Source: Euryarchaeota archaeon (lineage in GTDB: Archaea > Thermoplasmatota > SW-10-69-26 > JACQPN01). From it: a stretch of DNA of 64,000 nt. The stretch lies in NCBI GenBank assembly GCA_016207515.1, contig JACQPN010000002.1, forward strand, positions 76,350-140,349. Reading direction: 5' to 3'. The notes below the pieces were generated by a model that saw nothing but the letters and a program-made list of their open reading frames with translations, had not been told where the DNA came from and did not search any database. Below, piece after piece: positions 1-64,000 of this stretch (within the stretch, counting starts at the first letter, position 1; the number at the start of each line of letters is the position of its first letter). The position numbers and the translations under genes are program-made.

Positions 1-185
1 CGATCCTAAGCGACGGCTTCGTGAACGGTGAACCTCGGCCACAATATCCCGCACTCCCAGGCGGAAACTACACCGTAGAGGGAACGATAACCTATTGGGA
101 CGGGCCACTCAAACTGAAGACCTATTCCGGCAACGCAACTACCGGCGTTCGCTTCTTGGCGAAGGAGCTGGGCGAGCAGGATTAG
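1..185 (+). CDS. C-terminal end of an unidentified protein (partial, runs in from the left edge)
   Basis: A reading frame is open from base 3 to a TAG at 183-185 and has no start in the window. About 60 residues are visible, including GGNYTVEGTITYWDGP and an end in GEQD. The alternating hydrophobic and polar residues and the NYT and NAT sequons look like a beta-sandwich of an extracytoplasmic protein, but no family can be named. It converges on the TBP gene, with 26 bases between the two stops. The ends of several other surface proteins in this window carry a C-terminal anchor; none is seen here. Confidence 0.5.
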   Translation, partial: ILSDGFVNGEPRPQYPALPGGNYTVEGTITYWDGPLKLKTYSGNATTGVRFLAKELGEQD

Positions 186-211
186 GGGCCGTGAGCGCGG
201 GTCAATGGGGC

Positions 212-757
212 CTACAGCAGGCCTAGCGCCTTCAACTCCTCGGTGATCTTGTCCACTGCCTGCTCCGCGTCCTCGGGCTTTCTAGCGCCCGTGCACACGA
301 GTTTGCCGCTTCCGAATAGAAGGACGACGACCTTCGGGACGTCGAGGCGATAGACGAGGCCCGGGAACTGTTCCGGCTCGTACTCGACCTTCTCGAGGCC
401 GAGACCTATCGCGATGGCGTTGAGGTTGAGTTCGGCGCCCAAGTCGCTCGAAGCGACGATGTTCTGGACGGTTATCTCGGGGTGGCGGTTCACCTTGACG
501 CCGCTCGCTTCGATCTTCTGCGTCACGATGTCGACGGCCTTTCCGACGGCGTCGATGGATTTGGCGCCGGTGCAGACGACTTTTCCACTCCTGAAGAGCA
601 GCGCGGCGGTCTTCGGTTCGCGCAGGCGGCAGACGAGGCCGGGGAACTGTTCGGGCTCGTATTCGGCATTGTCAAGTGCAAGTGCGATAGACTGGAGGTC
701 TAGTTCGGAACCGATGGAGGTCGAAGCGACGACGTTCTCGATCTTTATCTTGGCCAT
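212..757 (-). CDS. tbp: TATA-box binding protein (TBP)
   Basis: Archaeal general transcription factor that binds the TATA element and recruits TFB and RNA polymerase. The 181-residue product is the usual length and is built of two direct repeats: EYEPEQFPGLVCRLREPK near residue 33 and EYEPEQFPGLVYRLDVPK near residue 123. Each repeat is followed by the LLF.SGK(V/L)VCTGA signature of the saddle fold. The ATG at 757 is preceded by GAGGG (765-769) with a 7-base spacer. Two TATA-like elements lie at 800-818. It is monocistronic and faces away from the TraB-like gene upstream. The assignment is secure. Confidence 0.97.
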   Translation of the reverse strand: MAKIKIENVVASTSIGSELDLQSIALALDNAEYEPEQFPGLVCRLREPKTAALLFRSGKVVCTGAKSIDAVGKAVDIVTQKIEASGVKVNRHPEITVQNIVASSDLGAELNLNAIAIGLGLEKVEYEPEQFPGLVYRLDVPKVVVLLFGSGKLVCTGARKPEDAEQAVDKITEELKALGLL

Positions 758-799
758 GTGGAATCCCTCGTGCCGAGGGGAGTCTCCGCTCCCACGCCG

Positions 800-818
800 G
801 GTATAAAAGCTATATAAG
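800..818 (-). promoter_or_regulatory. Double TATA element upstream of tbp
   Basis: On the minus strand CTTATATAG (809-818) and CTTTTATAC (800-808) lie side by side, 43-61 bases upstream of the tbp ATG. Initiation about 26 bases downstream of either gives a short leader that includes the GAGGG ribosome-binding site. Two overlapping TATA boxes on the TBP gene itself could allow feedback by TBP; that is inference. Confidence 0.55.
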
Positions 819-946
819 ATGGGCGTTTAAATAGTTTATCTGCAAGCGAAAACAGGAACGGTTTACATATGCGTTTTTAATCTACATGTCAGAATCTATC
901 TCGGTTCCGGGATGCTGGCCGCTGCGATTCCATTCCGCCATCGCAA

Positions 947-1630
947 CTACAAGTTCCTGAGGGCAGTCGTTACGCCTTCGAGCCGCGGCAACTCGATGAC
1001 GGCAAGGATGCGCGTGTGCCCGACGGGGATCGCCTTCAGCGAGTCGGCCATCTTCCGCTCCCGCCGCTTCTCCAGCCGGGCGAAGCCCTTGAGCTTGCGG
1101 ACATCGGAATCCCACTTCAAGGCGAACTCTCCGGCGGTCGCCGCTTTCGGCGGTCGACGGGCCAGCCTACGCATCTTGAGGCTGTAGCGGACGAGTTGGA
1201 TGCCGGACACCTCCTCGGTGAACGCGTCGGCGTAGGTGTCGTCATCGAGATCGAGCGCGAACGTCTCGACGCCGGCGGTGAGGGCAAGCCGGACCGCCTC
1301 CATGAGATCCGGCGGCGGCACGCCGACGTCCCCGAACCTCGACAGCGCCAAAGAATACCCTTCTTCGACGTCCTCATCGTCCGGTTCCGGCGCATCGGGT
1401 CCGGCCGTGATGTATGCCCGTAAGCCCGCCAATTCGTTTTCGGGGATGCCGACGGCGACGCAATCAGGAGCCAGGTCTTGAAACAGCTGGGCAACACGGT
1501 CAGCCTCAGAAACGAGTCCGGTGATGGTGCCGAGGATGTGGAAATCCCTCCCGTGCGACTGCACCATTTGGAAGCCGCTTGGGGAAACCACGCGCCGCGA
1601 AGCTACACCATGGTTAAAAACGCCGCGCAC
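947..1630 (-). CDS. TraB/PrgY-like protein (tentative)
   Basis: A 227-residue protein. Near residue 32 it has FHILGTITGLVSEADRVAQ, followed by APDCVAVGIPENELAGL. Near its end is RILAVIELPRLEGV. These resemble the N- and C-terminal blocks of the TraB/PrgY family (LVGTAHVS..., DVVAVEL..., VVAVVG..H..GI), but the histidines of both blocks are missing, so the match is weak and the protein may be degenerate. The middle is rich in Asp and Glu (around residues 77-90). The GTG at 1630 lies about 29 bases after a TATA centred near 1660 and is probably a leaderless start; an internal ATG at 1567 is the alternative. No transmembrane segment is seen. Confidence 0.4.
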   Translation of the reverse strand: MRGVFNHGVASRRVVSPSGFQMVQSHGRDFHILGTITGLVSEADRVAQLFQDLAPDCVAVGIPENELAGLRAYITAGPDAPEPDDEDVEEGYSLALSRFGDVGVPPPDLMEAVRLALTAGVETFALDLDDDTYADAFTEEVSGIQLVRYSLKMRRLARRPPKAATAGEFALKWDSDVRKLKGFARLEKRRERKMADSLKAIPVGHTRILAVIELPRLEGVTTALRNL

Positions 1631-1654
1631 CGGTCAAGCGAACGCACCTCAACG

Positions 1655-1664
1655 CTTTTATATG
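1655..1664. promoter_or_regulatory. Divergent TATA element
   Basis: CTTTTATATG reads as a TATA box on both strands. On the minus strand it sits about 29 bases before the GTG at 1630; on the plus strand it would start a transcript near 1686, just ahead of the TTG at 1710. It can therefore serve both the TraB-like gene and the MoxR/DUF58 operon. Confidence 0.5.
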
Positions 1665-1709
1665 AAAGGGGAGTAGTTGCATCGGGTCCCATTGGTAAGC
1701 GGGATAGGA

Positions 1710-2273
1710 TTGAAAGTGGCTGTCACAGCGGTAGGTGTGCTACTCGTCTCGGTCCCCTTGTTCCAGGAGGTCAACGCCTCGTACCTCAAGTCCCTGGAGA
1801 ACCTGCGCGAGCCCCCGGACCTTCCTCCTCCCGAGAACCCGCCGCCCGTGAATATCAGCGTACCGATCCCTCCCGAAGCCGCGGCCCTCTTTTGCGCCGA
1901 CTCTCCTAGCGACGAGGTCGAATACCCGGCCGCGAACGTCACAAGCGACGACGCTGGGGCGCCGTCACGTAGCGTCGATGTGCCTGACCTAGCCGTGGGC
2001 GGCCGCCTCGAAGCGGGTTGGCGGGACACGACCGCGTTCGTCGCGCGCGTCACCGATTCGGGATCCGCGAGCCTGGCCGAGGTGCAGCAACAACCGCAGC
2101 CCTCGCAAGGACGCGACGCCCTCACCGGCCAAGGGAACGACACCTTCCCCGACGTAAGCGGACGGATAACCTTGCAAGTCGACCCCGGCACGTCCTTCCC
2201 CCCGAACGCGGCCGTGACGCCGCGATGGGCGGCAATCCTCTGGCTCAAGTTCCGGTGCAGCGAGGTGGTTTGA
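1710..2273 (+). CDS. Secreted protein opening the MoxR/DUF58 operon
   Basis: From a TTG at 1710 the product (187 residues) begins with a compact signal peptide, MKVAVTAVGVLLVSVPLFQEV. A proline-rich linker follows and then an extracytoplasmic domain with two cysteines (FCAD near residue 60 and FRCSEVV at the end) that could pair. An upstream TTG at 1677 stays in frame but lies before the predicted transcript start. The gene ends 48 bases before the GTG of the DUF4129 gene in the same frame, so the two are surely co-transcribed. No family recognised; presumably an outside component of the module. Confidence 0.55.
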   Translation: MKVAVTAVGVLLVSVPLFQEVNASYLKSLENLREPPDLPPPENPPPVNISVPIPPEAAALFCADSPSDEVEYPAANVTSDDAGAPSRSVDVPDLAVGGRLEAGWRDTTAFVARVTDSGSASLAEVQQQPQPSQGRDALTGQGNDTFPDVSGRITLQVDPGTSFPPNAAVTPRWAAILWLKFRCSEVV

Positions 2274-2321
2274 GCGAACGACGCAATAGAGCGACTGAAG
2301 AAGCCGCCGAACCTCCTCCTC

Positions 2322-3209
2322 GTGTCGCTCGCGGTGGTCGCCGCGACTTCGATCCTGCTCCTCGTCCTGCCGTCGCTTGGCATGCGCCTTGCGGCGTCCG
2401 TCATGTTCTCCGTCTGGCTCGCATCGCTTTGCCTCGTCGGGGTGGCCCTCTACGTGCAGTACGTGAAGAGACCCGCAGAAAACGTAGGAGGAGACGAGGA
2501 GAGCCCCCCGCCGGCGATAGCAACGCCTCCACAGGCGCCGCCGACGCCTCAACGGCCGGCGCCCCCACCGCCGAGGCCAGCGGCCGCCCCCCCACCGAAG
2601 CAAGCGCCCCCCGCCTCTCGGCGAGAGGCACCGGCACCCGCGGAGGCCTCCATCGATCTCTCCGGTTACGAGATACCCGGCGCGGGCGAAAGCATCATCT
2701 CGCCAGGCGAGAAGATCACGCTCGTCGTCCGGGCCCAGCCTTCCGCGAACGAACGCTACGTCCGGGTGACGGCGCAAGCAGCCGGCGAGCCGCCGATCGT
2801 GGAGCGGGCCCCTGTGTCGCAAACGGGCGAGGCCCGCGTCACCCTGCAGTTCCCCCGGCAAGGCGTTTTCAAGGTGAACGCGGGGTTCGAGAACGGGACG
2901 GGAGCGGTGCTCAAGGAGTCCGTCGTGCGCGTCGTCGATTACCGTGAGGCTATCATCCGGCTCTACCACGGTTTCAGGCGTCACGCGCTACGCCTCAACT
3001 CGGACTTGAGCCCCCACCTTACCGCTCGCGAACTCGCCGAGACCCTTGCGCAAAGGGGCCAGGGGACGCTGCAAGACCTCGTCGCGATAGTCGATCTCTC
3101 CGAGAAAGCCCTCTACTCGGGAAGCCCGGTCCTTCGCACCGATTACCTTCACCTCATCGGCGTCCTCAAGCGGCTTCGGGCCACCGACGTCCTGGAGGGC
3201 ACGGCGTGA
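2322..3209 (+). CDS. DUF4129-like membrane protein of the MoxR/DUF58 module
   Basis: Two N-terminal membrane segments (residues about 1-20 and 25-47) are followed by a Pro/Ala-rich linker (residues 55-105) and a beta-rich domain (about 115-205). The C-terminal helical part, YREAIIRLYHGFRRHALRL...HLTARELAETLA, matches the DUF4129 pattern that accompanies MoxR and DUF58 genes in many prokaryotes. The GTG at 2322 falls inside the first membrane helix: the upstream frame is open back to the previous stop and encodes a natural cytoplasmic lead-in (ERLKKPPNLLL) whose only start-like codon is a CTG at 2295. The true N-terminus is thus uncertain. It overlaps the next gene by 4 bases (GTGA). Confidence 0.65.
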   Translation: MSLAVVAATSILLLVLPSLGMRLAASVMFSVWLASLCLVGVALYVQYVKRPAENVGGDEESPPPAIATPPQAPPTPQRPAPPPPRPAAAPPPKQAPPASRREAPAPAEASIDLSGYEIPGAGESIISPGEKITLVVRAQPSANERYVRVTAQAAGEPPIVERAPVSQTGEARVTLQFPRQGVFKVNAGFENGTGAVLKESVVRVVDYREAIIRLYHGFRRHALRLNSDLSPHLTARELAETLAQRGQGTLQDLVAIVDLSEKALYSGSPVLRTDYLHLIGVLKRLRATDVLEGTA

Positions 3210-3683
3210 ACGCGAGGATCGCCGTTCCCCTGGTCGTCGCCGCGGCGGTCGCTTACGCCTATTATCGGACGGCGTTGGCGCCCACCGAACCGTTCGGACC
3301 GCTCTACGAGTGGGCGGCCGTCACGGCGATCTGTCTCGCCCTCATCCTGTTCCACGTCTCCGCCTCCACGAAGGCGCGGCCCGAGGCGGCGCTACCAGGA
3401 AAGAGCGTCCGGCATCACAGCCAATCCGTGCGGGCGCTACGCGATCCCTCCTACGAGATACTTCGAGGCCTCCTCTATTCCTTCGTGGAGCGGGGAGAGA
3501 ACGAGAAGGAGCTTGCGCGAGAACTCGAGCGCCTCTCCTCGGGATTCCCGCCCGGGATGCTCGGCGAGTTCACGACGGGCTCGACGAAGACCGATCGGCG
3601 CGCCCGCGCGATAGACCCAGTGGAACGCGAGCGTCGGCTTCAACTTGTGAGGCGCGTCATGGAGCGCCTTGAGGACGGCGGCG

Positions 3684-3694
<11 letters not shown>
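3206..3694 (+). CDS. Small membrane protein of the MoxR/DUF58 module
   Basis: A 162-residue protein with two N-terminal membrane helices (about 5-22 and 35-53) and a charged cytoplasmic helical tail rich in Arg and Glu (RGENEKELARELERL; VERERRLQLVRRVMERL). Its GTG start overlaps the stop of the preceding gene (GTGA), so translation is coupled. Comparable small two-helix proteins sit between DUF4129 and MoxR genes in archaeal clusters. No enzymatic motif is visible; an assembly or adaptor role for the neighbouring ATPase is a guess. Confidence 0.6.
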
Positions 3695-4711
<1,017 letters not shown>

Positions 4712-4715
<4 letters not shown>

Positions 4716-4810
4716 GGCCCGCCGGGGGCATTCCCCTTGTCACGTTCCCGGTCGCGAGGCCGATAGGGCACGCTGTGGCGCCACCCACCTTGAACTCGGC
4801 GACGGAGTGA
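4712..4810 (+). CDS. 32-residue mini-ORF between MoxR and DUF58 genes
   Basis: An ATG at 4712 overlaps the MoxR stop codon (ATGA). The frame runs for 32 residues (MRPAGGIPLVTFPVARPIGH..., ending LNSATE) and stops at 4810, four bases before the DUF58 ATG. This exact packing between two operon genes suggests that it is translated, or at least that ribosomes run through it to reach the DUF58 start. The peptide has no recognisable motif. It may instead be a non-functional coupling ORF. Confidence 0.35.
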
Positions 4811-4814
4811 GGCG

Positions 4815-6185
4815 ATGAGGACCCATCTTTCGCGCGGACCTCTGTTCGGGGCCGCAATGGCAATCGCGCTCGGCGTTTTCCTTGGGAATCCGCCGGTGAT
4901 GCTTTTTGGTTTCACGTTGCTGGTCGGCGCCCTTGCGGCCGCCGCGCCGGCGACCCTAAAGACGCCAAAGGTCGGGCGTTCCATCCGCGTCACGCGGACG
5001 ACCCAAGCCACGACCTTCGACGAGGAAAGCGCCGAACTCGAAGGCCTCGAGCTTTCAAAGCCCGGCAGAAGGGCAACGGTCGGTGAGGAGATAGCCGTCG
5101 AATGGGACGTTTCCGCGGGCCCCGGCCTCGCCCTCGTCCACGACGACCTTCCCGCGCACGTGGAGTTGACGCACGGCACCAACTTCCGTCTTCACGACTG
5201 CGACACGGGCCCTCTCACGTCCTCGTACAGGTTCCGCGCGACGCGCCGCGGGGCCTGCGACGTGCCTCCGACGCAAGTGTACCGCTTCCACCCTTTCGGG
5301 CTTGACGAGTCGACCGGTTCCCCCGTCGGGGAGACGGAAACGATCGAGGTCGAGGATTCCACGGCTGAGGTGCTGCGCATGAAGAGGATGCGCGCCCGCG
5401 GGAAGACGACGACCCCCGACGAGGACCGGATAACGCAAGGCGTCAAGACCACGGATTTCCGGGAGATCCGCCAATACTCGATGGGCGACCCGTTGAAGAT
5501 CATCAATTGGCGGGCGACGGCCAAGCGCTCGACCGGCCCTCGCCTCGAACTGATGGTGAACGAGTACGAGATCGAGGGAAAGCGCGCCGCTTGGTTCTTC
5601 CTCGACGCGGGGGCCTACATGGAGGTCGGGACGAACGCCTTGAACCTGCTCGACTTCAGCGCCGACGCTGCACTCGGGCTTGTGAGCTACCTTTCGGAGC
5701 GGAATTTCCGCGTGGGCGGCACGATATACAACGCCGCGGAGCCCGTCGTCTTCTACCCGGATACAGGGAGACGCCAATCGATGAAAGTGCGGGACGCCCT
5801 TGCGAAACTGCGGCCCGCCGCCACGGCCGACGGGCTACCTGTCGCCGTCGAACGCGTCAAGGGATTCCTCGCGCGCGAGAAACCGGTCGTCTTCGTCCTT
5901 AGCCGGGTGGAATGCGCGTACGAGATGAACGTCGAGGGCGTGCGACGCATAAGGAGTTACGCGGGGAGCCGCGCTTCGAGGGCGGCCCCGATCGTCTGGC
6001 TTTCGCCGACCGTCGACTCGACGGTCGAAGAATCGGACGAGGCGAGCGGCATGGCCCTCGCGATCCTAGGGTACGACGCGCAACGGAAGGCCCGCGCGCT
6101 TCGACGCCTCGGCGTCTCGCTTCTCCAATGGGACCCCTTCGAGGAGCCCGTGGGGTCGGCCTTGATGAGGGGGATCGAGCGTTGA
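4815..6185 (+). CDS. DUF58 family membrane protein
   Basis: A 456-residue product. Two close hydrophobic N-terminal helices (about residues 10-25 and 30-48) anchor it. Residues 90-180 form an outside or linker beta domain. The DUF58 signature lies at about residues 215-240 (REIRQYSMGDPLKIINWRAT), followed by a VWA-like fold with LDAGAYM at the position of the MIDAS loop. DUF58 proteins are regular partners of MoxR ATPases. The ATG at 4815 follows a GGAG at 4804-4807. The last codon overlaps the TTG of the next gene. Confidence 0.9.
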   Translation: MRTHLSRGPLFGAAMAIALGVFLGNPPVMLFGFTLLVGALAAAAPATLKTPKVGRSIRVTRTTQATTFDEESAELEGLELSKPGRRATVGEEIAVEWDVSAGPGLALVHDDLPAHVELTHGTNFRLHDCDTGPLTSSYRFRATRRGACDVPPTQVYRFHPFGLDESTGSPVGETETIEVEDSTAEVLRMKRMRARGKTTTPDEDRITQGVKTTDFREIRQYSMGDPLKIINWRATAKRSTGPRLELMVNEYEIEGKRAAWFFLDAGAYMEVGTNALNLLDFSADAALGLVSYLSERNFRVGGTIYNAAEPVVFYPDTGRRQSMKVRDALAKLRPAATADGLPVAVERVKGFLAREKPVVFVLSRVECAYEMNVEGVRRIRSYAGSRASRAAPIVWLSPTVDSTVEESDEASGMALAILGYDAQRKARALRRLGVSLLQWDPFEEPVGSALMRGIER

Positions 6186-6916
6186 GGCGAGCGCTTTCGA
6201 AGGAAGCGACGCGGCTTTCGCGCCTCCACATGGGTGTCTCCCTCGGGGCCTCGCTCGTACTGCTCCTTCTCGCTTCATACGCATTGGAGAACTCGGCCGT
6301 GGTACAGAACGGGGAGCCGACGAGCATCGCCATGCTTCTTGGGGAGACCGGCTCGGCGCTGCCGCCGTTTCTTGGAGAGCTCGATTCGCTCATTTACGTC
6401 CCGCTGGGCTGCCTCGCATTCGGCATCGCCGTCAACCACGGGAGCCGCGGAGCCCGCCCGTTGGGACTCTATCTGGGGGCTTTGTCCGTGGCGGCCCTCG
6501 TGACGATCGACGCGAGCATCCTCGATTGGACCGGACTCATCGGAGAGCGGACCGGGCCCCCGACCCTCATCTCGTTCCCCCAGATCGCGCTCGCGGTCAC
6601 GCTTCCCACGTTCGCGCTTTCTAGTAACGTCTTCGCCCTAGCGGCGCTGCAGGTGGAGCGCCTCGACGAGCGCGGGCCCGTGCCAGGAGACCTTGTCCGA
6701 CTCCACGAAGCCCAAGTGAGGGAGGCTTTGAAGACGCTCGGCGAGACGGCGGCCATGGGGCTCGTCGTCGGCACCATCGCCGTCCTAGGAGTTCGCAACG
6801 CCGCAGGCGTGGACATCGGTCTTGGCGACAACGCGGCCCTCGTTGGGGGGTTGATGACGTTTGTGGTCGCATTGCTTTTCGGGCGGAGTTTGATTAAACA
6901 ATCAATCCACAAATAG
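6182..6916 (+). CDS. Polytopic membrane protein closing the MoxR/DUF58 operon
   Basis: Starting at the TTG that overlaps the DUF58 stop, the product has 244 residues and about six membrane helices, beginning with GVSLGASLVLLLLASYAL and ending with ALVGGLMTFVVALLFGRSL. A charged loop (ERLDERGPVPGDLVRLHEAQ) separates helices four and five. No family recognised. Position and overlap tie it to the MoxR/DUF58 system. The frame is open far upstream, but that part lies inside the DUF58 gene. Confidence 0.65.
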   Translation: MRRALSKEATRLSRLHMGVSLGASLVLLLLASYALENSAVVQNGEPTSIAMLLGETGSALPPFLGELDSLIYVPLGCLAFGIAVNHGSRGARPLGLYLGALSVAALVTIDASILDWTGLIGERTGPPTLISFPQIALAVTLPTFALSSNVFALAALQVERLDERGPVPGDLVRLHEAQVREALKTLGETAAMGLVVGTIAVLGVRNAAGVDIGLGDNAALVGGLMTFVVALLFGRSLIKQSIHK

Positions 6917-6958
6917 GTTAAAAAGCGGGTCGCTAAAATTTTGCATAGATGCGAGGTG
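6917..6958 (+). promoter_or_regulatory. TATA box and Shine-Dalgarno site of the 6964 gene
   Basis: GTTAAAAAG right after the previous stop (6917-6925) is a TATA-like element with a predicted transcript start near 6946. GAGGTG at 6953-6958 is an excellent ribosome-binding site 5 bases ahead of the ATG at 6964. This rules out the in-frame ATG at 6949, which lies upstream of the binding site. Confidence 0.65.
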
Positions 6959-6963
6959 GCATC

Positions 6964-8514
6964 ATGCAGTTGGCAGGAAAACACAAATTGGGTGCGATAT
7001 TGGCCGCGACCGCTCTTCTTGCAGTCGCAGTCGGAGTTGCTCAAGGAAGCGATTGGACCGAGTACACGGGCACGATCGAGTCGAGAAGTGCCTACCTCCT
7101 CGGTGTTGCCGATGGGGCGGAGCGCGTCCAGATACGGTTCGCGCCGTCGGAGGCCGATGGAGCGGACCCCGGTGCGGCCTTCGCTCTTTATGACGGCCTC
7201 GACAGGTTCGTGGGTTATTACGAACTTGACTCTCAATGGAAGACCGCCGACGTCCTCGTGAAAGGCAGTGGCGCCTACGTCCTCTTCGTCCATGATCTCA
7301 AGGACGGCGCGCTCGCCGTCGCCCAGAAGGGGCGCGCCCAGACGACGGCTGACCTCGTGAGACTCGAGGTCAAGTACGACTTCACGCCCATCGCCGAATC
7401 CGACGGCGGATCCGGCTTCAAGACCATCGCGAGCTTCAACGCGGACGACGTCCCGAAGGCCGCGGCCATCGAGTACACCGGCGACGCGACGAACTTCCGT
7501 TCCGAACTGTCAAGCTCCGAAGGCGTCGTCCACACGGCCATCGACGAATACGGGCGGGCCTCCGAACCGGGCGCTTGGACGGAGTGGAAGGGCGAGCGGC
7601 ACACGACGCCGGCGAACCTCGCCTCCGGTCAATACGACGCGAGGATCAGCGCCGACAGTTTCCAAGGAACGGTATTCGTCGTGACCGCGAGCTACGAACG
7701 GCCCGACCTTGATTCCGTGGACGCGGATGAGGTCAGGCCTCACGTGGCGCCCGGTCCGGGCTTCGAGGGCGCGAAGATCTATGGGACGCTGCCCCACGCG
7801 AACACGGCCTATGCCTTCGATGTGGTCGAGGGAGCCGATGAACTCGTGATCGCCACCCACTCTTGGGACGCGGTCGTCCGGCTCATCGGTCCGCACGATT
7901 CGTCGAGCCAGCTTGTGAGGCTCGATGGCCGCGATTCGCCGGTGGTGAAGGTCAAGATCTCCTCGCCCGGCGAGTGGGTCATCGTCGAGGACGCGCGGCA
8001 CTTCGGATACTCGAACCAGCCCCACGGCGTCATACTCGGCGTCACTGGAGCGGCGCCCGCGGTAGCGCAACTGCGCGAACTCGGATTCCGCACCGGCGCG
8101 GCCAACGTGACGCTCAACGACGATTGGTCGCCCGCGCTTGGAAGGGCGGCGACCGGTGAGTTCAAGCTCCCGGCGGCCCCCCTCGACTTCCTCGTGGGCG
8201 GCGCCGGGGTTTCCGTACAACACCGCGTCGCGATCTCGTCGCAGAAGGGAGACGTCTGCTGGAGCCACGCCGAACTCGTCTTTGGCGGCGCCTACTGGTC
8301 CGACGGGGGCTACTGCAGGCCCGTGGACTTCGAGAACTGGATCGCCGGCGCCTACAAGATCGTGGCGGAGAACACCCTCTCGATGCCCGACCACGTGGAA
8401 GTCAAGTGGACGACCTACGACCGCCACGTCGTGAAGAACGTCGTCAACGGCCCCGCGGCAAAAGAACCGGACTGCCCGGATGAGCCCGAAGAGGCGCCCA
8501 AAGCACCCGAATGA
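6964..8514 (+). CDS. Large secreted protein of unknown function
   Basis: A 516-residue protein with a signal peptide (MQLAGKHKLGAILAATALLAVAVGVA, with a likely cut after VAQG). The rest is beta-rich and acidic, with no membrane anchor at the end, so it may be released or held non-covalently. There are three cysteines late in the protein (DVCWSHAEL, GGYCRPVDF, EPDCPDEP). The C-terminus ends in a Pro/Glu stretch. It has its own promoter, a good ribosome-binding site and a hairpin after the stop. The next gene on the strand encodes a membrane regulator with an outside domain; a functional link is possible but not shown. Confidence 0.65.
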   Translation: MQLAGKHKLGAILAATALLAVAVGVAQGSDWTEYTGTIESRSAYLLGVADGAERVQIRFAPSEADGADPGAAFALYDGLDRFVGYYELDSQWKTADVLVKGSGAYVLFVHDLKDGALAVAQKGRAQTTADLVRLEVKYDFTPIAESDGGSGFKTIASFNADDVPKAAAIEYTGDATNFRSELSSSEGVVHTAIDEYGRASEPGAWTEWKGERHTTPANLASGQYDARISADSFQGTVFVVTASYERPDLDSVDADEVRPHVAPGPGFEGAKIYGTLPHANTAYAFDVVEGADELVIATHSWDAVVRLIGPHDSSSQLVRLDGRDSPVVKVKISSPGEWVIVEDARHFGYSNQPHGVILGVTGAAPAVAQLRELGFRTGAANVTLNDDWSPALGRAATGEFKLPAAPLDFLVGGAGVSVQHRVAISSQKGDVCWSHAELVFGGAYWSDGGYCRPVDFENWIAGAYKIVAENTLSMPDHVEVKWTTYDRHVVKNVVNGPAAKEPDCPDEPEEAPKAPE

Positions 8515-8523
8515 ATGTGACCA

Positions 8524-8559
8524 GGATGCGCGATGGGCTTCACCCGTCCTCGCGCATCC
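8524..8559 (+). terminator. Hairpin after the secreted-protein gene
   Basis: GGATGCGCGA (8524-8533) and TCGCGCATCC (8550-8559) form a perfect 10-bp stem. The 16-base loop can itself fold (TGGG with CCCG). It begins about 10 bases after the stop at 8514. No T-run follows, so it may act by RNA stabilisation as much as by termination. Confidence 0.45.
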
Positions 8560-9150
8560 GGCCTCCTCCAGCCTAATGACAAAGGCGATTGCATGGTAAG
8601 TGTAAGTCGCGCCGATACGCGATTCCCGGTCCGTTCCCCGTGGGCGACCCGTTGGGACGTGTCGACGACGCTTGCGCGGCAGTCGCCTTTGTCATTCGCG
8701 TAGCGGAAACCCCCACTAGGCCGCGTTCAACGCGCGGCGTCCGCTACGCAACCTTTCATTCTCCAGATTCTTCCCCCTGGCATCACGTAATACTCTCCCA
8801 TCGCCGTCCCGTCACACTCCTCCCGTTTCGATCACGTCATACGCTTCTTGCCTTCGCTTCGCGGGACTCGTACCATGCCATGAACTCGCCTTGCCGCCTT
8901 GCGAACCCAGTGGCACCCGTGTTTGGCACATGGATCCGTGCCGGCGTCTCGCAACGACGAGCCGTGTCGGCCGTGCGCGAAGCAATGGTCACCACTAGTG
9001 GGCACCGAAGCGTGAAGTCCACCGTCTAAGAATCAGCACCTCGCTCATGGACACGAATCACCCTTTTCGACGTTTCAATTCACGTCATCACGCCGATTCC
9101 CTCCTTGGAAACCGATTATTTCAATTCCCACGTTTCAACCACCGGTACAC
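8560..9150. other. Intergenic region of about 600 bases without a convincing gene
   Basis: The open frames here (for example 8589-9029) lack a ribosome-binding site or TATA at the right distance and have unnatural composition. The region is less GC-rich than its surroundings. It contains TTTCAATTC twice (around 9073 and 9119) and a short inverted repeat, GACGT...ACGTC (about 9068-9085). I see no RNA gene; upstream regulatory sites for the 9186 regulator gene could lie in its last 100 bases. Confidence 0.4.
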
Positions 9151-9154
9151 AATG

Positions 9155-9162
9155 CTTATAAG
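9155..9162 (+). promoter_or_regulatory. TATA box of the membrane regulator gene
   Basis: The palindromic CTTATAAG is centred about 27 bases before the ATG at 9186, so the transcript is predicted to begin at or next to that ATG. The in-frame GTG at 9168 falls between the TATA box and the transcript start and cannot be used. Confidence 0.65.
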
Positions 9163-9185
9163 CCCACGTGAGGGAATCTGAGCCG

Positions 9186-10925
9186 ATGAGGCAGGTCTCT
9201 AAGGCCGTCCTGGTCGGGGTCACGGTAATCTTGCTTTTTTTCCCGCTGGCCGCCGCCGAGACGACCGAATTGTCCGTCGAGGCGCCTTTCAAAGTGCTCG
9301 GCGACACCAAGGCCGAATTCGAGTCCGGGTGGCTTGTCGCATGGGCACCCGAGGGCCGAGACGTGGCGGGCGACGAGTTCAGCCTCTCGGCCAGCAGCAT
9401 CCCCTTTGCCGAGATCAAGGTCTACAACTACACGACGGAGTGCACCGTCGTCGACTTCAGCAACCCCCCGACTTTCTCGTGCCAGTTCGACCCCGAAGCA
9501 AGTCCGGTGGAAGTGGACTACGCGGACGAGGGGCCGCTCTCAGACGTCCGGGTCGAACCGCTTGACGACTTCGTCTTCGTGGCACGCCTCGGCCAGGGGA
9601 TAGCGGAGGAGGCTCCGGTGACCCGCGGGACCCTCGAGGTCTCCACCATCGAAGAGGGCGACTCTTCGACTTTGAGCGCGCTTGAGTCCAGGCGCTACAT
9701 CTACGCGACGGCCCAATCCGAAATCTGGTCGGAGACCGAGTGCGGGAGCAGGGTATGCCAACCGTATGGCGTGCGGTTCGAAAAGGATCGGCCGTACCTC
9801 GAGTTGGAGAACGGGTTGGCCACCGTCTCGGGTGGATCGCACATCTACATCTTCAACGGCAAGTTGCAGTTCCACGACCTGTCGAAGCCGGATGGCCGAA
9901 CGACGGAACTCATGGCCGGCAGGACCGCCTACACGGACATGCAAAACGGCATCCCCACCCGGCAAGTGGTCACGGTCACGTGGATAGTGTTGACCGATTG
10001 GACCGGCGGCTACGATATCCAAAGCTCATTGCCCATGCGCGCCTTCTCGCAAGGAAGCGAGGTCGTCCAATACAAGGGGCTAATGGACTTCAAAGACCCC
10101 ACCGGTTCCGCCGCGATCAACGGGAACCTCACGGAATTCGTGGGCGAGGACACGGAGATCGCCGGCGAGATGACCGTGATGGGGATCGACGCCGGCTCCC
10201 ACCGCTCGGGCGGGACCACGCTGACTTTCCAGGTACTCAACGATGCCGCGCCGCCGATACCCCCGACGCCGCCCCCGATCGTCGAGGACGAAGGCTTCGC
10301 GCGTGGCGTCGTCGCCGCGACCGCCGCGACCTCAAGCCTTGGCCTTGCCGCTTACTTCTGGCCTCGCCTCAAATGGCTCGCGACCGTGCCTCTCATACCG
10401 CTCTACACGCGAATCGCGAAGGACGAGGTGCTGGAGCACGGCAAACGGGAGGAGATCTACAATCTCATCCGCGAAGAGCCGGGAATCCACGCTCACGAGA
10501 TCAGTTCCAGGGCGCAGATAGGGTGGGGCACGACCGTGTACCATCTTCGGATGCTGGAGACGAACAAACTCGTTACCGCGCAGTATTCCGGCCGCTACAA
10601 GCGGTTCTTCGCGAACACCGGTGGGTTCTCCCAGAACAAGGACATGTACGCGGCGTTGAAGAACCCGACCACCGCGAAGATTGCCCAAGAGATACTCAGG
10701 AACCCCGGCATCACGCAGAAGGACATCAGCAAGGCCATCGGCATCACGCCGAGCCTCGTTTCCTGGCACATCGGCAAGTTGGAAGAGGCGAACCTTGTCC
10801 GCAGGGTGAAGGAAGGAAGGCTCGCACGGCATTACGCGGGCGACGGGTGGAAGACCTTGAACCTCCAGTTGCCGGGCACGCCCATAGGCGGCGAGGCTCC
10901 GCCCGGCGAGCGCGGTGCGGCATAA
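9186..10925 (+). CDS. Membrane-bound regulator: outside sensor domain plus two cytoplasmic winged helices
   Basis: A 579-residue product. A signal or anchor segment (KAVLVGVTVILLFFPLAAA) is followed by about 340 residues of beta-rich outside domain with four cysteines (TTECTV, FSCQF, TECGSRVCQPYG). A Pro-rich stalk leads to a membrane segment near residue 370 (GVVAATAATSSLGLAAYFW). The cytoplasmic part carries two winged helix-turn-helix units: EEIYNLIREEPGIHAHEISS...TTVYHLRMLE, then KIAQEILRNPGITQKDISK...SLVSWHIGKLE. It is thus a one-component sensor expected to bind DNA from the membrane. The ATG at 9186 fits a leaderless transcript. Ligand and targets are unknown. Confidence 0.75.
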   Translation: MRQVSKAVLVGVTVILLFFPLAAAETTELSVEAPFKVLGDTKAEFESGWLVAWAPEGRDVAGDEFSLSASSIPFAEIKVYNYTTECTVVDFSNPPTFSCQFDPEASPVEVDYADEGPLSDVRVEPLDDFVFVARLGQGIAEEAPVTRGTLEVSTIEEGDSSTLSALESRRYIYATAQSEIWSETECGSRVCQPYGVRFEKDRPYLELENGLATVSGGSHIYIFNGKLQFHDLSKPDGRTTELMAGRTAYTDMQNGIPTRQVVTVTWIVLTDWTGGYDIQSSLPMRAFSQGSEVVQYKGLMDFKDPTGSAAINGNLTEFVGEDTEIAGEMTVMGIDAGSHRSGGTTLTFQVLNDAAPPIPPTPPPIVEDEGFARGVVAATAATSSLGLAAYFWPRLKWLATVPLIPLYTRIAKDEVLEHGKREEIYNLIREEPGIHAHEISSRAQIGWGTTVYHLRMLETNKLVTAQYSGRYKRFFANTGGFSQNKDMYAALKNPTTAKIAQEILRNPGITQKDISKAIGITPSLVSWHIGKLEEANLVRRVKEGRLARHYAGDGWKTLNLQLPGTPIGGEAPPGERGAA

Positions 10926-11050
10926 GTCCGCCCAGGCGCCTCCAGTCTCCTCATTATTCCGAGCGGTCGATGATTCTCTCTTGTGGGATCCGAGGTGCCG
11001 GCCCCGGGTAAAGCTTTTTGAGCATAGGCGCCGAATCATAGTCGGTCAGG

Positions 11051-11458
11051 ATGCAGGCCCGTCCGGTCGTCACGGTCTTCGTTCGGCACGAAGGGAGGCT
11101 GCTCTTGCTTCGCCGGTCGAACCGCGTCGGGAGTTACCGTGGCCTCTGGGGCACGATAGCCGGGCACATCGAAAAGTGCACTGCCCGGGAGCAAGCGCTT
11201 CGCGAGATCCGCGAGGAGACGGGCCTTTCCGAAGGCGATGTGACGCTTTTCGCGGAGGGGCCGTCGTGGACCCTGGAGGACGGCGACCTCGGCATCGCGT
11301 GGGTGATACACCCGTTCCTTTTCGAGACCATGGCGCCGCAGAAGGTAAGACTCGATTGGGAGCACACGGCGATCGAATGGGTACGCCCCGAGGGACTTTC
11401 CGAGAAGCCTTGCGTCCCCGGTCTATCCGAAAGCCTTTCCCGCGTCCTCGCACAATAA
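11051..11458 (+). CDS. Nudix hydrolase family protein
   Basis: A 135-residue single-domain Nudix protein. The box reads GHIEKCTAREQALREIREET followed by GL, so the REXXEEXGL core that binds metal is intact. The first glutamate of the consensus GX5E is absent: the segment is one residue short and has Cys nearby. Nudix enzymes cleave nucleoside diphosphates linked to another moiety; the substrate cannot be told from sequence. WVIHPFLFE and the final acidic part fit an (d)NTP or sugar-nucleotide clearing role. An AGG lies just before the ATG. Confidence 0.85.
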   Translation: MQARPVVTVFVRHEGRLLLLRRSNRVGSYRGLWGTIAGHIEKCTAREQALREIREETGLSEGDVTLFAEGPSWTLEDGDLGIAWVIHPFLFETMAPQKVRLDWEHTAIEWVRPEGLSEKPCVPGLSESLSRVLAQ

Positions 11459-11495
11459 GGGGAGATATTAAGAGTGACAATCCGATGGCGCGCTC

Positions 11496-12437
11496 GTGCG
11501 CGCCACGGTCTTGATCCTTTCCGGTCTTGCCCTCACGACGATCTTCTTCACGCCGGTCCTCGCGCAGAAAAATGGCGAGCCAGTGGACGTGGGCGTCGGT
11601 CTTTACGTCATCTCCTTCGGGAACTACGACGTGAACAAGGGCACGTACACGATCGACTCGTACATCTGGTTCCGCTGGGACCCCGCGAAGGCCCCGTCGA
11701 ACTTCACGCCGCTCGCGTTCGAGTTCATGAATGGGAGGGCCTCCTCGAAAGAGAAGATATCCGACGACATCCTGGAAAGCGGGCAGCGCGAGGTCTGGTA
11801 TCGCGTGCAGGCGAACCTGTACAACGAACCGGTGTTCCGCGATTACCCGTTCGACCGCCAGGACGTCGCCCTATTGATCGAGGACACCGTCCACTCGACG
11901 GATGAGCTCGTCTACCATCCGCTCACGGGTCCCGAGAGCGTTGACAAGGATTTCAGGATATCCGGCTGGAAGATCGAGAACGTGGCGACGTCGAACGGCA
12001 CGAAGGCGTACCCGTTCGGGGAGGACTACTCGCGCTACTCTTTCGACGTCACGATCGTCCGCGAGCCCACATCGACCGCGATCAAGACGGTACTTCCCCC
12101 GCTCGTCTTCATGGCCGTGTCGGGGCTCTCGTTCTTCTTCGGCGCCGACAAGATCGCGAACCGCGTCGGGCTCTCGACCGCGATGCTCATCTCGGCAGTC
12201 ATGTTCCACATCAGCCAGACCTCGTCCCTTCCGCCGCTCGGGAGCCTCATCCTGATGGACAAGATCATGATCGCGACCTACACGTTCCTTGCAGGTAGTC
12301 TCGTCGTCACGACCGTGTTGCAGATCAACCAGGACGTCTGGAAGAGGCCGGACATGAATTCGAAGATAAACCGGTTGGGAGGGGCCGCCACCATCGTGGC
12401 GCCTATCGTGACGGCTGCGTTGCTCCTTGGGCTATGA
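11496..12437 (+). CDS. Pentameric ligand-gated ion channel homologue (Cys-loop superfamily type)
   Basis: A 313-residue protein with the full plan of prokaryotic pentameric channels. It has a signal peptide (VLILSGLALTTIFFTPVLAQ) and an extracellular beta domain with GLYVISFGNYDVNKGTYTID, YIWFRWDP and the hallmark YPFDRQ in place of a disulphide loop. Four membrane helices follow: M1 with LPPLVFMAVSG, M2 with NRVGLSTAMLISAVMFHISQ, M3 after LILMDKIMIATYTF, and M4 at the end. The RVGLSTAML...LPPLG...MDK order matches the ELIC/GLIC pattern. Such channels pass ions on binding a small ligand or protons. A TATA-like ATATTAAG near 11465-11472 makes the GTG at 11496 a leaderless start. Ligand unknown. 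Confidence 0.85.
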   Translation: MRATVLILSGLALTTIFFTPVLAQKNGEPVDVGVGLYVISFGNYDVNKGTYTIDSYIWFRWDPAKAPSNFTPLAFEFMNGRASSKEKISDDILESGQREVWYRVQANLYNEPVFRDYPFDRQDVALLIEDTVHSTDELVYHPLTGPESVDKDFRISGWKIENVATSNGTKAYPFGEDYSRYSFDVTIVREPTSTAIKTVLPPLVFMAVSGLSFFFGADKIANRVGLSTAMLISAVMFHISQTSSLPPLGSLILMDKIMIATYTFLAGSLVVTTVLQINQDVWKRPDMNSKINRLGGAATIVAPIVTAALLLGL

Positions 12438-12468
12438 GGCCGCCTCCTGGCCGCGAAGATGGACGGGC

Positions 12469-13368
12469 CTATTCCACCGGCGCCAAGTACCAAATTGGCT
12501 TTAGTGGCAACAGGTTTTGTTCGGCCTCGCGAACTTTCGCATAGTGGTCGATCCAAAGATCGAAGAATCGGTCTGCGTCCAAGAGCGTAATTCGCCGCGT
12601 TTCTTGCGCGCGGGCCAAATCCTCGGCATCCTTGGTGAAGCCACCGATTGAAACGTAGAGGCCGACGTCGTCGTGGCCGAGAAGGGACAGAAACGATCGT
12701 AGGGTTTCTACATCCACCTTCTGCACCTGGCGTTTGACTTGGACCTTGATGCGCGGCGGCTTTGTGCCGAGGGGGTCATTGCCGGCGATAATATCAACGC
12801 CCCCGTCTTTGCCCGGGGGAGCAAGCCAGGAGACATGATAACCCATAGCGCGAAGGAGTGCGGCCACTACTCTCTGGACGTCATAGGGCGGCATGGACCG
12901 AAGGTGTTGATCAATCTGGCTCCATGCGAGTTCGTCAGCTTCCTCGTAGGTGGCCGTTGTAAGGGCCGCGGCTGATTCAAGGCCTTGAGGGTCGTCGGCG
13001 TCATCAAGGTACTCGGGCTGCGTCGATTTCCATTCCTTGTAAAGTCTACGTGCCTCGTCGTTGAACTTCTCGGGGTCCGTGAAGTCTTCAAAGGCGGCTT
13101 TCCCTTCGCGAGTGAGGGTCCACCGCCCTTTGTTTTTTATTAGCCATCCCGCCTTCACCGTCGAGATGGTGGCGAATCGTACTATCTTTGTGTAGCGCGG
13201 TACGTTGGGCTCCTTGGGATAAGGCGCCTTTTCAAAATCCGTAAGGTTCAAGATTCTGGGAAGTTCGGCCACGATTTCTTGAACGTGTAGGCCGTCAGGA
13301 TGATGAAGAAGGAGTTCGAAGGCAGCCCGCTGAAATTCCCCGACGCGCTTTTTCTCAAGTTCCACCAA
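12469..13368 (-). CDS. mrr: Mrr-type restriction endonuclease
   Basis: A 299-residue protein with the Mrr layout. The N-terminal winged-helix part (about residues 1-95; EFQRAAFELLLHHPDGLHVQEI) is followed by a linker and a PD-(D/E)XK-type catalytic domain (about 155-260). The catalytic block is KDGGVDIIAGNDPL...IKVQVKRQ, where the Asp and QXK match the Mrr version of the motif. Mrr proteins cleave modified DNA (type IV restriction). It starts 7 bases after the stop of the hexulose-phosphate synthase gene, at TTG 13368 or GTG 13365. Its DNA is visibly less GC-rich than its neighbours, a sign of transfer. Confidence 0.88.
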   Translation of the reverse strand: MVELEKKRVGEFQRAAFELLLHHPDGLHVQEIVAELPRILNLTDFEKAPYPKEPNVPRYTKIVRFATISTVKAGWLIKNKGRWTLTREGKAAFEDFTDPEKFNDEARRLYKEWKSTQPEYLDDADDPQGLESAAALTTATYEEADELAWSQIDQHLRSMPPYDVQRVVAALLRAMGYHVSWLAPPGKDGGVDIIAGNDPLGTKPPRIKVQVKRQVQKVDVETLRSFLSLLGHDDVGLYVSIGGFTKDAEDLARAQETRRITLLDADRFFDLWIDHYAKVREAEQNLLPLKPIWYLAPVE

Positions 13369-13374
13369 CCGTCT

Positions 13375-14754
13375 TCACCCCACCGTCTTCTCCCATTTCT
13401 TCAACTTGAGGACCTTAGACAAAGTGGAGCCCCGCGCGATCTCCTCTCTCAAGCGGTCCTCCTGCTCCTTCACGTCGACGGCGCGGTTCGCGATCTCCTG
13501 CGCCCGCTCGCGCGGCAACACGACGACGCCGTTCTCGTCGGCGACGATCCAGTCATCGGTGCGAACGCGTTGCCCGCCGGCTTCTATCTCGACGCCGATC
13601 TCGCCAAAGCCCTTCGGGTCGCCCGCGTTCGGTCGGATGAGGCGGGCCCACGCTGGGAACGCTATCCGCCGGATCTCGTCCACGTCGCGTATCGAACCGT
13701 CGATGACGACGCCAGCGAGTCCTTTCGCTTTCGACGTGTGGCTCGCCAATTCCCCCCACACGGCCCTCTTGTCCCCATGCACTTTTACAACGATGATGGT
13801 CCCGGGTTCAGCCTGGTCTATCGCCTCCACGGGTTTCGCCCAATCGCCGTCCATCGTGCTCACCGTCAGGGCAGGTCCCACCGCTTTGGCTCCGATGAGA
13901 ACCGCGTTGATCCCGTCCATGGCGCCCTCCCGGTGCATCGCGTCGCTCACGTTCGGGGAACTGGCGATCATGAGCGCCTCGCGGATCTCCGCTGACGAGA
14001 ACTTCTTCATGCCGGCGCTCGGCACCGATTTGACCTCGTCGATGGCCTTGCGGATCGCGCGCGTTGCCGCAGTCGCGTCCTTCGCCTTGGTTATCGCTCC
14101 GCCCACGATGATTACCGAGGCGCCAGCCTCGACAAGAGGCGCCACCGTCTCGGACGTGAGGCCGCCCGCGACCGCGACGGGTAGCGACGTCGCTTTGACG
14201 ACGTCCCGTACCATCTCGATGGGCGAGCCGCCCTTCATCTGTTCGTCGACGCCGATGTGGAGAGCGACCAGGTGCGCACCGAGTCTTTCTGCCTCGGCCG
14301 CACGTTTCGGTGTGTCTTTGACTCCGATGAGGTCCACGATCACTTTGCCCCCGTATTTTCGCGCCGCTTCCACGGCCTCCATGATGGTGCCGTCATCAGA
14401 GACGCCGAGCACGCCAACGACCGACGCGCCGGCCTTGATGGCCATCTCCGTTTCGAGTCCACCCGTGTCCATGATCTTCATGTCGGCGACGATGTCGTTA
14501 CTTGGGAATTCCTTCCGGAGCGAGCGCACCGCGTCGAGTCCCTCGGACTTGATGAGGGGTGTACCGGCCTCGACCCAATCGGCCCCACCCGCGACAGCCT
14601 CGCGCCCGATTTCGAGCGCGCGATGGAGGTTCACGAGGTCGAGGGCGACTTGGAGTTTCACGCGCTGGCCCTTTGATGCTTTCGCGGACGCCGGGGACGA
14701 AGCGGTCGCTTTGCGCGTGCCTATCGTGGACGCGCGCGCGGACTTTCGCGCCAT
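13375..14754 (-). CDS. Bifunctional 3-hexulose-6-phosphate synthase / RraA-like protein
   Basis: A 459-residue fusion. Residues about 33-240 form the OMPDC-superfamily barrel of hexulose-phosphate synthase (VALDLVNLHRALEIGREAVA, ADMKIMDTGGLE, VDLIGVKDTPKRAAE, PVAVAGGLTSET). It interconverts ribulose 5-phosphate plus formaldehyde with hexulose 6-phosphate, the usual archaeal route to pentoses where the oxidative pathway is missing. Residues about 255-440 are an RraA/demethylmenaquinone-methyltransferase-like domain (GPALTVSTM, GVVIDGSIRDVDEI, WIVADENGVVVLP). The fusion is known in archaea; the role of the RraA part is not settled. The ATG comes 2 bases after the tpiA stop. The basic N-terminal 32 residues are unusual; a GTG at 14661 would remove most of them. 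Confidence 0.9.
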   Translation of the reverse strand: MARKSARASTIGTRKATASSPASAKASKGQRVKLQVALDLVNLHRALEIGREAVAGGADWVEAGTPLIKSEGLDAVRSLRKEFPSNDIVADMKIMDTGGLETEMAIKAGASVVGVLGVSDDGTIMEAVEAARKYGGKVIVDLIGVKDTPKRAAEAERLGAHLVALHIGVDEQMKGGSPIEMVRDVVKATSLPVAVAGGLTSETVAPLVEAGASVIIVGGAITKAKDATAATRAIRKAIDEVKSVPSAGMKKFSSAEIREALMIASSPNVSDAMHREGAMDGINAVLIGAKAVGPALTVSTMDGDWAKPVEAIDQAEPGTIIVVKVHGDKRAVWGELASHTSKAKGLAGVVIDGSIRDVDEIRRIAFPAWARLIRPNAGDPKGFGEIGVEIEAGGQRVRTDDWIVADENGVVVLPRERAQEIANRAVDVKEQEDRLREEIARGSTLSKVLKLKKWEKTVG

Positions 14755-14756
14755 GT

Positions 14757-15425
14757 TTACTTCAAACCCTCCAAGAGATCGGTGAGCGCCGCCGCGGGAT
14801 CACGGGCCAATACGACGCCGGAAGCGACGAGCACACCTTCTGCCCCGAGTTTCAACGCCGCCGCAACGTCCCGGCCGTCCTTGACACCGGCACCACACAA
14901 GACGCGCACATTCGGATTCACGAGGTGTACGGCATCGACAGAATTCCTGACGATGTTCGGGTCGGCCGTCGTGACAGAGATATTCCCCCCTATGAGTTCC
15001 GGCGGCTCCACCGCGACGAAATCCGGACCGATCCCTGCGGCCACCTTCGCGGCCTCCACGTCTCTTGCGCATATGACGCTCAAAAGGCTCTCCGAGCGCA
15101 GAGCTGCCGCCGCGTCTGCGGCGGTCTTCCAGTCGATCGGATGCTCCGAGTGGTTTAGAAGCGATCCGTGGCCTCCTGCCGCCCTGACTCCCGCGGTGGT
15201 GACCTTCCCCGTGTTCTGGCCCGGCTGCGTCGCATCGACGTGCTGCGCCAAAACGAGAAGGCCCTTGCCGGAGAGCCGATACAGGTCGAGCGCCTGGGCC
15301 GCGAGCATCACCGTATCGCGAGCCCCGTCGACGAGGCCGAGGGCGGTGGCAATCTTCGCCGCACCGTCGCCCGTCGCTTGCGGGTAGGTCTTGAAGTTGA
15401 CTATGATGACTGGAGCGCCTGTCAA
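14757..15425 (-). CDS. tpiA: Triosephosphate isomerase
   Basis: Archaeal short-form enzyme (222 residues) that interconverts dihydroxyacetone phosphate and glyceraldehyde 3-phosphate in glycolysis and gluconeogenesis. It has NFKTYPQATG (substrate Asn and Lys), the catalytic His in LLNHSEHPI and the catalytic Glu in AVEPPELIGG, plus the phosphate-binding LCGAGVKDGRD and GVLVASGVV. It starts at a TTG (15425), 28 bases from a TATA centred near 15453, so the message is probably leaderless. It is the first gene of the tpiA-hps/rraA-mrr run. Confidence 0.96.
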   Translation of the reverse strand: MTGAPVIIVNFKTYPQATGDGAAKIATALGLVDGARDTVMLAAQALDLYRLSGKGLLVLAQHVDATQPGQNTGKVTTAGVRAAGGHGSLLNHSEHPIDWKTAADAAAALRSESLLSVICARDVEAAKVAAGIGPDFVAVEPPELIGGNISVTTADPNIVRNSVDAVHLVNPNVRVLCGAGVKDGRDVAAALKLGAEGVLVASGVVLARDPAAALTDLLEGLK

Positions 15426-15510
15426 CGGGCGGAATGAGGAGGCCCCGGATTTAACCTTATGCCGGTCTTCCGCTCACGAGAAGGGTCTTGCGGCGATCCC
15501 GCCTCGTCCC

Positions 15511-17136
15511 TCATACTTCTACGAGCCCGTACGCCCCGTTCACGCCCAGCATGTAAACGACGCGCACGAGCGTCGTCCCCGTCGGGATGCTTCCAGTCTG
15601 GTTCACCGAAAGTCCGGTGTCGCAGCGGATCAGCGTCGCGCCGGTGTACCAGCACTGGTCGAAATCATTTCCAATGGTCGTCGTGATCCGGTAGGTCTTT
15701 CCGCCGCACGAGGACGCGACTGAGTGGTCGCGGGAACTCACGCCGTCGACGGCCACGCCATTGAGACCGATAAGCAGCGTACCGCCCACCGAGATGCACG
15801 GCGGATTCACGACCTCCGTCATACTCAGCGCGCTGCCGGTCAAGGCCGGATTGCCCGTGTCTGTTGGGGTTGCAGATACCGTCTTCGATCCCGTCGTGCT
15901 CCACGTATGAGTTTTTACCGCCGGATCGCCAGATTCCTTGCTCCCTGATGCCGGAACGCGCTCGACAGGGGAGCCGTCGCCCCAGTTTACCATGAGGTAC
16001 ACGCCCGGCATAGTAGTCGTGGCGGTGAAGGAACACGAGGTGATTTTGAAAGTGATCGTCGGATTCGGGTTGCACGTGACGTTCGTCATCACTGGAGGCG
16101 TCGACGCCGCGTACTGGATGTAACGCGCCGTCGTCACGTTCCCGATGTTCCAATGTGTCGCGATGTAATTGTTGCCCGACGCGCCCGGCCTGAAATAACT
16201 GTCGTGGCTGCAATCGAAGTGCTTGCGGTCCGTGCAAGTGGAGGTCGTGTATGTCGAATTCGAGCCTCCGTCCGAGTAGCACATGATGTCGAGGCCGTCG
16301 TTGCAGTGCCAACCGCCCGACGAATCCGGTGCCGTGAGCTGGACGGCGCCGAGATTATGGCCGTTCTCGTGCATCATTATCGTGTAGTCGCTGAACCCGT
16401 AGGTTATCCCGTACATGGCGCCCGCGCCGGAGTAACCGTTGTTGTAGTTGTCAATGATGGACCGGTCGTCGCCCCAGATGTTCCCTTGTCCCCCGTAGCC
16501 GCCGACGCCGTCGTCGTGTCAGACCCAGTACTTCGTCCTGTAGTCTGTGTAGCCACGGGAGGCAAGTTCGGATGTGATCGACGAGAACGTGTCGCTTCCA
16601 GAGACGGTGTCGAGCATCACGCTGTCCACGCGAAGCGTCGTCCCGTCGGAGAGGCATCGCATCTCGTAGTTCGCCACATAGCCGAACTCGGCGGCCTCTT
16701 CCCGGAGAACTCCGTTCACCTGGTTCATCATCGACCTAATGCTCGGAACCATCGTCGAAGAGCGGTTCGTCTTGTTAGGTGGATAGGTGTAGATGAGAAG
16801 ACCCGCATAAAGATCAGACGAGGGGGCGCAGGCGGGTGCCGCGGGTGGCGCAGCTGGTACGTCGGGTCCGCCGGAACCGGGCGCGGGCGGAGCAGGGTCG
16901 GGCCCATGCGAGTACATGATCGCCCCGTCCTGCCGTTTTATCGCCCACAGGCCGTTGTCGAGCCGACACGACTGGCCTTGCCCCGCGACATAAGTGAAGT
17001 CGTCGCACGGGAGTTGCGGCAAATCGTCGGGGGCCGCGGCGGCCGGGGTGACGGGCAGCGCGCCCGACAGCATCAGGAGGACTGTGAGAACGGCAGTGAT
17101 TGTGGCGGCGCGCGGTCTAAGTTCGTCGATTGGCAT
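15511..17136 (-). pseudogene. Secreted zinc metalloprotease with PKD-like domain, interrupted by one in-frame UGA
   Basis: One continuous frame from the ATG at 17136 to a stop at 15511 is broken only by TGA at 16519-16521. The first part (205 residues) has a signal peptide and a Pro/Ala-rich linker, ending in YRTKYWV. After the stop it continues with HDDGVGGYGGQGNIWGDD and the protease core IMMHENGHNLGAVQ (HEXXH), a WHCNDGLD cysteine site and the DIMCY Met-turn-like block. A PKD-like domain (VNWGDGSP) and a Cys-rich tail follow. Related secreted proteases often have Trp where the stop lies (YLVW-like), so TGG to TGA is the simplest account. Alternatives are a sequencing error or UGA readthrough. 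Other genes here use TGA as a normal stop. Confidence 0.7.
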
Positions 17137-17252
17137 GGGTCAGCCTTCCCGTCTTGGAAGAGATGCTCAGCCACCATCAACTTTTTCGTGAAGTACTATG
17201 AGAATCGCAGACCGCCAATTCGGCCTTCGCGAACCGAACCCGGTCCCGCAAA

Positions 17253-17388
17253 TCTATATTAACCCCTTTTATCATAGACGCAACTCCGCAGCCGTAGTAG
17301 AACCGTTTCCGTCCTTGTGGCGGGGTTCGCGTGGCAACGTGCCCGGCGCGACCGGTCGAATCCGGTCCGCTCCAACTACGGAGGTTCG
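17253..17388 (+). promoter_or_regulatory. Promoter and long leader of the uL1-uL10-uL12 operon
   Basis: TCTATATTAA at 17253-17262 is a strong TATA box; initiation near 17284 leaves a leader of about 105 bases, in contrast to the leaderless genes around it. The leader contains a perfect 6-bp hairpin, GACCGG (17350-17355) with CCGGTC (17362-17367), and a GGAGG site at 17380-17384 before the uL1 ATG. Archaeal uL1 is known to repress its own message, so this leader is the natural place for an operator; no uL1-binding motif was proven here. Confidence 0.5.
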
Positions 17389-18045
17389 ATGTCAATGGTG
17401 GACAAGAAAAACGTCATCAAGGCCGTAAGCGAAGTCCTCGAATCCAGCAAAGGCAAGAGGAAGTTCAAGCAGACGGTCGAGCTCGCCATCAACCTCAAGG
17501 GTGTCGACCTCTCGGTGCCAAAAAACCGCATCGACGAGGAGATAGTCCTCCCGAAGGGCCGCGGCCGCACACCCAAGGTGGCCGTCTTCGCCTCCGGCGA
17601 ATTGGCGGTCAAGGCGCGAAAGGTCGCTGACCTCGTCGTTGCCCCGGAGGAGATCGAGAAGCTCTCCGGCGACAAGAGGAAGGCGCGGAAAGTCGCCACC
17701 GAAATGAATTTCTTCATCGCGGAAGCGCCGCTGATGCCCACCATCGGTAAGACGCTCGGTACAGTGCTCGGCCCTCGCGGCAAGATGCCGCGTCCGATGC
17801 CGCCGCAGGGCGACCCCGCTCCGATGATAAACGGCCTCAAGAACGCCATACGCGTTCGAAGCCGCGACCGCGTCACGTTCCACGCGCCCGTCGGCACGGA
17901 GGAGATGTCCGCCGAGGATCTCGCGGACAACATCGTCGCGGTCATCGACCGTGTGACGGTCAAGCTCGAGCACGGTGCGCAGAACCTCGGAGGCGTCTAC
18001 GTGAAGGCCTCCATGGGGCCCGCCGTGAAAGTCGAGGTGAGCTAA
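17389..18045 (+). CDS. rpl1: Large-subunit ribosomal protein uL1
   Basis: A 218-residue protein of usual archaeal length. It carries ELAINLKGVDLSVPKNRIDE, the KGRGRTPKVAVFASGELA segment, and the uL1 signature region (IGKTLGTVLGPRGKMPRPMP). It binds 23S rRNA at the stalk by which deacylated tRNA leaves, and in archaea can repress its own operon. The ATG at 17389 is set by GGAGG 4 bases upstream; longer frames start inside the leader. The uL10 gene follows with no gap. In many archaea uL11 precedes uL1; here it does not. Confidence 0.97.
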   Translation: MSMVDKKNVIKAVSEVLESSKGKRKFKQTVELAINLKGVDLSVPKNRIDEEIVLPKGRGRTPKVAVFASGELAVKARKVADLVVAPEEIEKLSGDKRKARKVATEMNFFIAEAPLMPTIGKTLGTVLGPRGKMPRPMPPQGDPAPMINGLKNAIRVRSRDRVTFHAPVGTEEMSAEDLADNIVAVIDRVTVKLEHGAQNLGGVYVKASMGPAVKVEVS

Positions 18046-18972
18046 GTGGCCCACGTCGCACCGGCGAAGAAAGAGGAAGTCGCGCGCCTCGTCACCATGC
18101 TCAAGGGCGGCTCCGTCGTCGCCATCGCCAACGTCGAGGGCATCCCCGCGAACGCGATCCAGAAGATCCGCAAACAACTCCGCCAAGACGCCCAGATAAA
18201 GGTCAGCAAGAACACGCTCCTCACCCTCGCTTTGAAGGAAGCGGAGGGGCACCACCCGCAACTTGGGACCCTCGTCGAGAAGATCGACGGCCAGACGGCC
18301 CTCATCGTCACGAACATGAGCCCGTTCAAGCTCTACAGGAAGCTTGAAAGCTCGAAGAGCAGCGCCCCGGCGCGAGGCGGCGAAGTCGCCCCCGCCGACA
18401 TCATGGTCAAGAAAGGGGACACGCCGTTCAAGCCGGGCCCAATCGTCGGTGAACTCCAGAAGGCCGGCATCCCGGCCGCCATCGACCAGGGCAAAGTCGT
18501 CATCAAGAGCGACAAGACCGTCGTCAAGGCCGGCGAACGCATCCCGCAGGAACTTGCCGCGGCCCTCACTCGCCTCGAGATTTTCCCGCTCATCGTCGGC
18601 GTCGACCTAAAGGCCGCCTACGACGAGGGACTCGTCTACGGCCCTGACAGCCTCTCCGTCGACTACCTTGGAAAACTCCTACAGGCCCACCAGGAGGCCG
18701 TGAACCTAGCGGTCTATGCCGGGATAACGGAGCCGGGCACAATACAGATGCTCGTCGGTGTGAGCCATTCGAAGGCGTTGGCGCTCGCTTCCGTCATGCT
18801 CGAGAAGAACCCCGAGGCCGTGAGCGAGGCCATCAAGGCCGCGCTCGCAAGCCGTGCCGCAGCACCGGCGGCCGACGCGGGCGAGTCGGGCAAGGAAGAG
18901 AAGAAGAAGGAGAAGGAAGAACAACCAAGCGAGGAAGAGGCGATGGGCGGGTTGGGATCCCTCTTCGGATAG
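18046..18972 (+). CDS. rpl10: Large-subunit ribosomal protein uL10 (P0)
   Basis: A 308-residue archaeal P0-type protein, the base of the stalk on which the uL12 dimers sit and which recruits translation factors. N-terminal rRNA-binding part ([40 protein letters not shown]), a middle insertion typical of archaea and eukaryotes, and a long helical C-terminus. The end is a charged linker leading to [13 protein letters not shown], the same factor-binding tail as in uL12. Its GTG start directly follows the uL1 stop. Confidence 0.97.
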
Positions 18973-19025
18973 TCGTCGTGAGAATCACACAGTATGCGAA
19001 CAAAGGTCCACAGGAGCTGAAAAAC

Positions 19026-19322
19026 ATGGAATACGTCTACAGCGCGCTCGTATTGCACGCCGCCAAGAAGGAGATCAGCGAAGCGAACGTCAAGAGCGTC
19101 CTCACCGCCGCCGGCGTCAAGGCCGACGAGACGCGCGTGAAGGCCCTCGTCGGCTCACTCGACGGTGTTGACATCGAAGCGGCGATCAAGACCGCGGCGA
19201 TGGCCGCGGCGCCCGCGGCGGCAGCGCCCTCCGGTGGCGACGACAAGAAGGAGAAGAAAGAGAAGAAGGAAGAGGTCTCGGAAGACGAGGCGGCGGCCGG
19301 TCTGGGCGCTCTCTTCGGTTAG
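19026..19322 (+). CDS. rpl12: Large-subunit ribosomal protein P1 (archaeal uL12 equivalent)
   Basis: A 98-residue acidic stalk protein: a helical dimerisation domain ([20 protein letters not shown]), an Ala-rich hinge (about residues 60-72), a Lys/Glu linker and the conserved [10 protein letters not shown] tail that contacts elongation factors. The ATG at 19026 follows a GGAG at 19013-19016; upstream TTG and GTG codons are not supported. A hairpin with a T-rich tract follows and probably ends the operon. Confidence 0.96.
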
Positions 19323-19354
19323 AGCCGTTCTTCGACCTTCTTCGATTTCGTTTC

Positions 19355-19392
19355 GGGCCGGCAGACCGGCCCAAACACCATTTTCTTTTTCT
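19355..19392 (+). terminator. Terminator after the ribosomal stalk operon
   Basis: GGGCCGG (19355-19361) and CCGGCCC (19366-19372) form a perfect 7-bp stem with a CAGA loop. A T-rich run (TTTTCTTTTTCT from about 19381) follows, the usual archaeal termination signal. It separates the ribosomal operon from vapB. Confidence 0.6.
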
Positions 19393-19414
19393 CATCGAGC
19401 GCAAGCGGCGCAAA

Positions 19415-19424
19415 GGCTTAAGCC
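19415..19424 (+). promoter_or_regulatory. TATA-like element of vapBC
   Basis: GGCTTAAGCC is a 10-base palindrome centred 29 bases before the vapB ATG at 19449, which makes the message leaderless. Because VapB proteins bind palindromes in their own promoters, the same element may be TATA box and operator at once; that is inference. Confidence 0.5.
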
Positions 19425-19448
19425 CATACACATACATACACACACGTC

Positions 19449-19682
19449 ATGGCGACGAAGACGATCAACCTCACCACCGACGCCTACAAGCGCTTGGCGA
19501 GCCTCAAGCGCGGGAGCGAGAGTTTCAGCGACGTCGTGAACCGGTTGACGGGGAAGTACGCGCTTCTGGACCTTATTGGAATCTTTGACGACCGCACCGC
19601 GGACGAGCTACGAAAGGCCAAGAAAGACTTCGACCGTCGGCTGCGAAAGGACATGGATCGGATCGCCCGGCGGATGAGTTGA
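19449..19682 (+). CDS. vapB: VapB-type antitoxin
   Basis: A 77-residue protein of the archaeal VapB family related to DUF217. It has an N-terminal ribbon-helix segment (ATKTINLTTDAYKRLASLKR) with the SFSDVVNRLTGKY block, and a charged C-terminal helix (RKAKKDFDRRLRKDMDRI) of the kind that wraps around the PIN toxin. It should neutralise VapC and repress the pair. The stop overlaps the toxin start (TGATG). Confidence 0.88.
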   Translation: MATKTINLTTDAYKRLASLKRGSESFSDVVNRLTGKYALLDLIGIFDDRTADELRKAKKDFDRRLRKDMDRIARRMS

Positions 19683-20077
19683 TGGTGGTGCTGGACACGG
19701 ATTTCGTCATAGACCTCACGCGGGGGGTCGAACCGGCCGCCGAGCTGCTGCGTACCTTGGCAGAAGGGTACGAGCCGCTGGCCGTGAGTAGCGTGACCGT
19801 GATGCAGCTCCATCACGGCGTGGCCCGCGCCCGGCGGCCCGCCGCCGAGATGGCCCGCGTAGATCGGGCCTTGCGAGGGGCGGCCACCTACGCCTTCACC
19901 CATGACATTGCCGCGATTGCTGGAAGGCTTGAAGGTGACTTGGAGGAAGCCGGCACGCCTATCGGCCTCTCCGACGTGATGATCGCCGCCACGGCCCTTC
20001 ATCACGGGGAGCCGATAGTGACGCGGAACACGCGCCATTTCCGGCTCGTGTCCGGGCTCCATCTTCTCGATTATTAG
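19682..20077 (+). CDS. vapC: VapC-type PIN domain toxin
   Basis: A PIN-domain ribonuclease of 131 residues. The first catalytic Asp is in VLDTDFVIDLTRG, the third acidic block is GLSDVMIAATALHHG, and the late VTRNTRHF block is present. The conserved Glu of the second block (usually TxxEL..G) is a Gln: VTVMQLHHG. That may weaken metal binding, so the toxin could be impaired. The ATG at 19682 overlaps the vapB stop. VapC enzymes usually cut tRNA or rRNA; the target here is unknown. Confidence 0.9.
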   Translation: MVVLDTDFVIDLTRGVEPAAELLRTLAEGYEPLAVSSVTVMQLHHGVARARRPAAEMARVDRALRGAATYAFTHDIAAIAGRLEGDLEEAGTPIGLSDVMIAATALHHGEPIVTRNTRHFRLVSGLHLLDY

Positions 20078-20124
20078 GGGATCGCCCCAACCGTTAAGGC
20101 GGGGGTCTGTCTCTCCACGAACCA

Positions 20125-20874
20125 ATGGGCTCGGCCCCTGCCCTCCACGTGTTCAAATGCACCCAGTGCGAGAAATGCTGCACCGACCTAAAGGGCAGAG
20201 CCGCCGGAGTGGGGGGTCGGCGCGACTTCAAAGCACTCGAGCGCCCCGGCGTCTACTCGCTCGCCACGACGGGCGGCATACAGCTGTGGGCGTGGGAGCG
20301 CGAGAAACTCTCCGCTATCGCCAAGGCGCGCGGGTTGCCGCTTCGCACGGCCCCTGCCATGGTCTTCGCGGACGCGAAACTTGGAGCCGTCGTGCTCGTC
20401 TACGAGGTCCTGAACCGCAGCTGCCCGTTCTTCAAGACTCCAGTGTGCACCATCTATGAGGATCGCCCTCTCGTCTGCGGGGCGTTCCCGGTCCTTCCGG
20501 GTGGCCGCGACATGGGTTTCACGGCGTTCTGCCCGGAGGTCGTGGTGCCGGCCGCGAACGATGACGCGACCGCGACGTTGGTCGCTGCGTACGGTGATAC
20601 CGCCCGCCACGCGCTAAAGATCCGCGACGTGACCGCTCGCGTCTCGTCACTTCTTGGTTTCATGGTGGCAAGCGGCGGGTTGAGCCCGGTGAAAGACCTC
20701 TCGGAAAAAGCGGTCGACGCGATGGTCGAACGGCGCCGCATCGATCTCCACATGGCGATGGGGGCCTGCGGAATGTTCTCGAAGACGGACGTTGAAGATC
20801 AAGTGAAGATCTTTTCGCTCGAAACGGTTCCTCCGGGCGATGCAGCGCCCCGGCTGCGTCCCCCCTCACATTGA
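20125..20874 (+). CDS. YkgJ-type CxxC-cluster protein
   Basis: A 249-residue protein of the zinc/iron-chelating CxxC cluster family (YkgJ/UPF0153). Cysteines are arranged as CTQCEKCC near the start, then NRSCPFF, PVCTIYEDRPLVCGAFP and TAFCPE. The C-terminal helical part has one further Cys (MGACGMF). The family is thought to bind a metal or cluster; its biochemical role is unsettled. GTTAAG near 20090-20097 lies about 31 bases before the ATG, so the gene is probably leaderless. Confidence 0.8.
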   Translation: MGSAPALHVFKCTQCEKCCTDLKGRAAGVGGRRDFKALERPGVYSLATTGGIQLWAWEREKLSAIAKARGLPLRTAPAMVFADAKLGAVVLVYEVLNRSCPFFKTPVCTIYEDRPLVCGAFPVLPGGRDMGFTAFCPEVVVPAANDDATATLVAAYGDTARHALKIRDVTARVSSLLGFMVASGGLSPVKDLSEKAVDAMVERRRIDLHMAMGACGMFSKTDVEDQVKIFSLETVPPGDAAPRLRPPSH

Positions 20875-20957
20875 TAAGGTTCTTCGGCCACCTGCCCAAA
20901 ACCTCTTTACGAGGGGCTGGGCATCGGGAAAGGCCCCGGTTGGGGGCAAGTGAGAAC

Positions 20958-21344
20958 ATGACCACGACAAGACCGACACACTTCGAGATCCTGGCGGACA
21001 ACGTCGAACGCGCCGAGAAGTTCTACAAGAACACGTTCGGCTGGAAGTTCGCGACGATGCCCGGCCCGGAACCCTATTGGACCATCAATACGGGCGACGA
21101 CAACACGAAGGGGATAAACGGCGGCCTCATGCCGGCAAAAGCGGTGCCCGGCTGGCCGCGCGGCGCGTTCATCTGCACGATGAACACGAAGACGCTCGAC
21201 GCCGACCTCAAGAAGGTCACGGCGAACGGCGGCACGATCGTCGCCCCGAAGCGCGCCGTCCCGACGATGGGATGGGTCGCCTACTGCAAGGACACCGAGG
21301 GCAACGTCTTTGGCGTCTGGCAGGACGACAAGAACGCGAAGTAA
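20958..21344 (+). CDS. VOC (glyoxalase-like) family protein
   Basis: A 128-residue single-module vicinal-oxygen-chelate protein: THFEILADNVERAEKFYKNTF at the start and GNVFGVWQ at the end, with FICTMNTKTLDADLKKV between. This resembles the small predicted glyoxalase/bleomycin-resistance-like enzymes whose substrate is usually unknown. The ATG at 20958 is chosen over the TTG-type start near 20871, because the extra 29 residues are not family-like and overlap the previous gene. A strong terminator follows. Confidence 0.82.
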   Translation: MTTTRPTHFEILADNVERAEKFYKNTFGWKFATMPGPEPYWTINTGDDNTKGINGGLMPAKAVPGWPRGAFICTMNTKTLDADLKKVTANGGTIVAPKRAVPTMGWVAYCKDTEGNVFGVWQDDKNAK

Positions 21345-21376
21345 GGATACGAGCTGCCAAAGTTCCGATCGACAAG

Positions 21377-21410
21377 CGCCCCGGTCCTTGCCGGGGCGAC
21401 TTGGTTTTTT
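21377..21410 (+). terminator. Intrinsic-type terminator after the VOC gene
   Basis: CGCCCCGG (21377-21384) pairs perfectly with CCGGGGCG (21391-21398) around the loop TCCTTG and is followed by GG and six T (21405-21410). It ends the plus-strand transcript just before the oppositely oriented tRNA-Gly gene. Confidence 0.7.
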
Positions 21411-21413
21411 CTA

Positions 21414-21487
21414 TGCAAGCGCCGGGATTTGAACCCGGATTACTAGCTTGGAAGGCTAGAGTCCTAACCAGGTTAGACTACACTTGC
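21414..21487 (-). tRNA. tRNA-Gly (anticodon TCC)
   Basis: Full cloverleaf on the minus strand. Acceptor GCAAGTG pairs with CGCTTGC (one G-U), D stem GTCT/GGAC, anticodon stem CTAGC/GCTAG around CTTCCAA, and T arm CCGGG-TTCAAAT-CCCGG. The discriminator is A. CCA is not encoded and there is no intron. It decodes GGA (and GGG by wobble). Confidence 0.95.
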
Positions 21488-21545
21488 TTTTTCCTATGGC
21501 TGTTGGGGTAGGCTAACCGAGACGCAAGCAATCAGGCTTGCGGCG

Positions 21546-21564
21546 CAGGTTAGACTACACTTGC
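21546..21564 (-). repeat. 19-base copy of the tRNA-Gly 5' end
   Basis: The 19 bases here are identical to 21469-21487, the first 19 nucleotides of tRNA-Gly on the minus strand. The copy lies 77 bases upstream of the real tRNA. Nothing resembling the rest of a tRNA follows it, but a short hairpin (GCAAGC...GCTTGC, about 21523-21540) lies between the two. It could be a leftover of a tandem tRNA or of a recombination event. Confidence 0.7.
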
Positions 21565-21730
21565 GGGATTGCCGATGTCGCGTCGTTGCGTGCGTGCCTA
21601 AAATTCGGGCGGACAATTGTAATCTCCTTATAAATAAATGAGTGCGCCGATTGGGTGCCGATTCAGGATTTATTCGGCAAATGTTATGATAGAGAGGCCC
21701 CTGACTCATTCATATAGTCCGCGTGCTCCG

Positions 21731-23734
21731 ATGGCCAGTCCTGAAATAGAGAAGCTCCGAATCGTCTTGGACTACGTCCCTTGCGACGCCTGCCTTCGCA
21801 TCCCTTGCGATGACCAGGAACTGTTCTGCTCGCTTTGCAGCCGGATAACCCGCACCGTCGCCCACAAGCAGATCGTGAGACGCAAAGTCCTCGTCGAAAG
21901 CCCGGAACCGGAACTCGGGATAGAGCCCGTCGTCCCAATCGGGGAGACGCCGCCGCCTCTCGCGGCCAAGGAAGAGCCGGCGACCATCACCATGGAGGAG
22001 CCCCGACCGGTAGAAGCCGCCGTCACGCAGCCGACCGAGCCGGCGGCCGCCTCGACTCCTTCAGACGAGCCGCCGGCCGTCGTGACGCAGGAACGTCTCC
22101 AAAGGGAAGACAGCGCGGCACCGGCGATGGCGCCAGCCATGTCGGAGACGGACGACGAACCGGTCATAGAGGTCAAACGGCCGCAGCGAAAATCCAGGCG
22201 CGAGGCGGAAAGCGCAGGCGCGGTGGACGACTTCTTCAGTGTCGTTCGCCCCGCGGACAAACCCCTTTCCAGGAAATCGGACTACGAGCCGGTGGGCTTC
22301 GATTGGGAACTCGGTGACGACAAGTGGGCAGACGACCTCCTCGCCCAGGCGAACAGGCCGGACGACGCGCCGTCGCCTGAGGCCTTGATCAAGGAAGACC
22401 CGTTGGCGGAGCTCGCCCGCCGGGAGACCGAGTCGAAGCCCGAAGGCATCGTGCCGGAACAGGAACCGCCCCGCGAGAGCCCCCCCCCACCCGAGGTCGA
22501 GGGATTGGATCGTTTGGCCGAGACGCCCGAAAGCCGAACGGAGGCGCCGCCGGAGACGGCCTGGCCGGAGGAGCGCGCCGTCGAGGACGCCTTCGAATCT
22601 GTCGAGGACGAGCCGCTTGAGGCGTTCGAGGAGGTCCCCGACACGGGTCACGACGCGCAGTGGGCCCGGCCGGAAGAACCTGAAGCCTCGGAGCTTGAGG
22701 TCCTTGACGAAGACGAGTCCCATGGTGAACTCGAGGTCCTTGGCGAGGAGGGTCCCGAATCCGAGTTGGAAGTGCTCGGTGAAGAGGAGCCCACCCGACC
22801 GCCTTGGGAGGCGCCAATGGTCGAAGAGACGCGAAGCGAACCTCAATCCGAGGCGATCGAGGCGCGCGTTTCGCCCTTGCCCGAGGAGCCGACGCCGCCC
22901 GAGACCCGGCATCAGCCGGAAACGGCGCGGCCGGAGAAGCCAGCTCGCAGATTCGCATTACCAAAGATCGCCCTTCCTTTCGGCAAGAAGAAACGAGGCA
23001 AGGAGGAGGGCGAACGGAAGCCCGGCGCGCCATCCCAGTCGAGCCAACTGCCTGAGGCGCCAGTGGCCCCGGCGATGCACGAGCCAGAGGCCCGAACGAC
23101 CGAGACCTTTGAGGAGGTCTCCGAGGCCGAGGTAGTCGCCGAGACCGCTGAAGCGGTCGAAGTCGTCGAGGCGGAACCCCTGGAGGCGGAGGCCGTTGGG
23201 GTCGACGCGATGGAGGCCGAGGTAGCCGAAGGAGAGACTCTCGAGGCGGAGACCGTCGACATGGAAGCGGAGGAGCGCCTCGGTGGTCCGGTCGGCGCCC
23301 ACGTCGAGGAAGCGGTCGAGCCCGAAGGCCGTCGCCGAAGAACGATCCAGGGCCAAGACGTGGAGCTTGCGAAGGTGCCCGGGATCGGAGCCCTTTACGG
23401 CGTGCGCCTTGCCAAGGGCGGCGTGAAGTCGCTTGTGGACCTTTTGGACCTCGACATCGAGAGTTTCAGCCAGAGGACGGGGATAAGCGCGCGGCTCTTG
23501 AGCCGGTGGCAGGGGATCGCCGACCTAGCGCTACATGCGAAGGTGCCCATGCGCGAGGCCGAGGTCCTGGTACGGGCAGGCATCGTCTCGACCGAGCATC
23601 TCGCGTCGTCCAGTACGACGGCAGTGGTCGAAAAGGCGTTGAACGCTGCACGCGACCTTGAGATCGCCGAAGAGGAGATCGACATATCGGAGCCATCGGT
23701 CGCCGCCTGGATAGAAGCGGCTCAGCGCGCCTGA
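21731..23734 (+). CDS. Zinc-finger / long acidic region / helix-hairpin-helix protein
   Basis: A 667-residue protein with three parts. Residues about 15-40 hold a four-cysteine zinc ribbon (CDACLRIPCDDQ...FCSLC). Residues 60-560 are a disordered, Glu/Pro/Ala-rich region with near-tandem repeats (ELEVLDEDE, ELEVLGEEG, ELEVLGEEE around residues 320-355, and later VEVVEAEPLEAEAVG). One basic patch, KKKRGKEEGERK, interrupts it. The last 125 residues are helix-hairpin-helix/DUF4332-like (ELAKVPGIGALYGVRLAKGG, FSQRTGISARLLSRWQG). A role in nucleic-acid or complex tethering is a guess. The ATG at 21731 is the first one followed by family-like sequence. Confidence 0.7.
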   Translation: MASPEIEKLRIVLDYVPCDACLRIPCDDQELFCSLCSRITRTVAHKQIVRRKVLVESPEPELGIEPVVPIGETPPPLAAKEEPATITMEEPRPVEAAVTQPTEPAAASTPSDEPPAVVTQERLQREDSAAPAMAPAMSETDDEPVIEVKRPQRKSRREAESAGAVDDFFSVVRPADKPLSRKSDYEPVGFDWELGDDKWADDLLAQANRPDDAPSPEALIKEDPLAELARRETESKPEGIVPEQEPPRESPPPPEVEGLDRLAETPESRTEAPPETAWPEERAVEDAFESVEDEPLEAFEEVPDTGHDAQWARPEEPEASELEVLDEDESHGELEVLGEEGPESELEVLGEEEPTRPPWEAPMVEETRSEPQSEAIEARVSPLPEEPTPPETRHQPETARPEKPARRFALPKIALPFGKKKRGKEEGERKPGAPSQSSQLPEAPVAPAMHEPEARTTETFEEVSEAEVVAETAEAVEVVEAEPLEAEAVGVDAMEAEVAEGETLEAETVDMEAEERLGGPVGAHVEEAVEPEGRRRRTIQGQDVELAKVPGIGALYGVRLAKGGVKSLVDLLDLDIESFSQRTGISARLLSRWQGIADLALHAKVPMREAEVLVRAGIVSTEHLASSSTTAVVEKALNAARDLEIAEEEIDISEPSVAAWIEAAQRA

Positions 23735-25953
23735 CGGCGCCGGGACAGCGAGGCGACGGACGCGATGGAGAGGAGCATGAGAGCGGTCTCCACGCCAGGC
23801 GTCCTCGCTGGTCGGTTCTCAAGCGGGAGAAGCGGCCGCTCGTAGAGCGGATTGGGGATTACGACAGCTTCTGCGTACTCGACCATGGTCTTCGCACCTA
23901 TCTCGATCGGGTTCGCAGGCGTCGCGGCGCTACGCCCGGAGAGGCGGATCGCGTAATCACCGGCGGAAAGGCCGGCAAGGTCGAAAGTCGCGCGTGGCTT
24001 CGACTGGTCGAGTTCCGTCCCTTTCACGACGCGCCCCGACGCGTCGATGAGCGCCGCTCCAAGGACGAAAGAGCCCGTGCCCCCGACCTCGACCGACGCG
24101 ATGCCGGATCTGACGCCCGGATAGAGCCTTAGCGGCATCGTCCGCTCGTAAGGACCGGAAGAGGCTACTCGCGCTTTGTTCATCGTCTCGTACGCCCCTT
24201 CGAAGGAGTCGTCGGCCGTCTCCGTCGAGCCGACGCGCACAGGCAACGTCGCTAGCACGGCGTCCCGGTGTGGGCCCTGTGGACGCACTTGGTCGAGGAA
24301 GAGGAGCGACGCGTGGAATATCCCGTGCGCGGGCAGCGTCACGATGGTCTCCGCCGCGCCTACGCCGACGATGAGGCCGGAGTTGTGGACGATCCTCCCT
24401 TCGGGATCCGAGACGGTGAGCAACAGGTCGCCGCCTTGGGACGCGTCGGAAAGGCCTATCTTCCACGGGACGGGTCGCCACGCGGCGTTGACGGTGGGTG
24501 CGACGAGGAGGCCGACGGGCCCGAGCGATGCCGCGCCAACGTCGGCGGTACTTGCGAGCGGAATCGGCGGGAATACGTTCTTCTCATCGTAGGTCGCGCG
24601 GACGTTCGCTTCGTAGTAACCGCCGGTCGCGCCACGCGACAGGCCGGTGCCGTAGACGTGCAAGAGGTAGACGCCCGTCGACGGGACGGCATCGACGGCG
24701 AGCGCCCTCGCGGGGTTCGCCGCGCCGAACGTCTGCGTCGCGATCGTCTTGCCCTGGGGATCGATTATCTCCGCGGAGTACGAACCGGCGCCGTTCGAGG
24801 CGTCGCCGGGGGCCCCGGGCGCGGTGTTTCCGGCCGTGAGCCCGACTTCGATCGTGCGTATCCCGTCGTAGACCGGGATCTCGATGAACCTCTCGTACTG
24901 CCCGTACTTCCCTGCGGCGTCGGCCGAAAAGGCGCGCGGGAACTCCCGATACGTCGCCGTGTAGAGTTTCCCGGGAACGACGTAACTATCGTCGAAGCCG
25001 ATGGGGACCTCGAACACCGCGACAAACGGGTCCCAAGTGACGGCGCCGGCAGGCGGGGGAAGGCTTGCGACGGAGAGCACGTGGAGCCCGGACTCGGGAA
25101 ACGTAAGGCGAAAGCCCACCTTGCCGCCGACGGCCTCGAGGCTTCCCGTCGAGTGAAGCAATTCCCCGCTTCCCGTGGAAAGCGACGCGATGACCGTCGC
25201 TCCACTAGTGTCGCCGCGCGTGTCGGCGATGGTCACTTCGAAGCCGGTCGGTGACCAAAGGTTCATCGGGGTCGTGGATTGGAGTGAGACGGACGTGGTG
25301 CCGAACGACCGGGTGACGGGCGGGAGGTCTTTTCCCACGTAGTCCTTCACGTTGAGCCCCGCAAGGGGGTCAGGGATACTCGCGTACTCGGCGTCGATAG
25401 GTTTGAGCTTGAACTGTTTCAAGCCGTAACCGGATTTGTAGAACCCGCTCTCGCTGGATTTCGCGAAAATGGTCGCCTTGACCGTGGGCCTTTCCGGCGG
25501 CAACGTCGGACGCTCCCGTTCGAGGACCTCGATGGAAAGCGGGCTCGTGAAGCGGTAGATCATCTTCACGTTCTGGGGGTCACTACTGTCGGTCTCGAAG
25601 TACTGGGGGAGGATCGGCACGTCTATCGACTTGGGCTCGACGGCGATGTCCGCCCACGCGGGCTTTCTCGGGAACTCGAACGTGATGACGATCTCCTCGC
25701 CGGGGTTCGGCGCCGTGAAGCCTTCTTGGCTCGCGTCAAAGGTGTAGGTGATGCTTCCTGTGAAGCGAAGCGCCTGCCCCACGCTGGTGTCGAAGGTCTT
25801 CCCGCTCACACCTTCGACGTTGATGGTGATTATCGGATTGATGTAGCCGCAGGGGACGCCGCCGCAGGCGGAGGCCGGCGTCACGATCATGGGACCTATG
25901 GCCGCGGCTAGCAACAGCATGGCGACGGCTGGTCTCACGTGGTCGCGTTTCAA
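23722..25953 (-). CDS. Large surface protein with C-terminal anchor
   Basis: A 743-residue exported protein: signal peptide (AVAMLLLAAAIGPMIVTPASA), two nearby cysteines right after it (CGGVPCG), then a series of beta-sandwich-like segments (for example VTIADTRGDTSGATVIASLS, LLVTVSDPEGRIVHNSG). The C-terminus is a single hydrophobic helix followed by SRRRQAR. Many ...DPEGR or ...DASGR turns suggest repeated Ig-like modules. It overlaps the stop of the HhH gene tail to tail by 13 bases. The start is a TTG at 25953; a GTG at 25938 is also possible downstream of a TATA at 25967-25980. Function unknown. Confidence 0.7.
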   Translation of the reverse strand: MKRDHVRPAVAMLLLAAAIGPMIVTPASACGGVPCGYINPIITINVEGVSGKTFDTSVGQALRFTGSITYTFDASQEGFTAPNPGEEIVITFEFPRKPAWADIAVEPKSIDVPILPQYFETDSSDPQNVKMIYRFTSPLSIEVLERERPTLPPERPTVKATIFAKSSESGFYKSGYGLKQFKLKPIDAEYASIPDPLAGLNVKDYVGKDLPPVTRSFGTTSVSLQSTTPMNLWSPTGFEVTIADTRGDTSGATVIASLSTGSGELLHSTGSLEAVGGKVGFRLTFPESGLHVLSVASLPPPAGAVTWDPFVAVFEVPIGFDDSYVVPGKLYTATYREFPRAFSADAAGKYGQYERFIEIPVYDGIRTIEVGLTAGNTAPGAPGDASNGAGSYSAEIIDPQGKTIATQTFGAANPARALAVDAVPSTGVYLLHVYGTGLSRGATGGYYEANVRATYDEKNVFPPIPLASTADVGAASLGPVGLLVAPTVNAAWRPVPWKIGLSDASQGGDLLLTVSDPEGRIVHNSGLIVGVGAAETIVTLPAHGIFHASLLFLDQVRPQGPHRDAVLATLPVRVGSTETADDSFEGAYETMNKARVASSGPYERTMPLRLYPGVRSGIASVEVGGTGSFVLGAALIDASGRVVKGTELDQSKPRATFDLAGLSAGDYAIRLSGRSAATPANPIEIGAKTMVEYAEAVVIPNPLYERPLLPLENRPARTPGVETALMLLSIASVASLSRRRQAR

Positions 25954-26142
25954 CTGGGGTCGGCCTCGAGTATTTAAAGCACAGTTGTGCGGGATATTTG
26001 GCGTTTGTTGTACGGCCGAGCTTCAAGGGAAGACGTACCGGGCTGGATGAGAGCAAAGACCGGGAGCGGGCAACCGTGACGTAGATACAAGTACGTACGC
26101 AATCTGGTTGCGGGCATTAAGGGGAAACGCCATTACGCCAGC

Positions 26143-26706
26143 GTGCCGTCGTTCGTTATCCACGCCACCATCCCCGCGCTCGTGATGCTTGCGAGCCGGC
26201 GCTTCGACTGGCGAAAAGTCCTCGCGCTCCTGCCTCTCACCTTCCTTTGCGACATCGATTATTTCCTCGGCATCCACCGCGCCTCACTGCACAACGTCTT
26301 CATCCTCGCCGCCGTCGCGGTCCCGATATACCTCATCGATTCGGGAAGACTGCAGCGCCACGCGCACCTGCGCGAAAACTTCTACATCGCGTCCATCTAC
26401 GTCGCAAGCCACCTCATCATGGACTCATTCGCCGGCGGCATCGTGCCCTTCTACCCCATCTTCAACCAGACGCTCTTCATCGACGTCTCCGTCATCGTCG
26501 ACACCCGCACGAACACGCCCATCGTGGATGTCGCACCCGGCACCTTCGATGGGCCGCCCACGGTCTCGACGTTCTACGAATTCCTCAACGGAAGCGAAGC
26601 CGCGATACTGGTGTTCGTCGCGATCTCCATCCTCGCACTCGTCGTCTTCAAGCGAGGCTCCGTCGTCGAAAGGCACGTGGTGTTGAGACCGCTCGAAAAA
26701 GAGTGA
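26143..26706 (+). CDS. YdjM-like membrane-bound putative metal-dependent hydrolase
   Basis: A 187-residue protein with several membrane helices. HATIPALVML at the start, LCDIDYFLGIHRASLHN, and ASHLIMDSFAGGIVPF give the His/Asp pattern of the YdjM/DUF457 family of membrane-bound metal-dependent hydrolases. A final hydrophobic helix is followed by a basic tail. Substrates of the family are unknown. The GTG at 26143 lies 25 bases after CATTAA (26115-26120), so it is probably leaderless. Confidence 0.7.
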   Translation: MPSFVIHATIPALVMLASRRFDWRKVLALLPLTFLCDIDYFLGIHRASLHNVFILAAVAVPIYLIDSGRLQRHAHLRENFYIASIYVASHLIMDSFAGGIVPFYPIFNQTLFIDVSVIVDTRTNTPIVDVAPGTFDGPPTVSTFYEFLNGSEAAILVFVAISILALVVFKRGSVVERHVVLRPLEKE

Positions 26707-27002
26707 GACAGGCCACGAAGGCGAGAATGATCGGCCACCTCCCTCGCACTTTCCGGTGTTAGGGCGCGAGCGTAGACAAGGGTGCGTCCGGGAGGCTGGA
26801 GCGCCATAGGCGGAGCAGGGATAAACGCATCATGGAGGATACCGTGAGCGGCGGTTTATTGGAAACCGTGTCCCTGCTCCACTTACCCTTGGTAACCTGT
26901 GAGTATGTAAACATTTTGTCAGCACCCCGCGGGAAGAACAACCGGGTCGGTGCCCTCCGCCCCCCTAGGACCCGATCCGTCGGCGCTTGCTGCGAACCGA
27001 GC
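26707..27002. other. Structured region between convergent genes
   Basis: No credible gene is present. The segment holds a long-range inverted repeat: GGAGCAGGGA (26812-26821) with TCCCTGCTCC (26871-26880), inner arms ATAAAC (26821-26826) with GTTTAT (26854-26859), and a small hairpin GGTTT-ATTGG-AAACC (26853-26867). Bases 26880-26940 are markedly AT-rich. It lies downstream of both the YdjM-like and hjc genes, so a shared terminator or a small RNA is possible. Confidence 0.45.
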
Positions 27003-27512
27003 CTATCCCGTCATGTATTCGATGAAGCTCGCCAAAGGCATCCCCTCATCGAAGCGGAGGATGAAATTCCCCCCATCGCTCACAGCCGCCTTCGGGATCC
27101 GCTCGTAAAGGACCCTCATCGCCCCCGTGAAACCGCCGGCAGGCAGCGAATAGAACCGCCACGGGTCACGCCCCCGCAGGTTCTTCTTCCGGTAAGCGTA
27201 GAGCGGGACTATGCCGGCCCGGCCACAGTCTGTGAGCATCTTCTGGGCCTGCACCTTCATCTGCGTGGTGTTGCTAAGATGGATCGTCATCCCGCTCGAG
27301 GCCTTCACCTCGATCGGAAAGCAGATGTCGCCTCGTAGCGCCACCAGGTCCACGCCAAGCGAACCCGCAGCGCGCACCACCATGAAGGGGCGCTTCGCGA
27401 TCCGCCCGTAACTATCCGCTACATCCTGGTCGAGGGCACCCGTCACCTTCCTCACCACATCCATATCGCCTGACAAGAGGCCCTTGAGTTCCCGTTCGAA
27501 TACCGAAGACAC
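27003..27512 (-). CDS. hjc: Holliday junction resolvase Hjc-like protein
   Basis: A 169-residue PD-(D/E)XK nuclease of the archaeal Hjc type that cuts four-way junctions during recombination. Key positions are visible: Glu in SSVFERELKGLL, Asp in SLGVDLVALRG and the E-K pair in FPIEVKAS, followed by a Gln-rich helix (NTTQMKVQAQKML). A roughly 25-residue insertion separates the first and second blocks (VTGALDQDVADSYGRIAKR). The GTG at 27512 is 28 bases downstream of CTTTAATT read on the minus strand (27537-27544), so the longer frame to 27647 is rejected. Confidence 0.85.
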   Translation of the reverse strand: MSSVFERELKGLLSGDMDVVRKVTGALDQDVADSYGRIAKRPFMVVRAAGSLGVDLVALRGDICFPIEVKASSGMTIHLSNTTQMKVQAQKMLTDCGRAGIVPLYAYRKKNLRGRDPWRFYSLPAGGFTGAMRVLYERIPKAAVSDGGNFILRFDEGMPLASFIEYMTG

Positions 27513-27691
27513 GGTCGCGGATAGCCCATCTTGCGTCTTTAATTGCACCGTTCCCGCGTGGCGGCTGGGTCCCGCCCGTGAAGGCCTGCGCTCGTCAATT
27601 AGACGAGGGCCGACCTTGCACCCCGTTTGGACGCCCCAAGAAAGCATTTAATAGCCCGCGAGACCGATTTGTAATACACAGCGAGGGAAGT

Positions 27692-28219
27692 ATGTTGGAA
27701 CGGGTTTCTGCGCGTGAGATCATGACGACCTCGCCGGTCACGATCCCCTCCGAGGCCCTCGTTGTCGATGCGGCGAGGATAATGGCCGAAAACGACGTGG
27801 GAAGCCTCATCGTCGTCGACCATGGGGCGCCCGTGGGGATAATCACGGAGCGCGACCTCGTCGTGAAGGTGCTTGCCAAGAACAACGGGCATTCGCCCGT
27901 GCGCGATGTGATGTCCTCCCCTGTCGTCACCATAGGACCCGAGACCGACGTCTTCGATGCGGCGCGCAAGATGCTACGCCTAGGCATCCGGCGTCTTGCC
28001 GTGACCGATGGGACGAGACTCGTTGGCATCGTGACGGAGAGGGACCTTCTCGCCGTGTCACCGACGCTCATCGAGGCGACTAGCGAGTTGGACCGTGTGC
28101 GGCCACAGGCGGATTCTGGCCCGATGCAAGGCAAGTGCGACGGCTGCTCGACGCTCTCGGACCGCCTCATGGGCAGAGACGGGCTCCTCCTTTGCGAGGA
28201 CTGCCTCACAGAAGATTAG
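27692..28219 (+). CDS. CBS-pair protein with C-terminal zinc ribbon
   Basis: 175 residues: two CBS domains (about 5-60 and 66-120; VSAREIMTTSPVTIPSEALV, GSLIVVDHGAPVGIITERDL, VRDVMSSPVVTIGPETDV) that form one Bateman module, expected to bind an adenine nucleotide or related ligand. The end carries two Cys pairs (KCDGCSTL, LLCEDCL), a small zinc ribbon. The ATG follows GAGGG. It lies 26 bases ahead of a second CBS gene and is likely co-transcribed with it. Target of regulation unknown. Confidence 0.85.
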   Translation: MLERVSAREIMTTSPVTIPSEALVVDAARIMAENDVGSLIVVDHGAPVGIITERDLVVKVLAKNNGHSPVRDVMSSPVVTIGPETDVFDAARKMLRLGIRRLAVTDGTRLVGIVTERDLLAVSPTLIEATSELDRVRPQADSGPMQGKCDGCSTLSDRLMGRDGLLLCEDCLTED

Positions 28220-28245
28220 TTTGACCGAAAAGGAGGTCGATTGAC

Positions 28246-29055
28246 GTGAAAGCCAAAGATCTGATGACCACCGACATAATCAGCGTCGATAAGGATGAGA
28301 AACTCGAAATGGTCGTTTCGACCATGCGGAAAGCCCGCATCAGCAAGGTGCCCGTCACCGAGAAGGGAAAGCTCGTGGGCGTCATCACCGATGGAAGTAT
28401 CGCAGACGAGCTCGGGTCGATAAAGACCAAGGGGATGCAGGCGTCTGCGCTTCACGCCTCATCCGCGATGACGAAGGAGTTTCACTCCGTAGGGCCGGAC
28501 GCGGAATTCGGCGACATCATCGAGATATGCAAGAAGGACAACGTGGGACTCCTCCCCGTCGTCGAAAACGGGCGACTCCAAGGGATAATCACGAAGGCCG
28601 ATATCTTGAAGTTCGTCGACAGCCACGCTCAACTACACACCGTGATGCAACGCACCCTCCACGCGGTACATCCGGGCGAGCGTGTGGTGCACGCGAGGCG
28701 CATGATGTTAGACCATGGGATCGAAAGGCTTCCCGTGATAGAACAAGGAAAGGTCGTCGGCATGGTGGGCGAATACGACATCGCCCTGGGGCTCGACGAG
28801 TTCAAGAAAAAATACCCCCCTAACCACCAGGCCGCGCAACTCAAGAACTTCCTCGTGGACGACATAATGGTCCGAAACGTGATATCGGCCAGGCCCGAGA
28901 CCTCGATACGAGACGCGGCGAAGACGATGCTCGAAAAGGACGTCGGGGCGCTCCCGGTCGTCGATGGAACCGGAAAAATCGCCGGGATGGTCACGAGGAC
29001 GGACCTCATAAGGAGCGGAACGAACTCGAATCACCATAAGGTCAGCGGGCATTAG
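28246..29055 (+). CDS. Four-CBS-domain protein
   Basis: 269 residues made of four CBS motifs, that is two Bateman modules: KAKDLMTTDIISVDKDEKLE, SSAMTKEFHSVGPDAEFGDI, HTVMQRTLHAVHPGERVVHA and VDDIMVRNVISARPETSIRD. No catalytic domain is attached. The GTG at 28246 is preceded by AAAGGAGGTC, the best Shine-Dalgarno site in the window (28229-28238). Together with the preceding CBS/zinc protein it looks like an energy- or nucleotide-sensing pair. Confidence 0.88.
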   Translation: MKAKDLMTTDIISVDKDEKLEMVVSTMRKARISKVPVTEKGKLVGVITDGSIADELGSIKTKGMQASALHASSAMTKEFHSVGPDAEFGDIIEICKKDNVGLLPVVENGRLQGIITKADILKFVDSHAQLHTVMQRTLHAVHPGERVVHARRMMLDHGIERLPVIEQGKVVGMVGEYDIALGLDEFKKKYPPNHQAAQLKNFLVDDIMVRNVISARPETSIRDAAKTMLEKDVGALPVVDGTGKIAGMVTRTDLIRSGTNSNHHKVSGH

Positions 29056-29172
29056 GCGCCCGTTAGGCCCGCGCCGCTCAGGGAAGTGTTCTAGGCTAGG
29101 GTATCAACCGGGTGCGCGAGGTTTCGACCCTTGCTGCGTCGCTCGATGGCCGGCTTCAAGAGCCACAGGGAG

Positions 29173-29244
29173 CCGAACCCAAGTTCGGAGGACTCGCGAA
29201 GCTCGTCCTCCTCTCATCGAATGTCGCTTCGCTCCATTCGATGA
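29173..29244. repeat. Inverted repeats downstream of tRNA-Thr
   Basis: Two perfect hairpins: CCGAAC-CCAA-GTTCGG (29173-29188) and TCATCGAATG (29214-29223) with CATTCGATGA (29235-29244) around an 11-base loop. On the minus strand they follow the tRNA-Thr 3' end by 15 bases, so they may take part in trailer processing or termination. Confidence 0.5.
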
Positions 29245-29259
29245 CCCTTCTGATGAAAA

Positions 29260-29332
29260 GCCACCTTTGGGAGTCGAACCCAAGACCTTCTGATTACAAG
29301 TCAGACGCTCTACCAGACTGAGCTAAGGTGGC
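29260..29332 (-). tRNA. tRNA-Thr (anticodon TGT)
   Basis: Minus-strand cloverleaf. Acceptor GCCACCT pairs fully with AGGTGGC, D stem GCTC/GAGC, anticodon stem TCTGA/TCAGA around CTTGTAA, T arm TTGGG-TTCGACT-CCCAA. The discriminator is T, as usual for archaeal tRNA-Thr. CCA is not encoded and there is no intron. It decodes ACA. Confidence 0.95.
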
Positions 29333-29465
29333 AAATGCGTTAATTACGCCGCCCTGTCTCGCCCATTCGCATCTGGTGTCTCGACTCCAGGTCGCGGGAA
29401 GCCTGCCTTCGCCGCAATCCTTGCCAAGCCCCACACCTAGATAATCCCTTCGACGTGTCCAAGCG

Positions 29466-30026
29466 TCAGGATTTCTGGTACCTCCCCATCAACTCGCCCC
29501 ATGCGAGTACCTTCCCCTCCATCGCCTTCGTGAAATTGGCTAGGTCCGCGCCCCGCGCCAAGGCGAGCGGCTCCGAGAGCGCGTAGGCCTTGAAGAAATA
29601 CCTGTGGTCTCCTGACGGCGGGCAGGGACCCGTGTACCCGGTCCTTCCGGCGCCGTTCTGACCCTCGTGCGCCCCAAAACCTTCGAGGTCGGCGTCCTTT
29701 GCAAGGGACGCCCGTTCGATGGGGAGGTTCCAGAACGTCCAGTGGAGGAACGTGCCGCGCGGCGCGTCGGGGTCGTCCATGATGAGGGCGAGGGCCTTGG
29801 CGCCGGCGGGGACGTTGCCGATGGTTATCGGCGGCGAGACGTTCTCCCCTTGGCAAGTGTATTCGCGCGGGATCGGGGATCCTTCGGTGAAATCACTCGA
29901 CGTGATGGTCAACGCCTTTGGTGAGTCCGTCAATGGGTCCATGGTGACTCCTGCGATCCAGCCGGCGACGAGGATGAGGAGCGACACGAGCGTCGTTTTC
30001 CCCCCACGGCCCGGTAGTACTGTCAC
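29466..30026 (-). CDS. PEBP / YbhB-YbcL family protein with N-terminal anchor
   Basis: A phosphatidylethanolamine-binding-protein-like domain fills residues about 38-185: LTITSSDFTEGSPIPREYTC, LALIMDDPDAPRGTFLHWTF and TGPCPPSGDHRYFFKAYAL (the DPDAP and GxHRY ligand-site motifs). From the GTG at 30026 the product (186 residues) starts with a membrane or signal segment (TTLVSLLILVAGWIAGV), so it acts outside the membrane. GGGG lies about 5 bases before this start; the open frame extends to 30470 but without family-like sequence. The molecular role of prokaryotic PEBP proteins is unclear. Confidence 0.85.
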   Translation of the reverse strand: MTVLPGRGGKTTLVSLLILVAGWIAGVTMDPLTDSPKALTITSSDFTEGSPIPREYTCQGENVSPPITIGNVPAGAKALALIMDDPDAPRGTFLHWTFWNLPIERASLAKDADLEGFGAHEGQNGAGRTGYTGPCPPSGDHRYFFKAYALSEPLALARGADLANFTKAMEGKVLAWGELMGRYQKS

Positions 30027-30246
30027 ACGCCCCTGATGGCGCCCGCATGGCATAATCGTCACCATCGCGCCCTTTGGAGGATGCGCGTTCCTCAGGAAGA
30101 AGCGCCATCGCTTTTCGCCGACCGCTGCTGCGTCACGGATTATCGTCGTGATCACGTGTGTCCGCGGTTGCCCGCAAGCGGGCGCGGCCCACCAGCGTGC
30201 GCCACGGGTATCAAGGATGGATCCGACCTCACCGACCCGATCAGCG

Positions 30247-31266
30247 TCAATCCGCGAAGTGGATATCGGCGACGAAGTGGCGTTCTTCGGGACTGTAGTT
30301 GCGCACTTCGCGGATCGTGCGCACCTCGTGGCGACGCGACGCCCCGGACCGGTCGAGGGCGTATTCCGTCCTTCTTGGGGCGTCGTCGGGCGATGAGATG
30401 AAATGGAAGTGCACGACGCCGCCCGGGCGCGTCGCCGAGATCGCATCCTGGAGAAACGCCTCGGCCCCATGCGGCAGGTTCATTATCACGCGGTCGACGC
30501 CTCCTTTGAGCGACGTTGCGACGTCCCGTGCGTCGCCCAACACGGCACGAACCTTGCCCCCCACCTTGTTCGCGGCCACGTTCTCGACAAGCAGGGCGTA
30601 CGCGTCCGGATTGAGATCGACCGCGTAGACGCGCTCGGGGGCGGCGTTCTTGGCGATCATGACGGCGAAAGGCCCGACGCCGGCGAACATGTCGAAGACG
30701 ACCTCGCCACTACGGACCTGCGAGGTCACGCGATTGCGCTCGGTGGCAAGGCGCGGTGAAAAATAGGCCCGAGCGACGTCCACTTTGAGGTCCAATCCAT
30801 ACTCGCGATGGCGCGTCGTGGTCCGGTCTTCGCCGGCGACGACCTCGACGCGGCGTAGACGGAGTTCGCCTTTCACGCCTTCGTCGATGGCGACGACCTT
30901 GGCGTTCTTGTTGGCTTTGAGGAGTGCTTTGCCGATCTCGGCCTTCTGACTTCGAAGCGGCGGCGGTAGCTTGATGATTATTATGTCGCCGATCACGTCG
31001 AAGCTCGACGGAAGAAGCGCTCGCAAGGACTCCGGCACGTCGAGGATCTCGGAATAATCGCGCGGAAGAAGGGGCGTCTCCTCAAAATCGAACAGGCCGC
31101 TTTCCACCTTGAAGCCGAGAAGCGTCGCACCTTCCTCCACCGGGAAAAGAACGTCTTCGCCCTCCTTCGCCACGCGTAATCCGATCTTCAGGACGCGCGC
31201 CTCCACTAGCCGGCGCCGTACCTCCTCCGCGTCGGCGCTGGCGACCCGCACGTAACGCTGGAGCAC
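30247..31266 (-). CDS. trm5: Trm5-type tRNA (guanine37-N1)-methyltransferase
   Basis: Archaeal class I enzyme that methylates G37 next to the anticodon to prevent frameshifting. N-terminal domain 1 (LQRYVRVASADAEEVRRRL), a middle linker domain (ILDVPESLRALLPSSFDVIG), and the Rossmann domain with FDMFAGVGPFAVMIAK, VYAVDLNPDAYALLVEN and the catalytic-loop NLPHGAEAFL. The GTG at 31266 is chosen: it lies 29 bases from the TATA element, whereas the ATG at 31288-31290 touches that element. It diverges from dphB. The product would be 339 residues. Confidence 0.93.
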   Translation of the reverse strand: MLQRYVRVASADAEEVRRRLVEARVLKIGLRVAKEGEDVLFPVEEGATLLGFKVESGLFDFEETPLLPRDYSEILDVPESLRALLPSSFDVIGDIIIIKLPPPLRSQKAEIGKALLKANKNAKVVAIDEGVKGELRLRRVEVVAGEDRTTTRHREYGLDLKVDVARAYFSPRLATERNRVTSQVRSGEVVFDMFAGVGPFAVMIAKNAAPERVYAVDLNPDAYALLVENVAANKVGGKVRAVLGDARDVATSLKGGVDRVIMNLPHGAEAFLQDAISATRPGGVVHFHFISSPDDAPRRTEYALDRSGASRRHEVRTIREVRNYSPEERHFVADIHFAD

Positions 31267-31287
31267 GAGCCTCGTGATGCCCGGCCT

Positions 31288-31300
31288 CATTTATATCTTA
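31288..31300. promoter_or_regulatory. Shared divergent TATA element of trm5 and dphB
   Basis: The sequence CATTTATATCTTA reads as TATA on both strands. Its centre is about 29 bases from the trm5 GTG (31266) and 25 bases from the dphB GTG (31320). Both genes can therefore be leaderless and would compete for the same element. Confidence 0.6.
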
Positions 31301-31319
31301 GGGCCCCTATGCGCCTCGC

Positions 31320-32102
31320 GTGAGCGGACTCGTCTTCATAGGATTGGGCCTTCACGACGAGAAGGACATCACCCTGCGAGGCCTTGAGGAGGCCCGCTCG
31401 TGCGACGCGCTTTTCCTCGAATCCTACACGTCGCTTCAGGCCCCGACCTCGCGAAAAGGGCTTGAGAAGCAAGTGGGAAAGCCCATCACTCGGGTCACGC
31501 GAAAGGACGTCGAAGGCGGCGATGCGATCTTGGCGGCCGCATCGCGTGGAAAAGCGGGTCTCCTCGTCGTCGGCGATTCCATGGCCGCGACGACGCACAT
31601 CGACTTGCGCCTTCGCGCCGAAAAGGCGGGCATACGCACGTCGATAGTGCACAACGCGTCGATAATCACCGCCGCGGCCGGATCCCTCGGGCTCCAGTCG
31701 TACAAATTCGGCAGAAGCACGACGCTCGTCATCAGCCGGCCGGGCTTTGCGCCGGAAAGCCCGTACGACGTCGTCGCGGCGAACCTTGCAGCTGGAAACC
31801 ATACGCTCGTGCTCCTTGACATCGATGTCGAGTCGGGGCGTTACATGACTGCGAACGAGGGACTTTCTCAACTCGAGTCGATAAGCCGCAAGCGCGGCGA
31901 CGGGCTCATCGGGGAAGATACGACCTGTTGCGTCGTTACGCGCGTCGGGGGCCCGAGCGAGACCGCGAAGGCCGGCCCGCTCAAGGCATTGGCGTCCATG
32001 GACTTCGGGCCGCCGCTCCACGCGATCGTCGTCCCGGGGCGTCTTCACGACGTCGAGGCCGAGGCCCTTCGGATCCTGGCCGGTCTTACGACCTTGGGCT
32101 GA
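31320..32102 (+). CDS. dphB: Diphthine synthase
   Basis: SAM-dependent methyltransferase (260 residues) of the tetrapyrrole-methylase fold that methylates the modified histidine of elongation factor 2 in diphthamide synthesis. Visible blocks are GLVFIGLGLHDEKDITLRGL, FLESYTS, LLVVGDSMAATTHIDL (the usual ATTH motif), IVHNASIITAAAGSLGLQSY and LLDIDVES near LEQL-like helices. Length and order match archaeal DphB. The GTG at 31320 is set by the shared TATA upstream. Confidence 0.95.
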   Translation: MSGLVFIGLGLHDEKDITLRGLEEARSCDALFLESYTSLQAPTSRKGLEKQVGKPITRVTRKDVEGGDAILAAASRGKAGLLVVGDSMAATTHIDLRLRAEKAGIRTSIVHNASIITAAAGSLGLQSYKFGRSTTLVISRPGFAPESPYDVVAANLAAGNHTLVLLDIDVESGRYMTANEGLSQLESISRKRGDGLIGEDTTCCVVTRVGGPSETAKAGPLKALASMDFGPPLHAIVVPGRLHDVEAEALRILAGLTTLG

Positions 32103-32282
32103 TGGTCGCACACGCCGGGGATGCAACCCCGACGTTCCCTGCCGCCCACGCGCGGCGGAAAGTATTTGATTGTTCCATGTTCCTCATGAAACACATAGGA
32201 GGCTGTCGGGGCGACGCCAACGCACAAGGACACCGGCCAAACGTCGGCAGGCGGCCCCTTCGCGGTCCTCGGGGCCGTCGTC

Positions 32283-34127
32283 ATGCTTCTCGGGGGCCTG
32301 TCACCGTTGATCGTCGACTCGTCGCAGGCGCATGGCGCCGAACTCGTCGCCGTTCTCCCTTACGAGGCGCTCGGGACGTCGGCCGTGATGGCGGGAAGCG
32401 ACGTGTTCGTGTTCGGAGGGTTCGACAACGACGCCTCCTATTTCGACTCGATAGTCCGGTTCAACACGACCACCAAGGTCGTGACCACGATGGCCGCGAC
32501 GCTTCCCGGTCCGCGGGCGTGGACGAGCGCCGTCTGGGACGGTGAAGCGGCCTACGTCTTCGGCGGTTACGGAGCGACCTGCCCCGGGTGCTCCAAAGCG
32601 CCGCTGCGGGACATCATCAAGTACGACCCCTCGACCGATACGGCCGTGGAACTCACGGCGGAGTTTCCCACGGGCCGACGCGGGACGAGCGCCGTGTGGA
32701 ACGGTTCGAAGGCGTTCATCTTCGCAGGGGAGACGCCCGGCGGACTCTCGTCGAGTGTGTCGACCTTCGATCCGGTGACCGGCGTGGTCGCGAGCGCTAG
32801 CGGCGCCTTCTCGAGTGGACGGACGGAGACGAGCGCGATCTGGGACGGGCGAAACGCCTACGTCTTCGGCGGCCGCGGGTGCGCCACCTCTTCCGGGTAC
32901 TGCTCGCAGATCACGAGGTACAACACGACGACGGGCACAACGACCGTGATGGGCGCGACGCCACCGGAGGAACTCGCCTCCACGAGTGCTGCGTGGGACG
33001 GTTACGCCGCGCACGTGTTCGGCGGAAGGCGCTGCGACGGTCAATGTTACTATGAGTGGAAGGTCTTCCGGTACGACACGACGACCGGAAGCCTCACGAC
33101 GGCGCCGGCCGGAAGCATCTACCCACGCTACGGCATCGGAGCGGCCACCGATGGCAACGGCATCTACCTCTTCGGAGGCGGCGTGGAGCAAGATCATTTC
33201 CCCGACCCCGTCGGTTACGCGTACTCCACGATCTTCAACTATACCCTCACACCGGCCGGCACGGGAAGTGTCCTGGCCATCGCGGGGCCGGGTCGCGGCG
33301 AGACACGGGTCACATGGGGTCCACCCGCCTCTAACACGACGCTCGGCCCCATCACGGGCTACGCGCTCTACCGGCAACCGCCCATCGGGATCTTCTCGCA
33401 GATCGCGTCGCTCCCATCGACGGCCAGGTCGTACAACGACACCGGCCTCGGCGACAACGAGACGTGGGAATACTACGTGACGGCCTTCAACTACGCCGGG
33501 GAGGGCGAGGATAGCAACCTGGCGTCCGTGACTACCTACGGACTCCCATCGGCGCCTCGAAACCTCGCGGCGGTCGCAGGGCCTGGCCGACTCCAGGTGA
33601 GCCTCACGTGGTCGGGGCCTGCGAGTTCGGGCGGCGCGGGGGTCGCCGGTTACACCGTGTACCGGGGCCCCGTGGGCGGACCTCTTTCGAGCGTCGCGCT
33701 GGTCCCCTCCAACACTTTCACCGATTCCGGCCTCACGGACGGCGCCTCCTACGAATACCGGGTGTCCGCGAGAAACCTCGTCGGGGAGGGACCGTTGAGT
33801 GCGGCGGTTGTGGCGACGGCGTACAACGCCACCGCGCCATCGGCGCCTACCGACCTCGTCGCGATCCCGTCCGGTATCGGCACGGTCCGCCTCACTTGGG
33901 AAGCTGCGGCGGACGGAGGTCGCCCGATAACGGGCCACGTCGTTTACCGCGGCCATTTCGTCCCCGCGTGTGCCTGCTTCCTATACGGGCCTCTTGACGC
34001 GGGACCGGGGACGCAGTTCACGGACACGAACGTGCCCACGGGCATCTATCAATACAAGGTGGCGGCGCGTAACGTCGTCGGCCTAGGCCCGCAATCGGCC
34101 GGCGCCCACACGGTGGCGGCGCGTTGA
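32283..34127 (+). CDS. Kelch-repeat / fibronectin-III-like surface protein (first copy)
   Basis: A 614-residue exported protein. Residues about 25-325 hold six kelch repeats with the pattern TSAVWDG..AYVFGGYG and F(D/N)..T..V, a predicted beta-propeller. Then come three fibronectin-III-like modules (APRNLAAVAGPGRLQVSLTW, APTDLVAIPSGIGTVRLTWE and one before). Signal-like residues FAVLGAVVMLLGGLSPLIV partly precede the ATG at 32283, which sits inside the hydrophobic stretch; no usable codon exists upstream in frame. An ATG at 32186 in another frame gives a basic lead-in, so a one-base indel near the CCCC at 32255 is likely. It has no C-terminal anchor. A paralogue lies at 58532-60820. Confidence 0.8.
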   Translation: MLLGGLSPLIVDSSQAHGAELVAVLPYEALGTSAVMAGSDVFVFGGFDNDASYFDSIVRFNTTTKVVTTMAATLPGPRAWTSAVWDGEAAYVFGGYGATCPGCSKAPLRDIIKYDPSTDTAVELTAEFPTGRRGTSAVWNGSKAFIFAGETPGGLSSSVSTFDPVTGVVASASGAFSSGRTETSAIWDGRNAYVFGGRGCATSSGYCSQITRYNTTTGTTTVMGATPPEELASTSAAWDGYAAHVFGGRRCDGQCYYEWKVFRYDTTTGSLTTAPAGSIYPRYGIGAATDGNGIYLFGGGVEQDHFPDPVGYAYSTIFNYTLTPAGTGSVLAIAGPGRGETRVTWGPPASNTTLGPITGYALYRQPPIGIFSQIASLPSTARSYNDTGLGDNETWEYYVTAFNYAGEGEDSNLASVTTYGLPSAPRNLAAVAGPGRLQVSLTWSGPASSGGAGVAGYTVYRGPVGGPLSSVALVPSNTFTDSGLTDGASYEYRVSARNLVGEGPLSAAVVATAYNATAPSAPTDLVAIPSGIGTVRLTWEAAADGGRPITGHVVYRGHFVPACACFLYGPLDAGPGTQFTDTNVPTGIYQYKVAARNVVGLGPQSAGAHTVAAR

Positions 34128-34139
34128 GCCGCCGCGTGC

Positions 34140-35339
34140 TCATTTCGCGGTGACGATGCGCACCACGTCCCCGTTCTCAAGGGCGTGATCCGCTCCCATC
34201 ACCATCTTGGTCCTTGCGTTCACGGCGCGGATGAAATGGTCGCCGAGATCGGTGTGGACGCGGTAGGCGAGTTGCTTCGCGGTGGTGCCGCGAGGGACGA
34301 GATGGGCGTCCGGAAGGACGCGACCTTCCTTGTCCGTGTAGTGCGAGTCGTCCTCCACGGGGTAGACGACGACCTGGTCGAGCGTCTTGAAGACCACGTC
34401 CTCGAGCGCGCACTCCACTCCGGTCGAGCCGAACTTTTGGAGGACGTGCATGCGGATGAATTCGAGGGCCTTCCTTTGCTTCTCGCTCAGTTTCGAATCG
34501 TCGACGATCTTGAAGTCCGCCTCCCCCGGCAGGTAATCGATGACGCCGGCGTTCGCGGCCTTTCGTAACGCGAGCTCCGATTCCGCGGAGCTGGCCAGGA
34601 CGGGGTACGACTTGATCGCCAGGAGCCGTTCGACGATCTTCGGATCGGCCTTGTCGGCCTTGTTGGCCGCGACGAGCATCGGTTTCGACGCCTCGCGCAC
34701 GGCCCGCGCGAAGGCGAGAAGTCCCTCGTCGCCCCAGAGTGTCGGCCGCTCGGGGTTTAGCCCCGTCTTTCGAAGGGCCGCGTGGACGTTCAATTCCGTG
34801 ACGCCAAGCCCCGCAAGCCTCTCGTGGAGGATGGGTTCTATCTTCTTCTTTTGCATCTCGGCCCCCCGGACGGTCTCGCGCCAACCGCGCTCCAGGATGC
34901 CGCGTATCCAGAAGGCGATCTCGTCGGGAAGGAACTCGACGTCCTTTGCCGGATCGTAGATGCCTGCCCCCACCTCGCGGCCCTCCTCGTCCGTCGACCC
35001 GGAGGCGTCGACGATGTGGATGAAGGCGGAGGCCTTCCTCAAGTCGTCGAGGAACTTGTTCCCGAGGCCGCGGCCTTCGTGCGCTTTCGGGACGAGGCCC
35101 GCCACATCGATGAGTTCGACCGGGACAAGGCGGGTCCCGTCTTTGCAGGCCCCGGTGCGCGGCGTGCACTGAGTCTTCAGCGCGACGTGCGGGCAAGGGC
35201 TTCGCACGAAGGCGACGCCCCGGTTCGGTTCGACGGTGGTGAACGGGTAATTCGCTATCTCCACCGGGACGAGAGTGAGGGCGGAGAAGAAGGTGGATTT
35301 GCCGACGTTGGGCTTCCCCACGAGACCCACTTCTAGCAT
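34140..35339 (-). CDS. ychF: YchF/OLA1-type GTP/ATP-binding protein
   Basis: 399 residues of the Obg-related YchF family. P-loop in [15 protein letters not shown], switch II in [20 protein letters not shown], base-recognition loop in [11 protein letters not shown], a helical insertion (about residues 130-200) and the C-terminal TGS domain (about 315-399; [29 protein letters not shown]). The family binds ribosomes; its exact role is debated. The ATG at 35339 lies 28 bases from a TATA-like CTATTA (about 35364-35371), so it is probably leaderless. It converges on the kelch gene with 12 bases between. Confidence 0.94.
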
Positions 35340-35397
35340 CGAGGCGTTACGGCGGTTATCGGTAATAGAGGTTCTTGAACCACCGGTGCGGGGACAG

Positions 35398-36966
35398 TCA
35401 TCTTTTCGGCGATTCCCTGACGAGTATCGATCGGCCCGTCATCTCCTTCGGCGCCTCGATGCCCATGAGGTCGAGTACTGTAGGCGCCACGTCCCGGTGA
35501 CCGCCGCCGCTTGCAAGGCCAACGTCCTCGTCTCCGATGAAAAGAAGCGGCACGGGGTTTGACGTGTGGGCGGTGTGCGCTCCGTTCTCGCCTTGCATCT
35601 TCTCCACGTTCCCATGGTCCGCCGTGATCAGCACGTCGTATCCCCCGCTTCGTGCGGCCGTCACGACCTCGCCAAGACACGAGTCGACCGCCTCCACGGC
35701 CTTGACGGCCGCGTCGAACTTTCCAGTGTGCCCGACCATGTCCATGTTCGCGTAGTTGACGAGGATGAAACCGAGGTCACCGCTTGTCGCTCGCTCGATG
35801 ACTGCGTCCGTGATGGCCCGCGCGGACATCTCGGGCCGTAGATCATAGGTCGATACCTTCTGTGACGCGACCAGTACGCGCTCTTCCCCCTCGAAGGGCG
35901 TTTCGTCCATCCCGTTGAAGAAGTAGGTCACGTGGGCGTACTTCTCCGTCTCGGCCACGCGAAGCTGTTTCACGCGCGCTTTCGAAAGGACGCCGCCGAG
36001 AAGGTCCGTCAACGCGACCGGCGGGAACGCGGCCTTGAGCGGAAACGTCTCGTCGTACCGGCTCATCGTATAGCACTTGACGCGGGGGAAGGAGATCCGC
36101 CCGAACTCTTTGAAATCCGCATCGAAGAGGGCCCTCGTCATCTGGCGGGCGCGATCCGGGCGGAAGTTGAAGAAGAGGACGACGTCGCCGTCGGCAAGGG
36201 CGGGCGCGCCGGCGATTCGAACAGGTCGCACGAACTCGTCGGTCTCGCCGCGCTCGTAGGCCGCATCCAATGCGTGCGAGGCGGTCGCCGGGCCTGTCGT
36301 GCCTTTTCCAGCAAGGACATCGTCCTTTCCAACAATGACGTCGTGGTACTCCTTCGTGCGTTCCCAGCGCCGGTCCCGATCCATCGCGAAGTAGCGGCCA
36401 CCCACCGTCGCGAGCCGGCCGACGCCTGTGACCTTGAGTTCTTTCTCGATCCTCTCGATGTACCTTTGCGCGCTTTGCGGCGGCGTGTCGCGCCCGTCGA
36501 GTATCGCATGCACCGCGACGTCCGAAAGCCCCTTCGCTTTGGCGAGGCGGAGTATCGCGGATAGGTGAGCGATGTGCGAATGGACGCCGCCATCCGAGAC
36601 GAGACCCATGACGTGGAGGCGCGCGCCCTTCGAAGCGTCCATCGCCTCCAGGAGGACGGGATTCGAGTCGAACGAGCGGTCCTCGATGGCCATGTCGATC
36701 CTCGTAAGCGACTGGTAGACGACGCGCCCGGCTCCAATGGTAAGGTGACCGACCTCGCTGTTTCCCATCTGACCGCGCGGAAGCCCCACGGAAAGCCCGG
36801 ACGCCTCAAGCAACGTGTTCGGGCGGTCGCGAAGCCAACCTTTGAGGTTCGTCGCGTTCGCCGCTGCGAAAGCGTTCCCGATCGTTTCCTTTGAATGGCC
36901 CCAACCATCAAGGACGACGAGGAGGACCTTCTCCCCATGCTTCGACGTCGAGGAGCCTTGCTTCAG
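35398..36966 (-). CDS. gpmI: 2,3-bisphosphoglycerate-independent phosphoglycerate mutase
   Basis: Glycolytic enzyme of the alkaline phosphatase superfamily with two Mn ions. Diagnostic parts: VVLDGWGHSKETIGNAFAAA at the start, the catalytic Ser in MGNSEVGHLTIGAGRVVYQS, ILDGRDTPPQSA, YFFNGMDETPFEGEER and the final ITADHGN...HTSNPVPLLF. No ATG, GTG or TTG exists in frame between 37089 (a TTG deep in the upstream gene) and the conserved region. The CTG at 36964-36966 overlaps the DUF92 stop (CTGA) and gives a normal length of about 522 residues, so I use it with reservation; a small indel is the alternative. Confidence 0.93.
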   Translation of the reverse strand: MKQGSSTSKHGEKVLLVVLDGWGHSKETIGNAFAAANATNLKGWLRDRPNTLLEASGLSVGLPRGQMGNSEVGHLTIGAGRVVYQSLTRIDMAIEDRSFDSNPVLLEAMDASKGARLHVMGLVSDGGVHSHIAHLSAILRLAKAKGLSDVAVHAILDGRDTPPQSAQRYIERIEKELKVTGVGRLATVGGRYFAMDRDRRWERTKEYHDVIVGKDDVLAGKGTTGPATASHALDAAYERGETDEFVRPVRIAGAPALADGDVVLFFNFRPDRARQMTRALFDADFKEFGRISFPRVKCYTMSRYDETFPLKAAFPPVALTDLLGGVLSKARVKQLRVAETEKYAHVTYFFNGMDETPFEGEERVLVASQKVSTYDLRPEMSARAITDAVIERATSGDLGFILVNYANMDMVGHTGKFDAAVKAVEAVDSCLGEVVTAARSGGYDVLITADHGNVEKMQGENGAHTAHTSNPVPLLFIGDEDVGLASGGGHRDVAPTVLDLMGIEAPKEMTGRSILVRESPKR

Positions 36967-37748
36967 AAGAGCGCCCCCAAGGTGAAAGCGAGGACGGTGC
37001 CGGCGGCTATCGAGATGAGGTTGACCTCCTCCTTGTTCACCATGCCTTCGAGTTCGAGGAACGCGCCCAAGAGCGAATCGATCTGGCAACCGATGAACCC
37101 GACCAACGTGGGCACGATGAGGTTGAAGGCGTTCACCTTGAGCACACCCGTGAGGGTGAAGAGGGGTGCGATCACGCCAAGGAGCACGATGCCGAGGAAT
37201 GCGATGGTGAAAGCCCCGATGAAGGCCGCCGTCGTCCCGGGGACGGAGACGCCGCCGTCCGTGCCGGGCGGGACACGCTTCAAGGTCGTTATCATGTAGA
37301 CCTCGTCGGAGAGGGAACCGAGTTCGCTCGCAAGCGTATCGGACGCGGCGACGGCGATCGTGGAGACGAACGTCAACGCGGCGATGTCGGGGCCTTCAAG
37401 GCCGTACTGGCCGACGATCACCGGGTAGAGGACGGCGACGATCGCGGGCATGAGGCCGTTGGCGAGGACGTTGCGGATCCTTCGAACGCCCCCCTTCCGT
37501 TCGGCCACACCCCGCTCCTTCTTTTCGGCGTACTTGTACTTGGTCGCGACGACCGTGATCCCAAGAAGGGATATGATGAGAAGCACCCAGAAGATGTTCG
37601 TGTAGTAGACGATCGCCGCCCCGAGGAGGAAAGCGACGAACGAGGCCGAGAGGGTGAGCATCCGTTTCTTGAAGGCAAGGAACGAGAAGACCGCGACGAT
37701 TGCGAGCTCCACCGCGAGCTTGATGTCGCCCGTAAGTAGCGCCGCCAT
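36963..37748 (-). CDS. DUF92 membrane protein (phytyl-phosphate kinase VTE6/TMEM19-like)
   Basis: 261 residues with about seven membrane helices. It has the DUF92 blocks NVLANGLMPAIVAVLYP, TFVSTIAVAASDTLASELG and VPPGTDGGVSVPGTTAAFIG. The plant homologue VTE6 phosphorylates phytyl phosphate, and archaeal members are suspected to act on isoprenoid phosphates for lipid synthesis; that extension is inference. The ATG at 37748 is 28 bases from a TATA-like GGTTTTTAGG. It overlaps gpmI by 4 bases. Confidence 0.9.
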   Translation of the reverse strand: MAALLTGDIKLAVELAIVAVFSFLAFKKRMLTLSASFVAFLLGAAIVYYTNIFWVLLIISLLGITVVATKYKYAEKKERGVAERKGGVRRIRNVLANGLMPAIVAVLYPVIVGQYGLEGPDIAALTFVSTIAVAASDTLASELGSLSDEVYMITTLKRVPPGTDGGVSVPGTTAAFIGAFTIAFLGIVLLGVIAPLFTLTGVLKVNAFNLIVPTLVGFIGCQIDSLLGAFLELEGMVNKEEVNLISIAAGTVLAFTLGALF

Positions 37749-37915
37749 CCGGGGGCGAATCCCACCGGGTGCCTAAAAACCCGTTGCCAAGCATGGAAGC
37801 GTGTGGCGTGGTCCCGGCTGCCCACTGGAAACCGGGAAAGCGCGCAAGGCGACCTTCGACCGCCGCGGTCTTCACTACATGGAGACGGAGGTCGGCCTCG
37901 GGCGCCGCGGGGAGG

Positions 37916-37957
37916 AAAAAAAAATCGATGCGGGTGCGCCCGGAACCGGGCACACCC
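37916..37957 (-). terminator. Intrinsic-type terminator of the eS1 gene
   Basis: Read on the minus strand, GGGTGTGCCC and GGGCGCACCC form a 10-bp stem (one G-U) around GGTTCC (plus-strand 37932-37957). Seven bases later follows a run of nine T (plus-strand A-run 37916-37924). It lies right after the eS1 stop. Confidence 0.72.
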
Positions 37958-37973
37958 TGCAAACGTGACGCGC

Positions 37974-38741
37974 CTAGACCCTTTCTTCTTCCGTGAGCTC
38001 CTCTTCCGCCCGTTCCTTCTTCTCCTCGGTCGGGGCCTCGGGGGCGCTCGCTTCGGCGGGGGCGTCGGTCACCGGTTCTTCCGGCGTCTCGGCCGCTTCG
38101 ACCGGTTCCGGTTTGGCGAACATCGGCTCGTGTTCGATGGGCTCGGCCGGTTCCTTCCTTATCTCGGATTTCCTGATCTCCACCTTCTTCACCGGGTAGA
38201 CCTTTCGGCTCACCTTGAAGAGGGCAGAGTTCAACTCGCCGTTGATCATGTCGCGCGTGAATTCGGGTAACGTGAGGCGGGAGCCGAAGTCCGTCATGAC
38301 CGTCGCCATCTCGCGCCTGATCTGCGCTTCCTGGCTCGTCTTCGTCCGCTTCTCGGTGACCGCGACGGGCTTCACGCGAAGCGAATACCCGTCCTTCGTG
38401 GTCACGTCGTAGACGGCGTCGATCTTGCTGTGCTTCCTGCGGATGAGCCTCCGGAGGTAGTCGGTCGTGAGTTCGTGGCCGACGAACTTGCTCGTCGCGT
38501 CAAGCCCCACGACGCCATTGACCTTGAAGAAGAGCTTCACGTGGACCTTTGAGAAGTCGCCCGTGATGTCCTGCATCGTGGCCTCGGCGATCCGGCCCAT
38601 CATCTTCTCGGGCTCGTCGGCGAGCGTCACAGCCACCGGCACCTCGTTGAAGATCTTCGGGGCCTTGATGCTGTACCACTGCTTGGTCTTCCACTTGTCC
38701 TTGACTTTCTTCTGAACGGTTCGTGCCTTCTTTTCGGCCAT
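37974..38741 (-). CDS. rps3ae: Small-subunit ribosomal protein eS1 (S3Ae)
   Basis: Archaeal/eukaryal ribosomal protein, 255 residues from the ATG at 38741 (MAEKKARTVQKKVKDKWKTK), preceded by GAGGT. Core blocks: WYSIKAPKIFNEVPV, FFKVNGVVGLDATSKFVGHE, TDYLRRLIRRKHSKIDAVYD and MTDFGSRLTLPEFTRDMING. The last 60 residues are an acidic, Glu/Ala/Pro-rich tail (EPVEAAETPEEPV..., ending EEELTEEERV) not found in most family members. A TATA at 38856-38870 gives a leader of about 95 bases. Confidence 0.95.
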   Translation of the reverse strand: MAEKKARTVQKKVKDKWKTKQWYSIKAPKIFNEVPVAVTLADEPEKMMGRIAEATMQDITGDFSKVHVKLFFKVNGVVGLDATSKFVGHELTTDYLRRLIRRKHSKIDAVYDVTTKDGYSLRVKPVAVTEKRTKTSQEAQIRREMATVMTDFGSRLTLPEFTRDMINGELNSALFKVSRKVYPVKKVEIRKSEIRKEPAEPIEHEPMFAKPEPVEAAETPEEPVTDAPAEASAPEAPTEEKKERAEEELTEEERV

Positions 38742-38855
38742 TCTGGTCAACCTCTGTACCGGGGTCGGCGGAATCGGACGGTTGTCCGGCGCCAAACGAC
38801 GTCTTACGCCCTATTGGGCATCCCTCGCCCGGAGGTAGCCTCAGGATGCGGACTT

Positions 38856-38870
38856 GGTATTTAAAACTGG
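38856..38870 (-). promoter_or_regulatory. TATA box of the eS1 gene
   Basis: On the minus strand the sequence reads AGTTTTAAATACC. Initiation about 27 bases on (near 38836) leaves a leader of about 95 bases before the ATG, so this is one of the few leadered genes here, like uL1 and uS15. Confidence 0.55.
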
Positions 38871-39004
38871 GGGCGTCCACGGTCCGACACGGAGGCTGGA
38901 GGCGCCCACGGTCCCAAACGAAGCCGTTCAACGGGGGGGTCACGTCGTGCAAGCGCCGTCGGCCGCGGCGCCATCGTCATTAAGCGCCTACCGGATTCGG
39001 GTGC

Positions 39005-39592
39005 ATGCCGGTAAAGGGTAGGACCAAGCCCGCCAAGCGACCGTCCCGAGTCGTCAAGGGAAAGGCCACGGCGACGAAAGGCAAGGCGTCCAAGGCCACT
39101 GCCGGACGCTCCCCCGCGAAGAGAGGTAAGGGTCCCCGGGCGAACGCGAAGGCAGGTGGTGGCGATCGTACGCGAGCCGCCGCGAAACCCGGTACAAAGC
39201 TTGTCGACGAGGCGACTCGCACCGAGCGGACTCACACCGAGGGGGACTGGCGCGAGGCCACTCTCGCACGCATGCGGACGCTCATCCTGGAGGCCGACCC
39301 CGACATGATCGAGGAGCGCAAATGGAGAAAACCTTCGAATGGGATGGCGGGAATCCCAGTCTGGTCGCACGGGGGGATGGTCTGCACCGGGGAGGTCCAC
39401 AAGAATGTCGTGAAGCTAACGTTCGCCAGGGGCGCTAGCCTCGACGACCCCAGCCACCTTTTCAATTCCAGTTTGGCGGGCGGCACACGACGAGCGATCG
39501 ACATCCAAGAAGGGGAGAAAGTGGACGCCGACGCGTTTAAGGAGTTAGTGAGGGCAGCGGTGGCGGGGAATGCGATGGCGAAGGAACGGTAG
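39005..39592 (+). CDS. DUF1801 protein with a long histone-H1-like basic tail
   Basis: 195 residues. The first 70 or so are almost purely Lys, Arg, Ala, Gly, Ser and Pro (MPVKGRTKPAKRPSRVVKGK, then KGKASKATAGRSPAKRGKGP), like histone H1 tails. Residues about 80-190 are a DUF1801 (YdhG-like) domain: WREATLARMRTLILEADPD, EERKWRKPSNGMAGIPVW, VVKLTFARGASLDDPSHLF. The ATG at 39005 is about 23 bases after CATTAAGC (38979-38986), so the tail is truly part of the protein. The domain function is unknown; the tail suggests DNA or RNA binding. Confidence 0.8.
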   Translation: MPVKGRTKPAKRPSRVVKGKATATKGKASKATAGRSPAKRGKGPRANAKAGGGDRTRAAAKPGTKLVDEATRTERTHTEGDWREATLARMRTLILEADPDMIEERKWRKPSNGMAGIPVWSHGGMVCTGEVHKNVVKLTFARGASLDDPSHLFNSSLAGGTRRAIDIQEGEKVDADAFKELVRAAVAGNAMAKER

Positions 39593-39776
39593 AGTCTGAG
39601 GATTGTGGGCCTGGGAGTTGGATGGGTAATCCCGCCTGGCCGGGTCCGATTGCCCCATGTTCTTTGGGGGAGCGCGCGAAGGGCACGCGCCATGCCTCCA
39701 TCGTTCGGCGTCAACGTTGCAGCGGCTCGGAGGCGCCCATGGGAGCTACACAACTTTCGGAGCATCATGAGAATTA

Positions 39777-39807
39777 TCTATATATAACGACAGTCTTTAA
39801 CTGTTGT
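39777..39807 (+). promoter_or_regulatory. Promoter and likely operator of the AbiE-like pair
   Basis: TATA element TCTATATATAA at 39777-39787 is followed by an inverted repeat ACGACAGT (39787-39794) / ACTGTTGT (39800-39807) with one mismatch and a 5-base spacer. The start codon at 39813 comes 6 bases later, so the transcript is leaderless. A repeat between TATA and start is ideally placed to block initiation when bound by the winged-helix antitoxin. Confidence 0.6.
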
Positions 39808-39812
39808 AGTAA

Positions 39813-40367
39813 ATGAACATTGACCTTCTCCGGGCGGCGTTCCCATCCTCGGAGTTCAGTACGCGCGAGGCCTCGGCGGCCCTAGGCACGTCCACAGCGA
39901 CGACGCGCACGCTCCTGAACGAACTCCGCACCAAGGGCCTCCTGATCCGGACCGGCCGTGGCCGCTACCGCGTGGCACCGGATTCGAACCGCGCCGCCTT
40001 GGATCGCCGTCGCATCGAACTACGCTTGGAGCATGCGCTGGAGGCCCCGCTCCGCATCGGCTTGGACGGGCCCGACGCGGTCTCGTTGTGGACGCGGGGC
40101 CGATACACGGTGCGCTCCGAGTCGACGGCCATCCACATCGCCGTCGCCGCCGACGACGAAAAGGCTTACCGCAAATACCTAGACGAAATCGGACTCCCCA
40201 TCGGCGAAGAATACCGCCGCCCCCACGTGGCCCTGCGCGTCGTCCCGGAACCCTGCTTCACGGTCCTCGAAGGCAAGCCTGTACTTGACCGCGAGGCGGT
40301 CCTGGCGTTCATCCACGACAACCCAATCACTTACGATGGAGCAGATGAATGGCTGGTAAAGACGTAG
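39813..40367 (+). CDS. Winged-helix antitoxin of an AbiE-like toxin-antitoxin pair
   Basis: 184 residues. An N-terminal winged helix (about 1-50; FSTREASAALGTSTATTRTLL, LRTKGLLIRTGRGRYRV) precedes an alpha/beta domain (LRIGLDGPDAVSLWTRGRYT, YRRPHVALRVVPEPCFTVLE). It overlaps the nucleotidyltransferase gene by 19 bases. Regulatory wHTH protein followed by a nucleotidyltransferase is the AbiEi/AbiEii (type IV) layout; sequence alone does not prove the family. It probably represses its own promoter through the repeat at 39787-39807. Confidence 0.7.
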   Translation: MNIDLLRAAFPSSEFSTREASAALGTSTATTRTLLNELRTKGLLIRTGRGRYRVAPDSNRAALDRRRIELRLEHALEAPLRIGLDGPDAVSLWTRGRYTVRSESTAIHIAVAADDEKAYRKYLDEIGLPIGEEYRRPHVALRVVPEPCFTVLEGKPVLDREAVLAFIHDNPITYDGADEWLVKT

Positions 40368-41089
40368 AACTGAAAGCACGTGAACAGGAGCTGTACACGG
40401 TCCTCCAGGACTGGCCCGACGTGCAAGCCATCATGGTCGGCGGATACGCTGCCAGTGCCTGGTCGTTCCCACGCTTCAGCCATGACCTCGACTTTATCAT
40501 CAGCGAAGCCGACGCGCCCACTCTCCGGGACCACTTCACGTCGCACAAGCTCAGCCTAACGAAGGAACGCCCCGACATCGAGCAGAACTACGGCGGCGCC
40601 GGGGAGCGTTGGGAAGGCGGCGACCGCGACGTCACCGTCGACCTCTTGGTCAACAGCATCCAGGACCGAAGCTTCGAAATCCCCATGCTCCTCGGTGAAC
40701 TCTGGAAGGACCGCGCCACGCGACCGGTGCGAGGCATCACGGAAAGCGGCCTCGAGATGCCCGTCATCAGCAAGGAGGCCCTTATTGCCCTCAAATGTCA
40801 ACCAATGCGGCCGCGCGACATCGGTGACATCTGCGCCGTCGCGTACACCGGCTACCAAGCCGACCGCCTCCACGAGCTCCTCGCGCCAATCATCGAACAG
40901 AGACCCGACCTGTTCCGGGAACGCGTCGACACGCTCAGCAAGGCACTGGGTTCGACGCAAGAAGAACTCCAACAAGCTCTGGGGCCGCGCATCCCCGGCT
41001 TCAAACGAATCCGCGACGATATGCAGGTGACCGTCGATGGGCTGCTAGCCCGCCTGCGTCGCTGGGGTTTGGCCGGGTCGTCGGCGTGA
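40349..41089 (+). CDS. AbiEii-like nucleotidyltransferase toxin
   Basis: 246 residues with a DNA-polymerase-beta-type nucleotidyltransferase core: IMVGGYAASAWSFPRFSHDL followed by DFII (the GG...DxD metal site), a later acidic strand DRDVTVDLLVNS and VISKEALIALKCQPMRPRDI. The C-terminus is helical. AbiEii-type enzymes add nucleotides to tRNA or other targets and are held in check by the partner protein; they can act in anti-phage abortive infection. It overlaps the antitoxin gene. Confidence 0.75.
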   Translation: MAGKDVELKAREQELYTVLQDWPDVQAIMVGGYAASAWSFPRFSHDLDFIISEADAPTLRDHFTSHKLSLTKERPDIEQNYGGAGERWEGGDRDVTVDLLVNSIQDRSFEIPMLLGELWKDRATRPVRGITESGLEMPVISKEALIALKCQPMRPRDIGDICAVAYTGYQADRLHELLAPIIEQRPDLFRERVDTLSKALGSTQEELQQALGPRIPGFKRIRDDMQVTVDGLLARLRRWGLAGSSA

Positions 41090-41173
41090 CGCCGAACGAA
41101 TCGCTCACGCCGACTTGCTCCGCTTCGCTGCGCAAGCGGCCGATCTCAGTCGTTCGCTCGCCCCGCAATCGCC

Positions 41174-41677
41174 ATGAATCCCCCGCGCCATCCAGGTTCA
41201 TGCCAACCAAGGACAAACGTGTCGTCGGCCGTGGGAAGAGATCCGGCGGAGCCAAGCGAAAAGGGTCTCTCGGCTGCCGCGACGCCCGCCCTCCTCTCCG
41301 GCGGCAATCCCCAGATTCCCAAAGCGGAGGGCGACGCGCCTGTGAAGGCATACATCGCAGCGATGCCGGGGTGGAAGCGTGACGTCGGCAAGCGTCTCGA
41401 TGCGCTCATCGTGCGCAGCGTCCCCGACGTGCAGAAGGCCGTGAAGTGGAACTCGCCGTTCTACGGGATAGATGGCAAGGGTTGGTTCCTGTCGTTTCAC
41501 GTCTTCACGCACTACGTCAAGGTGACGTTCTTCAACGGCACGTCGCTCAAGCCCGTTCCACCGGGAGGCACGGGCAAGGACGCGCGTTGGATCGACATCC
41601 ATGAGGATGATTTCGACGAGGCGAAGATCCTGGCATGGGTGAAGCAGTCGGCCAGGTTGCCCGGCTGGATCCCTTAG
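41174..41677 (+). CDS. DUF1801 domain protein
   Basis: A DUF1801 domain fills residues about 55-165: VKAYIAAMPGWKRDVGKRLD, VRSVPDVQKAVKWNSPFYGI, WFLSFHVFTHYVKVTFFNGT and DARWIDIHEDDFDEAKILAW. It is closer to the canonical form than the 39005 protein. The region before the domain is low-complexity and the start is unclear: ATG 41174, GTG 41231 or GTG 41341. In an alternative frame just upstream (ATG near 41200) a basic lead-in MPTKDKRVVGRGKRSGG is encoded, which might point to a frameshift. Function unknown. Confidence 0.75.
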   Translation: MNPPRHPGSCQPRTNVSSAVGRDPAEPSEKGLSAAATPALLSGGNPQIPKAEGDAPVKAYIAAMPGWKRDVGKRLDALIVRSVPDVQKAVKWNSPFYGIDGKGWFLSFHVFTHYVKVTFFNGTSLKPVPPGGTGKDARWIDIHEDDFDEAKILAWVKQSARLPGWIP

Positions 41678-41845
41678 TCCACGCCGGGCCGACGCCATTC
41701 TCTTTCCCGTTTGCGCGACGTGATCGGCGCTCCCTCGGCACGGTGTGGCCGGGCATCGTGGGAGGCGCCAGAGCGCGGCGGCCGAAGGGTGTCCCATGCG
41801 GGCCCCGGGGCACGGTGTCTTGGTCGCCAAACGTCGGGCCGTTAG

Positions 41846-44140
41846 GTGAAGGTTGAAGTGAAGGAGGCCGGTTCCCGGGTCGTGCTCTCCCTCCAAAGGA
41901 TGCTAGCCCCCGCCCGTTTCGCGCCTCGACGGGGTGCGCCTTTGGCTCCCCTCGTCCTCATCGTCGTTACGCTCGCTCTCGTTCCGGCGGGCCCGCTCGA
42001 TGGCACCGCCAGCGCCACTTCGCACACGCCGACATTCGTTGAGAGCTGGTACACGTTTCCCGGCGGGCCCGTGGAACTGGTAAACGTGACGGTCTGGTAC
42101 GATGCGAGCCACTACAGCAACAAATGGTCATGGTACCTCCCGTTCGGTTTCAGGCCAGTCGCCGTCTCAGACGACCTCGGAAGCATATCCTTCACCGAGG
42201 AGGCGAACGGCCAAATCGTTTTCGAGACCCATTACGCATTCGGGTCCGGCTACAAGTCTTTCAAGATCACCGGTTCGGGAGCCGCCACGAAGACCATCAC
42301 CGAGGGGATGTACCTGTCCTCCGCCTGGGCCCCGGCGACCGAGGGAAACGCTCGTCTCGTCATCGAAGCGCCGGCGGGCGGCGTCGTCCTCCTTCCGAAC
42401 GGCACGCAGTACTCGCGCTGGGTAGAGACACGGTCGAAGTCGATCAGCCGTGCTTTCCTCTTCGTCCACAAGGACGCGATAGAGAGCCGTCGCCTCGGGA
42501 ACACGACGCACTACGCGTTGCTCACGCCGGCCTCGTGGGAGTCTTCTTCAGGGAGCGCATCGCAGCGCGCGTTCGCCGTCGCCAACCTTGCGGAGGCTTT
42601 CATCCCGCGCCTTGAGAACATCACGGGGTTGCCGATGCCCCAGGGCGGGCGCGTCCTCGTCATCTACGCTCCGTCGACGCTTTTCGAATGGGAGGCCGGG
42701 TGGTACCAAAGCGGGGTGATAGCCGTAAGAGCCGAGGACTACGAGAACGCCAGTTACGACTGGGACCTCCGCGGTGGAAGCACACTCGTGCATGAAACGT
42801 CCCACGCCTTCCTCGACGAACCCCTCGATTGGGCAGGCGGCGGCGCGTCTTGGTTCGACGAAGGCCTGGCGACGTATTCTGATAACTCCTTCGAGGACGC
42901 GCATCCCGAGTGGCTCGTCGAGTGCAAGCCGGGCTTCTATTGCCAGAACCTCTCGTCAAAGATCGGCTTTGACGACATCAAAGGCATCTACGAGAACGGG
43001 ACGGCTTTCGATCGGGAATGGACGCCCCACGCGACCCAGACGACCGCTTCTCGACATCTCGCGTACGAGCGTGCCGGTTTCGTCGTCGGGGCCTACGTGG
43101 CCCAGTTCGGCGAAGCGGCCCTAGTCGATGCGATCGCCCGCATCAAGGCCCAAAACGACGTGGAGATCGACGCCGAGTGCAAGCCTTGCGTCCTCGATGC
43201 GCTCGAACGACTGCTCATGGAAGCCTCTCACGCAGCGACGGCGTCCCCCATCTATCAGCCTTACCGCGCGGAATTCGCCACCGGCGGCGAGGCGCTCCGA
43301 TGCTCCGTCAAAGGGCTAGTCGTTTTCGAACAGTTCTTCCTCAAGGAGGAAAGGGGGAATGGCGAGCCAAGATGCGCCGGCCACCGGCCGCTTCAAGCAA
43401 TAGTTCCCGATTTCACATTGAACACGACGCTTCTCGACGTGAACGTCGATTCGAGCACCTCGCGAAATGCTTCCGATGACGACGAGGTCGACTGGGACTG
43501 GGGCGAGGGCCGGATCAAGGGAAGAGGGATCCGAGCGAACCACACTTACTCGGCGCCCGGCATCTACGAGATACGATTGACCATCACCGCAGTGGACGGG
43601 CGCTCGTTCACGACAAGCAAGTTGGTAGAGATCAAGGGCCCGAACGTGCCCCCTGTGGCAAGGCTCAACGTCACGACCGATGGGCTCACGGCCGTCGTGG
43701 ACGCCGCCGATTCCACCGATGGCGACGGCTTCATCGCGGCCTATGAGTGGGATTGGGGCGACGGGAACACCTCGACGGACCTTGCCGCTATCCACGCGTA
43801 TTCCTCGGCGGGCCAGTACACGCTCCGCCTCACCGTGGTCGACAATCAAGGCGGGGAGGGCGAGACGAGCGCAAGCGTCACGGTAAGGCGGAAGGCGATC
43901 GAGGAACGCTCGGAGGACACTGGCGGCGACGACGGGCGCTCAAGCGACGACGCGACGGCGTCAAAGAATTCTGGGGAAAACGGGGACACGACGGATGGGG
44001 GCGGCGTGCTTGATGGCAAGGACGCCGACGGTGAGTTGAAAGGCCCCGGATCCGGTGAAACCGAGACGCCGTACCCCGGGCTCGAAATCCTTCTACCCGT
44101 GGCGCTATCGGCCTTCGTCCTTTCGACCCGTCGAAAGTGA
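41846..44140 (+). CDS. Membrane-anchored gluzincin-type metalloprotease with PKD domains
   Basis: 764 residues: signal peptide (LAPLVLIVVTLALVPAGPL), a beta N-terminal region with many N-glycosylation sequons, then a peptidase domain (about 230-480). The zinc site is STLVHETSHAFLDEP (HEXXH) with the downstream third ligand in SWFDEGLATYSD, the gluzincin (M1-like) arrangement. Two PKD-like modules follow (VDWDWGEGRIKGRGIRANHT, AYEWDWGDGNTSTDLAAIHA), then an acidic Ser/Gly/Asp linker and a final hydrophobic anchor with RRK. It probably degrades extracellular protein at the cell surface. The start may be GTG 41846 or GTG 41882 behind AAGGAGG. Confidence 0.85.
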   Translation: MKVEVKEAGSRVVLSLQRMLAPARFAPRRGAPLAPLVLIVVTLALVPAGPLDGTASATSHTPTFVESWYTFPGGPVELVNVTVWYDASHYSNKWSWYLPFGFRPVAVSDDLGSISFTEEANGQIVFETHYAFGSGYKSFKITGSGAATKTITEGMYLSSAWAPATEGNARLVIEAPAGGVVLLPNGTQYSRWVETRSKSISRAFLFVHKDAIESRRLGNTTHYALLTPASWESSSGSASQRAFAVANLAEAFIPRLENITGLPMPQGGRVLVIYAPSTLFEWEAGWYQSGVIAVRAEDYENASYDWDLRGGSTLVHETSHAFLDEPLDWAGGGASWFDEGLATYSDNSFEDAHPEWLVECKPGFYCQNLSSKIGFDDIKGIYENGTAFDREWTPHATQTTASRHLAYERAGFVVGAYVAQFGEAALVDAIARIKAQNDVEIDAECKPCVLDALERLLMEASHAATASPIYQPYRAEFATGGEALRCSVKGLVVFEQFFLKEERGNGEPRCAGHRPLQAIVPDFTLNTTLLDVNVDSSTSRNASDDDEVDWDWGEGRIKGRGIRANHTYSAPGIYEIRLTITAVDGRSFTTSKLVEIKGPNVPPVARLNVTTDGLTAVVDAADSTDGDGFIAAYEWDWGDGNTSTDLAAIHAYSSAGQYTLRLTVVDNQGGEGETSASVTVRRKAIEERSEDTGGDDGRSSDDATASKNSGENGDTTDGGGVLDGKDADGELKGPGSGETETPYPGLEILLPVALSAFVLSTRRK

Positions 44141-44260
44141 CCTCGCGACGGGCAGGACAGGGGACGAGGAAAGCATGCCTCCTGCCACCGCTTGCGCCCG
44201 CGGACCCTTGCTGCGCCCCATAAGTTCTTGGTGGTGGCGGTCGCGTGGCATGCTCGCCGC

Positions 44261-44269
44261 GTTTAAGTA
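44261..44269 (+). promoter_or_regulatory. TATA box of serS
   Basis: GTTTAAGTA lies 29 bases, centre to start, before the serS ATG at 44294, again predicting a leaderless message. Confidence 0.5.
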
Positions 44270-44293
44270 GGCTCATCACTTTTCGCGCCTGTA

Positions 44294-45634
44294 ATGCTCG
44301 ACATCAGGCTCATCCGAGAAAAGCCCGGCGAACTCCGGGCGAACCTTGCCCGTCGAAATCACGCCCCATGGCTCGAACTCTTCGACAAGGTCGTCGAGGA
44401 GGACAAGGAGTGGCGGCTCGCCCAGAAGAAGGTCGACGACCTTCGTGCGGCGAAGAACAAGACCGCCTCGCGTATCGGGGAACTTATGCGCGAGAAGAAG
44501 AAAGAAGAGGCCGACGCGGCCCGACGCGAAGCCGCCAAACTCGGCGCCGAACTCGAGTTGGAGGAAGCGGGCCTTCAAGACTGGCTCGCCGAACTCAACA
44601 AGAAACTGATGCGCCTTCCGAACATCCTCCACGAATCGGTGCCCGTCGGGAAAGACGACGCCGAGAACAAGGTGGAAAAGACGTGGGGCGATGCCAAGAA
44701 GCCGGCCTTTGACCTGCGGGCCCATGGGGAGTTGATGGAGGCCGCGGGGCTCGCCGACTTCAACCGCGCGGCAAAGACAAGCGGGGCGGGCTTCGTTTTC
44801 CTCAAAGGCGAACTGGCACAACTTGACTTCGCATTGCAGCTATACGCGCTCGATTTCCTTCGCAAGAAAGGCTGGACGATAATCGAGGTCCCGGTGATGA
44901 TCCGCCGCGCCGTCTACGAGGGCGTCACCGATCTATCCGACTTCGAGTCCGTCATGTACAAGATCGAGAACCGGGACGCAGGCGTCGAACCCGGCGACGA
45001 GATGTACCTCATAGCGACGAGCGAGCACGCGATAGGCGCGATGCACCACGACGAGATACTCGAAGAGGCCGCGATGCCGCTCAAGTACGCCGGGATATCG
45101 CCCTGCTTCAGGCGAGAGATAGGAGCGCGCGGTGTGGACACGCGCGGCCTGTTTCGCATGCACCAGTTCAACAAGATAGAACAGTTCATCTACTGCAAGC
45201 CAGAGGATTCGTGGGCGTTCCACGAGGAACTGCTCGCCAATTCGGAGGCGCTCTTCCAGGGACTCGGCATCCCGTACCGCGTCGTCAACGTCTGCACGGG
45301 AGACATCGGCACCGTGGCGGCCAAGAAATACGACATAGAAGCATGGAGCCCGAGGCAGGGAAAATACGTCGAGGTCGTGTCGTGCTCCAACTGCACGGAC
45401 TATCAAGCACGGCGACTCAAGTTGAGGATAGGCCGCGTGGGAACCGAGAAGCGCACGCCGCACACGTTGAATAGCACGGCCATAGCCACAAGCAGGGCGA
45501 TGGTCGTCATATTGGAGAATTACCAGAATGCGGATGGGACGGTGACGGTGCCCGAGGCGCTACGGCAGTACATGGGCGGGGCCGATCGTCTGGGCGCCAG
45601 TGCCTCGGCCTCTGGTCCTACGGCGAACCGTTAG
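44294..45634 (+). CDS. serS: Seryl-tRNA synthetase
   Basis: 446-residue class II enzyme of the common (non-methanogen) type. N-terminal coiled-coil tRNA-binding arm (about residues 28-108; EDKEWRLAQKKVDDLRAAKN), motif 1 region (KGWTIIEVPVMIRRA), TSEHAIGAMHHDEIL, motif 2 FRREIGARG, the serine site, and motif 3 with [19 protein letters not shown]. The ending beyond residue 430 (ASASASGPTANR) is low complexity. A second, diverged copy of codons from NSTAIATSR to the end lies 2.19 kb downstream. The gene overlaps the 3' end of the pseudogene on the other strand by 4 bases. Confidence 0.96.
   Translation: MLDIRLIREKPGELRANLARRNHAPWLELFDKVVEEDKEWRLAQKKVDDLRAAKNKTASRIGELMREKKKEEADAARREAAKLGAELELEEAGLQDWLAELNKKLMRLPNILHESVPVGKDDAENKVEKTWGDAKKPAFDLRAHGELMEAAGLADFNRAAKTSGAGFVFLKGELAQLDFALQLYALDFLRKKGWTIIEVPVMIRRAVYEGVTDLSDFESVMYKIENRDAGVEPGDEMYLIATSEHAIGAMHHDEILEEAAMPLKYAGISPCFRREIGARGVDTRGLFRMHQFNKIEQFIYCKPEDSWAFHEELLANSEALFQGLGIPYRVVNVCTGDIGTVAAKKYDIEAWSPRQGKYVEVVSCSNCTDYQARRLKLRIGRVGTEKRTPHTLNSTAIATSRAMVVILENYQNADGTVTVPEALRQYMGGADRLGASASASGPTANR
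45465..45595 (+). repeat. serS 3'-end repeat, proximal copy (within serS)
   Basis: These 131 bases in the serS coding region match 47651-47781 in direct orientation. I count about 17 differences. Most are at third codon positions and 38 of 42 encoded residues agree. Confidence 0.85.
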
Positions 45635-47533
45635 CGGTGCCGCCGTTTGCTTGAAAAGAGGGCAATGCCGAGCCCGATAGCGGTCACAACACCCGTTCCC
45701 GAGAATCCCGGCACGGGCGAAATGACCGGCAGGAGGTGCTGTTCATCTTCGCGCACGTCGCCGAGAGTCCCGTCGTTCGAAGGTGATTCCGGGTCGCTGT
45801 ACGGCGCGAGGGCCCCGCCCGGGTGCATTTCGAAGATTGTGAGTAAAGAGCCATTGGTTGCCACCGGATCAAACATTGGTACGGAAGATAGGTACGCCTG
45901 CCGCCCGAAATCATGGTGGTAGGTCGCTGCGAGCACCGGACGGCCATCTGGGAAGATTCCCATCGACCAAGGGTGGATGACATAGCGCTCCACCGAGCTC
46001 ATGCAGTGCGGCAAGTCGAAGGTCTGTCCGCCGTCCAATGATTCAACGGCGAGAAAGCACCCGTTTGACGCCCGCACGACCTCGTCTTGTGAATGGGTCC
46101 AGACGATCCAAACGCGCGAGCCTCGTGTTGCAAGAGTGGCTAGGGGCGTGTCGGCCGTTTCCGGAACAAACGATCCTTCCGCCGGGCCATTCAGGAGTCG
46201 GGCATCGGCGTCCCCCGAAGGTGTCACTCTCACGTACACTCCATCGCTTCTGGAGCTTGGATTGCCGCCAAAGATGCCGAACTTCGCCATGTTCAGGGAC
46301 GAACGCACGATGGCATGCGCATTCCCTTGCCCATCGACCGCCATCGATTCGACGTGATGGGCGTTGTTGCGGTCGTTCGCGCCAGGAATCTCGGCTGCCG
46401 GCGAGAAACTCGCTCCACCGTCGCTGGACGTCGCGTACCACACAGTCCCGGTGTACGGACTCCTGCGCACATCGGCGAACACGAAAACTCGGTCGTCAGG
46501 CGAGGAGCCCACGACCACGCGTCCATTGAGGTCTCTCCATTCGTCGCGACCAAAGTCCCAAGCCAACGCGGCGTCCCCGTCCTGGCCTACGTTCCATACG
46601 GTGACACCGCCAAATTCCCGGTCGGAAGAGTCTGACGCGAGTCGTCCAGCCAGCACGATCGACCCGTTCGAGAGCTCCGTGCCGGACATCTCCCCACGGA
46701 AGGTCAGGTTAGTCGACAAGATCACCGATGATGTGATTGACATAGTTCGTAGATCCACGCGCACCATTCGAGCGGGGCCGGTGTAATCCCCTTCGCCATC
46801 TTCGTTGCGGAGGAAAAAGCCCAGGGAATCGTCGCTCATGGGAACGAAAGCCCAGCCCTGGACATCTGGCGGCAGGTCGCCCGGGAGTTCGAGGGGCGTC
46901 GAGAACGTGTGTCCACCGTCCCGCGAGATGACGAGTTGAACCGCGTCTGCGATTGGAAACGTTCTCTTTTCCCCCCGTCGAGATGGCGCAGTGCGCTCCA
47001 CACGACGACCATCTCGCCGCGTTGCGTGACGTGTGCCCTTGCGCGGTGATACTCCTGGTCCGTCGTCGCCGGGAACCCGGAAACAACTCCAGGGTAGAGA
47101 CCGTGCGCGGGCGCAGCACCATGTAACTTGACTTCGGCGCGTGATGTCGCCCTGGCGATTGCGTTCCCATCCGGCAGGGTCGTCTCGTCGAAAAGGTACG
47201 GAATCTCGATGGAACCTCCAAGAGGCGGACGCTGAGATCGCGTTCGAGTCGCACGTTTCGCAGCAGAAGGCTGAAAAATGCCTCGCTTTTCACTTCAAGA
47301 GGGATGATCCTGTCGGCCACCGCCCCGGCAATACGGTCCTCATGAGCGACGACGAGATGCGTGTTTCCTTTGGCGTTGGCGGAACGTACCGTAGCCCGTA
47401 GAAGGCCGGATTCGATGTTGGCGGTGAGCGCCGGCTCGGACCCGTATTGTTCGGCGTCGGCGCCTGCGGCAGGCGCGGCGAGTGTGCCGATCACAATGGC
47501 CCACGAGGCAATCATCACAAATCTCATGTGCAC
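45631..47533 (-). pseudogene. Frameshifted secreted BNR-repeat (sialidase-like propeller) protein
   Basis: Three consecutive minus-strand frames make one protein. From 47533 to about 47205: signal peptide (FVMIASWAIVIGTLAAPAAG) and a beta domain. From about 47205 to 46975: IEIPYLFDETTLPDGNAIAR through MVVVWSALRHLDGG. From about 46975 to 45631: KRTFPIADAVQLVISRDGG and onward, with BNR-type motifs (SRDGGHTFSTP, SSDGGASFSPA, SLDGGQTFDLP) and a C-terminal anchor ending SSKRRHR. Both breaks are one-base losses; the second is at a homopolymer (plus-strand TTTTCCCCCC, 46967-46976). It may be a decayed gene or an assembly error. The intact form would be a surface beta-propeller of about 630 residues. 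Confidence 0.7.
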
Positions 47534-47544
47534 ACGTCCAGTAG

Positions 47545-47790
<246 letters not shown>

Positions 47791-47832
47791 TAGGCGGTAA
47801 ACGGGAACACGGCACCGGCGTTCCACGCCACC

Positions 47833-49080
47833 TCAAGCGCCTTCCGGGCGTGCCTCGGAGTGCGTGTCGCGCTCAAGGGCCTTCGTGGTCGCATCGTCAA
47901 GCCCCAACGACGCCGCGAGCCGTTCTAGCATCTCGCGCTCCTCGCGGCTGAGGTTTCCGTCCGCCCAGGCGCCGGCCACGGCCTCGCGATAGACACGAGC
48001 GCGCTCTTCCGACGACATCTCGCCGACGCTTTTGACCCCGGGCATGGCCGCGCTCGCCACCTTCTCGGCCGCTCGCTGGAGGGGCGCGATTGCGAATACC
48101 AACAGGCCGGCAGCGGCGATACCTATGTAGGTCCCGAGGCTTTCGGCGAAGACCACCTGTGCGGTTTCGCTCACCACGAAAAAGACGCCGATGAAGGCGG
48201 CGGCGATCGTCGACTGCTTGATCGTCCACTTGACCTTCAGGTCGAGGCCGAGCAGTTGGTGGCGAAGGATTGCGTACGCGGCGACCGCGGCGCCAAGGAT
48301 CCTGGCGACGCCGTTGAACCCGTCGTCGAGCACCGAACCAGGAGGACTCGACGCCGTCACCAGCATGCCCGCAAGGGGCAGGGCGAATGCGAAGAGACTG
48401 ACATTTCTGGCCAGCCTCGCCGCGGGTCGTGGAGCGTTTCGGGTTGCCGACAGCCAAGCGGATCCGACTATGAGGCTCATCGCCAGCATGGGCGGCCAGG
48501 GGGTAAGGTTGCCCGCATCGACCGCCACGTTCCCCGTGACCAGGCCGGGGAATATGAGGAGGGCCACAGACAGCATGGCGGCCTGACTCCAGGCCGAGTC
48601 ATCCCCGCGAGCGACGGCGGTGGAATAACGGCCGGCGAGGATGAGAATCGCGCACCAGAGAAGGCCGTAGAAAACGGCGAGCCCCACTTGCGAAAATTGG
48701 TCGGCCGGTCTTGCAAGGCGCGGCCATACGATGACCAGGTAGGCTCCAACGAACGCCACACTAAGTAGCGCGGGCCGAATCAGCTTACGATGGTCTTGCT
48801 GGGCCATGCGCTTTGGAAACGTGACCACGAGAGCTATGAGCATGCACCCCGCGATGAGCAGGATCGCGCGCGCTGCGACAAGGAGAACCTCGTCAAGGGA
48901 ATCATCGTCGGAAGTCAGGTTCCGAAGGAAGAACGATACTCCGAACAACGTCGCGTAGCTCCCGAAGAACAAGGATGATGGGCGACCCCGACCGAGGACG
49001 AGCGCCATGACGCCTAGAGCGAGGAGGACGATGCCGCTGCCCGCGTTGATCCAGGCCGAGGCCGTTGGCAAGAAACTCAT
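47833..49080 (-). CDS. Multi-spanning membrane protein with TerB-like tail, paralogue 1 of the array
   Basis: 415 residues. About eight membrane helices cover residues 5-270. Then comes the juxtamembrane linker RHQLLGLDLKVKWTIKQST, two more helices (IAAAFIGVFFVVSETAQ; GIAAAGLLVFAIAPLQRAAE) and a soluble acidic tail (YREAVAGAWADGNLSREERE) that resembles TerB-like helical domains. This is the most diverged full-length member; the linker has GLDLK where others have FDIDVK. The ATG at 49080 overlaps the stop of the 60-residue ORF (ATGA). It is the last gene of the array, 40 bases from the serS remnant on the other strand. Confidence 0.7.
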   Translation of the reverse strand: MSFLPTASAWINAGSGIVLLALGVMALVLGRGRPSSLFFGSYATLFGVSFFLRNLTSDDDSLDEVLLVAARAILLIAGCMLIALVVTFPKRMAQQDHRKLIRPALLSVAFVGAYLVIVWPRLARPADQFSQVGLAVFYGLLWCAILILAGRYSTAVARGDDSAWSQAAMLSVALLIFPGLVTGNVAVDAGNLTPWPPMLAMSLIVGSAWLSATRNAPRPAARLARNVSLFAFALPLAGMLVTASSPPGSVLDDGFNGVARILGAAVAAYAILRHQLLGLDLKVKWTIKQSTIAAAFIGVFFVVSETAQVVFAESLGTYIGIAAAGLLVFAIAPLQRAAEKVASAAMPGVKSVGEMSSEERARVYREAVAGAWADGNLSREEREMLERLAASLGLDDATTKALERDTHSEARPEGA

Positions 49081-49259
49081 CGATTCACCCCGCGTGCGGC
49101 CTCCGTCTCAAGCTGCAGCGCACGCTCGGCCCCGAGGCCGAACAATCCGAAACAAAGCGTCCCAGCGTTTCGCGGACGTAAGCAAAGCATCCATACTCCC
49201 AATGTGGCCTCAAGGAGACCCGAGAAGCCGTTCAGAAGCACGAGTGTCGTGAAGGCCAT
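49077..49259 (-). CDS. 60-residue shortened paralogue in the array
   Basis: The ATG at 49259 overlaps the TGA of the previous gene (TGATG) and its own TGA overlaps the ATG of the next (ATGA). Residues 1-42 form one membrane helix and the following LRPRNAGTLCFGLFGLGA, like the N-terminus of the 381-residue paralogue (LRPDRTRNRFPALFFFCLGL). The last residues ERALQLETEAARGVNR resemble that protein's C-terminus (NEAIKLEAEVLEGG). It looks like a paralogue that lost its middle in frame while keeping both translational couplings. It could be a remnant or a regulatory single-helix partner. Confidence 0.6.
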   Translation of the reverse strand: MAFTTLVLLNGFSGLLEATLGVWMLCLRPRNAGTLCFGLFGLGAERALQLETEAARGVNR

Positions 49260-50404
49260 CAGACTGCCTCCGTCCGGCCGGTCCCGCCCTCCAGGACCTC
49301 CGCCTCAAGCTTAATCGCCTCGTTCCCATCGAGACCGAGATTGTTTGCCAACCGGACGAGGACGAGCCGCTCCTTGGCGGTTAGGCTCCCGTCCATCATG
49401 CTGTCGGACACGGCTGCTCGGAATATCTCGTTCTTACGCGACTCCACGTAGGCGTCGGTGTCCTTCACTCCGGGCATGGCCTTTTCCGCGAGCCGGTCGG
49501 CCGCCCGTTCGAGGGGCCTCAGGGCCAAGAGAAGGACACCTGCGCCTACCGCGCCGCCGAGTGTGCCGAGGCTCGCGCTCGCCGCGTTCTGGACCAGTTG
49601 CTCGATGACGATGAAGACGAAGAGGAACGCGCCAACGATGGCCCCCCGGCGGATCCCGACCTTGATCTTGAGGTCGATGTCGAAGAGTTGCGTGTGCAGG
49701 ATCCCGTACGAAAGCCACGCGACGAGCCATAGCGTGGCCAAGAGGACGCCCCAGATGAACCACGAGCCGAAGCGCGAGGGGCCCCCGAGCTGGACGGGAA
49801 GGAGGCTGTATGCCAGGAGCGCGACGAGCGTGACATGGTAGACGCCGAACCCGGTGGCGTAGCACCGCATCTGCCGGCGCACGACCGGCGTTCGCGCGTG
49901 CCTGTAGGACGAGAACGCCACGCCAACGGCGAAGAGCAGCATCAGCAACGACGCGATGTTGAACGGCGACCGGGCGGGCCCGAGCAAAACCGACCACGGT
50001 GTCTCCGTGCCCCGCGTCACGCCGAGCTGCCACCACGAGGGCGCGAGCACCACCGTCAAGGACAATGTGCCGACGAGGCCCAGCACCGTGACGCGACCAA
50101 CGTGGGTGCCGAGCCACCCGACGACTGGCGTGGGGAGGGTCCCCAGAAAGCCGAGGTACGCGCCGTGAAACCATAGGACGGGCAGCGTCAGGGCGAGGCC
50201 CAGTGCCCACCCGTCCTGCGGGCTCGTCGTGGAGAAAAGCAAACCGGTGGTGCCCGCGTAGAGCCCGAGGCAGAAGAAGAACAGCGCCGGAAACCGGTTC
50301 CGGGTGCGGTCGGGGCGCAGCAGCAACACCACGGCCGCCATCAAGATCTCGAGGCAGGAAAGCGCGAGGCTGGCCAGCGGCGCGGCGTTGAGCTCGAAGG
50401 CCAC
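49259..50404 (-). CDS. Multi-spanning membrane protein with TerB-like tail, paralogue 2
   Basis: 381 residues with the family plan: about seven or eight helices (starting with LASLALSCLEILMAAVVLLL), the linker LHTQLFDIDLKIKVGIRRGA, two helices ending ALRPLERAADRLAEKAMPG, and an acidic tail (FRAAVSDSMMDGSLTAKERL). The arginine-rich loop between helices is kept (YRHARTPVVRRQMRCYATG). It starts 23 bases after the stop of paralogue 3 and overlaps the 60-residue ORF. No catalytic residue pattern is visible. Confidence 0.7.
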   Translation of the reverse strand: MAFELNAAPLASLALSCLEILMAAVVLLLRPDRTRNRFPALFFFCLGLYAGTTGLLFSTTSPQDGWALGLALTLPVLWFHGAYLGFLGTLPTPVVGWLGTHVGRVTVLGLVGTLSLTVVLAPSWWQLGVTRGTETPWSVLLGPARSPFNIASLLMLLFAVGVAFSSYRHARTPVVRRQMRCYATGFGVYHVTLVALLAYSLLPVQLGGPSRFGSWFIWGVLLATLWLVAWLSYGILHTQLFDIDLKIKVGIRRGAIVGAFLFVFIVIEQLVQNAASASLGTLGGAVGAGVLLLALRPLERAADRLAEKAMPGVKDTDAYVESRKNEIFRAAVSDSMMDGSLTAKERLVLVRLANNLGLDGNEAIKLEAEVLEGGTGRTEAV

Positions 50405-50427
50405 CTACGCCTCCCTCCACGCGACCG

Positions 50428-51756
50428 TCACGATCCTCCAGTGGCGGTGGGCCTCGTTCTCAAGGCGGCCGATTCGGCCTCCACCGCTTCCCTCAACTCA
50501 TACGCCTCCTCCGGCGTCAACTGACAAACACTCGCAAGCCTCGCGAGGGCCCTCTCCTCCTGCTTCGTGACGACTCCGTCCGCGAGCGCCATCCGCACGG
50601 CGTCCTTGTATGCCTCCATCTGTTTTGCGCGGTCGCCTTGTTTGATCTCGGTCGCCTCGTGGACGTTCGGCATCGCCGCGTTCGCGATGCGGTCTGCGGC
50701 GCGCTGTAGTGGTGCGATTGCGAATAGGAGCAGTCCGGCTGCGAGGCCGCCGAAGGCCCAATCATATTGGGTTTGGAGATACTGCTCCGCGACTTGCGTC
50801 ACGATGAAGAACACGGCGAGGAAGATCGCCGCAAGTGTCCCGCGCTTGATGCCCCACTTGATCTTCACGTCGACATCGAAGAGTTGGTGTTTGAGGAGCG
50901 CATAGGTCGTGAGGATCGAGAGAGGGAGGCGCCAGATGCCTGAAAACGCAGAATCGAGTGCGGTGCGGGTGGGCCCGGGCGCCATGGTCGCAACGACTAT
51001 CCCGGTGACCAGGGGGAGCCCCGCCAGCAGGAGGTATTTCCTGGAAGCCGAGGCGAGTATCGGGTCATCTGCACTCGCTCCGCGTCGCCACATGACGTAG
51101 AAGGTGTATGCGACAAGCGCTAAGATGATGGGGCGCGAGAGCGCTGCCAGAAAGGTCCAGCCCCCCGCCCCAAAGGGCTCGGCCCCCATCCTAACGAGGG
51201 TGGTGGCCAGATTCGCGAGCACGACCATCGCGAACGCAAGACTCACAAGCAGCATGGATTGGCGTCGGGACCCACTGTTTTCTGCGAATGCGTCCCGCGC
51301 CAAGAGTGCAGCGATGAGCATGAAGAGGACGGTGAAGGACCCGTAGTTTCCGCCGCCGCCAAAGAATTGGTTAAGCGCCCCCTCGCCCGAGTCGATCGAG
51401 TGGTCGAGCATATACCACGCGTCGAGCGCGACCAAGGCCGCGAGAAGTAGGCCCGCGATCAGGGGGCGGGGCGGCCAGCGCCGGTCTACCGGGTAGATAG
51501 AAATGAAGGAGAGGAGTGCCGCAAAAATGGGGGGGCCGAGGTAGCCCCCTAGGGCGTTCGCGAAGGCATTGAGGCGCAAATCGTCCGTCGTGTTGATGCC
51601 GCCGAGGAGATGCGCCATCCCCCGAAAGACCAGGACCAGGGCGAACGCGCGGTTCAACCTATTGTTGAATCCAAGGTAAAGAAGGACGCCGGCGAGCAGG
51701 ATGTTGAGCGTCCCCGCGGCGATGATCGGGTATTCGTCAAGGGGAATGACGGCCAC
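50428..51756 (-). CDS. Multi-spanning membrane protein with TerB-like tail, paralogue 3
   Basis: 442 residues, close to paralogue 4. Helices from EYPIIAAGTLNILLAGVLLYLG onward, conserved DH pair after a helix (YMLDHSIDS), the linker LKHQLFDVDVKIKWGIKRGT, two helices, then APLQRAADRIANAAMPNVHE, nearly identical in paralogue 4. The tail MALADGVVTKQEERALARLA resembles TerB/DUF533-like domains. The GTG at 51756 shares one base with the stop of paralogue 4 (TAGTG), so translation is coupled. Confidence 0.72.
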   Translation of the reverse strand: MAVIPLDEYPIIAAGTLNILLAGVLLYLGFNNRLNRAFALVLVFRGMAHLLGGINTTDDLRLNAFANALGGYLGPPIFAALLSFISIYPVDRRWPPRPLIAGLLLAALVALDAWYMLDHSIDSGEGALNQFFGGGGNYGSFTVLFMLIAALLARDAFAENSGSRRQSMLLVSLAFAMVVLANLATTLVRMGAEPFGAGGWTFLAALSRPIILALVAYTFYVMWRRGASADDPILASASRKYLLLAGLPLVTGIVVATMAPGPTRTALDSAFSGIWRLPLSILTTYALLKHQLFDVDVKIKWGIKRGTLAAIFLAVFFIVTQVAEQYLQTQYDWAFGGLAAGLLLFAIAPLQRAADRIANAAMPNVHEATEIKQGDRAKQMEAYKDAVRMALADGVVTKQEERALARLASVCQLTPEEAYELREAVEAESAALRTRPTATGGS

Positions 51757-53102
51757 TAGGCGCCCACTCCCGTCACCGTGATCTCCATCGCCTTCTCGAC
51801 CTCTTCGCGCACGGTGAGCGTCTCAAGGGGACTAAGCCCCAGCTCGTGCGCCACCGTTGCGAGCGAACGCTCCTCCGCCCGCGTGATGACGCCGTCGGCG
51901 AGCGCCATCTCGACGGCGGCGCGGTAGGCTTTGAGTTGGCTTGTTTTGTCGCCGGCGCGGAACTCTTGGGCCTCATGGACGTTCGGCATGGCGGCGTTGG
52001 CGATCCGGTCTGCCGCGCGCTGCAGCGGCGCGATGGCGAAGAGGAGGAGGCCGGCCGCCACGCCCCCGAACACCCACTCGTAGTTGGTCTGGAAGTATTG
52101 CTGGGCGAGCTGTGTTACCACGAGAAAGGTGAGAAGGAAGACCGACGCGATCGTCCCGCGTTTGATGCCCCACTTGACCTTCACGTCGATGTCGAATAGT
52201 TGGTATCGAAGAAGGCCATAAACGACGAAGAGCGGCAACGCGACGCGCCAGAAGAGGAAACTTTCTGCGAAGATGCGGCCGTCGGCGGGCAGGAATACGC
52301 CAACGAAGACGCCCGACATGACCGCGGCGGCCGCGAGCAACAAGTAGGCGCGCGCGGTCCCGCCGATTTCCTTGTCGGGCTTTCGCGACAGGTCGAAAAG
52401 CTTCGCGACCACGACTCCGAGTACGAGGAGGGCCGCACCCTGTTGCAGGGCTGCGTAGAACGGCGGATAACCGAGCGTCCGCAGGGGCGCCGGGAAGAGC
52501 TGTCCCGCAAAGGTGGAGGCGGCGAAGTCGAACAACAGGAAGAGGACGAAGCCGAGGCTCACGAGGACCACGGATTGGCGTGCGGAGCCTGCGGGCATGC
52601 GGGCGAAATCCATGAGAAAAACGAGGGCAAGCAGCGCCCCCACGACGGAGAAAAGGTCACCTATCATCGCCAGGGGGCCGAGGGGGTACGCCGAATAGGG
52701 ATCGGTCAGGAGCGCGGGAGCTGAGAGGTCTTGGAACAGCCGATGATCCATCGCGTACAATAGTTGGACGACGATGGCCATGCCCCAGAAGAGATACGGC
52801 CCCGCAGGGAACCTTGTGATGATTCTGCGCCTCGTCGGATACACGAGGCCGAACCAAACCATGGCGAATGCCAAGAGCAGGAAGAAGTAGGGCTGCACGG
52901 AGGCCCAGAGGAAATCCTCCACTACGCCCTCGCCCGTGAAGCCGAACACCACAGCGGTCCAATTCCCTCCCCTGGCGATCAAGAAGAGTGCGAAGGCCTG
53001 GTTCGCGGCACTATTGAAGCGGAGGTAGAGGAGCCCGCCCGCCAGTGCGAAGTTGACTGCGGCGAGGGCAAGCGTGGTGTACTCGCTCGGCTCGATGGCC
53101 AC
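51756..53102 (-). CDS. Multi-spanning membrane protein with TerB-like tail, paralogue 4 (first gene of the array)
   Basis: 448 residues from the GTG at 53102 (MAIEPSEYTTLALAAVNFAL), which aligns with the start of paralogue 3 (MAVIPLDEYPII...). The longer GTG at 53117 is rejected because a TATA at 53123-53133 is 26 bases from 53102. Plan: 7-8 helices, a DH pair (YAMDHRLFQD), linker LRYQLFDIDVKVKWGIKRGT, two helices, APLQRAADRIANAAMPNVHE and an acidic tail (VEMALADGVITRAEERSLAT). The linker and following helices resemble the membrane part of bacterial 7TM sensor kinases (Y.LRHRLFDID..I), but no kinase domain follows. Hence a receptor-like protein with a small cytoplasmic module. Confidence 0.74.
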   Translation of the reverse strand: MAIEPSEYTTLALAAVNFALAGGLLYLRFNSAANQAFALFLIARGGNWTAVVFGFTGEGVVEDFLWASVQPYFFLLLAFAMVWFGLVYPTRRRIITRFPAGPYLFWGMAIVVQLLYAMDHRLFQDLSAPALLTDPYSAYPLGPLAMIGDLFSVVGALLALVFLMDFARMPAGSARQSVVLVSLGFVLFLLFDFAASTFAGQLFPAPLRTLGYPPFYAALQQGAALLVLGVVVAKLFDLSRKPDKEIGGTARAYLLLAAAAVMSGVFVGVFLPADGRIFAESFLFWRVALPLFVVYGLLRYQLFDIDVKVKWGIKRGTIASVFLLTFLVVTQLAQQYFQTNYEWVFGGVAAGLLLFAIAPLQRAADRIANAAMPNVHEAQEFRAGDKTSQLKAYRAAVEMALADGVITRAEERSLATVAHELGLSPLETLTVREEVEKAMEITVTGVGA

Positions 53103-53122
53103 AGGAGGCCAAGACACCTTTC

Positions 53123-53133
53123 GGTTATAAAGC
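53123..53133 (-). promoter_or_regulatory. TATA box of the paralogue array, overlapping the dus stop codon
   Basis: GCTTTATAACC on the minus strand includes the TAA that ends dus. Its centre is 26 bases from the GTG at 53102, so the array has its own leaderless promoter although dus runs straight into it. Confidence 0.6.
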
Positions 53134-54141
53134 CGTGACGAGGCGACCGTCCACGAACGCCTCGAAATCGCGGAGGACCTTTTCCACGGTCGCCCCGCGC
53201 TGCCACCCGGCCCTCATCTTCGTCGCGCCGCGTAGCCCCCTTGTGAACTGGTTCGCTTGCTCCAAGACGTGCTGCCTTGGAAGCCCGATCTCCAACGCCA
53301 TCCGGGCGTACTCCTGGAAATCGAGGAGGCGCTCGGCGGCGGTGGGCGCTGGAAGCTCGTGGCCGGTTGCGAGGAAGTGGGCGATGCGTCTGAATACGTG
53401 CGGGTCCCCGAGGGTCCCGCGTCCTAGCGCGATGCCGTCTGCGCCGCTCTTTAAGAGGGCTCTCGAAGCGGAGGGGCCATCGACGACGTCGCCGTTGAGG
53501 AGGACCGGGACTCCGACGCCGTCCTTGAAATCGCGCACCACCGTCCAGTCCGCCTTCCCCCCGTACCCTTGCGCCGCCGTCCTCGCGTGAAGGATGAACG
53601 CGTCCGCGCCGGCGGCTTCCAAGCGACGCCCGAGTGACGCGACGTCGATGCGACCCGTGTTTCCGGCGCGCAGTTTCACAAGAAGGGGTTTTCGCGAAGC
53701 GCTCTTGATGGCCGTCACAAGGTCCTCGGCCTTTTCCGGGTGATCGAGTAGCGCGGCGCCGCATCCTTGGTTCTTGATCTGCCATGCGGGGCAGCCCATG
53801 TTGAAGCCCAGGATCTCGCAGTCGCGCTCCGCTTCCTTCGCGGCCGCCGCGAGCGAAACGGGATCGGTCCCGAAAAGTTGGATGCTCGTCGGACGCTCCT
53901 CCGCGCAAGTGAGCATCCGGGCGAGCGCGCGTTTCTTCTTATGCTCTCGCGCGGCCGCTTCGCCGCCGCCAAAGGCCGCGACAGCGCCGGCGGCGACCAT
54001 CTCGGATGAGACGAGTCCAGCGCCGTGGCGGCGGCAAAGGACCCTGAAGGGGAGGTCCGAGAAGCCCGCCATGGGGCTCAAGACGAGATTGTTCGGGAGG
54101 CGGACGTCTCCTATCTCCATCGGGTGAAGCGGCTCTCGCAT
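53125..54141 (-). CDS. dus: tRNA-dihydrouridine synthase
   Basis: FMN enzyme of 338 residues that reduces uridines in tRNA D loops. It has LVLSPMAGFSDLPFRVLCRR, LFGTDPVSL, the catalytic-Cys motif FNMGCPAWQIKNQGCGAALL, PLLVKLRAG, FILHARTAAQGYGGKADW and the FMN phosphate site LLNGDVVDG...GADGIALGRGTLGDP. The ATG at 54141 lies 27 bases from AATAAG (about 54164-54171), again leaderless; it could also start at the second ATG (54120). Confidence 0.94.
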   Translation of the reverse strand: MREPLHPMEIGDVRLPNNLVLSPMAGFSDLPFRVLCRRHGAGLVSSEMVAAGAVAAFGGGEAAAREHKKKRALARMLTCAEERPTSIQLFGTDPVSLAAAAKEAERDCEILGFNMGCPAWQIKNQGCGAALLDHPEKAEDLVTAIKSASRKPLLVKLRAGNTGRIDVASLGRRLEAAGADAFILHARTAAQGYGGKADWTVVRDFKDGVGVPVLLNGDVVDGPSASRALLKSGADGIALGRGTLGDPHVFRRIAHFLATGHELPAPTAAERLLDFQEYARMALEIGLPRQHVLEQANQFTRGLRGATKMRAGWQRGATVEKVLRDFEAFVDGRLVTAL

Positions 54142-54165
54142 GTGGACTCTCCGGCTACGCGCTTC

Positions 54166-54774
54166 TTATTCATGAAGTCTAAGGTGCGAGGGCAAAGGGT
54201 AGGCCGCCTCTTGAAGAAGCGCCAACGTGCGCCGCAGCGGCAACCCGACGACGTTGAAGTAGTCGCCGCGGATCCCGGCGACGAGCGAAGCGCCCCTCCC
54301 TTGGATCGCGTACGCTCCGGCCTTGTCGAGGGGTTCGCCCGTGGAGACGTAAGAATCGATCCGGGTATCCGAAAGGGCATCCAGGGTGACCTCTGTGACC
54401 TCGCAGGCGTCGAAGCGTCGCCCCTCGGGCGAGCGAAGGGCGATGCCCGTCATGACGCTGTGCGTTTTCCCGGAAAGCGAGCGTAAAGTCGTTTTGGCCG
54501 TGGCCGCGGTCTCGGGCTTTCCGTAGACTCGCCCCTCGTGGACGACAATCGTGTCGGCAGCAAGTAGGTGGTCGGACGTGGAGATCGAGTCGGCCTCGTG
54601 CCGTTTCAACGCCGCGTCGACCTTGCGCCAAGCGATCGCGACCACGCCTGCCTCGGGCGGCGAATCCAATGGAAGGGTCTCGTCCACGCGGGGGTCGGCC
54701 GTCACGAACTCGAGACCGAGCGACGTAAGTAGTTCGCGCCTACGGGGCGAGCCGCTGGCGAGGACGAGCACCAC
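54166..54774 (-). CDS. maf: Maf-family nucleotide pyrophosphatase
   Basis: 202 residues. LVLASGSPRRRELLTSLGLE is the family's signature start, followed by AWRKVDAALKR, LLAADTIVVHEGRVYGKPET, SGKTHSVMTGIALR and GAYAIQGRGASLVAGIRGDYFNV (shown in part). Maf enzymes hydrolyse non-canonical or modified nucleoside triphosphates to monophosphates. The GTG at 54774 (or 54771) is preferred because the family begins here; the longer frame overlaps pcc1. Confidence 0.92.
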   Translation of the reverse strand: MVLVLASGSPRRRELLTSLGLEFVTADPRVDETLPLDSPPEAGVVAIAWRKVDAALKRHEADSISTSDHLLAADTIVVHEGRVYGKPETAATAKTTLRSLSGKTHSVMTGIALRSPEGRRFDACEVTEVTLDALSDTRIDSYVSTGEPLDKAGAYAIQGRGASLVAGIRGDYFNVVGLPLRRTLALLQEAAYPLPSHLRLHE

Positions 54775-54845
54775 AAGGTCACGGCTCCCTTGCGTCGAGT
54801 GGCCCCGTGCGATCACCGGGTGTAGACCAGGGCAACACCATGCGT

Positions 54846-55079
54846 TCACCGTTCTCGGGCCTTGGCGGCCGTCGAGACCGCAAGCGCGACCGTGATGGCC
54901 GCCAAGAGGTCATCGACGGAACTCAACGCAGGGCCCAAGGAATCGGCGTGGATCTTCGCCTCGATTCTACGGCCGTCCACCTTCATTCCGACGTAATGGC
55001 CGTTGTCGACGCCCACGGAGCGGGCGACGAGTCGCGCTTCGCCCACGGACTTCAGGCGCATGTGGACCGAGAGCCGCAC
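54846..55079 (-). CDS. pcc1: KEOPS complex subunit Pcc1
   Basis: A 77-residue protein with the Pcc1 block VDGRRIEAKIHADSLGPALS followed by SVDDLLAAITVA. Pcc1 dimerises within KEOPS, which makes the t6A modification at A37 of ANN-decoding tRNAs. It starts 2 bases after the RecJ-like gene's stop. Its place after uS15 and a RecJ-like gene is the usual archaeal arrangement. Confidence 0.9.
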   Translation of the reverse strand: MRLSVHMRLKSVGEARLVARSVGVDNGHYVGMKVDGRRIEAKIHADSLGPALSSVDDLLAAITVALAVSTAAKARER

Positions 55080-55081
55080 TT

Positions 55082-56380
55082 TCAGGAGAGGACACCTTCA
55101 ACGGCTTTGTCGATTGATTGCAAGACACTGGCCTGGACCGCGAACGGAACGACGCCTATCGCCATGCGCCGATTGCCGCGGACACGGCTACCCGGCGGGA
55201 CGCATGAGCGTAGCGTCGCGAACGCGTCGAACCTGGCGCGTAAAGCCTCGCTCGAGGGGACGACGTGAAGCTGCGTCTCCTCACCGTGGGCGCGTGAGAC
55301 CACGACGACGCCCTTCGTGGAGAAGGAATCGCACGCGAGCACACCGGCCGAGTGCGCGTCCCCGGGACCCGTCGCTTGGAAGTGGGAGATGGCGTTCATC
55401 TCGGTCAGTCCCTCGCGCTCGAGGCGTAGGCCCAACCGCATCAATTCATCGTTCTCCTCTACCCACGCGGAGCGCAGTTCCGCGGGCGGGATCTTGGCGC
55501 CTAGAAGGTGAGCTCCCATGTGGCCGTAGGCCGTTCGCGCGAAGCTTCGAGCCGAAAGGGTGAGCGCCCAAAGCTCGCCGAGGTCCTTGGCCACAAGGCT
55601 CGCGGCCGACACGGTCTCCGCTGACGATGCCCGCCCGGTGGCGGCGAGGAGTCGGAGTGCCACCGAATCCGATAGCCGTCGCCTGTCGCCGGCGGGTAGC
55701 ATCGACCACTCGAAGGCGCTCGATATCTTCAGTCTCTCGAGGAGTTTCTTCGCGTTCTGCGCCCGCCCGGAGACTTGGGGCAGGAACGGGCGCGTCGAGG
55801 TTGAGAGCGATTCGATGAGGTGTCCCTGGAAATGGACGGGCGGGCCTGCTTCGATGAAGCTGCGTTTCTCCGATTCGGCAAGAAGCGCCGAGTCAAGGCC
55901 CGGAAGGCGCGACAGCGTGCCGGCATCGCAGATAATGCCGACGCAAGCGATGGGCAAAAGGTCGGCGTTAGCGTCGGAGCACTCGAGCGAGACCTGCATG
56001 GAGACACCGGCCACCGAAGCTTCCCACGGTCCTTCGTCCTGGGCGCCGGTCAGGACGACGTCCTTCGCTTCCGGGTCGGTCAATGAATCGCCGCTCAGGA
56101 CGAGGGTCTCGCCTTCCCGGTGCTTGAGCGATCGGGCGGCGGCCTCGGTGAGGCCGACCGAGACCAGGAGGTCCGCGCCCGCCGTCTCCCCGGTCTCTCG
56201 AAGGTCGCCCTGGTCCCCGTCGACGTAACTGATGTGGAAAGCCGCGCCCGCGCGTTCCATCGTCCGGGCCAAGACGGCGCTCGCGGCGACGGAGGCGACC
56301 GTCCTTGCGCTGATTATCCGGGCGAAAGTCGCCCGTCGCAACGTCTCGGCCGCGCGGCGGGAACGGGATGCGAAGTCCAT
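55082..56380 (-). CDS. RecJ/Cdc45-like DHH-superfamily protein lacking the DHH motifs
   Basis: 432 residues. The N-terminus (RTVASVAASAVLARTMERAG, AFHISYVDGD) keeps the helix and strand of the RecJ fold, but the DADG acidic cluster is gone, and the expected second DH and DHH blocks are replaced (GADLLVSVGLTEAAARSL; VLSGDSLTD). The C-terminal half matches archaeal RecJ-like proteins next to uS15 (FIEAGPPVHFQGHLIESLST; LHVVPSSEALRARFDAFATL). Inactive RecJ proteins in Thermoplasma-type archaea are related to Cdc45 and join GINS/MCM in the replicative helicase; that role is inferred. GGAGG lies 8 bases before the ATG. Confidence 0.75.
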   Translation of the reverse strand: MDFASRSRRAAETLRRATFARIISARTVASVAASAVLARTMERAGAAFHISYVDGDQGDLRETGETAGADLLVSVGLTEAAARSLKHREGETLVLSGDSLTDPEAKDVVLTGAQDEGPWEASVAGVSMQVSLECSDANADLLPIACVGIICDAGTLSRLPGLDSALLAESEKRSFIEAGPPVHFQGHLIESLSTSTRPFLPQVSGRAQNAKKLLERLKISSAFEWSMLPAGDRRRLSDSVALRLLAATGRASSAETVSAASLVAKDLGELWALTLSARSFARTAYGHMGAHLLGAKIPPAELRSAWVEENDELMRLGLRLEREGLTEMNAISHFQATGPGDAHSAGVLACDSFSTKGVVVVSRAHGEETQLHVVPSSEALRARFDAFATLRSCVPPGSRVRGNRRMAIGVVPFAVQASVLQSIDKAVEGVLS

Positions 56381-56505
56381 CTAGGATGCCTCCATATGGA
56401 GCGCAGTGCCAGGGGCAGCCATGAGGGCGAAGTCAGGGGCCGGGCGGGGCAGCGCCATACGATGGACGCCGCGATGGGCCGGTCCGGGGCCCCGTCGCAA
56501 CTTCC

Positions 56506-56970
56506 TCACTCAACGGTGAGCTTCGCCGTGATCGCGCTGTACTTCCAGTCCGCGGGCAGGCTCCCCTTGGCACGGTAGTAGTGTGCGAGTTTCCTGATCC
56601 GTGATTCGATGAGCAGGAGTCCCCTGCCGTTGTTGTTGTCCTTCCGATGGGCTTCGAGGTGGCGCCGTAGGTTGAGCGCCCGCTTCATCAAGGCCTGGAG
56701 GTCCTCCGGGATATCGAAGACGATCTTGTTCTCGGAAAGGATCTCCATGATCGTGCGGCCCGTCGCCTGGCGAACGTCCGGCACGGCGTAGAGGTCGCGG
56801 AGAATCGTGCCGATCATGGCGGTCGTCTTGCCTTCGCGGGCAAGCTTCACGACGGTCTCCTCGATCTCGGTCTTGTCAAGGTTCGAAAAACCGGCAGCCT
56901 TCGCCCTGCGCGGCAGACGCTCGCGCGGGACGGATTCCTTCCTTGCGTGTTTCTTGGTCACGTATGTCAC
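56506..56970 (-). CDS. rps15: Small-subunit ribosomal protein uS15
   Basis: 154 residues from the GTG at 56970 (a GTG at 56961 is also possible). N-terminal archaeal extension (TKKHARKESVPRERLPRRAK), then EIEETVVKLAREGKTTAMIG, ILRDLYAVPDVRQATGRTIM and the core LMKRALNLRRHLEAHRKDNN followed by NGRGLLLIESRIRKLAHYYR. It binds 16S rRNA early in 30S assembly. A TATA near 57093-57101 leaves a leader of about 100 bases with a strong hairpin. The ATG at 57087 lies upstream of the predicted transcript start. Confidence 0.94.
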   Translation of the reverse strand: MTYVTKKHARKESVPRERLPRRAKAAGFSNLDKTEIEETVVKLAREGKTTAMIGTILRDLYAVPDVRQATGRTIMEILSENKIVFDIPEDLQALMKRALNLRRHLEAHRKDNNNGRGLLLIESRIRKLAHYYRAKGSLPADWKYSAITAKLTVE

Positions 56971-57016
56971 GTTCCGATGACGCGAAGCCGAAGCGGATGG
57001 GAATCCGCGAGGCGCG

Positions 57017-57034
57017 GTGGACGCGGGCGTCCAC
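57017..57034 (-). promoter_or_regulatory. Hairpin in the uS15 leader
   Basis: GTGGACGC (57017-57024) and GCGTCCAC (57027-57034) pair perfectly; CGCG tracts outside can extend the stem past a one-base bulge. It lies about 47 bases before the GTG start, within the untranslated leader. uS15 represses its own message in several bacteria through leader structures, so a similar role is conceivable. Confidence 0.45.
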
Positions 57035-57143
57035 GCGCGCCGCCGACCGGTCGAAGGGTCGGAGCCGCGCGTCTCTACGGCGCCCAATGGATAACCAATA
57101 TTTAACGCTGATGACCGGGCGGCCCACGAGGAGCGGGGGCCCG

Positions 57144-58199
57144 CTAGGCGTGGTACATGTAGGTGCTCGAATACGTCTCAAGGGCGCCGCCGGCGGCGGT
57201 CGGTTGCGTGTGGCTGAACCAAAGGTCTACATTGCCTTCCCTGTGGGTGTGCGGGCACCCGCCCGTGTGGGACGCTTGGCTGCCGTGGGAGTTCCCGTCG
57301 TCAGACGCTTGTGCCGCGCAGGCGGTGGCGCCGGGCGCGTTCGTGATCTTGTTCACGGGGACCGTGCCGGGCGTGGGGCTCCCGCGCACGTCGACAAGCA
57401 TCACGAAATTGTAGAACCTGTAATTGTCGGCGGTCTCCGTGGACGGGTTGTGGTCCTTGCCGCCCTCGTAGCACTCGGGGATGTCCGGCGCGTCCGTGGT
57501 CGTGCACCCGTTGACGTACGTGTTGTTGCTTCCGGTGCCGCTTGGATCGTTCTTGGCGACGTTTGGCGTGTTCGCCGCTCCCGTGCCACGGTTCGTCGTG
57601 CCCCCCGCGAGGTTCGGCGCCGAATCGAAAACGGTGCCCGCGATCGTCACGACCCAGAAGTACGTGTTGCTCTTGAAGTATTCCCGCGTCTCCCACGCGA
57701 TGCCGTTCGGGTCCGTGTACTGGTAGACGAATCGACGGACGGCGCCGGCGAAGAGGGTCGACGGATCCGGACCGCCTTGCCCTATTGCGATGATGTAGCA
57801 ACCGATGGTGCAATCCTCCGTAGTGACGCAAGGGCTTCCCGTCGCCGCCCCGGGGTCTATGAAGTACTGGTCGTTGAACCATAGGAGCCCGTTCGGCCCG
57901 TCCACAGGTTGCGTGCACGAGCGTTCCATGTGCCGCGCGTACCCGGCGACGGCCGAGAAATTGTGGCCGGTGACCAACGAGTTGTTGCTCTGCCTCTCCT
58001 TCACGACCACGCGGTAGGTCGTATGATCCTCGATGACGTTCCCGCCGCAACGCGCCGGATCGTAGCTTATCTGGCATTGGATCTGCGTGAAGCCGCTTGG
58101 GTTCGCATCGGCCGTGTGGAATTCGGACGTCGCTCCGACCGCGCCCGCGAGGAGGAGCAGCGTGACAGCTAGGGCGAACCACCTTGTGTCACCGTTCAC
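57144..58199 (-). CDS. Secreted protein of unknown function
   Basis: 351 residues from the GTG at 58199, which follows AGGAGG (58207-58212 on the plus strand). Signal peptide: RWFALAVTLLLLAGAVGA. The mature part is rich in Asn, Thr, Gly and cysteine (IQCQISYDPARCGG, CVTTEDCTIGCYIIA, YVNGCTTTDAPDIPECYEGG), suggesting several disulphides. A His-rich stretch near the end (NSHGSQASHTGGCPHTHREG) could bind metal. No membrane anchor and no known domain. Divergent from the kelch gene. Confidence 0.7.
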   Translation of the reverse strand: MNGDTRWFALAVTLLLLAGAVGATSEFHTADANPSGFTQIQCQISYDPARCGGNVIEDHTTYRVVVKERQSNNSLVTGHNFSAVAGYARHMERSCTQPVDGPNGLLWFNDQYFIDPGAATGSPCVTTEDCTIGCYIIAIGQGGPDPSTLFAGAVRRFVYQYTDPNGIAWETREYFKSNTYFWVVTIAGTVFDSAPNLAGGTTNRGTGAANTPNVAKNDPSGTGSNNTYVNGCTTTDAPDIPECYEGGKDHNPSTETADNYRFYNFVMLVDVRGSPTPGTVPVNKITNAPGATACAAQASDDGNSHGSQASHTGGCPHTHREGNVDLWFSHTQPTAAGGALETYSSTYMYHA

Positions 58200-58531
58200 G
58201 GTCGTTCCTCCTCTCTCGTGGCATGTCTCGGACCTGTTGGGGCCGTCTGCCCGCTCTCCCGGCGCTTGGGCACCGCTGGCCGGGCGCTTCCTCCTTCGGC
58301 ATATGCTATAAAGAACGTTTTCGTTAGGTTCTATGCGAATCGGAGCGGCGAAGGGTGGCGGGAAGACCGGACGACGCGCCAAAACCACTTCGGAAAGAGA
58401 TGGGAGGCGCCTCCTTTTCCCGGGCACGTCCCGGCACGCGAGGGAATTGTAACCCACCGCGGGGTGCAAGCTGAAGGTTAATAGTCTTCGCGCCAGCTTT
58501 TCGACGGAGGCATGCGATCGGCGCCCAGTGG
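58200..58531. promoter_or_regulatory. Divergent intergenic region with two promoters
   Basis: Minus strand: CTTTATAG (58306-58313) gives a transcript starting near 58282 and an 80-base leader for the secreted-protein gene. Plus strand: GTTAATAG (58477-58484) starts near 58506 for the kelch/FN3 gene. No further gene is seen in these 332 bases. Confidence 0.5.
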
Positions 58532-60820
58532 ATGAACCCCCTCTATTCTTGCAAAGGTTCTGGAAGAGAACGACGCAAGACAGCGTCTTTCCTGCCAACG
58601 CTCATAGTCGCACTGCTGACTCTCCAAGTCGTCCTTCCGACGTTCTCGGAGACCGCGCTCGCCGACAGCGGCAGCGTCATGGCGGAGTCGGCCGACCTGC
58701 CTTCTAAACGATGGGGAACGAGCGCCGTCTTCACGGGGACGCACGCTTTCCTTTTCGGCGGCAGTAACGGCGGCCCGGCTTTCTACGACGACATCCAACG
58801 CTTCGATCCCGAGGGCGCGACGTGGGCCACGATGGGGGCGAGGCTCCCGTCCGGTCGCGCCGACACTAGTGCGGTCTGGACCGGGTCGAAGGTCTACATC
58901 TTCGGAGGACGCGACCGCAACGGCACCGACCTCGACGACATCCTCGAATACGACCCGGCCCTCGACGTCCTGACGGTCGCGCCGGCGAAGCTCCCGCAAC
59001 CGATGACGCGGACAAGCGCCATCTGGGCCGAGCCGGACGCCTACGTGTTCGGTGGGTTCAACGCCGTTTCCCGATCCTACTCCACGAAGATCTTCCGTTA
59101 CTCGCCCGCCACCGGGTCCGTCACCGTCATACCGGCAGCCCTTCCCTCGCCACGATGCTGTACGAGTGCGATCTACGATGGGTCGAAGGGTCACATATTC
59201 GGCGGTTACGACGGGGGGAACCGGTCCGACCAGATACTCCGTTTCGACCCAGTGGTGGGCGCGCTCACGGTCTCGGCGGCAAGACTCCCGACGCCACGCG
59301 CGTACACAAGCGCCGTCTGGAACGGGGAGCACGCGTACGTCTTGGGCGGCACCGAGTGCCTGGAGAATTGCCACGACGTCGACGAGGTGGTCCGCTATGA
59401 GACCACCGCCGGGGGCGTCGTCAAGATGAGCGCGACGATGTGGCCACCTGTCACCTACGCGAGCGCCGTCTGGATGGGGGACGAGGCCTACGTCTTCGGC
59501 GGATTGTGGCGGCAGTCGGTGCGCGACGAGGTGTGGTCCTACAACATAGCGCCCGGAGCGCCGCGCTACGCGTACGCCACGACCAAGAACGCCCATGGTA
59601 GCCTCGAGGTCCTCTGGCTTCCCCCCTTCACGAACTCCTATTCGAGTCCGCTCCATGGTTACCGCCTCTACCGTGGGACGGCGCCGGACGCTTTGGCGGA
59701 GCTCGCGACGATGGGGAACCGCACGACCTACACCGACCAACCCCTCCCCGACAACACCACGTTCTACTATCAGTTGGCCGCGTTCAATTCACGGGGCGAC
59801 GGCGCCAAGAGCGCGATAATCTCGGCTAGGACCCTCGCCCGCTCGGTGCCCACTGTCCCGCTCGCCCTGACCGTCCTTCCTGGCCCTTCGCCCGGCAAGA
59901 TCACGGTGTCGTGGAACCCACCCGCGAAAGACTCCGGCGCGCCCATCCTCGCCTACCGCGTATATCGCGGCGAAACGAACACGACGCATCCTTTCCTCAC
60001 GGAAATCGGCAACGTCACGAGTTTCGTCGACCAGGGCCTCGGGCACGGCGCGAAACGGTTCTACAGGGTGAGCGCGGTGAACGGGCCGGGCGAAGGCCCG
60101 CTCGCTAGCGCCCAGGGCGGAACGACGTTCAACGTCTCCTCGAAACCCCTTTCGTTCCAGGCCCTTCCGGGCCCCGCGATGGGGCAGGTAAAACTCTCCT
60201 GGAAAGCGCCCGCGGACGACGGTCGTAGAGAGATAACGGGCTACAACATCTACCGCGGCACATCGCCGGGGGCGTTGGGCCTTGTCGGGACGCTATCGCC
60301 GAAGATGCTTCTACTCGACGAGAAGGGGCTTCCCGACGCGACGATTCACTACTACGAGGTGGTCGCCGTGAACGCGATGGGCGAGGGCGAGGCCGCAACG
60401 GCGGCAGCGAGCACGTACGTGGACACGGTGCCGGAGATGCCGAGGGAACTCACGGCGTCTCGTGGCAACAACACGGCCGCGTTCAACACGGTGAACCTCG
60501 CGTGGAAGTCCCCGATCGACAATGGGGGACCACCGACGATCGGCTACTACATCTACCGGTCCGACGACTCGGGGGCGCCGGGAAAACTCATCGAGGTGGG
60601 TGCCACAGGCGTCTACGTGGACACGGAGGTGGAGCCGCTCACGAAGTACTACTACCGCATCGGCGCGAAGAACATACTCGGAGCGGGCATCTTCACGGAC
60701 AGGGTGGGTGTGGTGACCGGCTACAACCCCAAGGTCTGCAGCTGCTCGCCCGGCGCCGGGGCGTACGATGACCGCGACGCCGACGGACAGAAAGACAACG
60801 GCGAGGACCTGAGACCCTGA
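58532..60820 (+). CDS. Kelch-repeat / fibronectin-III-like surface protein (second copy)
   Basis: 762 residues. Signal segment LPTLIVALLTLQVVLPTFS; six kelch repeats (about 50-345; RWGTSAVFTGTHAFLFGGSN, ADTSAVWTGSKVYIFGGRDR, RTSAIWAEPDAYVFGGF); then four FN3-like modules with the ITGYNIYRGT or LHGYRLYRGT pattern. The end, DDRDADGQKDNGEDLRP, has the spacing of a calcium-binding dockerin or thrombospondin-3 type loop. It is a paralogue of the 32283 protein with one more FN3 unit. Beta-propeller plus FN3 suggests binding to glycans or other cells; the ligand is unknown. Confidence 0.84.
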   Translation: MNPLYSCKGSGRERRKTASFLPTLIVALLTLQVVLPTFSETALADSGSVMAESADLPSKRWGTSAVFTGTHAFLFGGSNGGPAFYDDIQRFDPEGATWATMGARLPSGRADTSAVWTGSKVYIFGGRDRNGTDLDDILEYDPALDVLTVAPAKLPQPMTRTSAIWAEPDAYVFGGFNAVSRSYSTKIFRYSPATGSVTVIPAALPSPRCCTSAIYDGSKGHIFGGYDGGNRSDQILRFDPVVGALTVSAARLPTPRAYTSAVWNGEHAYVLGGTECLENCHDVDEVVRYETTAGGVVKMSATMWPPVTYASAVWMGDEAYVFGGLWRQSVRDEVWSYNIAPGAPRYAYATTKNAHGSLEVLWLPPFTNSYSSPLHGYRLYRGTAPDALAELATMGNRTTYTDQPLPDNTTFYYQLAAFNSRGDGAKSAIISARTLARSVPTVPLALTVLPGPSPGKITVSWNPPAKDSGAPILAYRVYRGETNTTHPFLTEIGNVTSFVDQGLGHGAKRFYRVSAVNGPGEGPLASAQGGTTFNVSSKPLSFQALPGPAMGQVKLSWKAPADDGRREITGYNIYRGTSPGALGLVGTLSPKMLLLDEKGLPDATIHYYEVVAVNAMGEGEAATAAASTYVDTVPEMPRELTASRGNNTAAFNTVNLAWKSPIDNGGPPTIGYYIYRSDDSGAPGKLIEVGATGVYVDTEVEPLTKYYYRIGAKNILGAGIFTDRVGVVTGYNPKVCSCSPGAGAYDDRDADGQKDNGEDLRP

Positions 60821-60865
60821 GCCGACACGTGCGTCGCGTGGCCCATGAAACCTGTGAAGAGCGTC

Positions 60866-62149
60866 TTACAGTAGGTCTAGGGTGTCTTCTCTACGCGGCC
60901 CGTAGCTAACCATCACGACGGGGACGGCAAGCTGCTTTGACACGTAGTTCACGTACTTCTGCGCACTTTCGGGAAGCGATTGGAGCCCCTTGTGCCGGTC
61001 CTTCTCCACGGCGAGCGGGTCTAACTGGCCGAAGCCCTTGAGCTCCTTGTACACGGGTTCGACCTCGGCGAACCGGTCGATCGACGCCGGCACCTCGCGC
61101 ACCTCCTTGCCATCCAACCTGTACGATTCGCAGACCTTGATCGAGGGAAGGCCCGCGAGGACGTCGAGTTTCGTGATCGCAAGGCCCGTGAGGCCGTTGA
61201 CCCGCGAGGCGTGCTTGAGGACGACGAGGTCTAGCCACCCGCAACGGCGCTTTCGCCCCGTCACCGTCCCCACTTCTTTCCCGACCCTTACGAGATGCTC
61301 TCCCGCCGCGTCATGGAGTTCCGTCGGGAACGGCCCGCTCCCAACGCGCGTCGTGTAGGCCTTCACGATGCCGATGACCTCGTCCACGGCGTTCGGCGGG
61401 ATGCCCGTCCCCGTCGAGGCGCCGCCGGCCGTCGTCGATGAGGACGTGACGAAAGGGTAGGTGCCGAAGTCCACGTCGAGCATCGTCCCTTGGGCGCCTT
61501 CGAGAAGGACCTCTGCGCCCCGCTCGACCGCGTTGTTGAGGAGGAGTATCGTGTCCTTGACGTGGGGGCGTAGGCGTTCACCGTACAGCGCGTACTCTTC
61601 CAAGACCGCTTCCATGGACGGCGCTTTCGCCCCGAACGCGCTCATGAGCGTCTCACGCGAGGGGTAAATGGCCTTGAGGCGGCGCGACAATGCGTCCCGA
61701 TCGACCAAGTCGCCGGCCCGCAGCCCCATGCGGGAGATCTTGTCGCTGTAGGTGGGGCCGATCCCGCGCTTCGTCGTGCCGATGCCGCCGCCGGCGCCTT
61801 CGAGCGCCTCGTCGAGCGCCCTGTGGTGGGGCAATATCACGTGCGCGCGGTCGCTTATCGAGAGGTTCTCAGCCGTGTGGCCGGTCGTTTTCAACCGGTC
61901 CATCTCTTCGAGAAGTACTTTCGGGTCGATGACGACGCCGTTTCCGATCACGCACTGCTTGTCCTTGTGCGTGATGGCGCTCGGCAGATGCTGGAACTTG
62001 TAGGTGTGGCCCCCGACCACGACCGTGTGCCCGGCGTTGTTTCCGCCTTGGTAACGGGCGATGACGTCGAAGCGCGACGCGTAATAATCGACGACCTTGC
62101 CTTTGCCTTCGTCTCCCCATTGGGCGCCTACGACGACGGTTACGGGCAT
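60866..62149 (-). CDS. purA: Adenylosuccinate synthase
   Basis: 427 residues, first step from IMP to AMP (GTP-dependent). VVVGAQWGDEGKGKVVDYYA (P-loop with catalytic Asp), YQGGNNAGHTVVVGG (catalytic His), GTTKRGIGPTYSDKISRMGL, LLEGAQGTMLDVDFGTYPFV and the late GRKRRCGWLDLV. The ATG at 62149 lies 30 bases from TTTTATCTT on the minus strand (62175-62183), so it is leaderless and the longer frame to 62341 is rejected. Confidence 0.96.
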   Translation of the reverse strand: MPVTVVVGAQWGDEGKGKVVDYYASRFDVIARYQGGNNAGHTVVVGGHTYKFQHLPSAITHKDKQCVIGNGVVIDPKVLLEEMDRLKTTGHTAENLSISDRAHVILPHHRALDEALEGAGGGIGTTKRGIGPTYSDKISRMGLRAGDLVDRDALSRRLKAIYPSRETLMSAFGAKAPSMEAVLEEYALYGERLRPHVKDTILLLNNAVERGAEVLLEGAQGTMLDVDFGTYPFVTSSSTTAGGASTGTGIPPNAVDEVIGIVKAYTTRVGSGPFPTELHDAAGEHLVRVGKEVGTVTGRKRRCGWLDLVVLKHASRVNGLTGLAITKLDVLAGLPSIKVCESYRLDGKEVREVPASIDRFAEVEPVYKELKGFGQLDPLAVEKDRHKGLQSLPESAQKYVNYVSKQLAVPVVMVSYGPRREDTLDLL

Positions 62150-62264
62150 CCAAGAGGCGCCCAAGGGAAGGCCGAAGATAAAACCTTCTCTCCTGGTGAT
62201 GAAGGCCGGGAGCGCCCCGGTTCCATGGCGGTGAGATGATATCCGGCGTGGCTCTTGCCCGGTC

Positions 62265-63143
62265 GTGGAGAGGCCTCCCCGCTGGGCCCTTGGCGCCCTA
62301 CTCGCGTTGAGCATCTGCGCCGTGTCGACGGCGAGCGTCATGATCCTCCTCGCAAACGCGCCTCCGCTCGCCGTCGCCTTCTACCGGCTTGCTTTCGCGA
62401 CGTTGATCCTCGCCGGGCCGGTGGCCCTCTTCTACCGGGCCGAGCTCAAGGGAATCCTGGGGCGGGACGCGCTAGCGCTACTCGTCACCGGTCTTGTCCT
62501 CGCCCTCCACTTCGCCACGTGGATAACGTCGCTCTCCCTCACGTCGGTGGCGTCGAGCCTTGTGCTTGTGACGCTTCACCCGGCGATCGTCGGCGGCATC
62601 ACGCAGTTCTACTACAAGGAGCGGTTGGCGGGAAGGGCCTGGTGGGGGATCGGGGCGGCGATGATGGGTGCTGTCATAATAGGTGTCGGCGACAGCGGCC
62701 TCGGCGACACGAGGCTCGTCGGTGACTTGCTCGCCTTCACCGGGGGGGCGTGCGCCGCCCTGTATTTTCTCGCAGGTCGTAGGCTTCGCCAACGGGTCCC
62801 CCTTCTTCCCTACGCGTTCGTCGTCTACCTCGCTTGCTCGTTATTCCTCGCGCTTTTCATGGTCGCCGCGAAAACGCCATTCACAGGCTATTCGACGGAT
62901 CAGTACCTCTGGTTCGTGGCTCTCGCGGCCGTGCCCATGATCCTCGGCCACACGGTCATCAATTATCTCCTGAAGTGGCTCCCCGCGCCCCTGGTCTCGA
63001 CGAGCATCCTAGGCGAACCAGTGGGCTCGGTGGCGCTCGCCTTCGTCGTCTTGGGCCAGGTCCCGCCGGTGACGTCGGTCGTCGGCGGCGCCGTGATCCT
63101 CGTGAGCGTGTACTTCGTCTCGCGCGCCCTCGACAAGGGATGA
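62265..63143 (+). CDS. EamA-type (DMT superfamily) transporter
   Basis: 292 residues with ten membrane helices in two EamA repeats. The first repeat has LALSICAVSTASVMILLANA and FYRLAFATLILAGP; the second has GDLLAFTGGACAALYFLAGR and VSTSILGEPVGSVALAFVVL. The family exports or imports small metabolites such as amino acids or purines; the substrate is not predictable. The GTG at 62265 is only 115 bases from the purA start on the other strand, so the two share a promoter region. Confidence 0.88.
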   Translation: MERPPRWALGALLALSICAVSTASVMILLANAPPLAVAFYRLAFATLILAGPVALFYRAELKGILGRDALALLVTGLVLALHFATWITSLSLTSVASSLVLVTLHPAIVGGITQFYYKERLAGRAWWGIGAAMMGAVIIGVGDSGLGDTRLVGDLLAFTGGACAALYFLAGRRLRQRVPLLPYAFVVYLACSLFLALFMVAAKTPFTGYSTDQYLWFVALAAVPMILGHTVINYLLKWLPAPLVSTSILGEPVGSVALAFVVLGQVPPVTSVVGGAVILVSVYFVSRALDKG

Positions 63144-63206
63144 ACGCATGGCCAGGGCGTAAGCGCCGTCGACTACCCGGCGCGCGCCGAACGTAGACCC
63201 GCCCCG

Positions 63207-64000
63207 TCAGCGCCGCGTCCTTGAGCGTGCGAGCGCGACCAACGCCGCTCCAGCGACGACCAGGGGCAAGGACACATCTGGAGTGGGATTGGCCCCGTCG
63301 GGTGCGTCCACCGATATGGTCCGGGTGGCCGTCGCGACGTCGAAACCATCGCTCGCGATCGCGTTGACCGTGAAATTCCCCTCCAACCGGAAGGCGTGGC
63401 TCGGCGCTTCACCTTCTCCTTTCGTGCCGTCGCCGAAGTCCCACTTGAAGGACACGGTGTCGCCGTCTGCGTCGGTGGCACTCGCCGCGAACGCCACGGC
63501 GACGTTCGGCTCGACAGTGACGGGCCCCGGCGCAATCGTGACGTTGGGGGCGGCATTCGTCGCCCTAAGGGCTTGGCGGTACGGGAAATAATCGTAAAAC
63601 CACGGGAACACGGGGTTTTCCATCGTCCCTTTCTTGAAGCTCTCCGCCCACGCGCAGACCTCGTACTCGCCCGTTGCGAGGCCTCGTTCCACCGAGACCT
63701 GGTGCGCCCAATGGTTCTCCTCGCCGCGGATCGTCGTCTCCTCCCCGGCCTTGAGATCGACCGACTTCACGAAGGCGGACACGCGTTCCAGGTAAGCATC
63801 ACCGGTCCCACTGTCGCAAGACCCGTCGGGCTCGATCCTGTATATGACCACGAAAAGGCCGAACGAGTGATCGACCGACGCCTTGTTCTTCGCCGTCACG
63901 TTCACGTAAAACACTTTTCCCGGGACGATGAGCGCCGGATGCTCGACCGCCGTGATGTCGATGGTCTGGCCATTGTCTATCCGCGGGTCGGGTGTCTGGG
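63207..64000 (-). CDS. PKD-domain surface protein (partial, runs off the right edge)
   Basis: The frame is open to base 64000 with no start needed inside the window (TPDPRIDNGQTIDITAVEHP precedes the GTG at 63914). Visible parts: a beta domain with cysteines (DGSCDSGTG, YEVCAWAESF), a PKD module (VSFKWDFGDGTKGEGEAPSH) and a C-terminal hydrophobic anchor with ARSRTRR. It is the same general plan as the other anchored surface proteins in the window. Confidence 0.75.
   Translation of the reverse strand, partial: QTPDPRIDNGQTIDITAVEHPALIVPGKVFYVNVTAKNKASVDHSFGLFVVIYRIEPDGSCDSGTGDAYLERVSAFVKSVDLKAGEETTIRGEENHWAHQVSVERGLATGEYEVCAWAESFKKGTMENPVFPWFYDYFPYRQALRATNAAPNVTIAPGPVTVEPNVAVAFAASATDADGDTVSFKWDFGDGTKGEGEAPSHAFRLEGNFTVNAIASDGFDVATATRTISVDAPDGANPTPDVSLPLVVAGAALVALARSRTRR

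Follow-up and report, generated by a model that had tools for sequence, protein, structure and literature searches.

The pentameric ligand-gated ion channels (pLGICs, or Pro-loop receptors) are a known family, and archaeal members have already been published. To our knowledge, a preference for cations marks the prokaryotic pLGICs from which recordings exist. ELIC is described in the accessible part of PMC3119659 as amine-gated and cation-selective. There the bound amine lies close to E77 and E131, with F19, Y38, Y174, and F187 also around it, and no response was obtained when E77, E131, F187, F133, Y174, I79, or N103 was replaced by alanine (PMC3119659, same part). In known pLGICs, the pre-M1 Arg is the partner of the Pro-loop Asp (PMC4795631, Table 1). 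The same paper, in the portion available, lists ten Thaumarchaeota sequences within 16 archaeal pLGICs. Both selectivities were expected among prokaryotes in the accessible text of PMC549065.

The window analysed here is the whole 64,000-nucleotide stretch of archaeal DNA. At 11496..12437 (+) it carries an open reading frame with a GTG start, encoding a 313 aa protein without cysteine; all gene features given below lie on the same + strand. Judged by homology searches and the AlphaFold2 fold, the product is a full-length pLGIC subunit. A TATA-like stretch recognised by eye at 11463..11472, about 25-30 bp ahead of the start codon, may be its own (leaderless) promoter; archaeal promoters lie outside the reach of a sigma-70 scan. 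The signal peptide covers aa 1-24 (11496..11567) and ends in PVLAQ; in the model it showed a helix at 2-18 and a low-confidence break at 19-26. The extracellular β-sandwich domain, aa 25-189 (11568..12062), was assigned from the modelled strands and a sub-threshold Pfam ligand-binding domain (LBD) match. It follows directly after the signal peptide, and an extra N-terminal domain of the DeCLIC type is absent from the 313 aa chain. The Pro-loop YPFD occupies aa 117-120 (11844..11855) in the alignment and has no flanking cysteines. The pre-M1 arginine is R189 (12060..12062), and Arg stands there in 60 of the 63 short archaeal rows aligned below. AlphaFold2 placed the helices M1, M2, M3, and M4 at aa 191-214 (12066..12137), 219-242 (12150..12221), 253-282 (12252..12341), and 285-312 (12348..12431), respectively; the alignment also gave M2, which would line the pore.

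All seven of the most conserved superfamily positions in Table 1 of PMC4795631 were found, namely Y117, P118, D120, W158, R189, P201, and P246. The protein showed the [F/Y]PxD pattern in the β6-β7 loop (YPFD), the β9 aromatic residue (W158), and the basic residue at M2 0′ (R223). The disulphide-forming cysteines that define a strict Cys-loop receptor are missing. The initial annotation had read a pLGIC homologue in an archaeon from these letters, and the open reading frame, motifs, homology, and fold agree with it. Each of the elements it listed is present, i.e., signal peptide, β domain with YPFDRQ (aa 117-122), four helices, the M2 pattern RVGLSTAML...LPPLG, and MDK.

A single-sequence phmmer search against PDB chains matched 275 distinct sequences up to E 1, and the best E value (6.1e-13) was obtained for ELIC/GLIC-GABA-A chimeras. 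With a profile built from 19 homologues, the E value improved to 4e-29. TIGR00860 matched with E 3.3e-21 and 75.6 bits, against its own cut-off of 280.2. Both Pfam domains stayed below their gathering cut-offs, which are annotation thresholds and not biological features (transmembrane domain, 26 against 28.1 bits; LBD, 22.5 against 26). The close relative L022 passed the LBD cut-off with 31.1 bits. As the window protein misses the gathering scores, threshold-based annotation would overlook the gene. Several short-ectodomain members also fall under the Pfam thresholds, and archaeal annotation therefore probably misses a share of these channels.

The AlphaFold2 model, made with an alignment of 17 sequences, showed the signal helix, eight listed β strands, and then four helices (pLDDT 74.6, pTM 0.55). 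Foldseek and VIA-align gave GLIC as the top fold match over residues 25-313 (TM ~0.73, Z 22.1, rmsd 3.4, 282 residues), and GABA-A receptors followed closely (Z ~21). For the Methanoperedens relative, modelling from one sequence gave a pLDDT of 40.8 and no usable fold. All models are single chains, the confidence of the window-protein model is moderate, and the pocket discussed below was placed from the alignment. The initial annotation had made its reading depend on a predicted β-sandwich plus four-helix fold; for the monomer, AlphaFold2 returned this fold in GLIC-like form. The protein almost certainly adopts the pLGIC fold, as judged from sequence and model, and very probably works as a homopentameric ion channel.

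For the comparison with relatives, 78 domain sequences were kept. Thirteen are DeCLIC-type or otherwise long, and 63 short rows were analysed, omitting two truncated short rows (L089, L095). Four fragments had been dropped earlier (L052, L066, L067, and part of L095). Identical sequences were entered once, and the L094 tandem pair is represented by its weaker copy only. Row KR11 (L035), one of the 63, is cut at its start, and an insertion of one residue displaces the position numbering in rows L094 and L096.

The short rows have a shortened stretch from strand 2 to the loop-A Asn, which in the window protein covers aa 62-79 (11679..11732) by alignment. In the window protein, 17 residues separate W61, the aromatic residue of strand 2, from N79 of loop A. 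The same stretch has 11-19 residues in the 63 archaeal short rows, except for the one row cut at its start, and 14 residues in three bacterial plasmid rows. In GLIC, ELIC, and DeCLIC it has 32, 36, and 41 residues, respectively, and 39-41 in 12 of the 13 archaeal long rows. The loop-A W-x-P of GLIC and ELIC is missing in the short members; residues at this place were proposed to lie within the path from the pocket to the inner sheet, according to the available part of PMC549065. When the shortened columns were removed before tree building, 38 short rows formed one side of a branch with support 100/99. This tree holds 45 of 84 rows, and its only seven outsiders are GLIC, ELIC, DeCLIC, and four archaeal DeCLIC-type proteins. 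The window protein hence belongs with high probability to a monophyletic group, for which we coin the name short-ectodomain clade. Members of the clade were found in archaea of three phyla and also on plasmids of bacteria. Our literature search, whose coverage mostly leaves out subscription papers, found no paper on it. Within the reach of that search, a compact clade in which an amine-pocket pattern recurs and the pore is free of acids would be new.

The ten ELIC agonist-site columns were mapped onto the window protein by profile alignment and MAFFT, which agreed; ELIC Arg91 lies outside this mapping. Two loop-C residues are numbered one lower in the ELIC paper, so Y174 and F187 correspond to 175 and 188. 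Both amine-binding glutamates have a counterpart. E76 (11721..11723) in loop A corresponds to ELIC E77 and to GLIC Arg77, with Glu in 52/63 rows. E129 (11880..11882) in loop B corresponds to ELIC E131, and Glu is found there in all 63 archaeal and all three bacterial short rows. In the alignment of a bacterial short member with GABA-A β3, this Glu falls on the Glu of ‘LEIES’. In loop C, Y172 (12009..12011) stands for Tyr174 and Y178 (12027..12029) for Phe187, with Tyr in 63/63 and Tyr/Phe in 57/63 rows, respectively. Y37 (11604..11606) is the counterpart of F19 (aromatic in 56/63 rows) and Y56 (11661..11663) that of Y38 in loop D (aromatic in 61/63). The remaining counterparts are W58 for V40, M78 for I79, W101 for N103, and T131 for F133. 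A like residue occurred at M78 in 58/63 rows and at the V40 place in only 8/63. F133 and N103 are not kept, and a like residue was observed in only two and one of the 63 rows, respectively.

The six residues corresponding to F19, Y38, E77, E131, Y174, and F187 occurred together in 47 of the 62 ungapped archaeal rows; 16/63 rows lacked at least one of them or had a gap. The full pattern was found in none of the 13 DeCLIC-type or otherwise long archaeal rows and is absent in GLIC and DeCLIC. The ten mapped columns were more conserved than random columns of the extracellular domain (ECD), with 684 of 100,000 random sets as low. This is the fair test, in which related sequences are treated as one alignment. 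For the six residues the count was 22 of 100,000, in a set picked after seeing the data.

GLIC has Arg and Ile at the places of the two pocket glutamates. Among its carboxylate-site residues (PMC7336382), E181 fell in an insertion by profile alignment and opposite Y178 by MAFFT. With Glu in place of Arg77 and no counterpart of E181 retained, a carboxylate site of the GLIC type was rejected. The initial annotation had suggested a chemical or pH sensor; the pocket pattern would narrow this, pointing to amines and away from GLIC-like proton gating. An amine-type agonist, as suggested by the alignment, comes close to an even prospect. Gating by protons or pH, as in GLIC or sTeLIC, in which the titratable M2 His15′ would act and no organic agonist would be needed, is quite improbable. 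His is found at 15′ in 54/63 rows, GLIC is the top fold match, and pH had been named from the outset. However, the M2 His of GLIC is at 11′ and not at 15′, and the ELIC-type residues are kept instead of the carboxylate site.

In M2, R223 is at 0′, G225 at 2′, I232 at 9′, and H238 at 15′. ANR fills -2′ to 0′, where the anion-selective type would show Pro-Ala-Arg or A-[R/K] together with the lack of an acid ring. The window protein has no acid from -3′ to 20′, and the same was observed in 51/63 archaeal short rows. The other 12 rows have at least one M2 acid, mostly D20′, or E at -1′/-2′ in three. R0′ is invariant by alignment column (63/63), a 9′ hydrophobe (I/L/M/V/F) and the M2-M3 Pro are each present in 63/63 rows. 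Acids were found in the M2 of GLIC (E-2′ and E19′), ELIC (E-1′), and DeCLIC (E2′); among the archaeal long rows, 12/13 have at least one, and 11/13 have Asp/Glu at 2′. The pores of GlyR α1 and GABA-A α1 show no acid in M2 from -3′ to 20′. The Pro at -2′ of animal anion channels is absent from the window protein. Overall closeness to the animal anion receptors was rejected, as the transmembrane domain is no nearer to GlyR or GABA-A than to GLIC. Identities to GlyR, GABA-A, and GLIC were 0.21, 0.21, and 0.22 over M1-M3, and 0.27, 0.20, and 0.27 over M2, respectively.

These M2 residues suggest a pore that prefers anions or is non-selective, at slightly under an even chance. The ectodomain has a net charge of -9 (median -10 in the 63 rows; GLIC -5), and such an acidic ectodomain fits poorly with anion attraction. 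An amine-gated cation channel like ELIC, in which the acidic vestibule of the ectodomain rather than M2 would set the selectivity, is unlikely but a reasonable competitor. The net charge speaks for it, as does ELIC itself, which combines amine gating with cation selectivity (PMC3119659, accessible part) and is the closest ECD reference (identity 0.24). Pre-M2 residues are also generally insufficient to predict selectivity in prokaryotes, according to the available portion of PMC4795631. The absence of the -1′ acid of ELIC and the -2′ acid of GLIC, together with the acid-free M2 in most rows, weighs against such a cation channel.

M2 was the most conserved part of the protein, with a mean identity over 14 rows of 0.82 against 0.47 for the ECD. 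Such a difference would be expected if the sensor varies and the pore is conserved. A ligand-binding sensor without ion conduction, whose four helices merely transmit a conformational change, is extremely improbable. The family group at hand has no characterised member, which leaves room for such a sensor, but the conservation of M2, with R0′, the 9′ hydrophobe, and the M2-M3 Pro kept in every row, argues for a conducting pore.

We prefer to read the protein as a channel gated by a small amine or an amino acid, whose pore has no preference for cations and may conduct anions. It is tentative as a whole, somewhat further below an even chance than its agonist or its pore alone, and ligand, selectivity, and pentamer are drawn from sequence and model. 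Five copies of the protein would make up a Cys-less pLGIC at the cell surface. From outside the cell, a small amine or amino acid would bind between subunits, in a pocket like that of ELIC and GABA receptors, with E76, E129, Y172, and Y178 on one side and Y37 and Y56 on the other. Coupling between the Pro-loop and the pre-M1 Arg would then open the pore at the 9′ hydrophobic gate. As the open pore lacks an acidic ring, cations would not be favoured and anions would probably pass; the current would probably be carried by chloride or other small anions, or be non-selective. The flow would change the membrane potential or solute balance in answer to the signal.

A wider proposal is that archaea of several phyla have amine- or amino-acid-gated anion channels, in which a pocket of the GABA/ELIC type is joined to an acid-free pore of the glycine-receptor type. 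We consider this clearly unlikely. If true, cells that have no nervous system would possess the working logic of inhibitory receptors, whether inherited or convergent, in a subunit whose loop-A region is drastically shortened. No biological role was known for any unicellular pLGIC in 2016, according to the available portion of PMC4795631. With a compact archaeal clade that is widespread and for which a ligand class and a selectivity are concretely predicted, the role question becomes testable, and the shortened loop-A region is a test of which ectodomain parts gating needs.

Matches were found in 3/5 genomes of the window's order and 3/7 of its class (own genome included in both), and in 19/389 genomes of the Thermoplasmatota, one of them DeCLIC-type. 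The phylum of the Ca. Methanoperedens genome showed 22/344 (11 DeCLIC-type, one unclear) and that of the MCG-6 genome 36/398, where several matched places were left unread and without a locus. With these counts in three phyla, such channels can be called uncommon in archaea only with a qualification. All named records that the genome scan yielded were archaeal (16 loci). Viral or phage carriage was rejected, as no channel was found among the viral contigs and phages searched. Plasmid matches came from nine records (eight Azospirillum and one Streptomyces), three of which were read.

The three copies of the window's order grouped together in two trees (SH-aLRT 91; 82/91) and not in a third, which makes it likely, but does not prove, that the gene descended vertically within the order. 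Orthologues in other families of the order are open frames of >300 aa with ~52% identity. In relatives, dN/dS was ~0.07-0.15 for the four unsaturated pairs of five computed. The GC3 of the channel gene was 0.875, and that of sixteen compared genes 0.63-0.84. The initial annotation had assumed acquisition by transfer; as a recent event this found no support, given the 3/5 genomes of the order, a GC3 like or slightly above that of the neighbours, and the two trees. A gene recently acquired by lateral transfer and without a settled role is very improbable. The patchy 19/389 distribution in the phylum, the Methanoperedens copy nested among Thermoplasmatota copies, and the lack of a conserved neighbourhood would suit it; copies from three families at ~52% identity, their grouping in two of three trees, host-like GC3, and purifying selection in relatives speak against it. 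The Ca. Methanoperedens channel lay inside the Thermoplasmatota copies, and its EF-2 grouped with two other members of its own phylum, so an old transfer may stand behind this copy, or a binning error. Between archaeal groups, old transfers probably took place.

Several other channel copies were recorded on the way. L053-L063 and L019 are archaeal DeCLIC-type channels in frames of 620-690 aa, with Asp/Glu at M2 2′ in 11/12. L056, the sole member scanned against Pfam, matched DeCLIC with E ~1e-135 and showed no Pfam transmembrane match at E 0.01. In the MCG-6 phylum, two short-type genes lie side by side in genome G873 (L094, C14:214775-216700) and several occur in G738, so heteromers are possible. 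Several short-type copies of this phylum are split or stop-interrupted (G1125, G1119, G942, G879, L089), and L052, from the phylum of the Methanoperedens genome, is also stop-broken. L097, on an Azospirillum brasilense plasmid, is a short-ectodomain pLGIC from a bacterium; its pocket residues are the same, and the record's table has no gene there.

Upstream of the channel gene, a Nudix gene ends 37 bp ahead of it, and an Mrr-type endonuclease gene lies downstream on the opposite strand. An all-against-all comparison of open reading frames over 22 stretches showed no conserved partner gene. UvrB, UvrC, and a ZIP-like transporter (named by eye) were rejected as operon partners, being common to only 3-4 closely related loci. 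The earlier remark that no periplasmic-binding-protein partner is present holds for partner genes of any kind, and the neighbourhood comparison gave no context gene pointing to the ligand. Elsewhere in the window, 15511-17136 (-) encodes a probable secreted metalloprotease with MMHENGHNLG, an HExxHxxG motif, and a weak Reprolysin-like Pfam match; one in-frame TGA occurs at 16519-16521, and the frame is otherwise open across this break. At 13375-14754 (-), a fused OMP-decarboxylase/HUMPS-family and RraA-like protein adjoins triosephosphate isomerase. The product of 9168-10925 (+) shows a long extracellular-type region, a transmembrane-like stretch, and two winged-helix domains, and is possibly a membrane-bound transcription regulator.

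Compared with known channels, the window protein likely falls in the same broad clade as the Cys-less archaeal pLGICs of Jaiteh et al. 2016 (PMC4795631), matched by description and not by alignment. The accessible text of that paper neither names Thermoplasmatota nor describes the shortened ectodomain, the pocket pattern, or the M2 without acids. The window protein shares the Pro-loop, pre-M1 Arg, and four helices with DeCLIC, sTeLIC, and the archaeal proteins of the DeCLIC type (open frames of 620-690 aa); the DeCLIC-type proteins differ in an extra N-terminal region of ~350 aa, a loop-A stretch of 39-41 residues, and mostly Asp/Glu at M2 2′. GLIC (Gloeobacter, PDB 3eam) is the best fold match (Z ~22), and its Arg105 has a kept counterpart in R103; however, Arg77 and Ile131 are replaced by E76 and E129, E181 is not kept, and the acids at -2′ and 19′ are absent. 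ELIC (Dickeya/Erwinia, PDB 2vl0, 5heu) is likewise Cys-less without an extra N-terminal domain, and it has the highest ECD identity among the references (0.24) and the six kept pocket positions, including both amine-binding glutamates. It differs in its loop-A stretch (36 residues against 17), in F133 and N103, and in its -1′ acid. Unlike the animal glycine and GABA-A receptors, to which it is distantly related, the window protein has no Cys loop, no -2′ Pro, and no long M3-M4 loop, and its ECD is shorter. With these receptors it shares R0′ and the acid-free M2, and a GABA-A β3 Glu aligns with the E129 position via the bacterial short member.

Follow-up and report, generated by a model that had tools for sequence, protein, structure and literature searches.

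The minus strand of the 64,000-nucleotide stretch of archaeal DNA analysed here (the window) carries a tandem array of four full-length membrane paralogues of 448, 442, 381, and 415 aa, accompanied by a 60-aa stub. We consider it fairly probable that they belong to a diversified set of kinase-less sensory receptors signalling by docking of their tails. The array members look like sensors that have lost the kinase usually attached to them and bear a small helical signalling tail instead. Such a receptor set would account for the variable input and the conserved output of the family, for the kinase fusions in its sister proteins, and for the altered surface of the fused tails.

Paralogues A (51756..53102, 448 aa, GTG start) and B (50428..51756, 442 aa) are of the A type and are sisters in the tree (support 100/96), paralogue C (49259..50404, 381 aa) is of the C type (clade support 100/99), and paralogue D (47833..49080, 415 aa) of the D type. 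The stub (49077..49259) is N-terminal, comprising the first TM segment only; it matches the N-terminal profile (E 1.9e-6) and is probably a degraded copy. Comparable N-terminal stubs are found in further arrays (L098, L067, L073, and L027). A and B overlap by 1 nt, as do C and the stub, the stub and D share a 4-nt ATGA, and B is separated from C by a 23-nt gap. A is 41% identical to B (E 1.4e-80) and matches C and D with E 7e-28 and 3e-28, respectively, so the homology of the four proteins is far beyond chance. Both the coordinates and the pairwise E-values agree with the original prediction of four full-length paralogues and a short copy, overlapping or nearly touching. A TATA-box-like TTTATAA (53125..53131, minus strand), read directly, lies ca. 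26 nt upstream of the GTG of A and, as predicted, overlaps the stop codon of dus, the upstream housekeeping neighbour; judging by its position, it is likely to be the promoter of the array, with a leaderless start. An alternative start of the A ORF, at 53117, is just ca. 8 nt from this box. The different receptor subfamilies of the array are probably co-transcribed.

Just before the array, a 139-nt stretch from the 3′ end of serS occurs twice (45456–45594 and 47642–47780 of the window, 86%), once on either side of some 2 kb of DNA containing a BNR-repeat gene; the arrangement looks like the scar of an old insertion or duplication. Two Kelch/fn3 surface-type proteins are encoded elsewhere in the window (32283–34127 and 58532–60820), both relatives of the Kelch/fn3 protein encoded ahead of the receptor–Usp pair of locus L029, described below.

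The genome to which the window belongs (G000, 2.67 Mb) comprises about two dozen family members, as found by a profile search. Its chaperonin, Dus, and archaeal S15 genes are in keeping with an archaeal host. Those that are apparently intact and kinase-less by the family profile number 21: seven form an array on contig C22, six another on contig C2 (49–58 kb), four that of the window, and four are single. The C22 array contains in addition two damaged copies, one frameshifted and one internally deleted. Multi-copy arrays, whose recurrence among homologues the original prediction had put forward for checking, are thus found repeatedly in the same genome, and also in its relatives G001, G002, G006, and G076; the family is not a well-known single-copy protein. 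The named family matches are MAGs, one labelled as a Thermoplasmata archaeon and several apparently mislabelled, while a scan of genome contigs with a single protein retrieved no relative. Alignment A1 was too divergent for pattern building, which succeeded with a narrower alignment.

In the tree, different genera have the A-, C-, D-, and E-type clades in common, which marks the array members as paralogues of old standing and not as products of recent copying; the predicted non-identical paralogues are thus old ones lying in one array. The window order A, A, C, stub, D comprises the same kinds as the L098 array of G076 (A-like, C, D, stub, D), and D, C, and A types are present, in a different order, in the L026 array. 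Two family members of G001 (L068:1211–3917) lie near the housekeeping genes iPGM and serS, as do those of the window, and this common context suggests that the position of the array is old. In two genomes (L026:2270–2671 and L085:5457–5792) an internal deletion has left small in-frame proteins in which TM helix 1 runs into the tail. One paralogue (L030) has an N-terminal ectodomain-like extension.

The models of A and C consist of a 7TM-type part, a linker, two further TM helices, and a tail. C is modelled as 7 TM + 2 TM with a three-helix tail (pLDDT 76.8) and A as 9 + 2 TM (pLDDT 71.7); the helix number therefore varies, and the predicted seven to eight helices do not hold for all full-length members. 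The loop charges of A alternate in a positive-inside pattern fitting an N-out, tail-in topology, from which we infer this orientation. In A, the transmission segment, composed of the linker QLFDIDVKVK and the last two TM helices, is encoded at 51987..52220 and the TerB-like tail (ALADGVITRAEER) at 51795..51992 (profile match E 2.3e-20); the tails of B (50479..50676), C (49295..49480), and D (47863..48048) match the tail profile as well. The motifs predicted to be shared by all members hold as a consensus but are not invariant, D having QLLGLDLKVK and C having LRPLERAADR and MMDGSLTAKERL. For the 20 G000 sequences of alignment A1, pairwise identity averages 19% over the 7TM part, compared with 49% over the linker plus the final helix pair and 34% over the tail. 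By this measure the family appears to combine a variable input with a conserved output.

HisKA_7TM (PF16927, Pfam gathering score 28.6 bits) is matched by 5 of 40 members (best 9.9e-10). Its matches in G000 occur only within the receptor family, and two paralogues exceed the cut-off (37.7 and 32.3 bits), which bears out the predicted kinship of the membrane half with 7TM sensor kinases. Within the window array, B (24.2 bits) and A (18.3–20 bits) remain under the cut-off, and C and D give no match. None of the 13 HATPase_c loci of G000 coincides with a HisKA_7TM match. In A–D, a domain search found neither a HisKA/HATPase core following the membrane part nor PF00069, so the array members carry no kinase, as had been foreseen. 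In another lineage, HisKA_7TM is fused to a DUF835 region (L120:89–2236, G029).

In a Foldseek search with the C model, the top 50 PDB matches were all GPCRs, most of them with a probability of 1.00; the target-normalised TM-score reached 0.59 and the best E just 0.011, for a model based on a 16-row alignment and with no control model. The A model gave weak PDB matches, none of them significant. We treat the GPCR likeness of the C-type model as a lead and not as an established finding. Among the weak PDB sequence matches a rhodopsin ranked first (E 0.0016); a microbial rhodopsin was rejected, there being no Lys within TM7 of C (residues 209–240). As the proteins have multiple TM helices and neither the A nor the C model has a PDB fold match at E ≤ 0.001, they might be transporter or membrane-enzyme paralogues merely resembling receptors; we regard this as very improbable in view of the HisKA_7TM homology, the kinase fusions described below, and the result of the domain search, which found no transporter family match for the array members.

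In hhalign, the tail matches the C-terminal half of an archaeal stand-alone TerB, including the ADG...E motif, with 96.0% and E 4.2e-9, and Pfam TerB (PF05099) is matched by 8 of 40 members (best 3.6e-5). The predicted TerB likeness is therefore upheld, and by these profile comparisons the tail corresponds to the C-terminal half of TerB. The window proteins A, B, and D score 19.7–22.9 bits, with A at 21, all below the TerB cut-off of 24.4 bits, and C gives no match; a related protein, L123, is well over it (47.9 bits). Elsewhere in the phylum the same tail is found on HTH regulators (L123 and L124) and on membrane proteins of the fn3 and PKD kinds (L122 and L121, the latter adding a kinase), and in marine-type 7TM relatives an EF-hand pair is situated between two tails. 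A genome-wide tail profile showed the TerB-like tail of G000 to be confined to the receptor family, bar one marginal match. Wiring via other TerB-tailed proteins within G000 was rejected, none having been found. Since this genome has no other TerB-tailed protein, simple tail–tail docking would leave L125, a kinase-bearing family member, as the only clear candidate partner. Ter proteins are absent from among the neighbours of the window array and the scanned neighbours of other arrays.

Most genes neighbouring the arrays are not signalling genes, and conserved-neighbour clustering revealed no universal partner, just Usp with Kelch/fn3 in two genera and a common Hsp20/thermosome region. In G000 (L029) and G001 (L069), a C-type receptor gene following one for a Kelch/fn3 protein shares 4 nt with a Usp gene, so that Usp is co-operonic with the receptor. 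A stand-alone receiver gene lies 60 nt downstream of the L031 receptor. One array adjoins Hsp20 and, by sequence, thermosome genes, and a member from G002 lies in the same gene group. These stress-related neighbours, together with the TerB homology and the EF-hand pair of the marine-type relatives, could speak for a Ter-type role in membrane stress or envelope maintenance, in which the TerB half would bind metal or Ca2+ and report membrane damage with no ligand sensing. We find this unlikely: the number and divergence of the sensor halves suit many inputs better than one, the kinase and receiver links indicate signalling, and metal binding by a half-domain is putative.

The original prediction allowed for a sensory or a defence membrane complex. 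The receptor-like character stands, but the defence role was rejected as unsupported. In PADLOC there was no full-length component match, and the partial matches to PDC-S48 (E 1.6e-6 to 0.009) are weak and span only the TerB segment of the tail. These, and a SoFic-like Fic gene upstream of one array, are what an anti-phage or anti-element complex would have in its favour; we hold it to be highly improbable, as the window array has no effector in or beside it, the neighbouring genes are of housekeeping, stress, or signalling kinds, and conservation among them is limited to Usp and chaperones. The Fic gene (L026:1239–2270) lies directly upstream of the largest array, with a 1-nt overlap.

Sister proteins carry Hanks Ser/Thr kinases, so the likely output differs from that envisaged originally, and the earlier reading as a whole is partly supported. 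In a single chain, the receptor and tail are followed by a Hanks kinase in G003 (L063–L065), G005 (L105–L107), G006 (L113), and G001 (L139 and L151). G000 itself has two such kinase-bearing genes, L125, with a PF00069 domain (E 4.3e-49), and L130, whose receptor is divergent and which has no scored tail. Pfam confirms the kinase fusions both in G000 and in its relatives. G076 contains a match to the C-terminal part of L125, from the linker to the kinase (47% identity over 412 residues), which hints at additional receptor kinases. Another receptor-kinase design is seen at L129:1432–3738 (G000), where Kelch repeats and a Hanks kinase are combined in one protein.

The tails of the two forms differ in their acidic pair. 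The D is kept in 64 of 74 kinase-less tails vs. 1 of 13 kinase-bearing ones, and the E in 69 of 74 vs. 4 of 15, whereas core residues are kept in both (Y in 68 of 74 kinase-less and 14 of 15 kinase-bearing tails, L in 71 of 74 and 14 of 16). The D/E contrast is strong but does not amount to statistical proof, the number of independent fusions being uncertain. A 43-row tree scatters the kinase-bearing members over three positions, and 0% of its bootstraps unite them in a single clade; such a clade is nevertheless not rejected by the AU test (p 0.12), and in an earlier quick tree the one-clade arrangement scored better. We therefore allow for one to three kinase fusions.

The kinase-less members might be regulatory subunits joining the few kinase-bearing paralogues (L125 and L130), by analogy with chemoreceptors feeding CheA. 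G000 has both kinds, the fused and unfused proteins have the receptor, linker, and tail in common, and the acidic pair differs between them as it might in complementary partners. We nevertheless judge this arrangement rather unlikely. The 97% complete G002 has 18 family matches and no kinase-bearing one, its sole Hanks kinase found being a receiver–Ser/Thr-kinase fusion (L161:4090–5439), which excludes a kinase-bearing paralogue as the general partner; conversely, G005 has about four kinase-bearing members and no kinase-less one. The counts of the two forms in seven genomes tend to be opposite (rank correlation ca. -0.64 by hand count, not significant at n = 7). The impression is of alternatives more than of partners that depend on each other.

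In the favoured reading, that of kinase-less receptors with a docking tail, the variable HisKA_7TM-type domain, with two extra helices in the A type, would face the outside and the membrane and act as the sensor, and the conserved cytosolic linker with the two-helix hairpin would relay the signal to the cytosolic TerB-half tail. In the kinase-bearing sisters the tail runs straight into the Hanks Ser/Thr kinase. The array members carry no enzyme, and hence their tail would have to dock, by way of its acidic D-G...E surface, onto a partner in trans, for which a Ser/Thr kinase, a receiver, and a Usp protein are candidates. Different receptor subfamilies may form mixed oligomers. A bolder version, which seems to us possible but doubtful, is that of a lineage-own receptor repertoire of GPCR-like fold, kept in tandem birth-and-death arrays, detached from histidine kinases, and wired by the TerB half as an adaptor into a eukaryote-type Ser/Thr kinase network.

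Sensing in archaea has been described mostly via two-component systems and chemoreceptors, and no description of a 7TM–TerB family was found in the open-access literature. If the favoured reading is true, the family is an undescribed receptor class with kinase-less and Ser/Thr-kinase forms built on the same tail and about two dozen members in one genome; it would allow tests of how membrane receptors switch archaeal Ser/Thr kinases, and of a common fold for the HisKA_7TM domain and GPCRs. The comparison with eukaryotic GPCR repertoires is one of form only, both comprising many divergent 7TM receptors, tandem arrays, and damaged copies; unlike GPCRs, the C- and A-type proteins have two or four extra helices, respectively, the Foldseek E-value is at best that given above, and coupling to a heterotrimeric G protein or arrestin is not to be expected in an archaeon. 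With TerB (PF05099) the family has the C-terminal half in common, including ADG...E, but it has only this half-domain, always C-terminal to membrane helices, and the array contains no further Ter protein. The sisters L125, L063–L065, L105–L107, and L113 resemble the membrane Hanks-type Ser/Thr kinases of prokaryotes, whereas the array members are without the kinase. HisKA_7TM is listed among the sensor domains of archaeal histidine kinases (PMC6944256), and Thermoplasmata are poor in these enzymes, with 3 in 11 genomes in a census (PMC5847659). HisKA_7TM sensor histidine kinases, archaeal and bacterial, resemble the family in the N-terminal 7TM sensor, for which two G000 paralogues exceed the Pfam cut-off; the receptor family differs from them in having no HisKA/HATPase, in the added two-helix hairpin and TerB-half tail, in the extra helices of the A type, and in its large kinase-less arrays.
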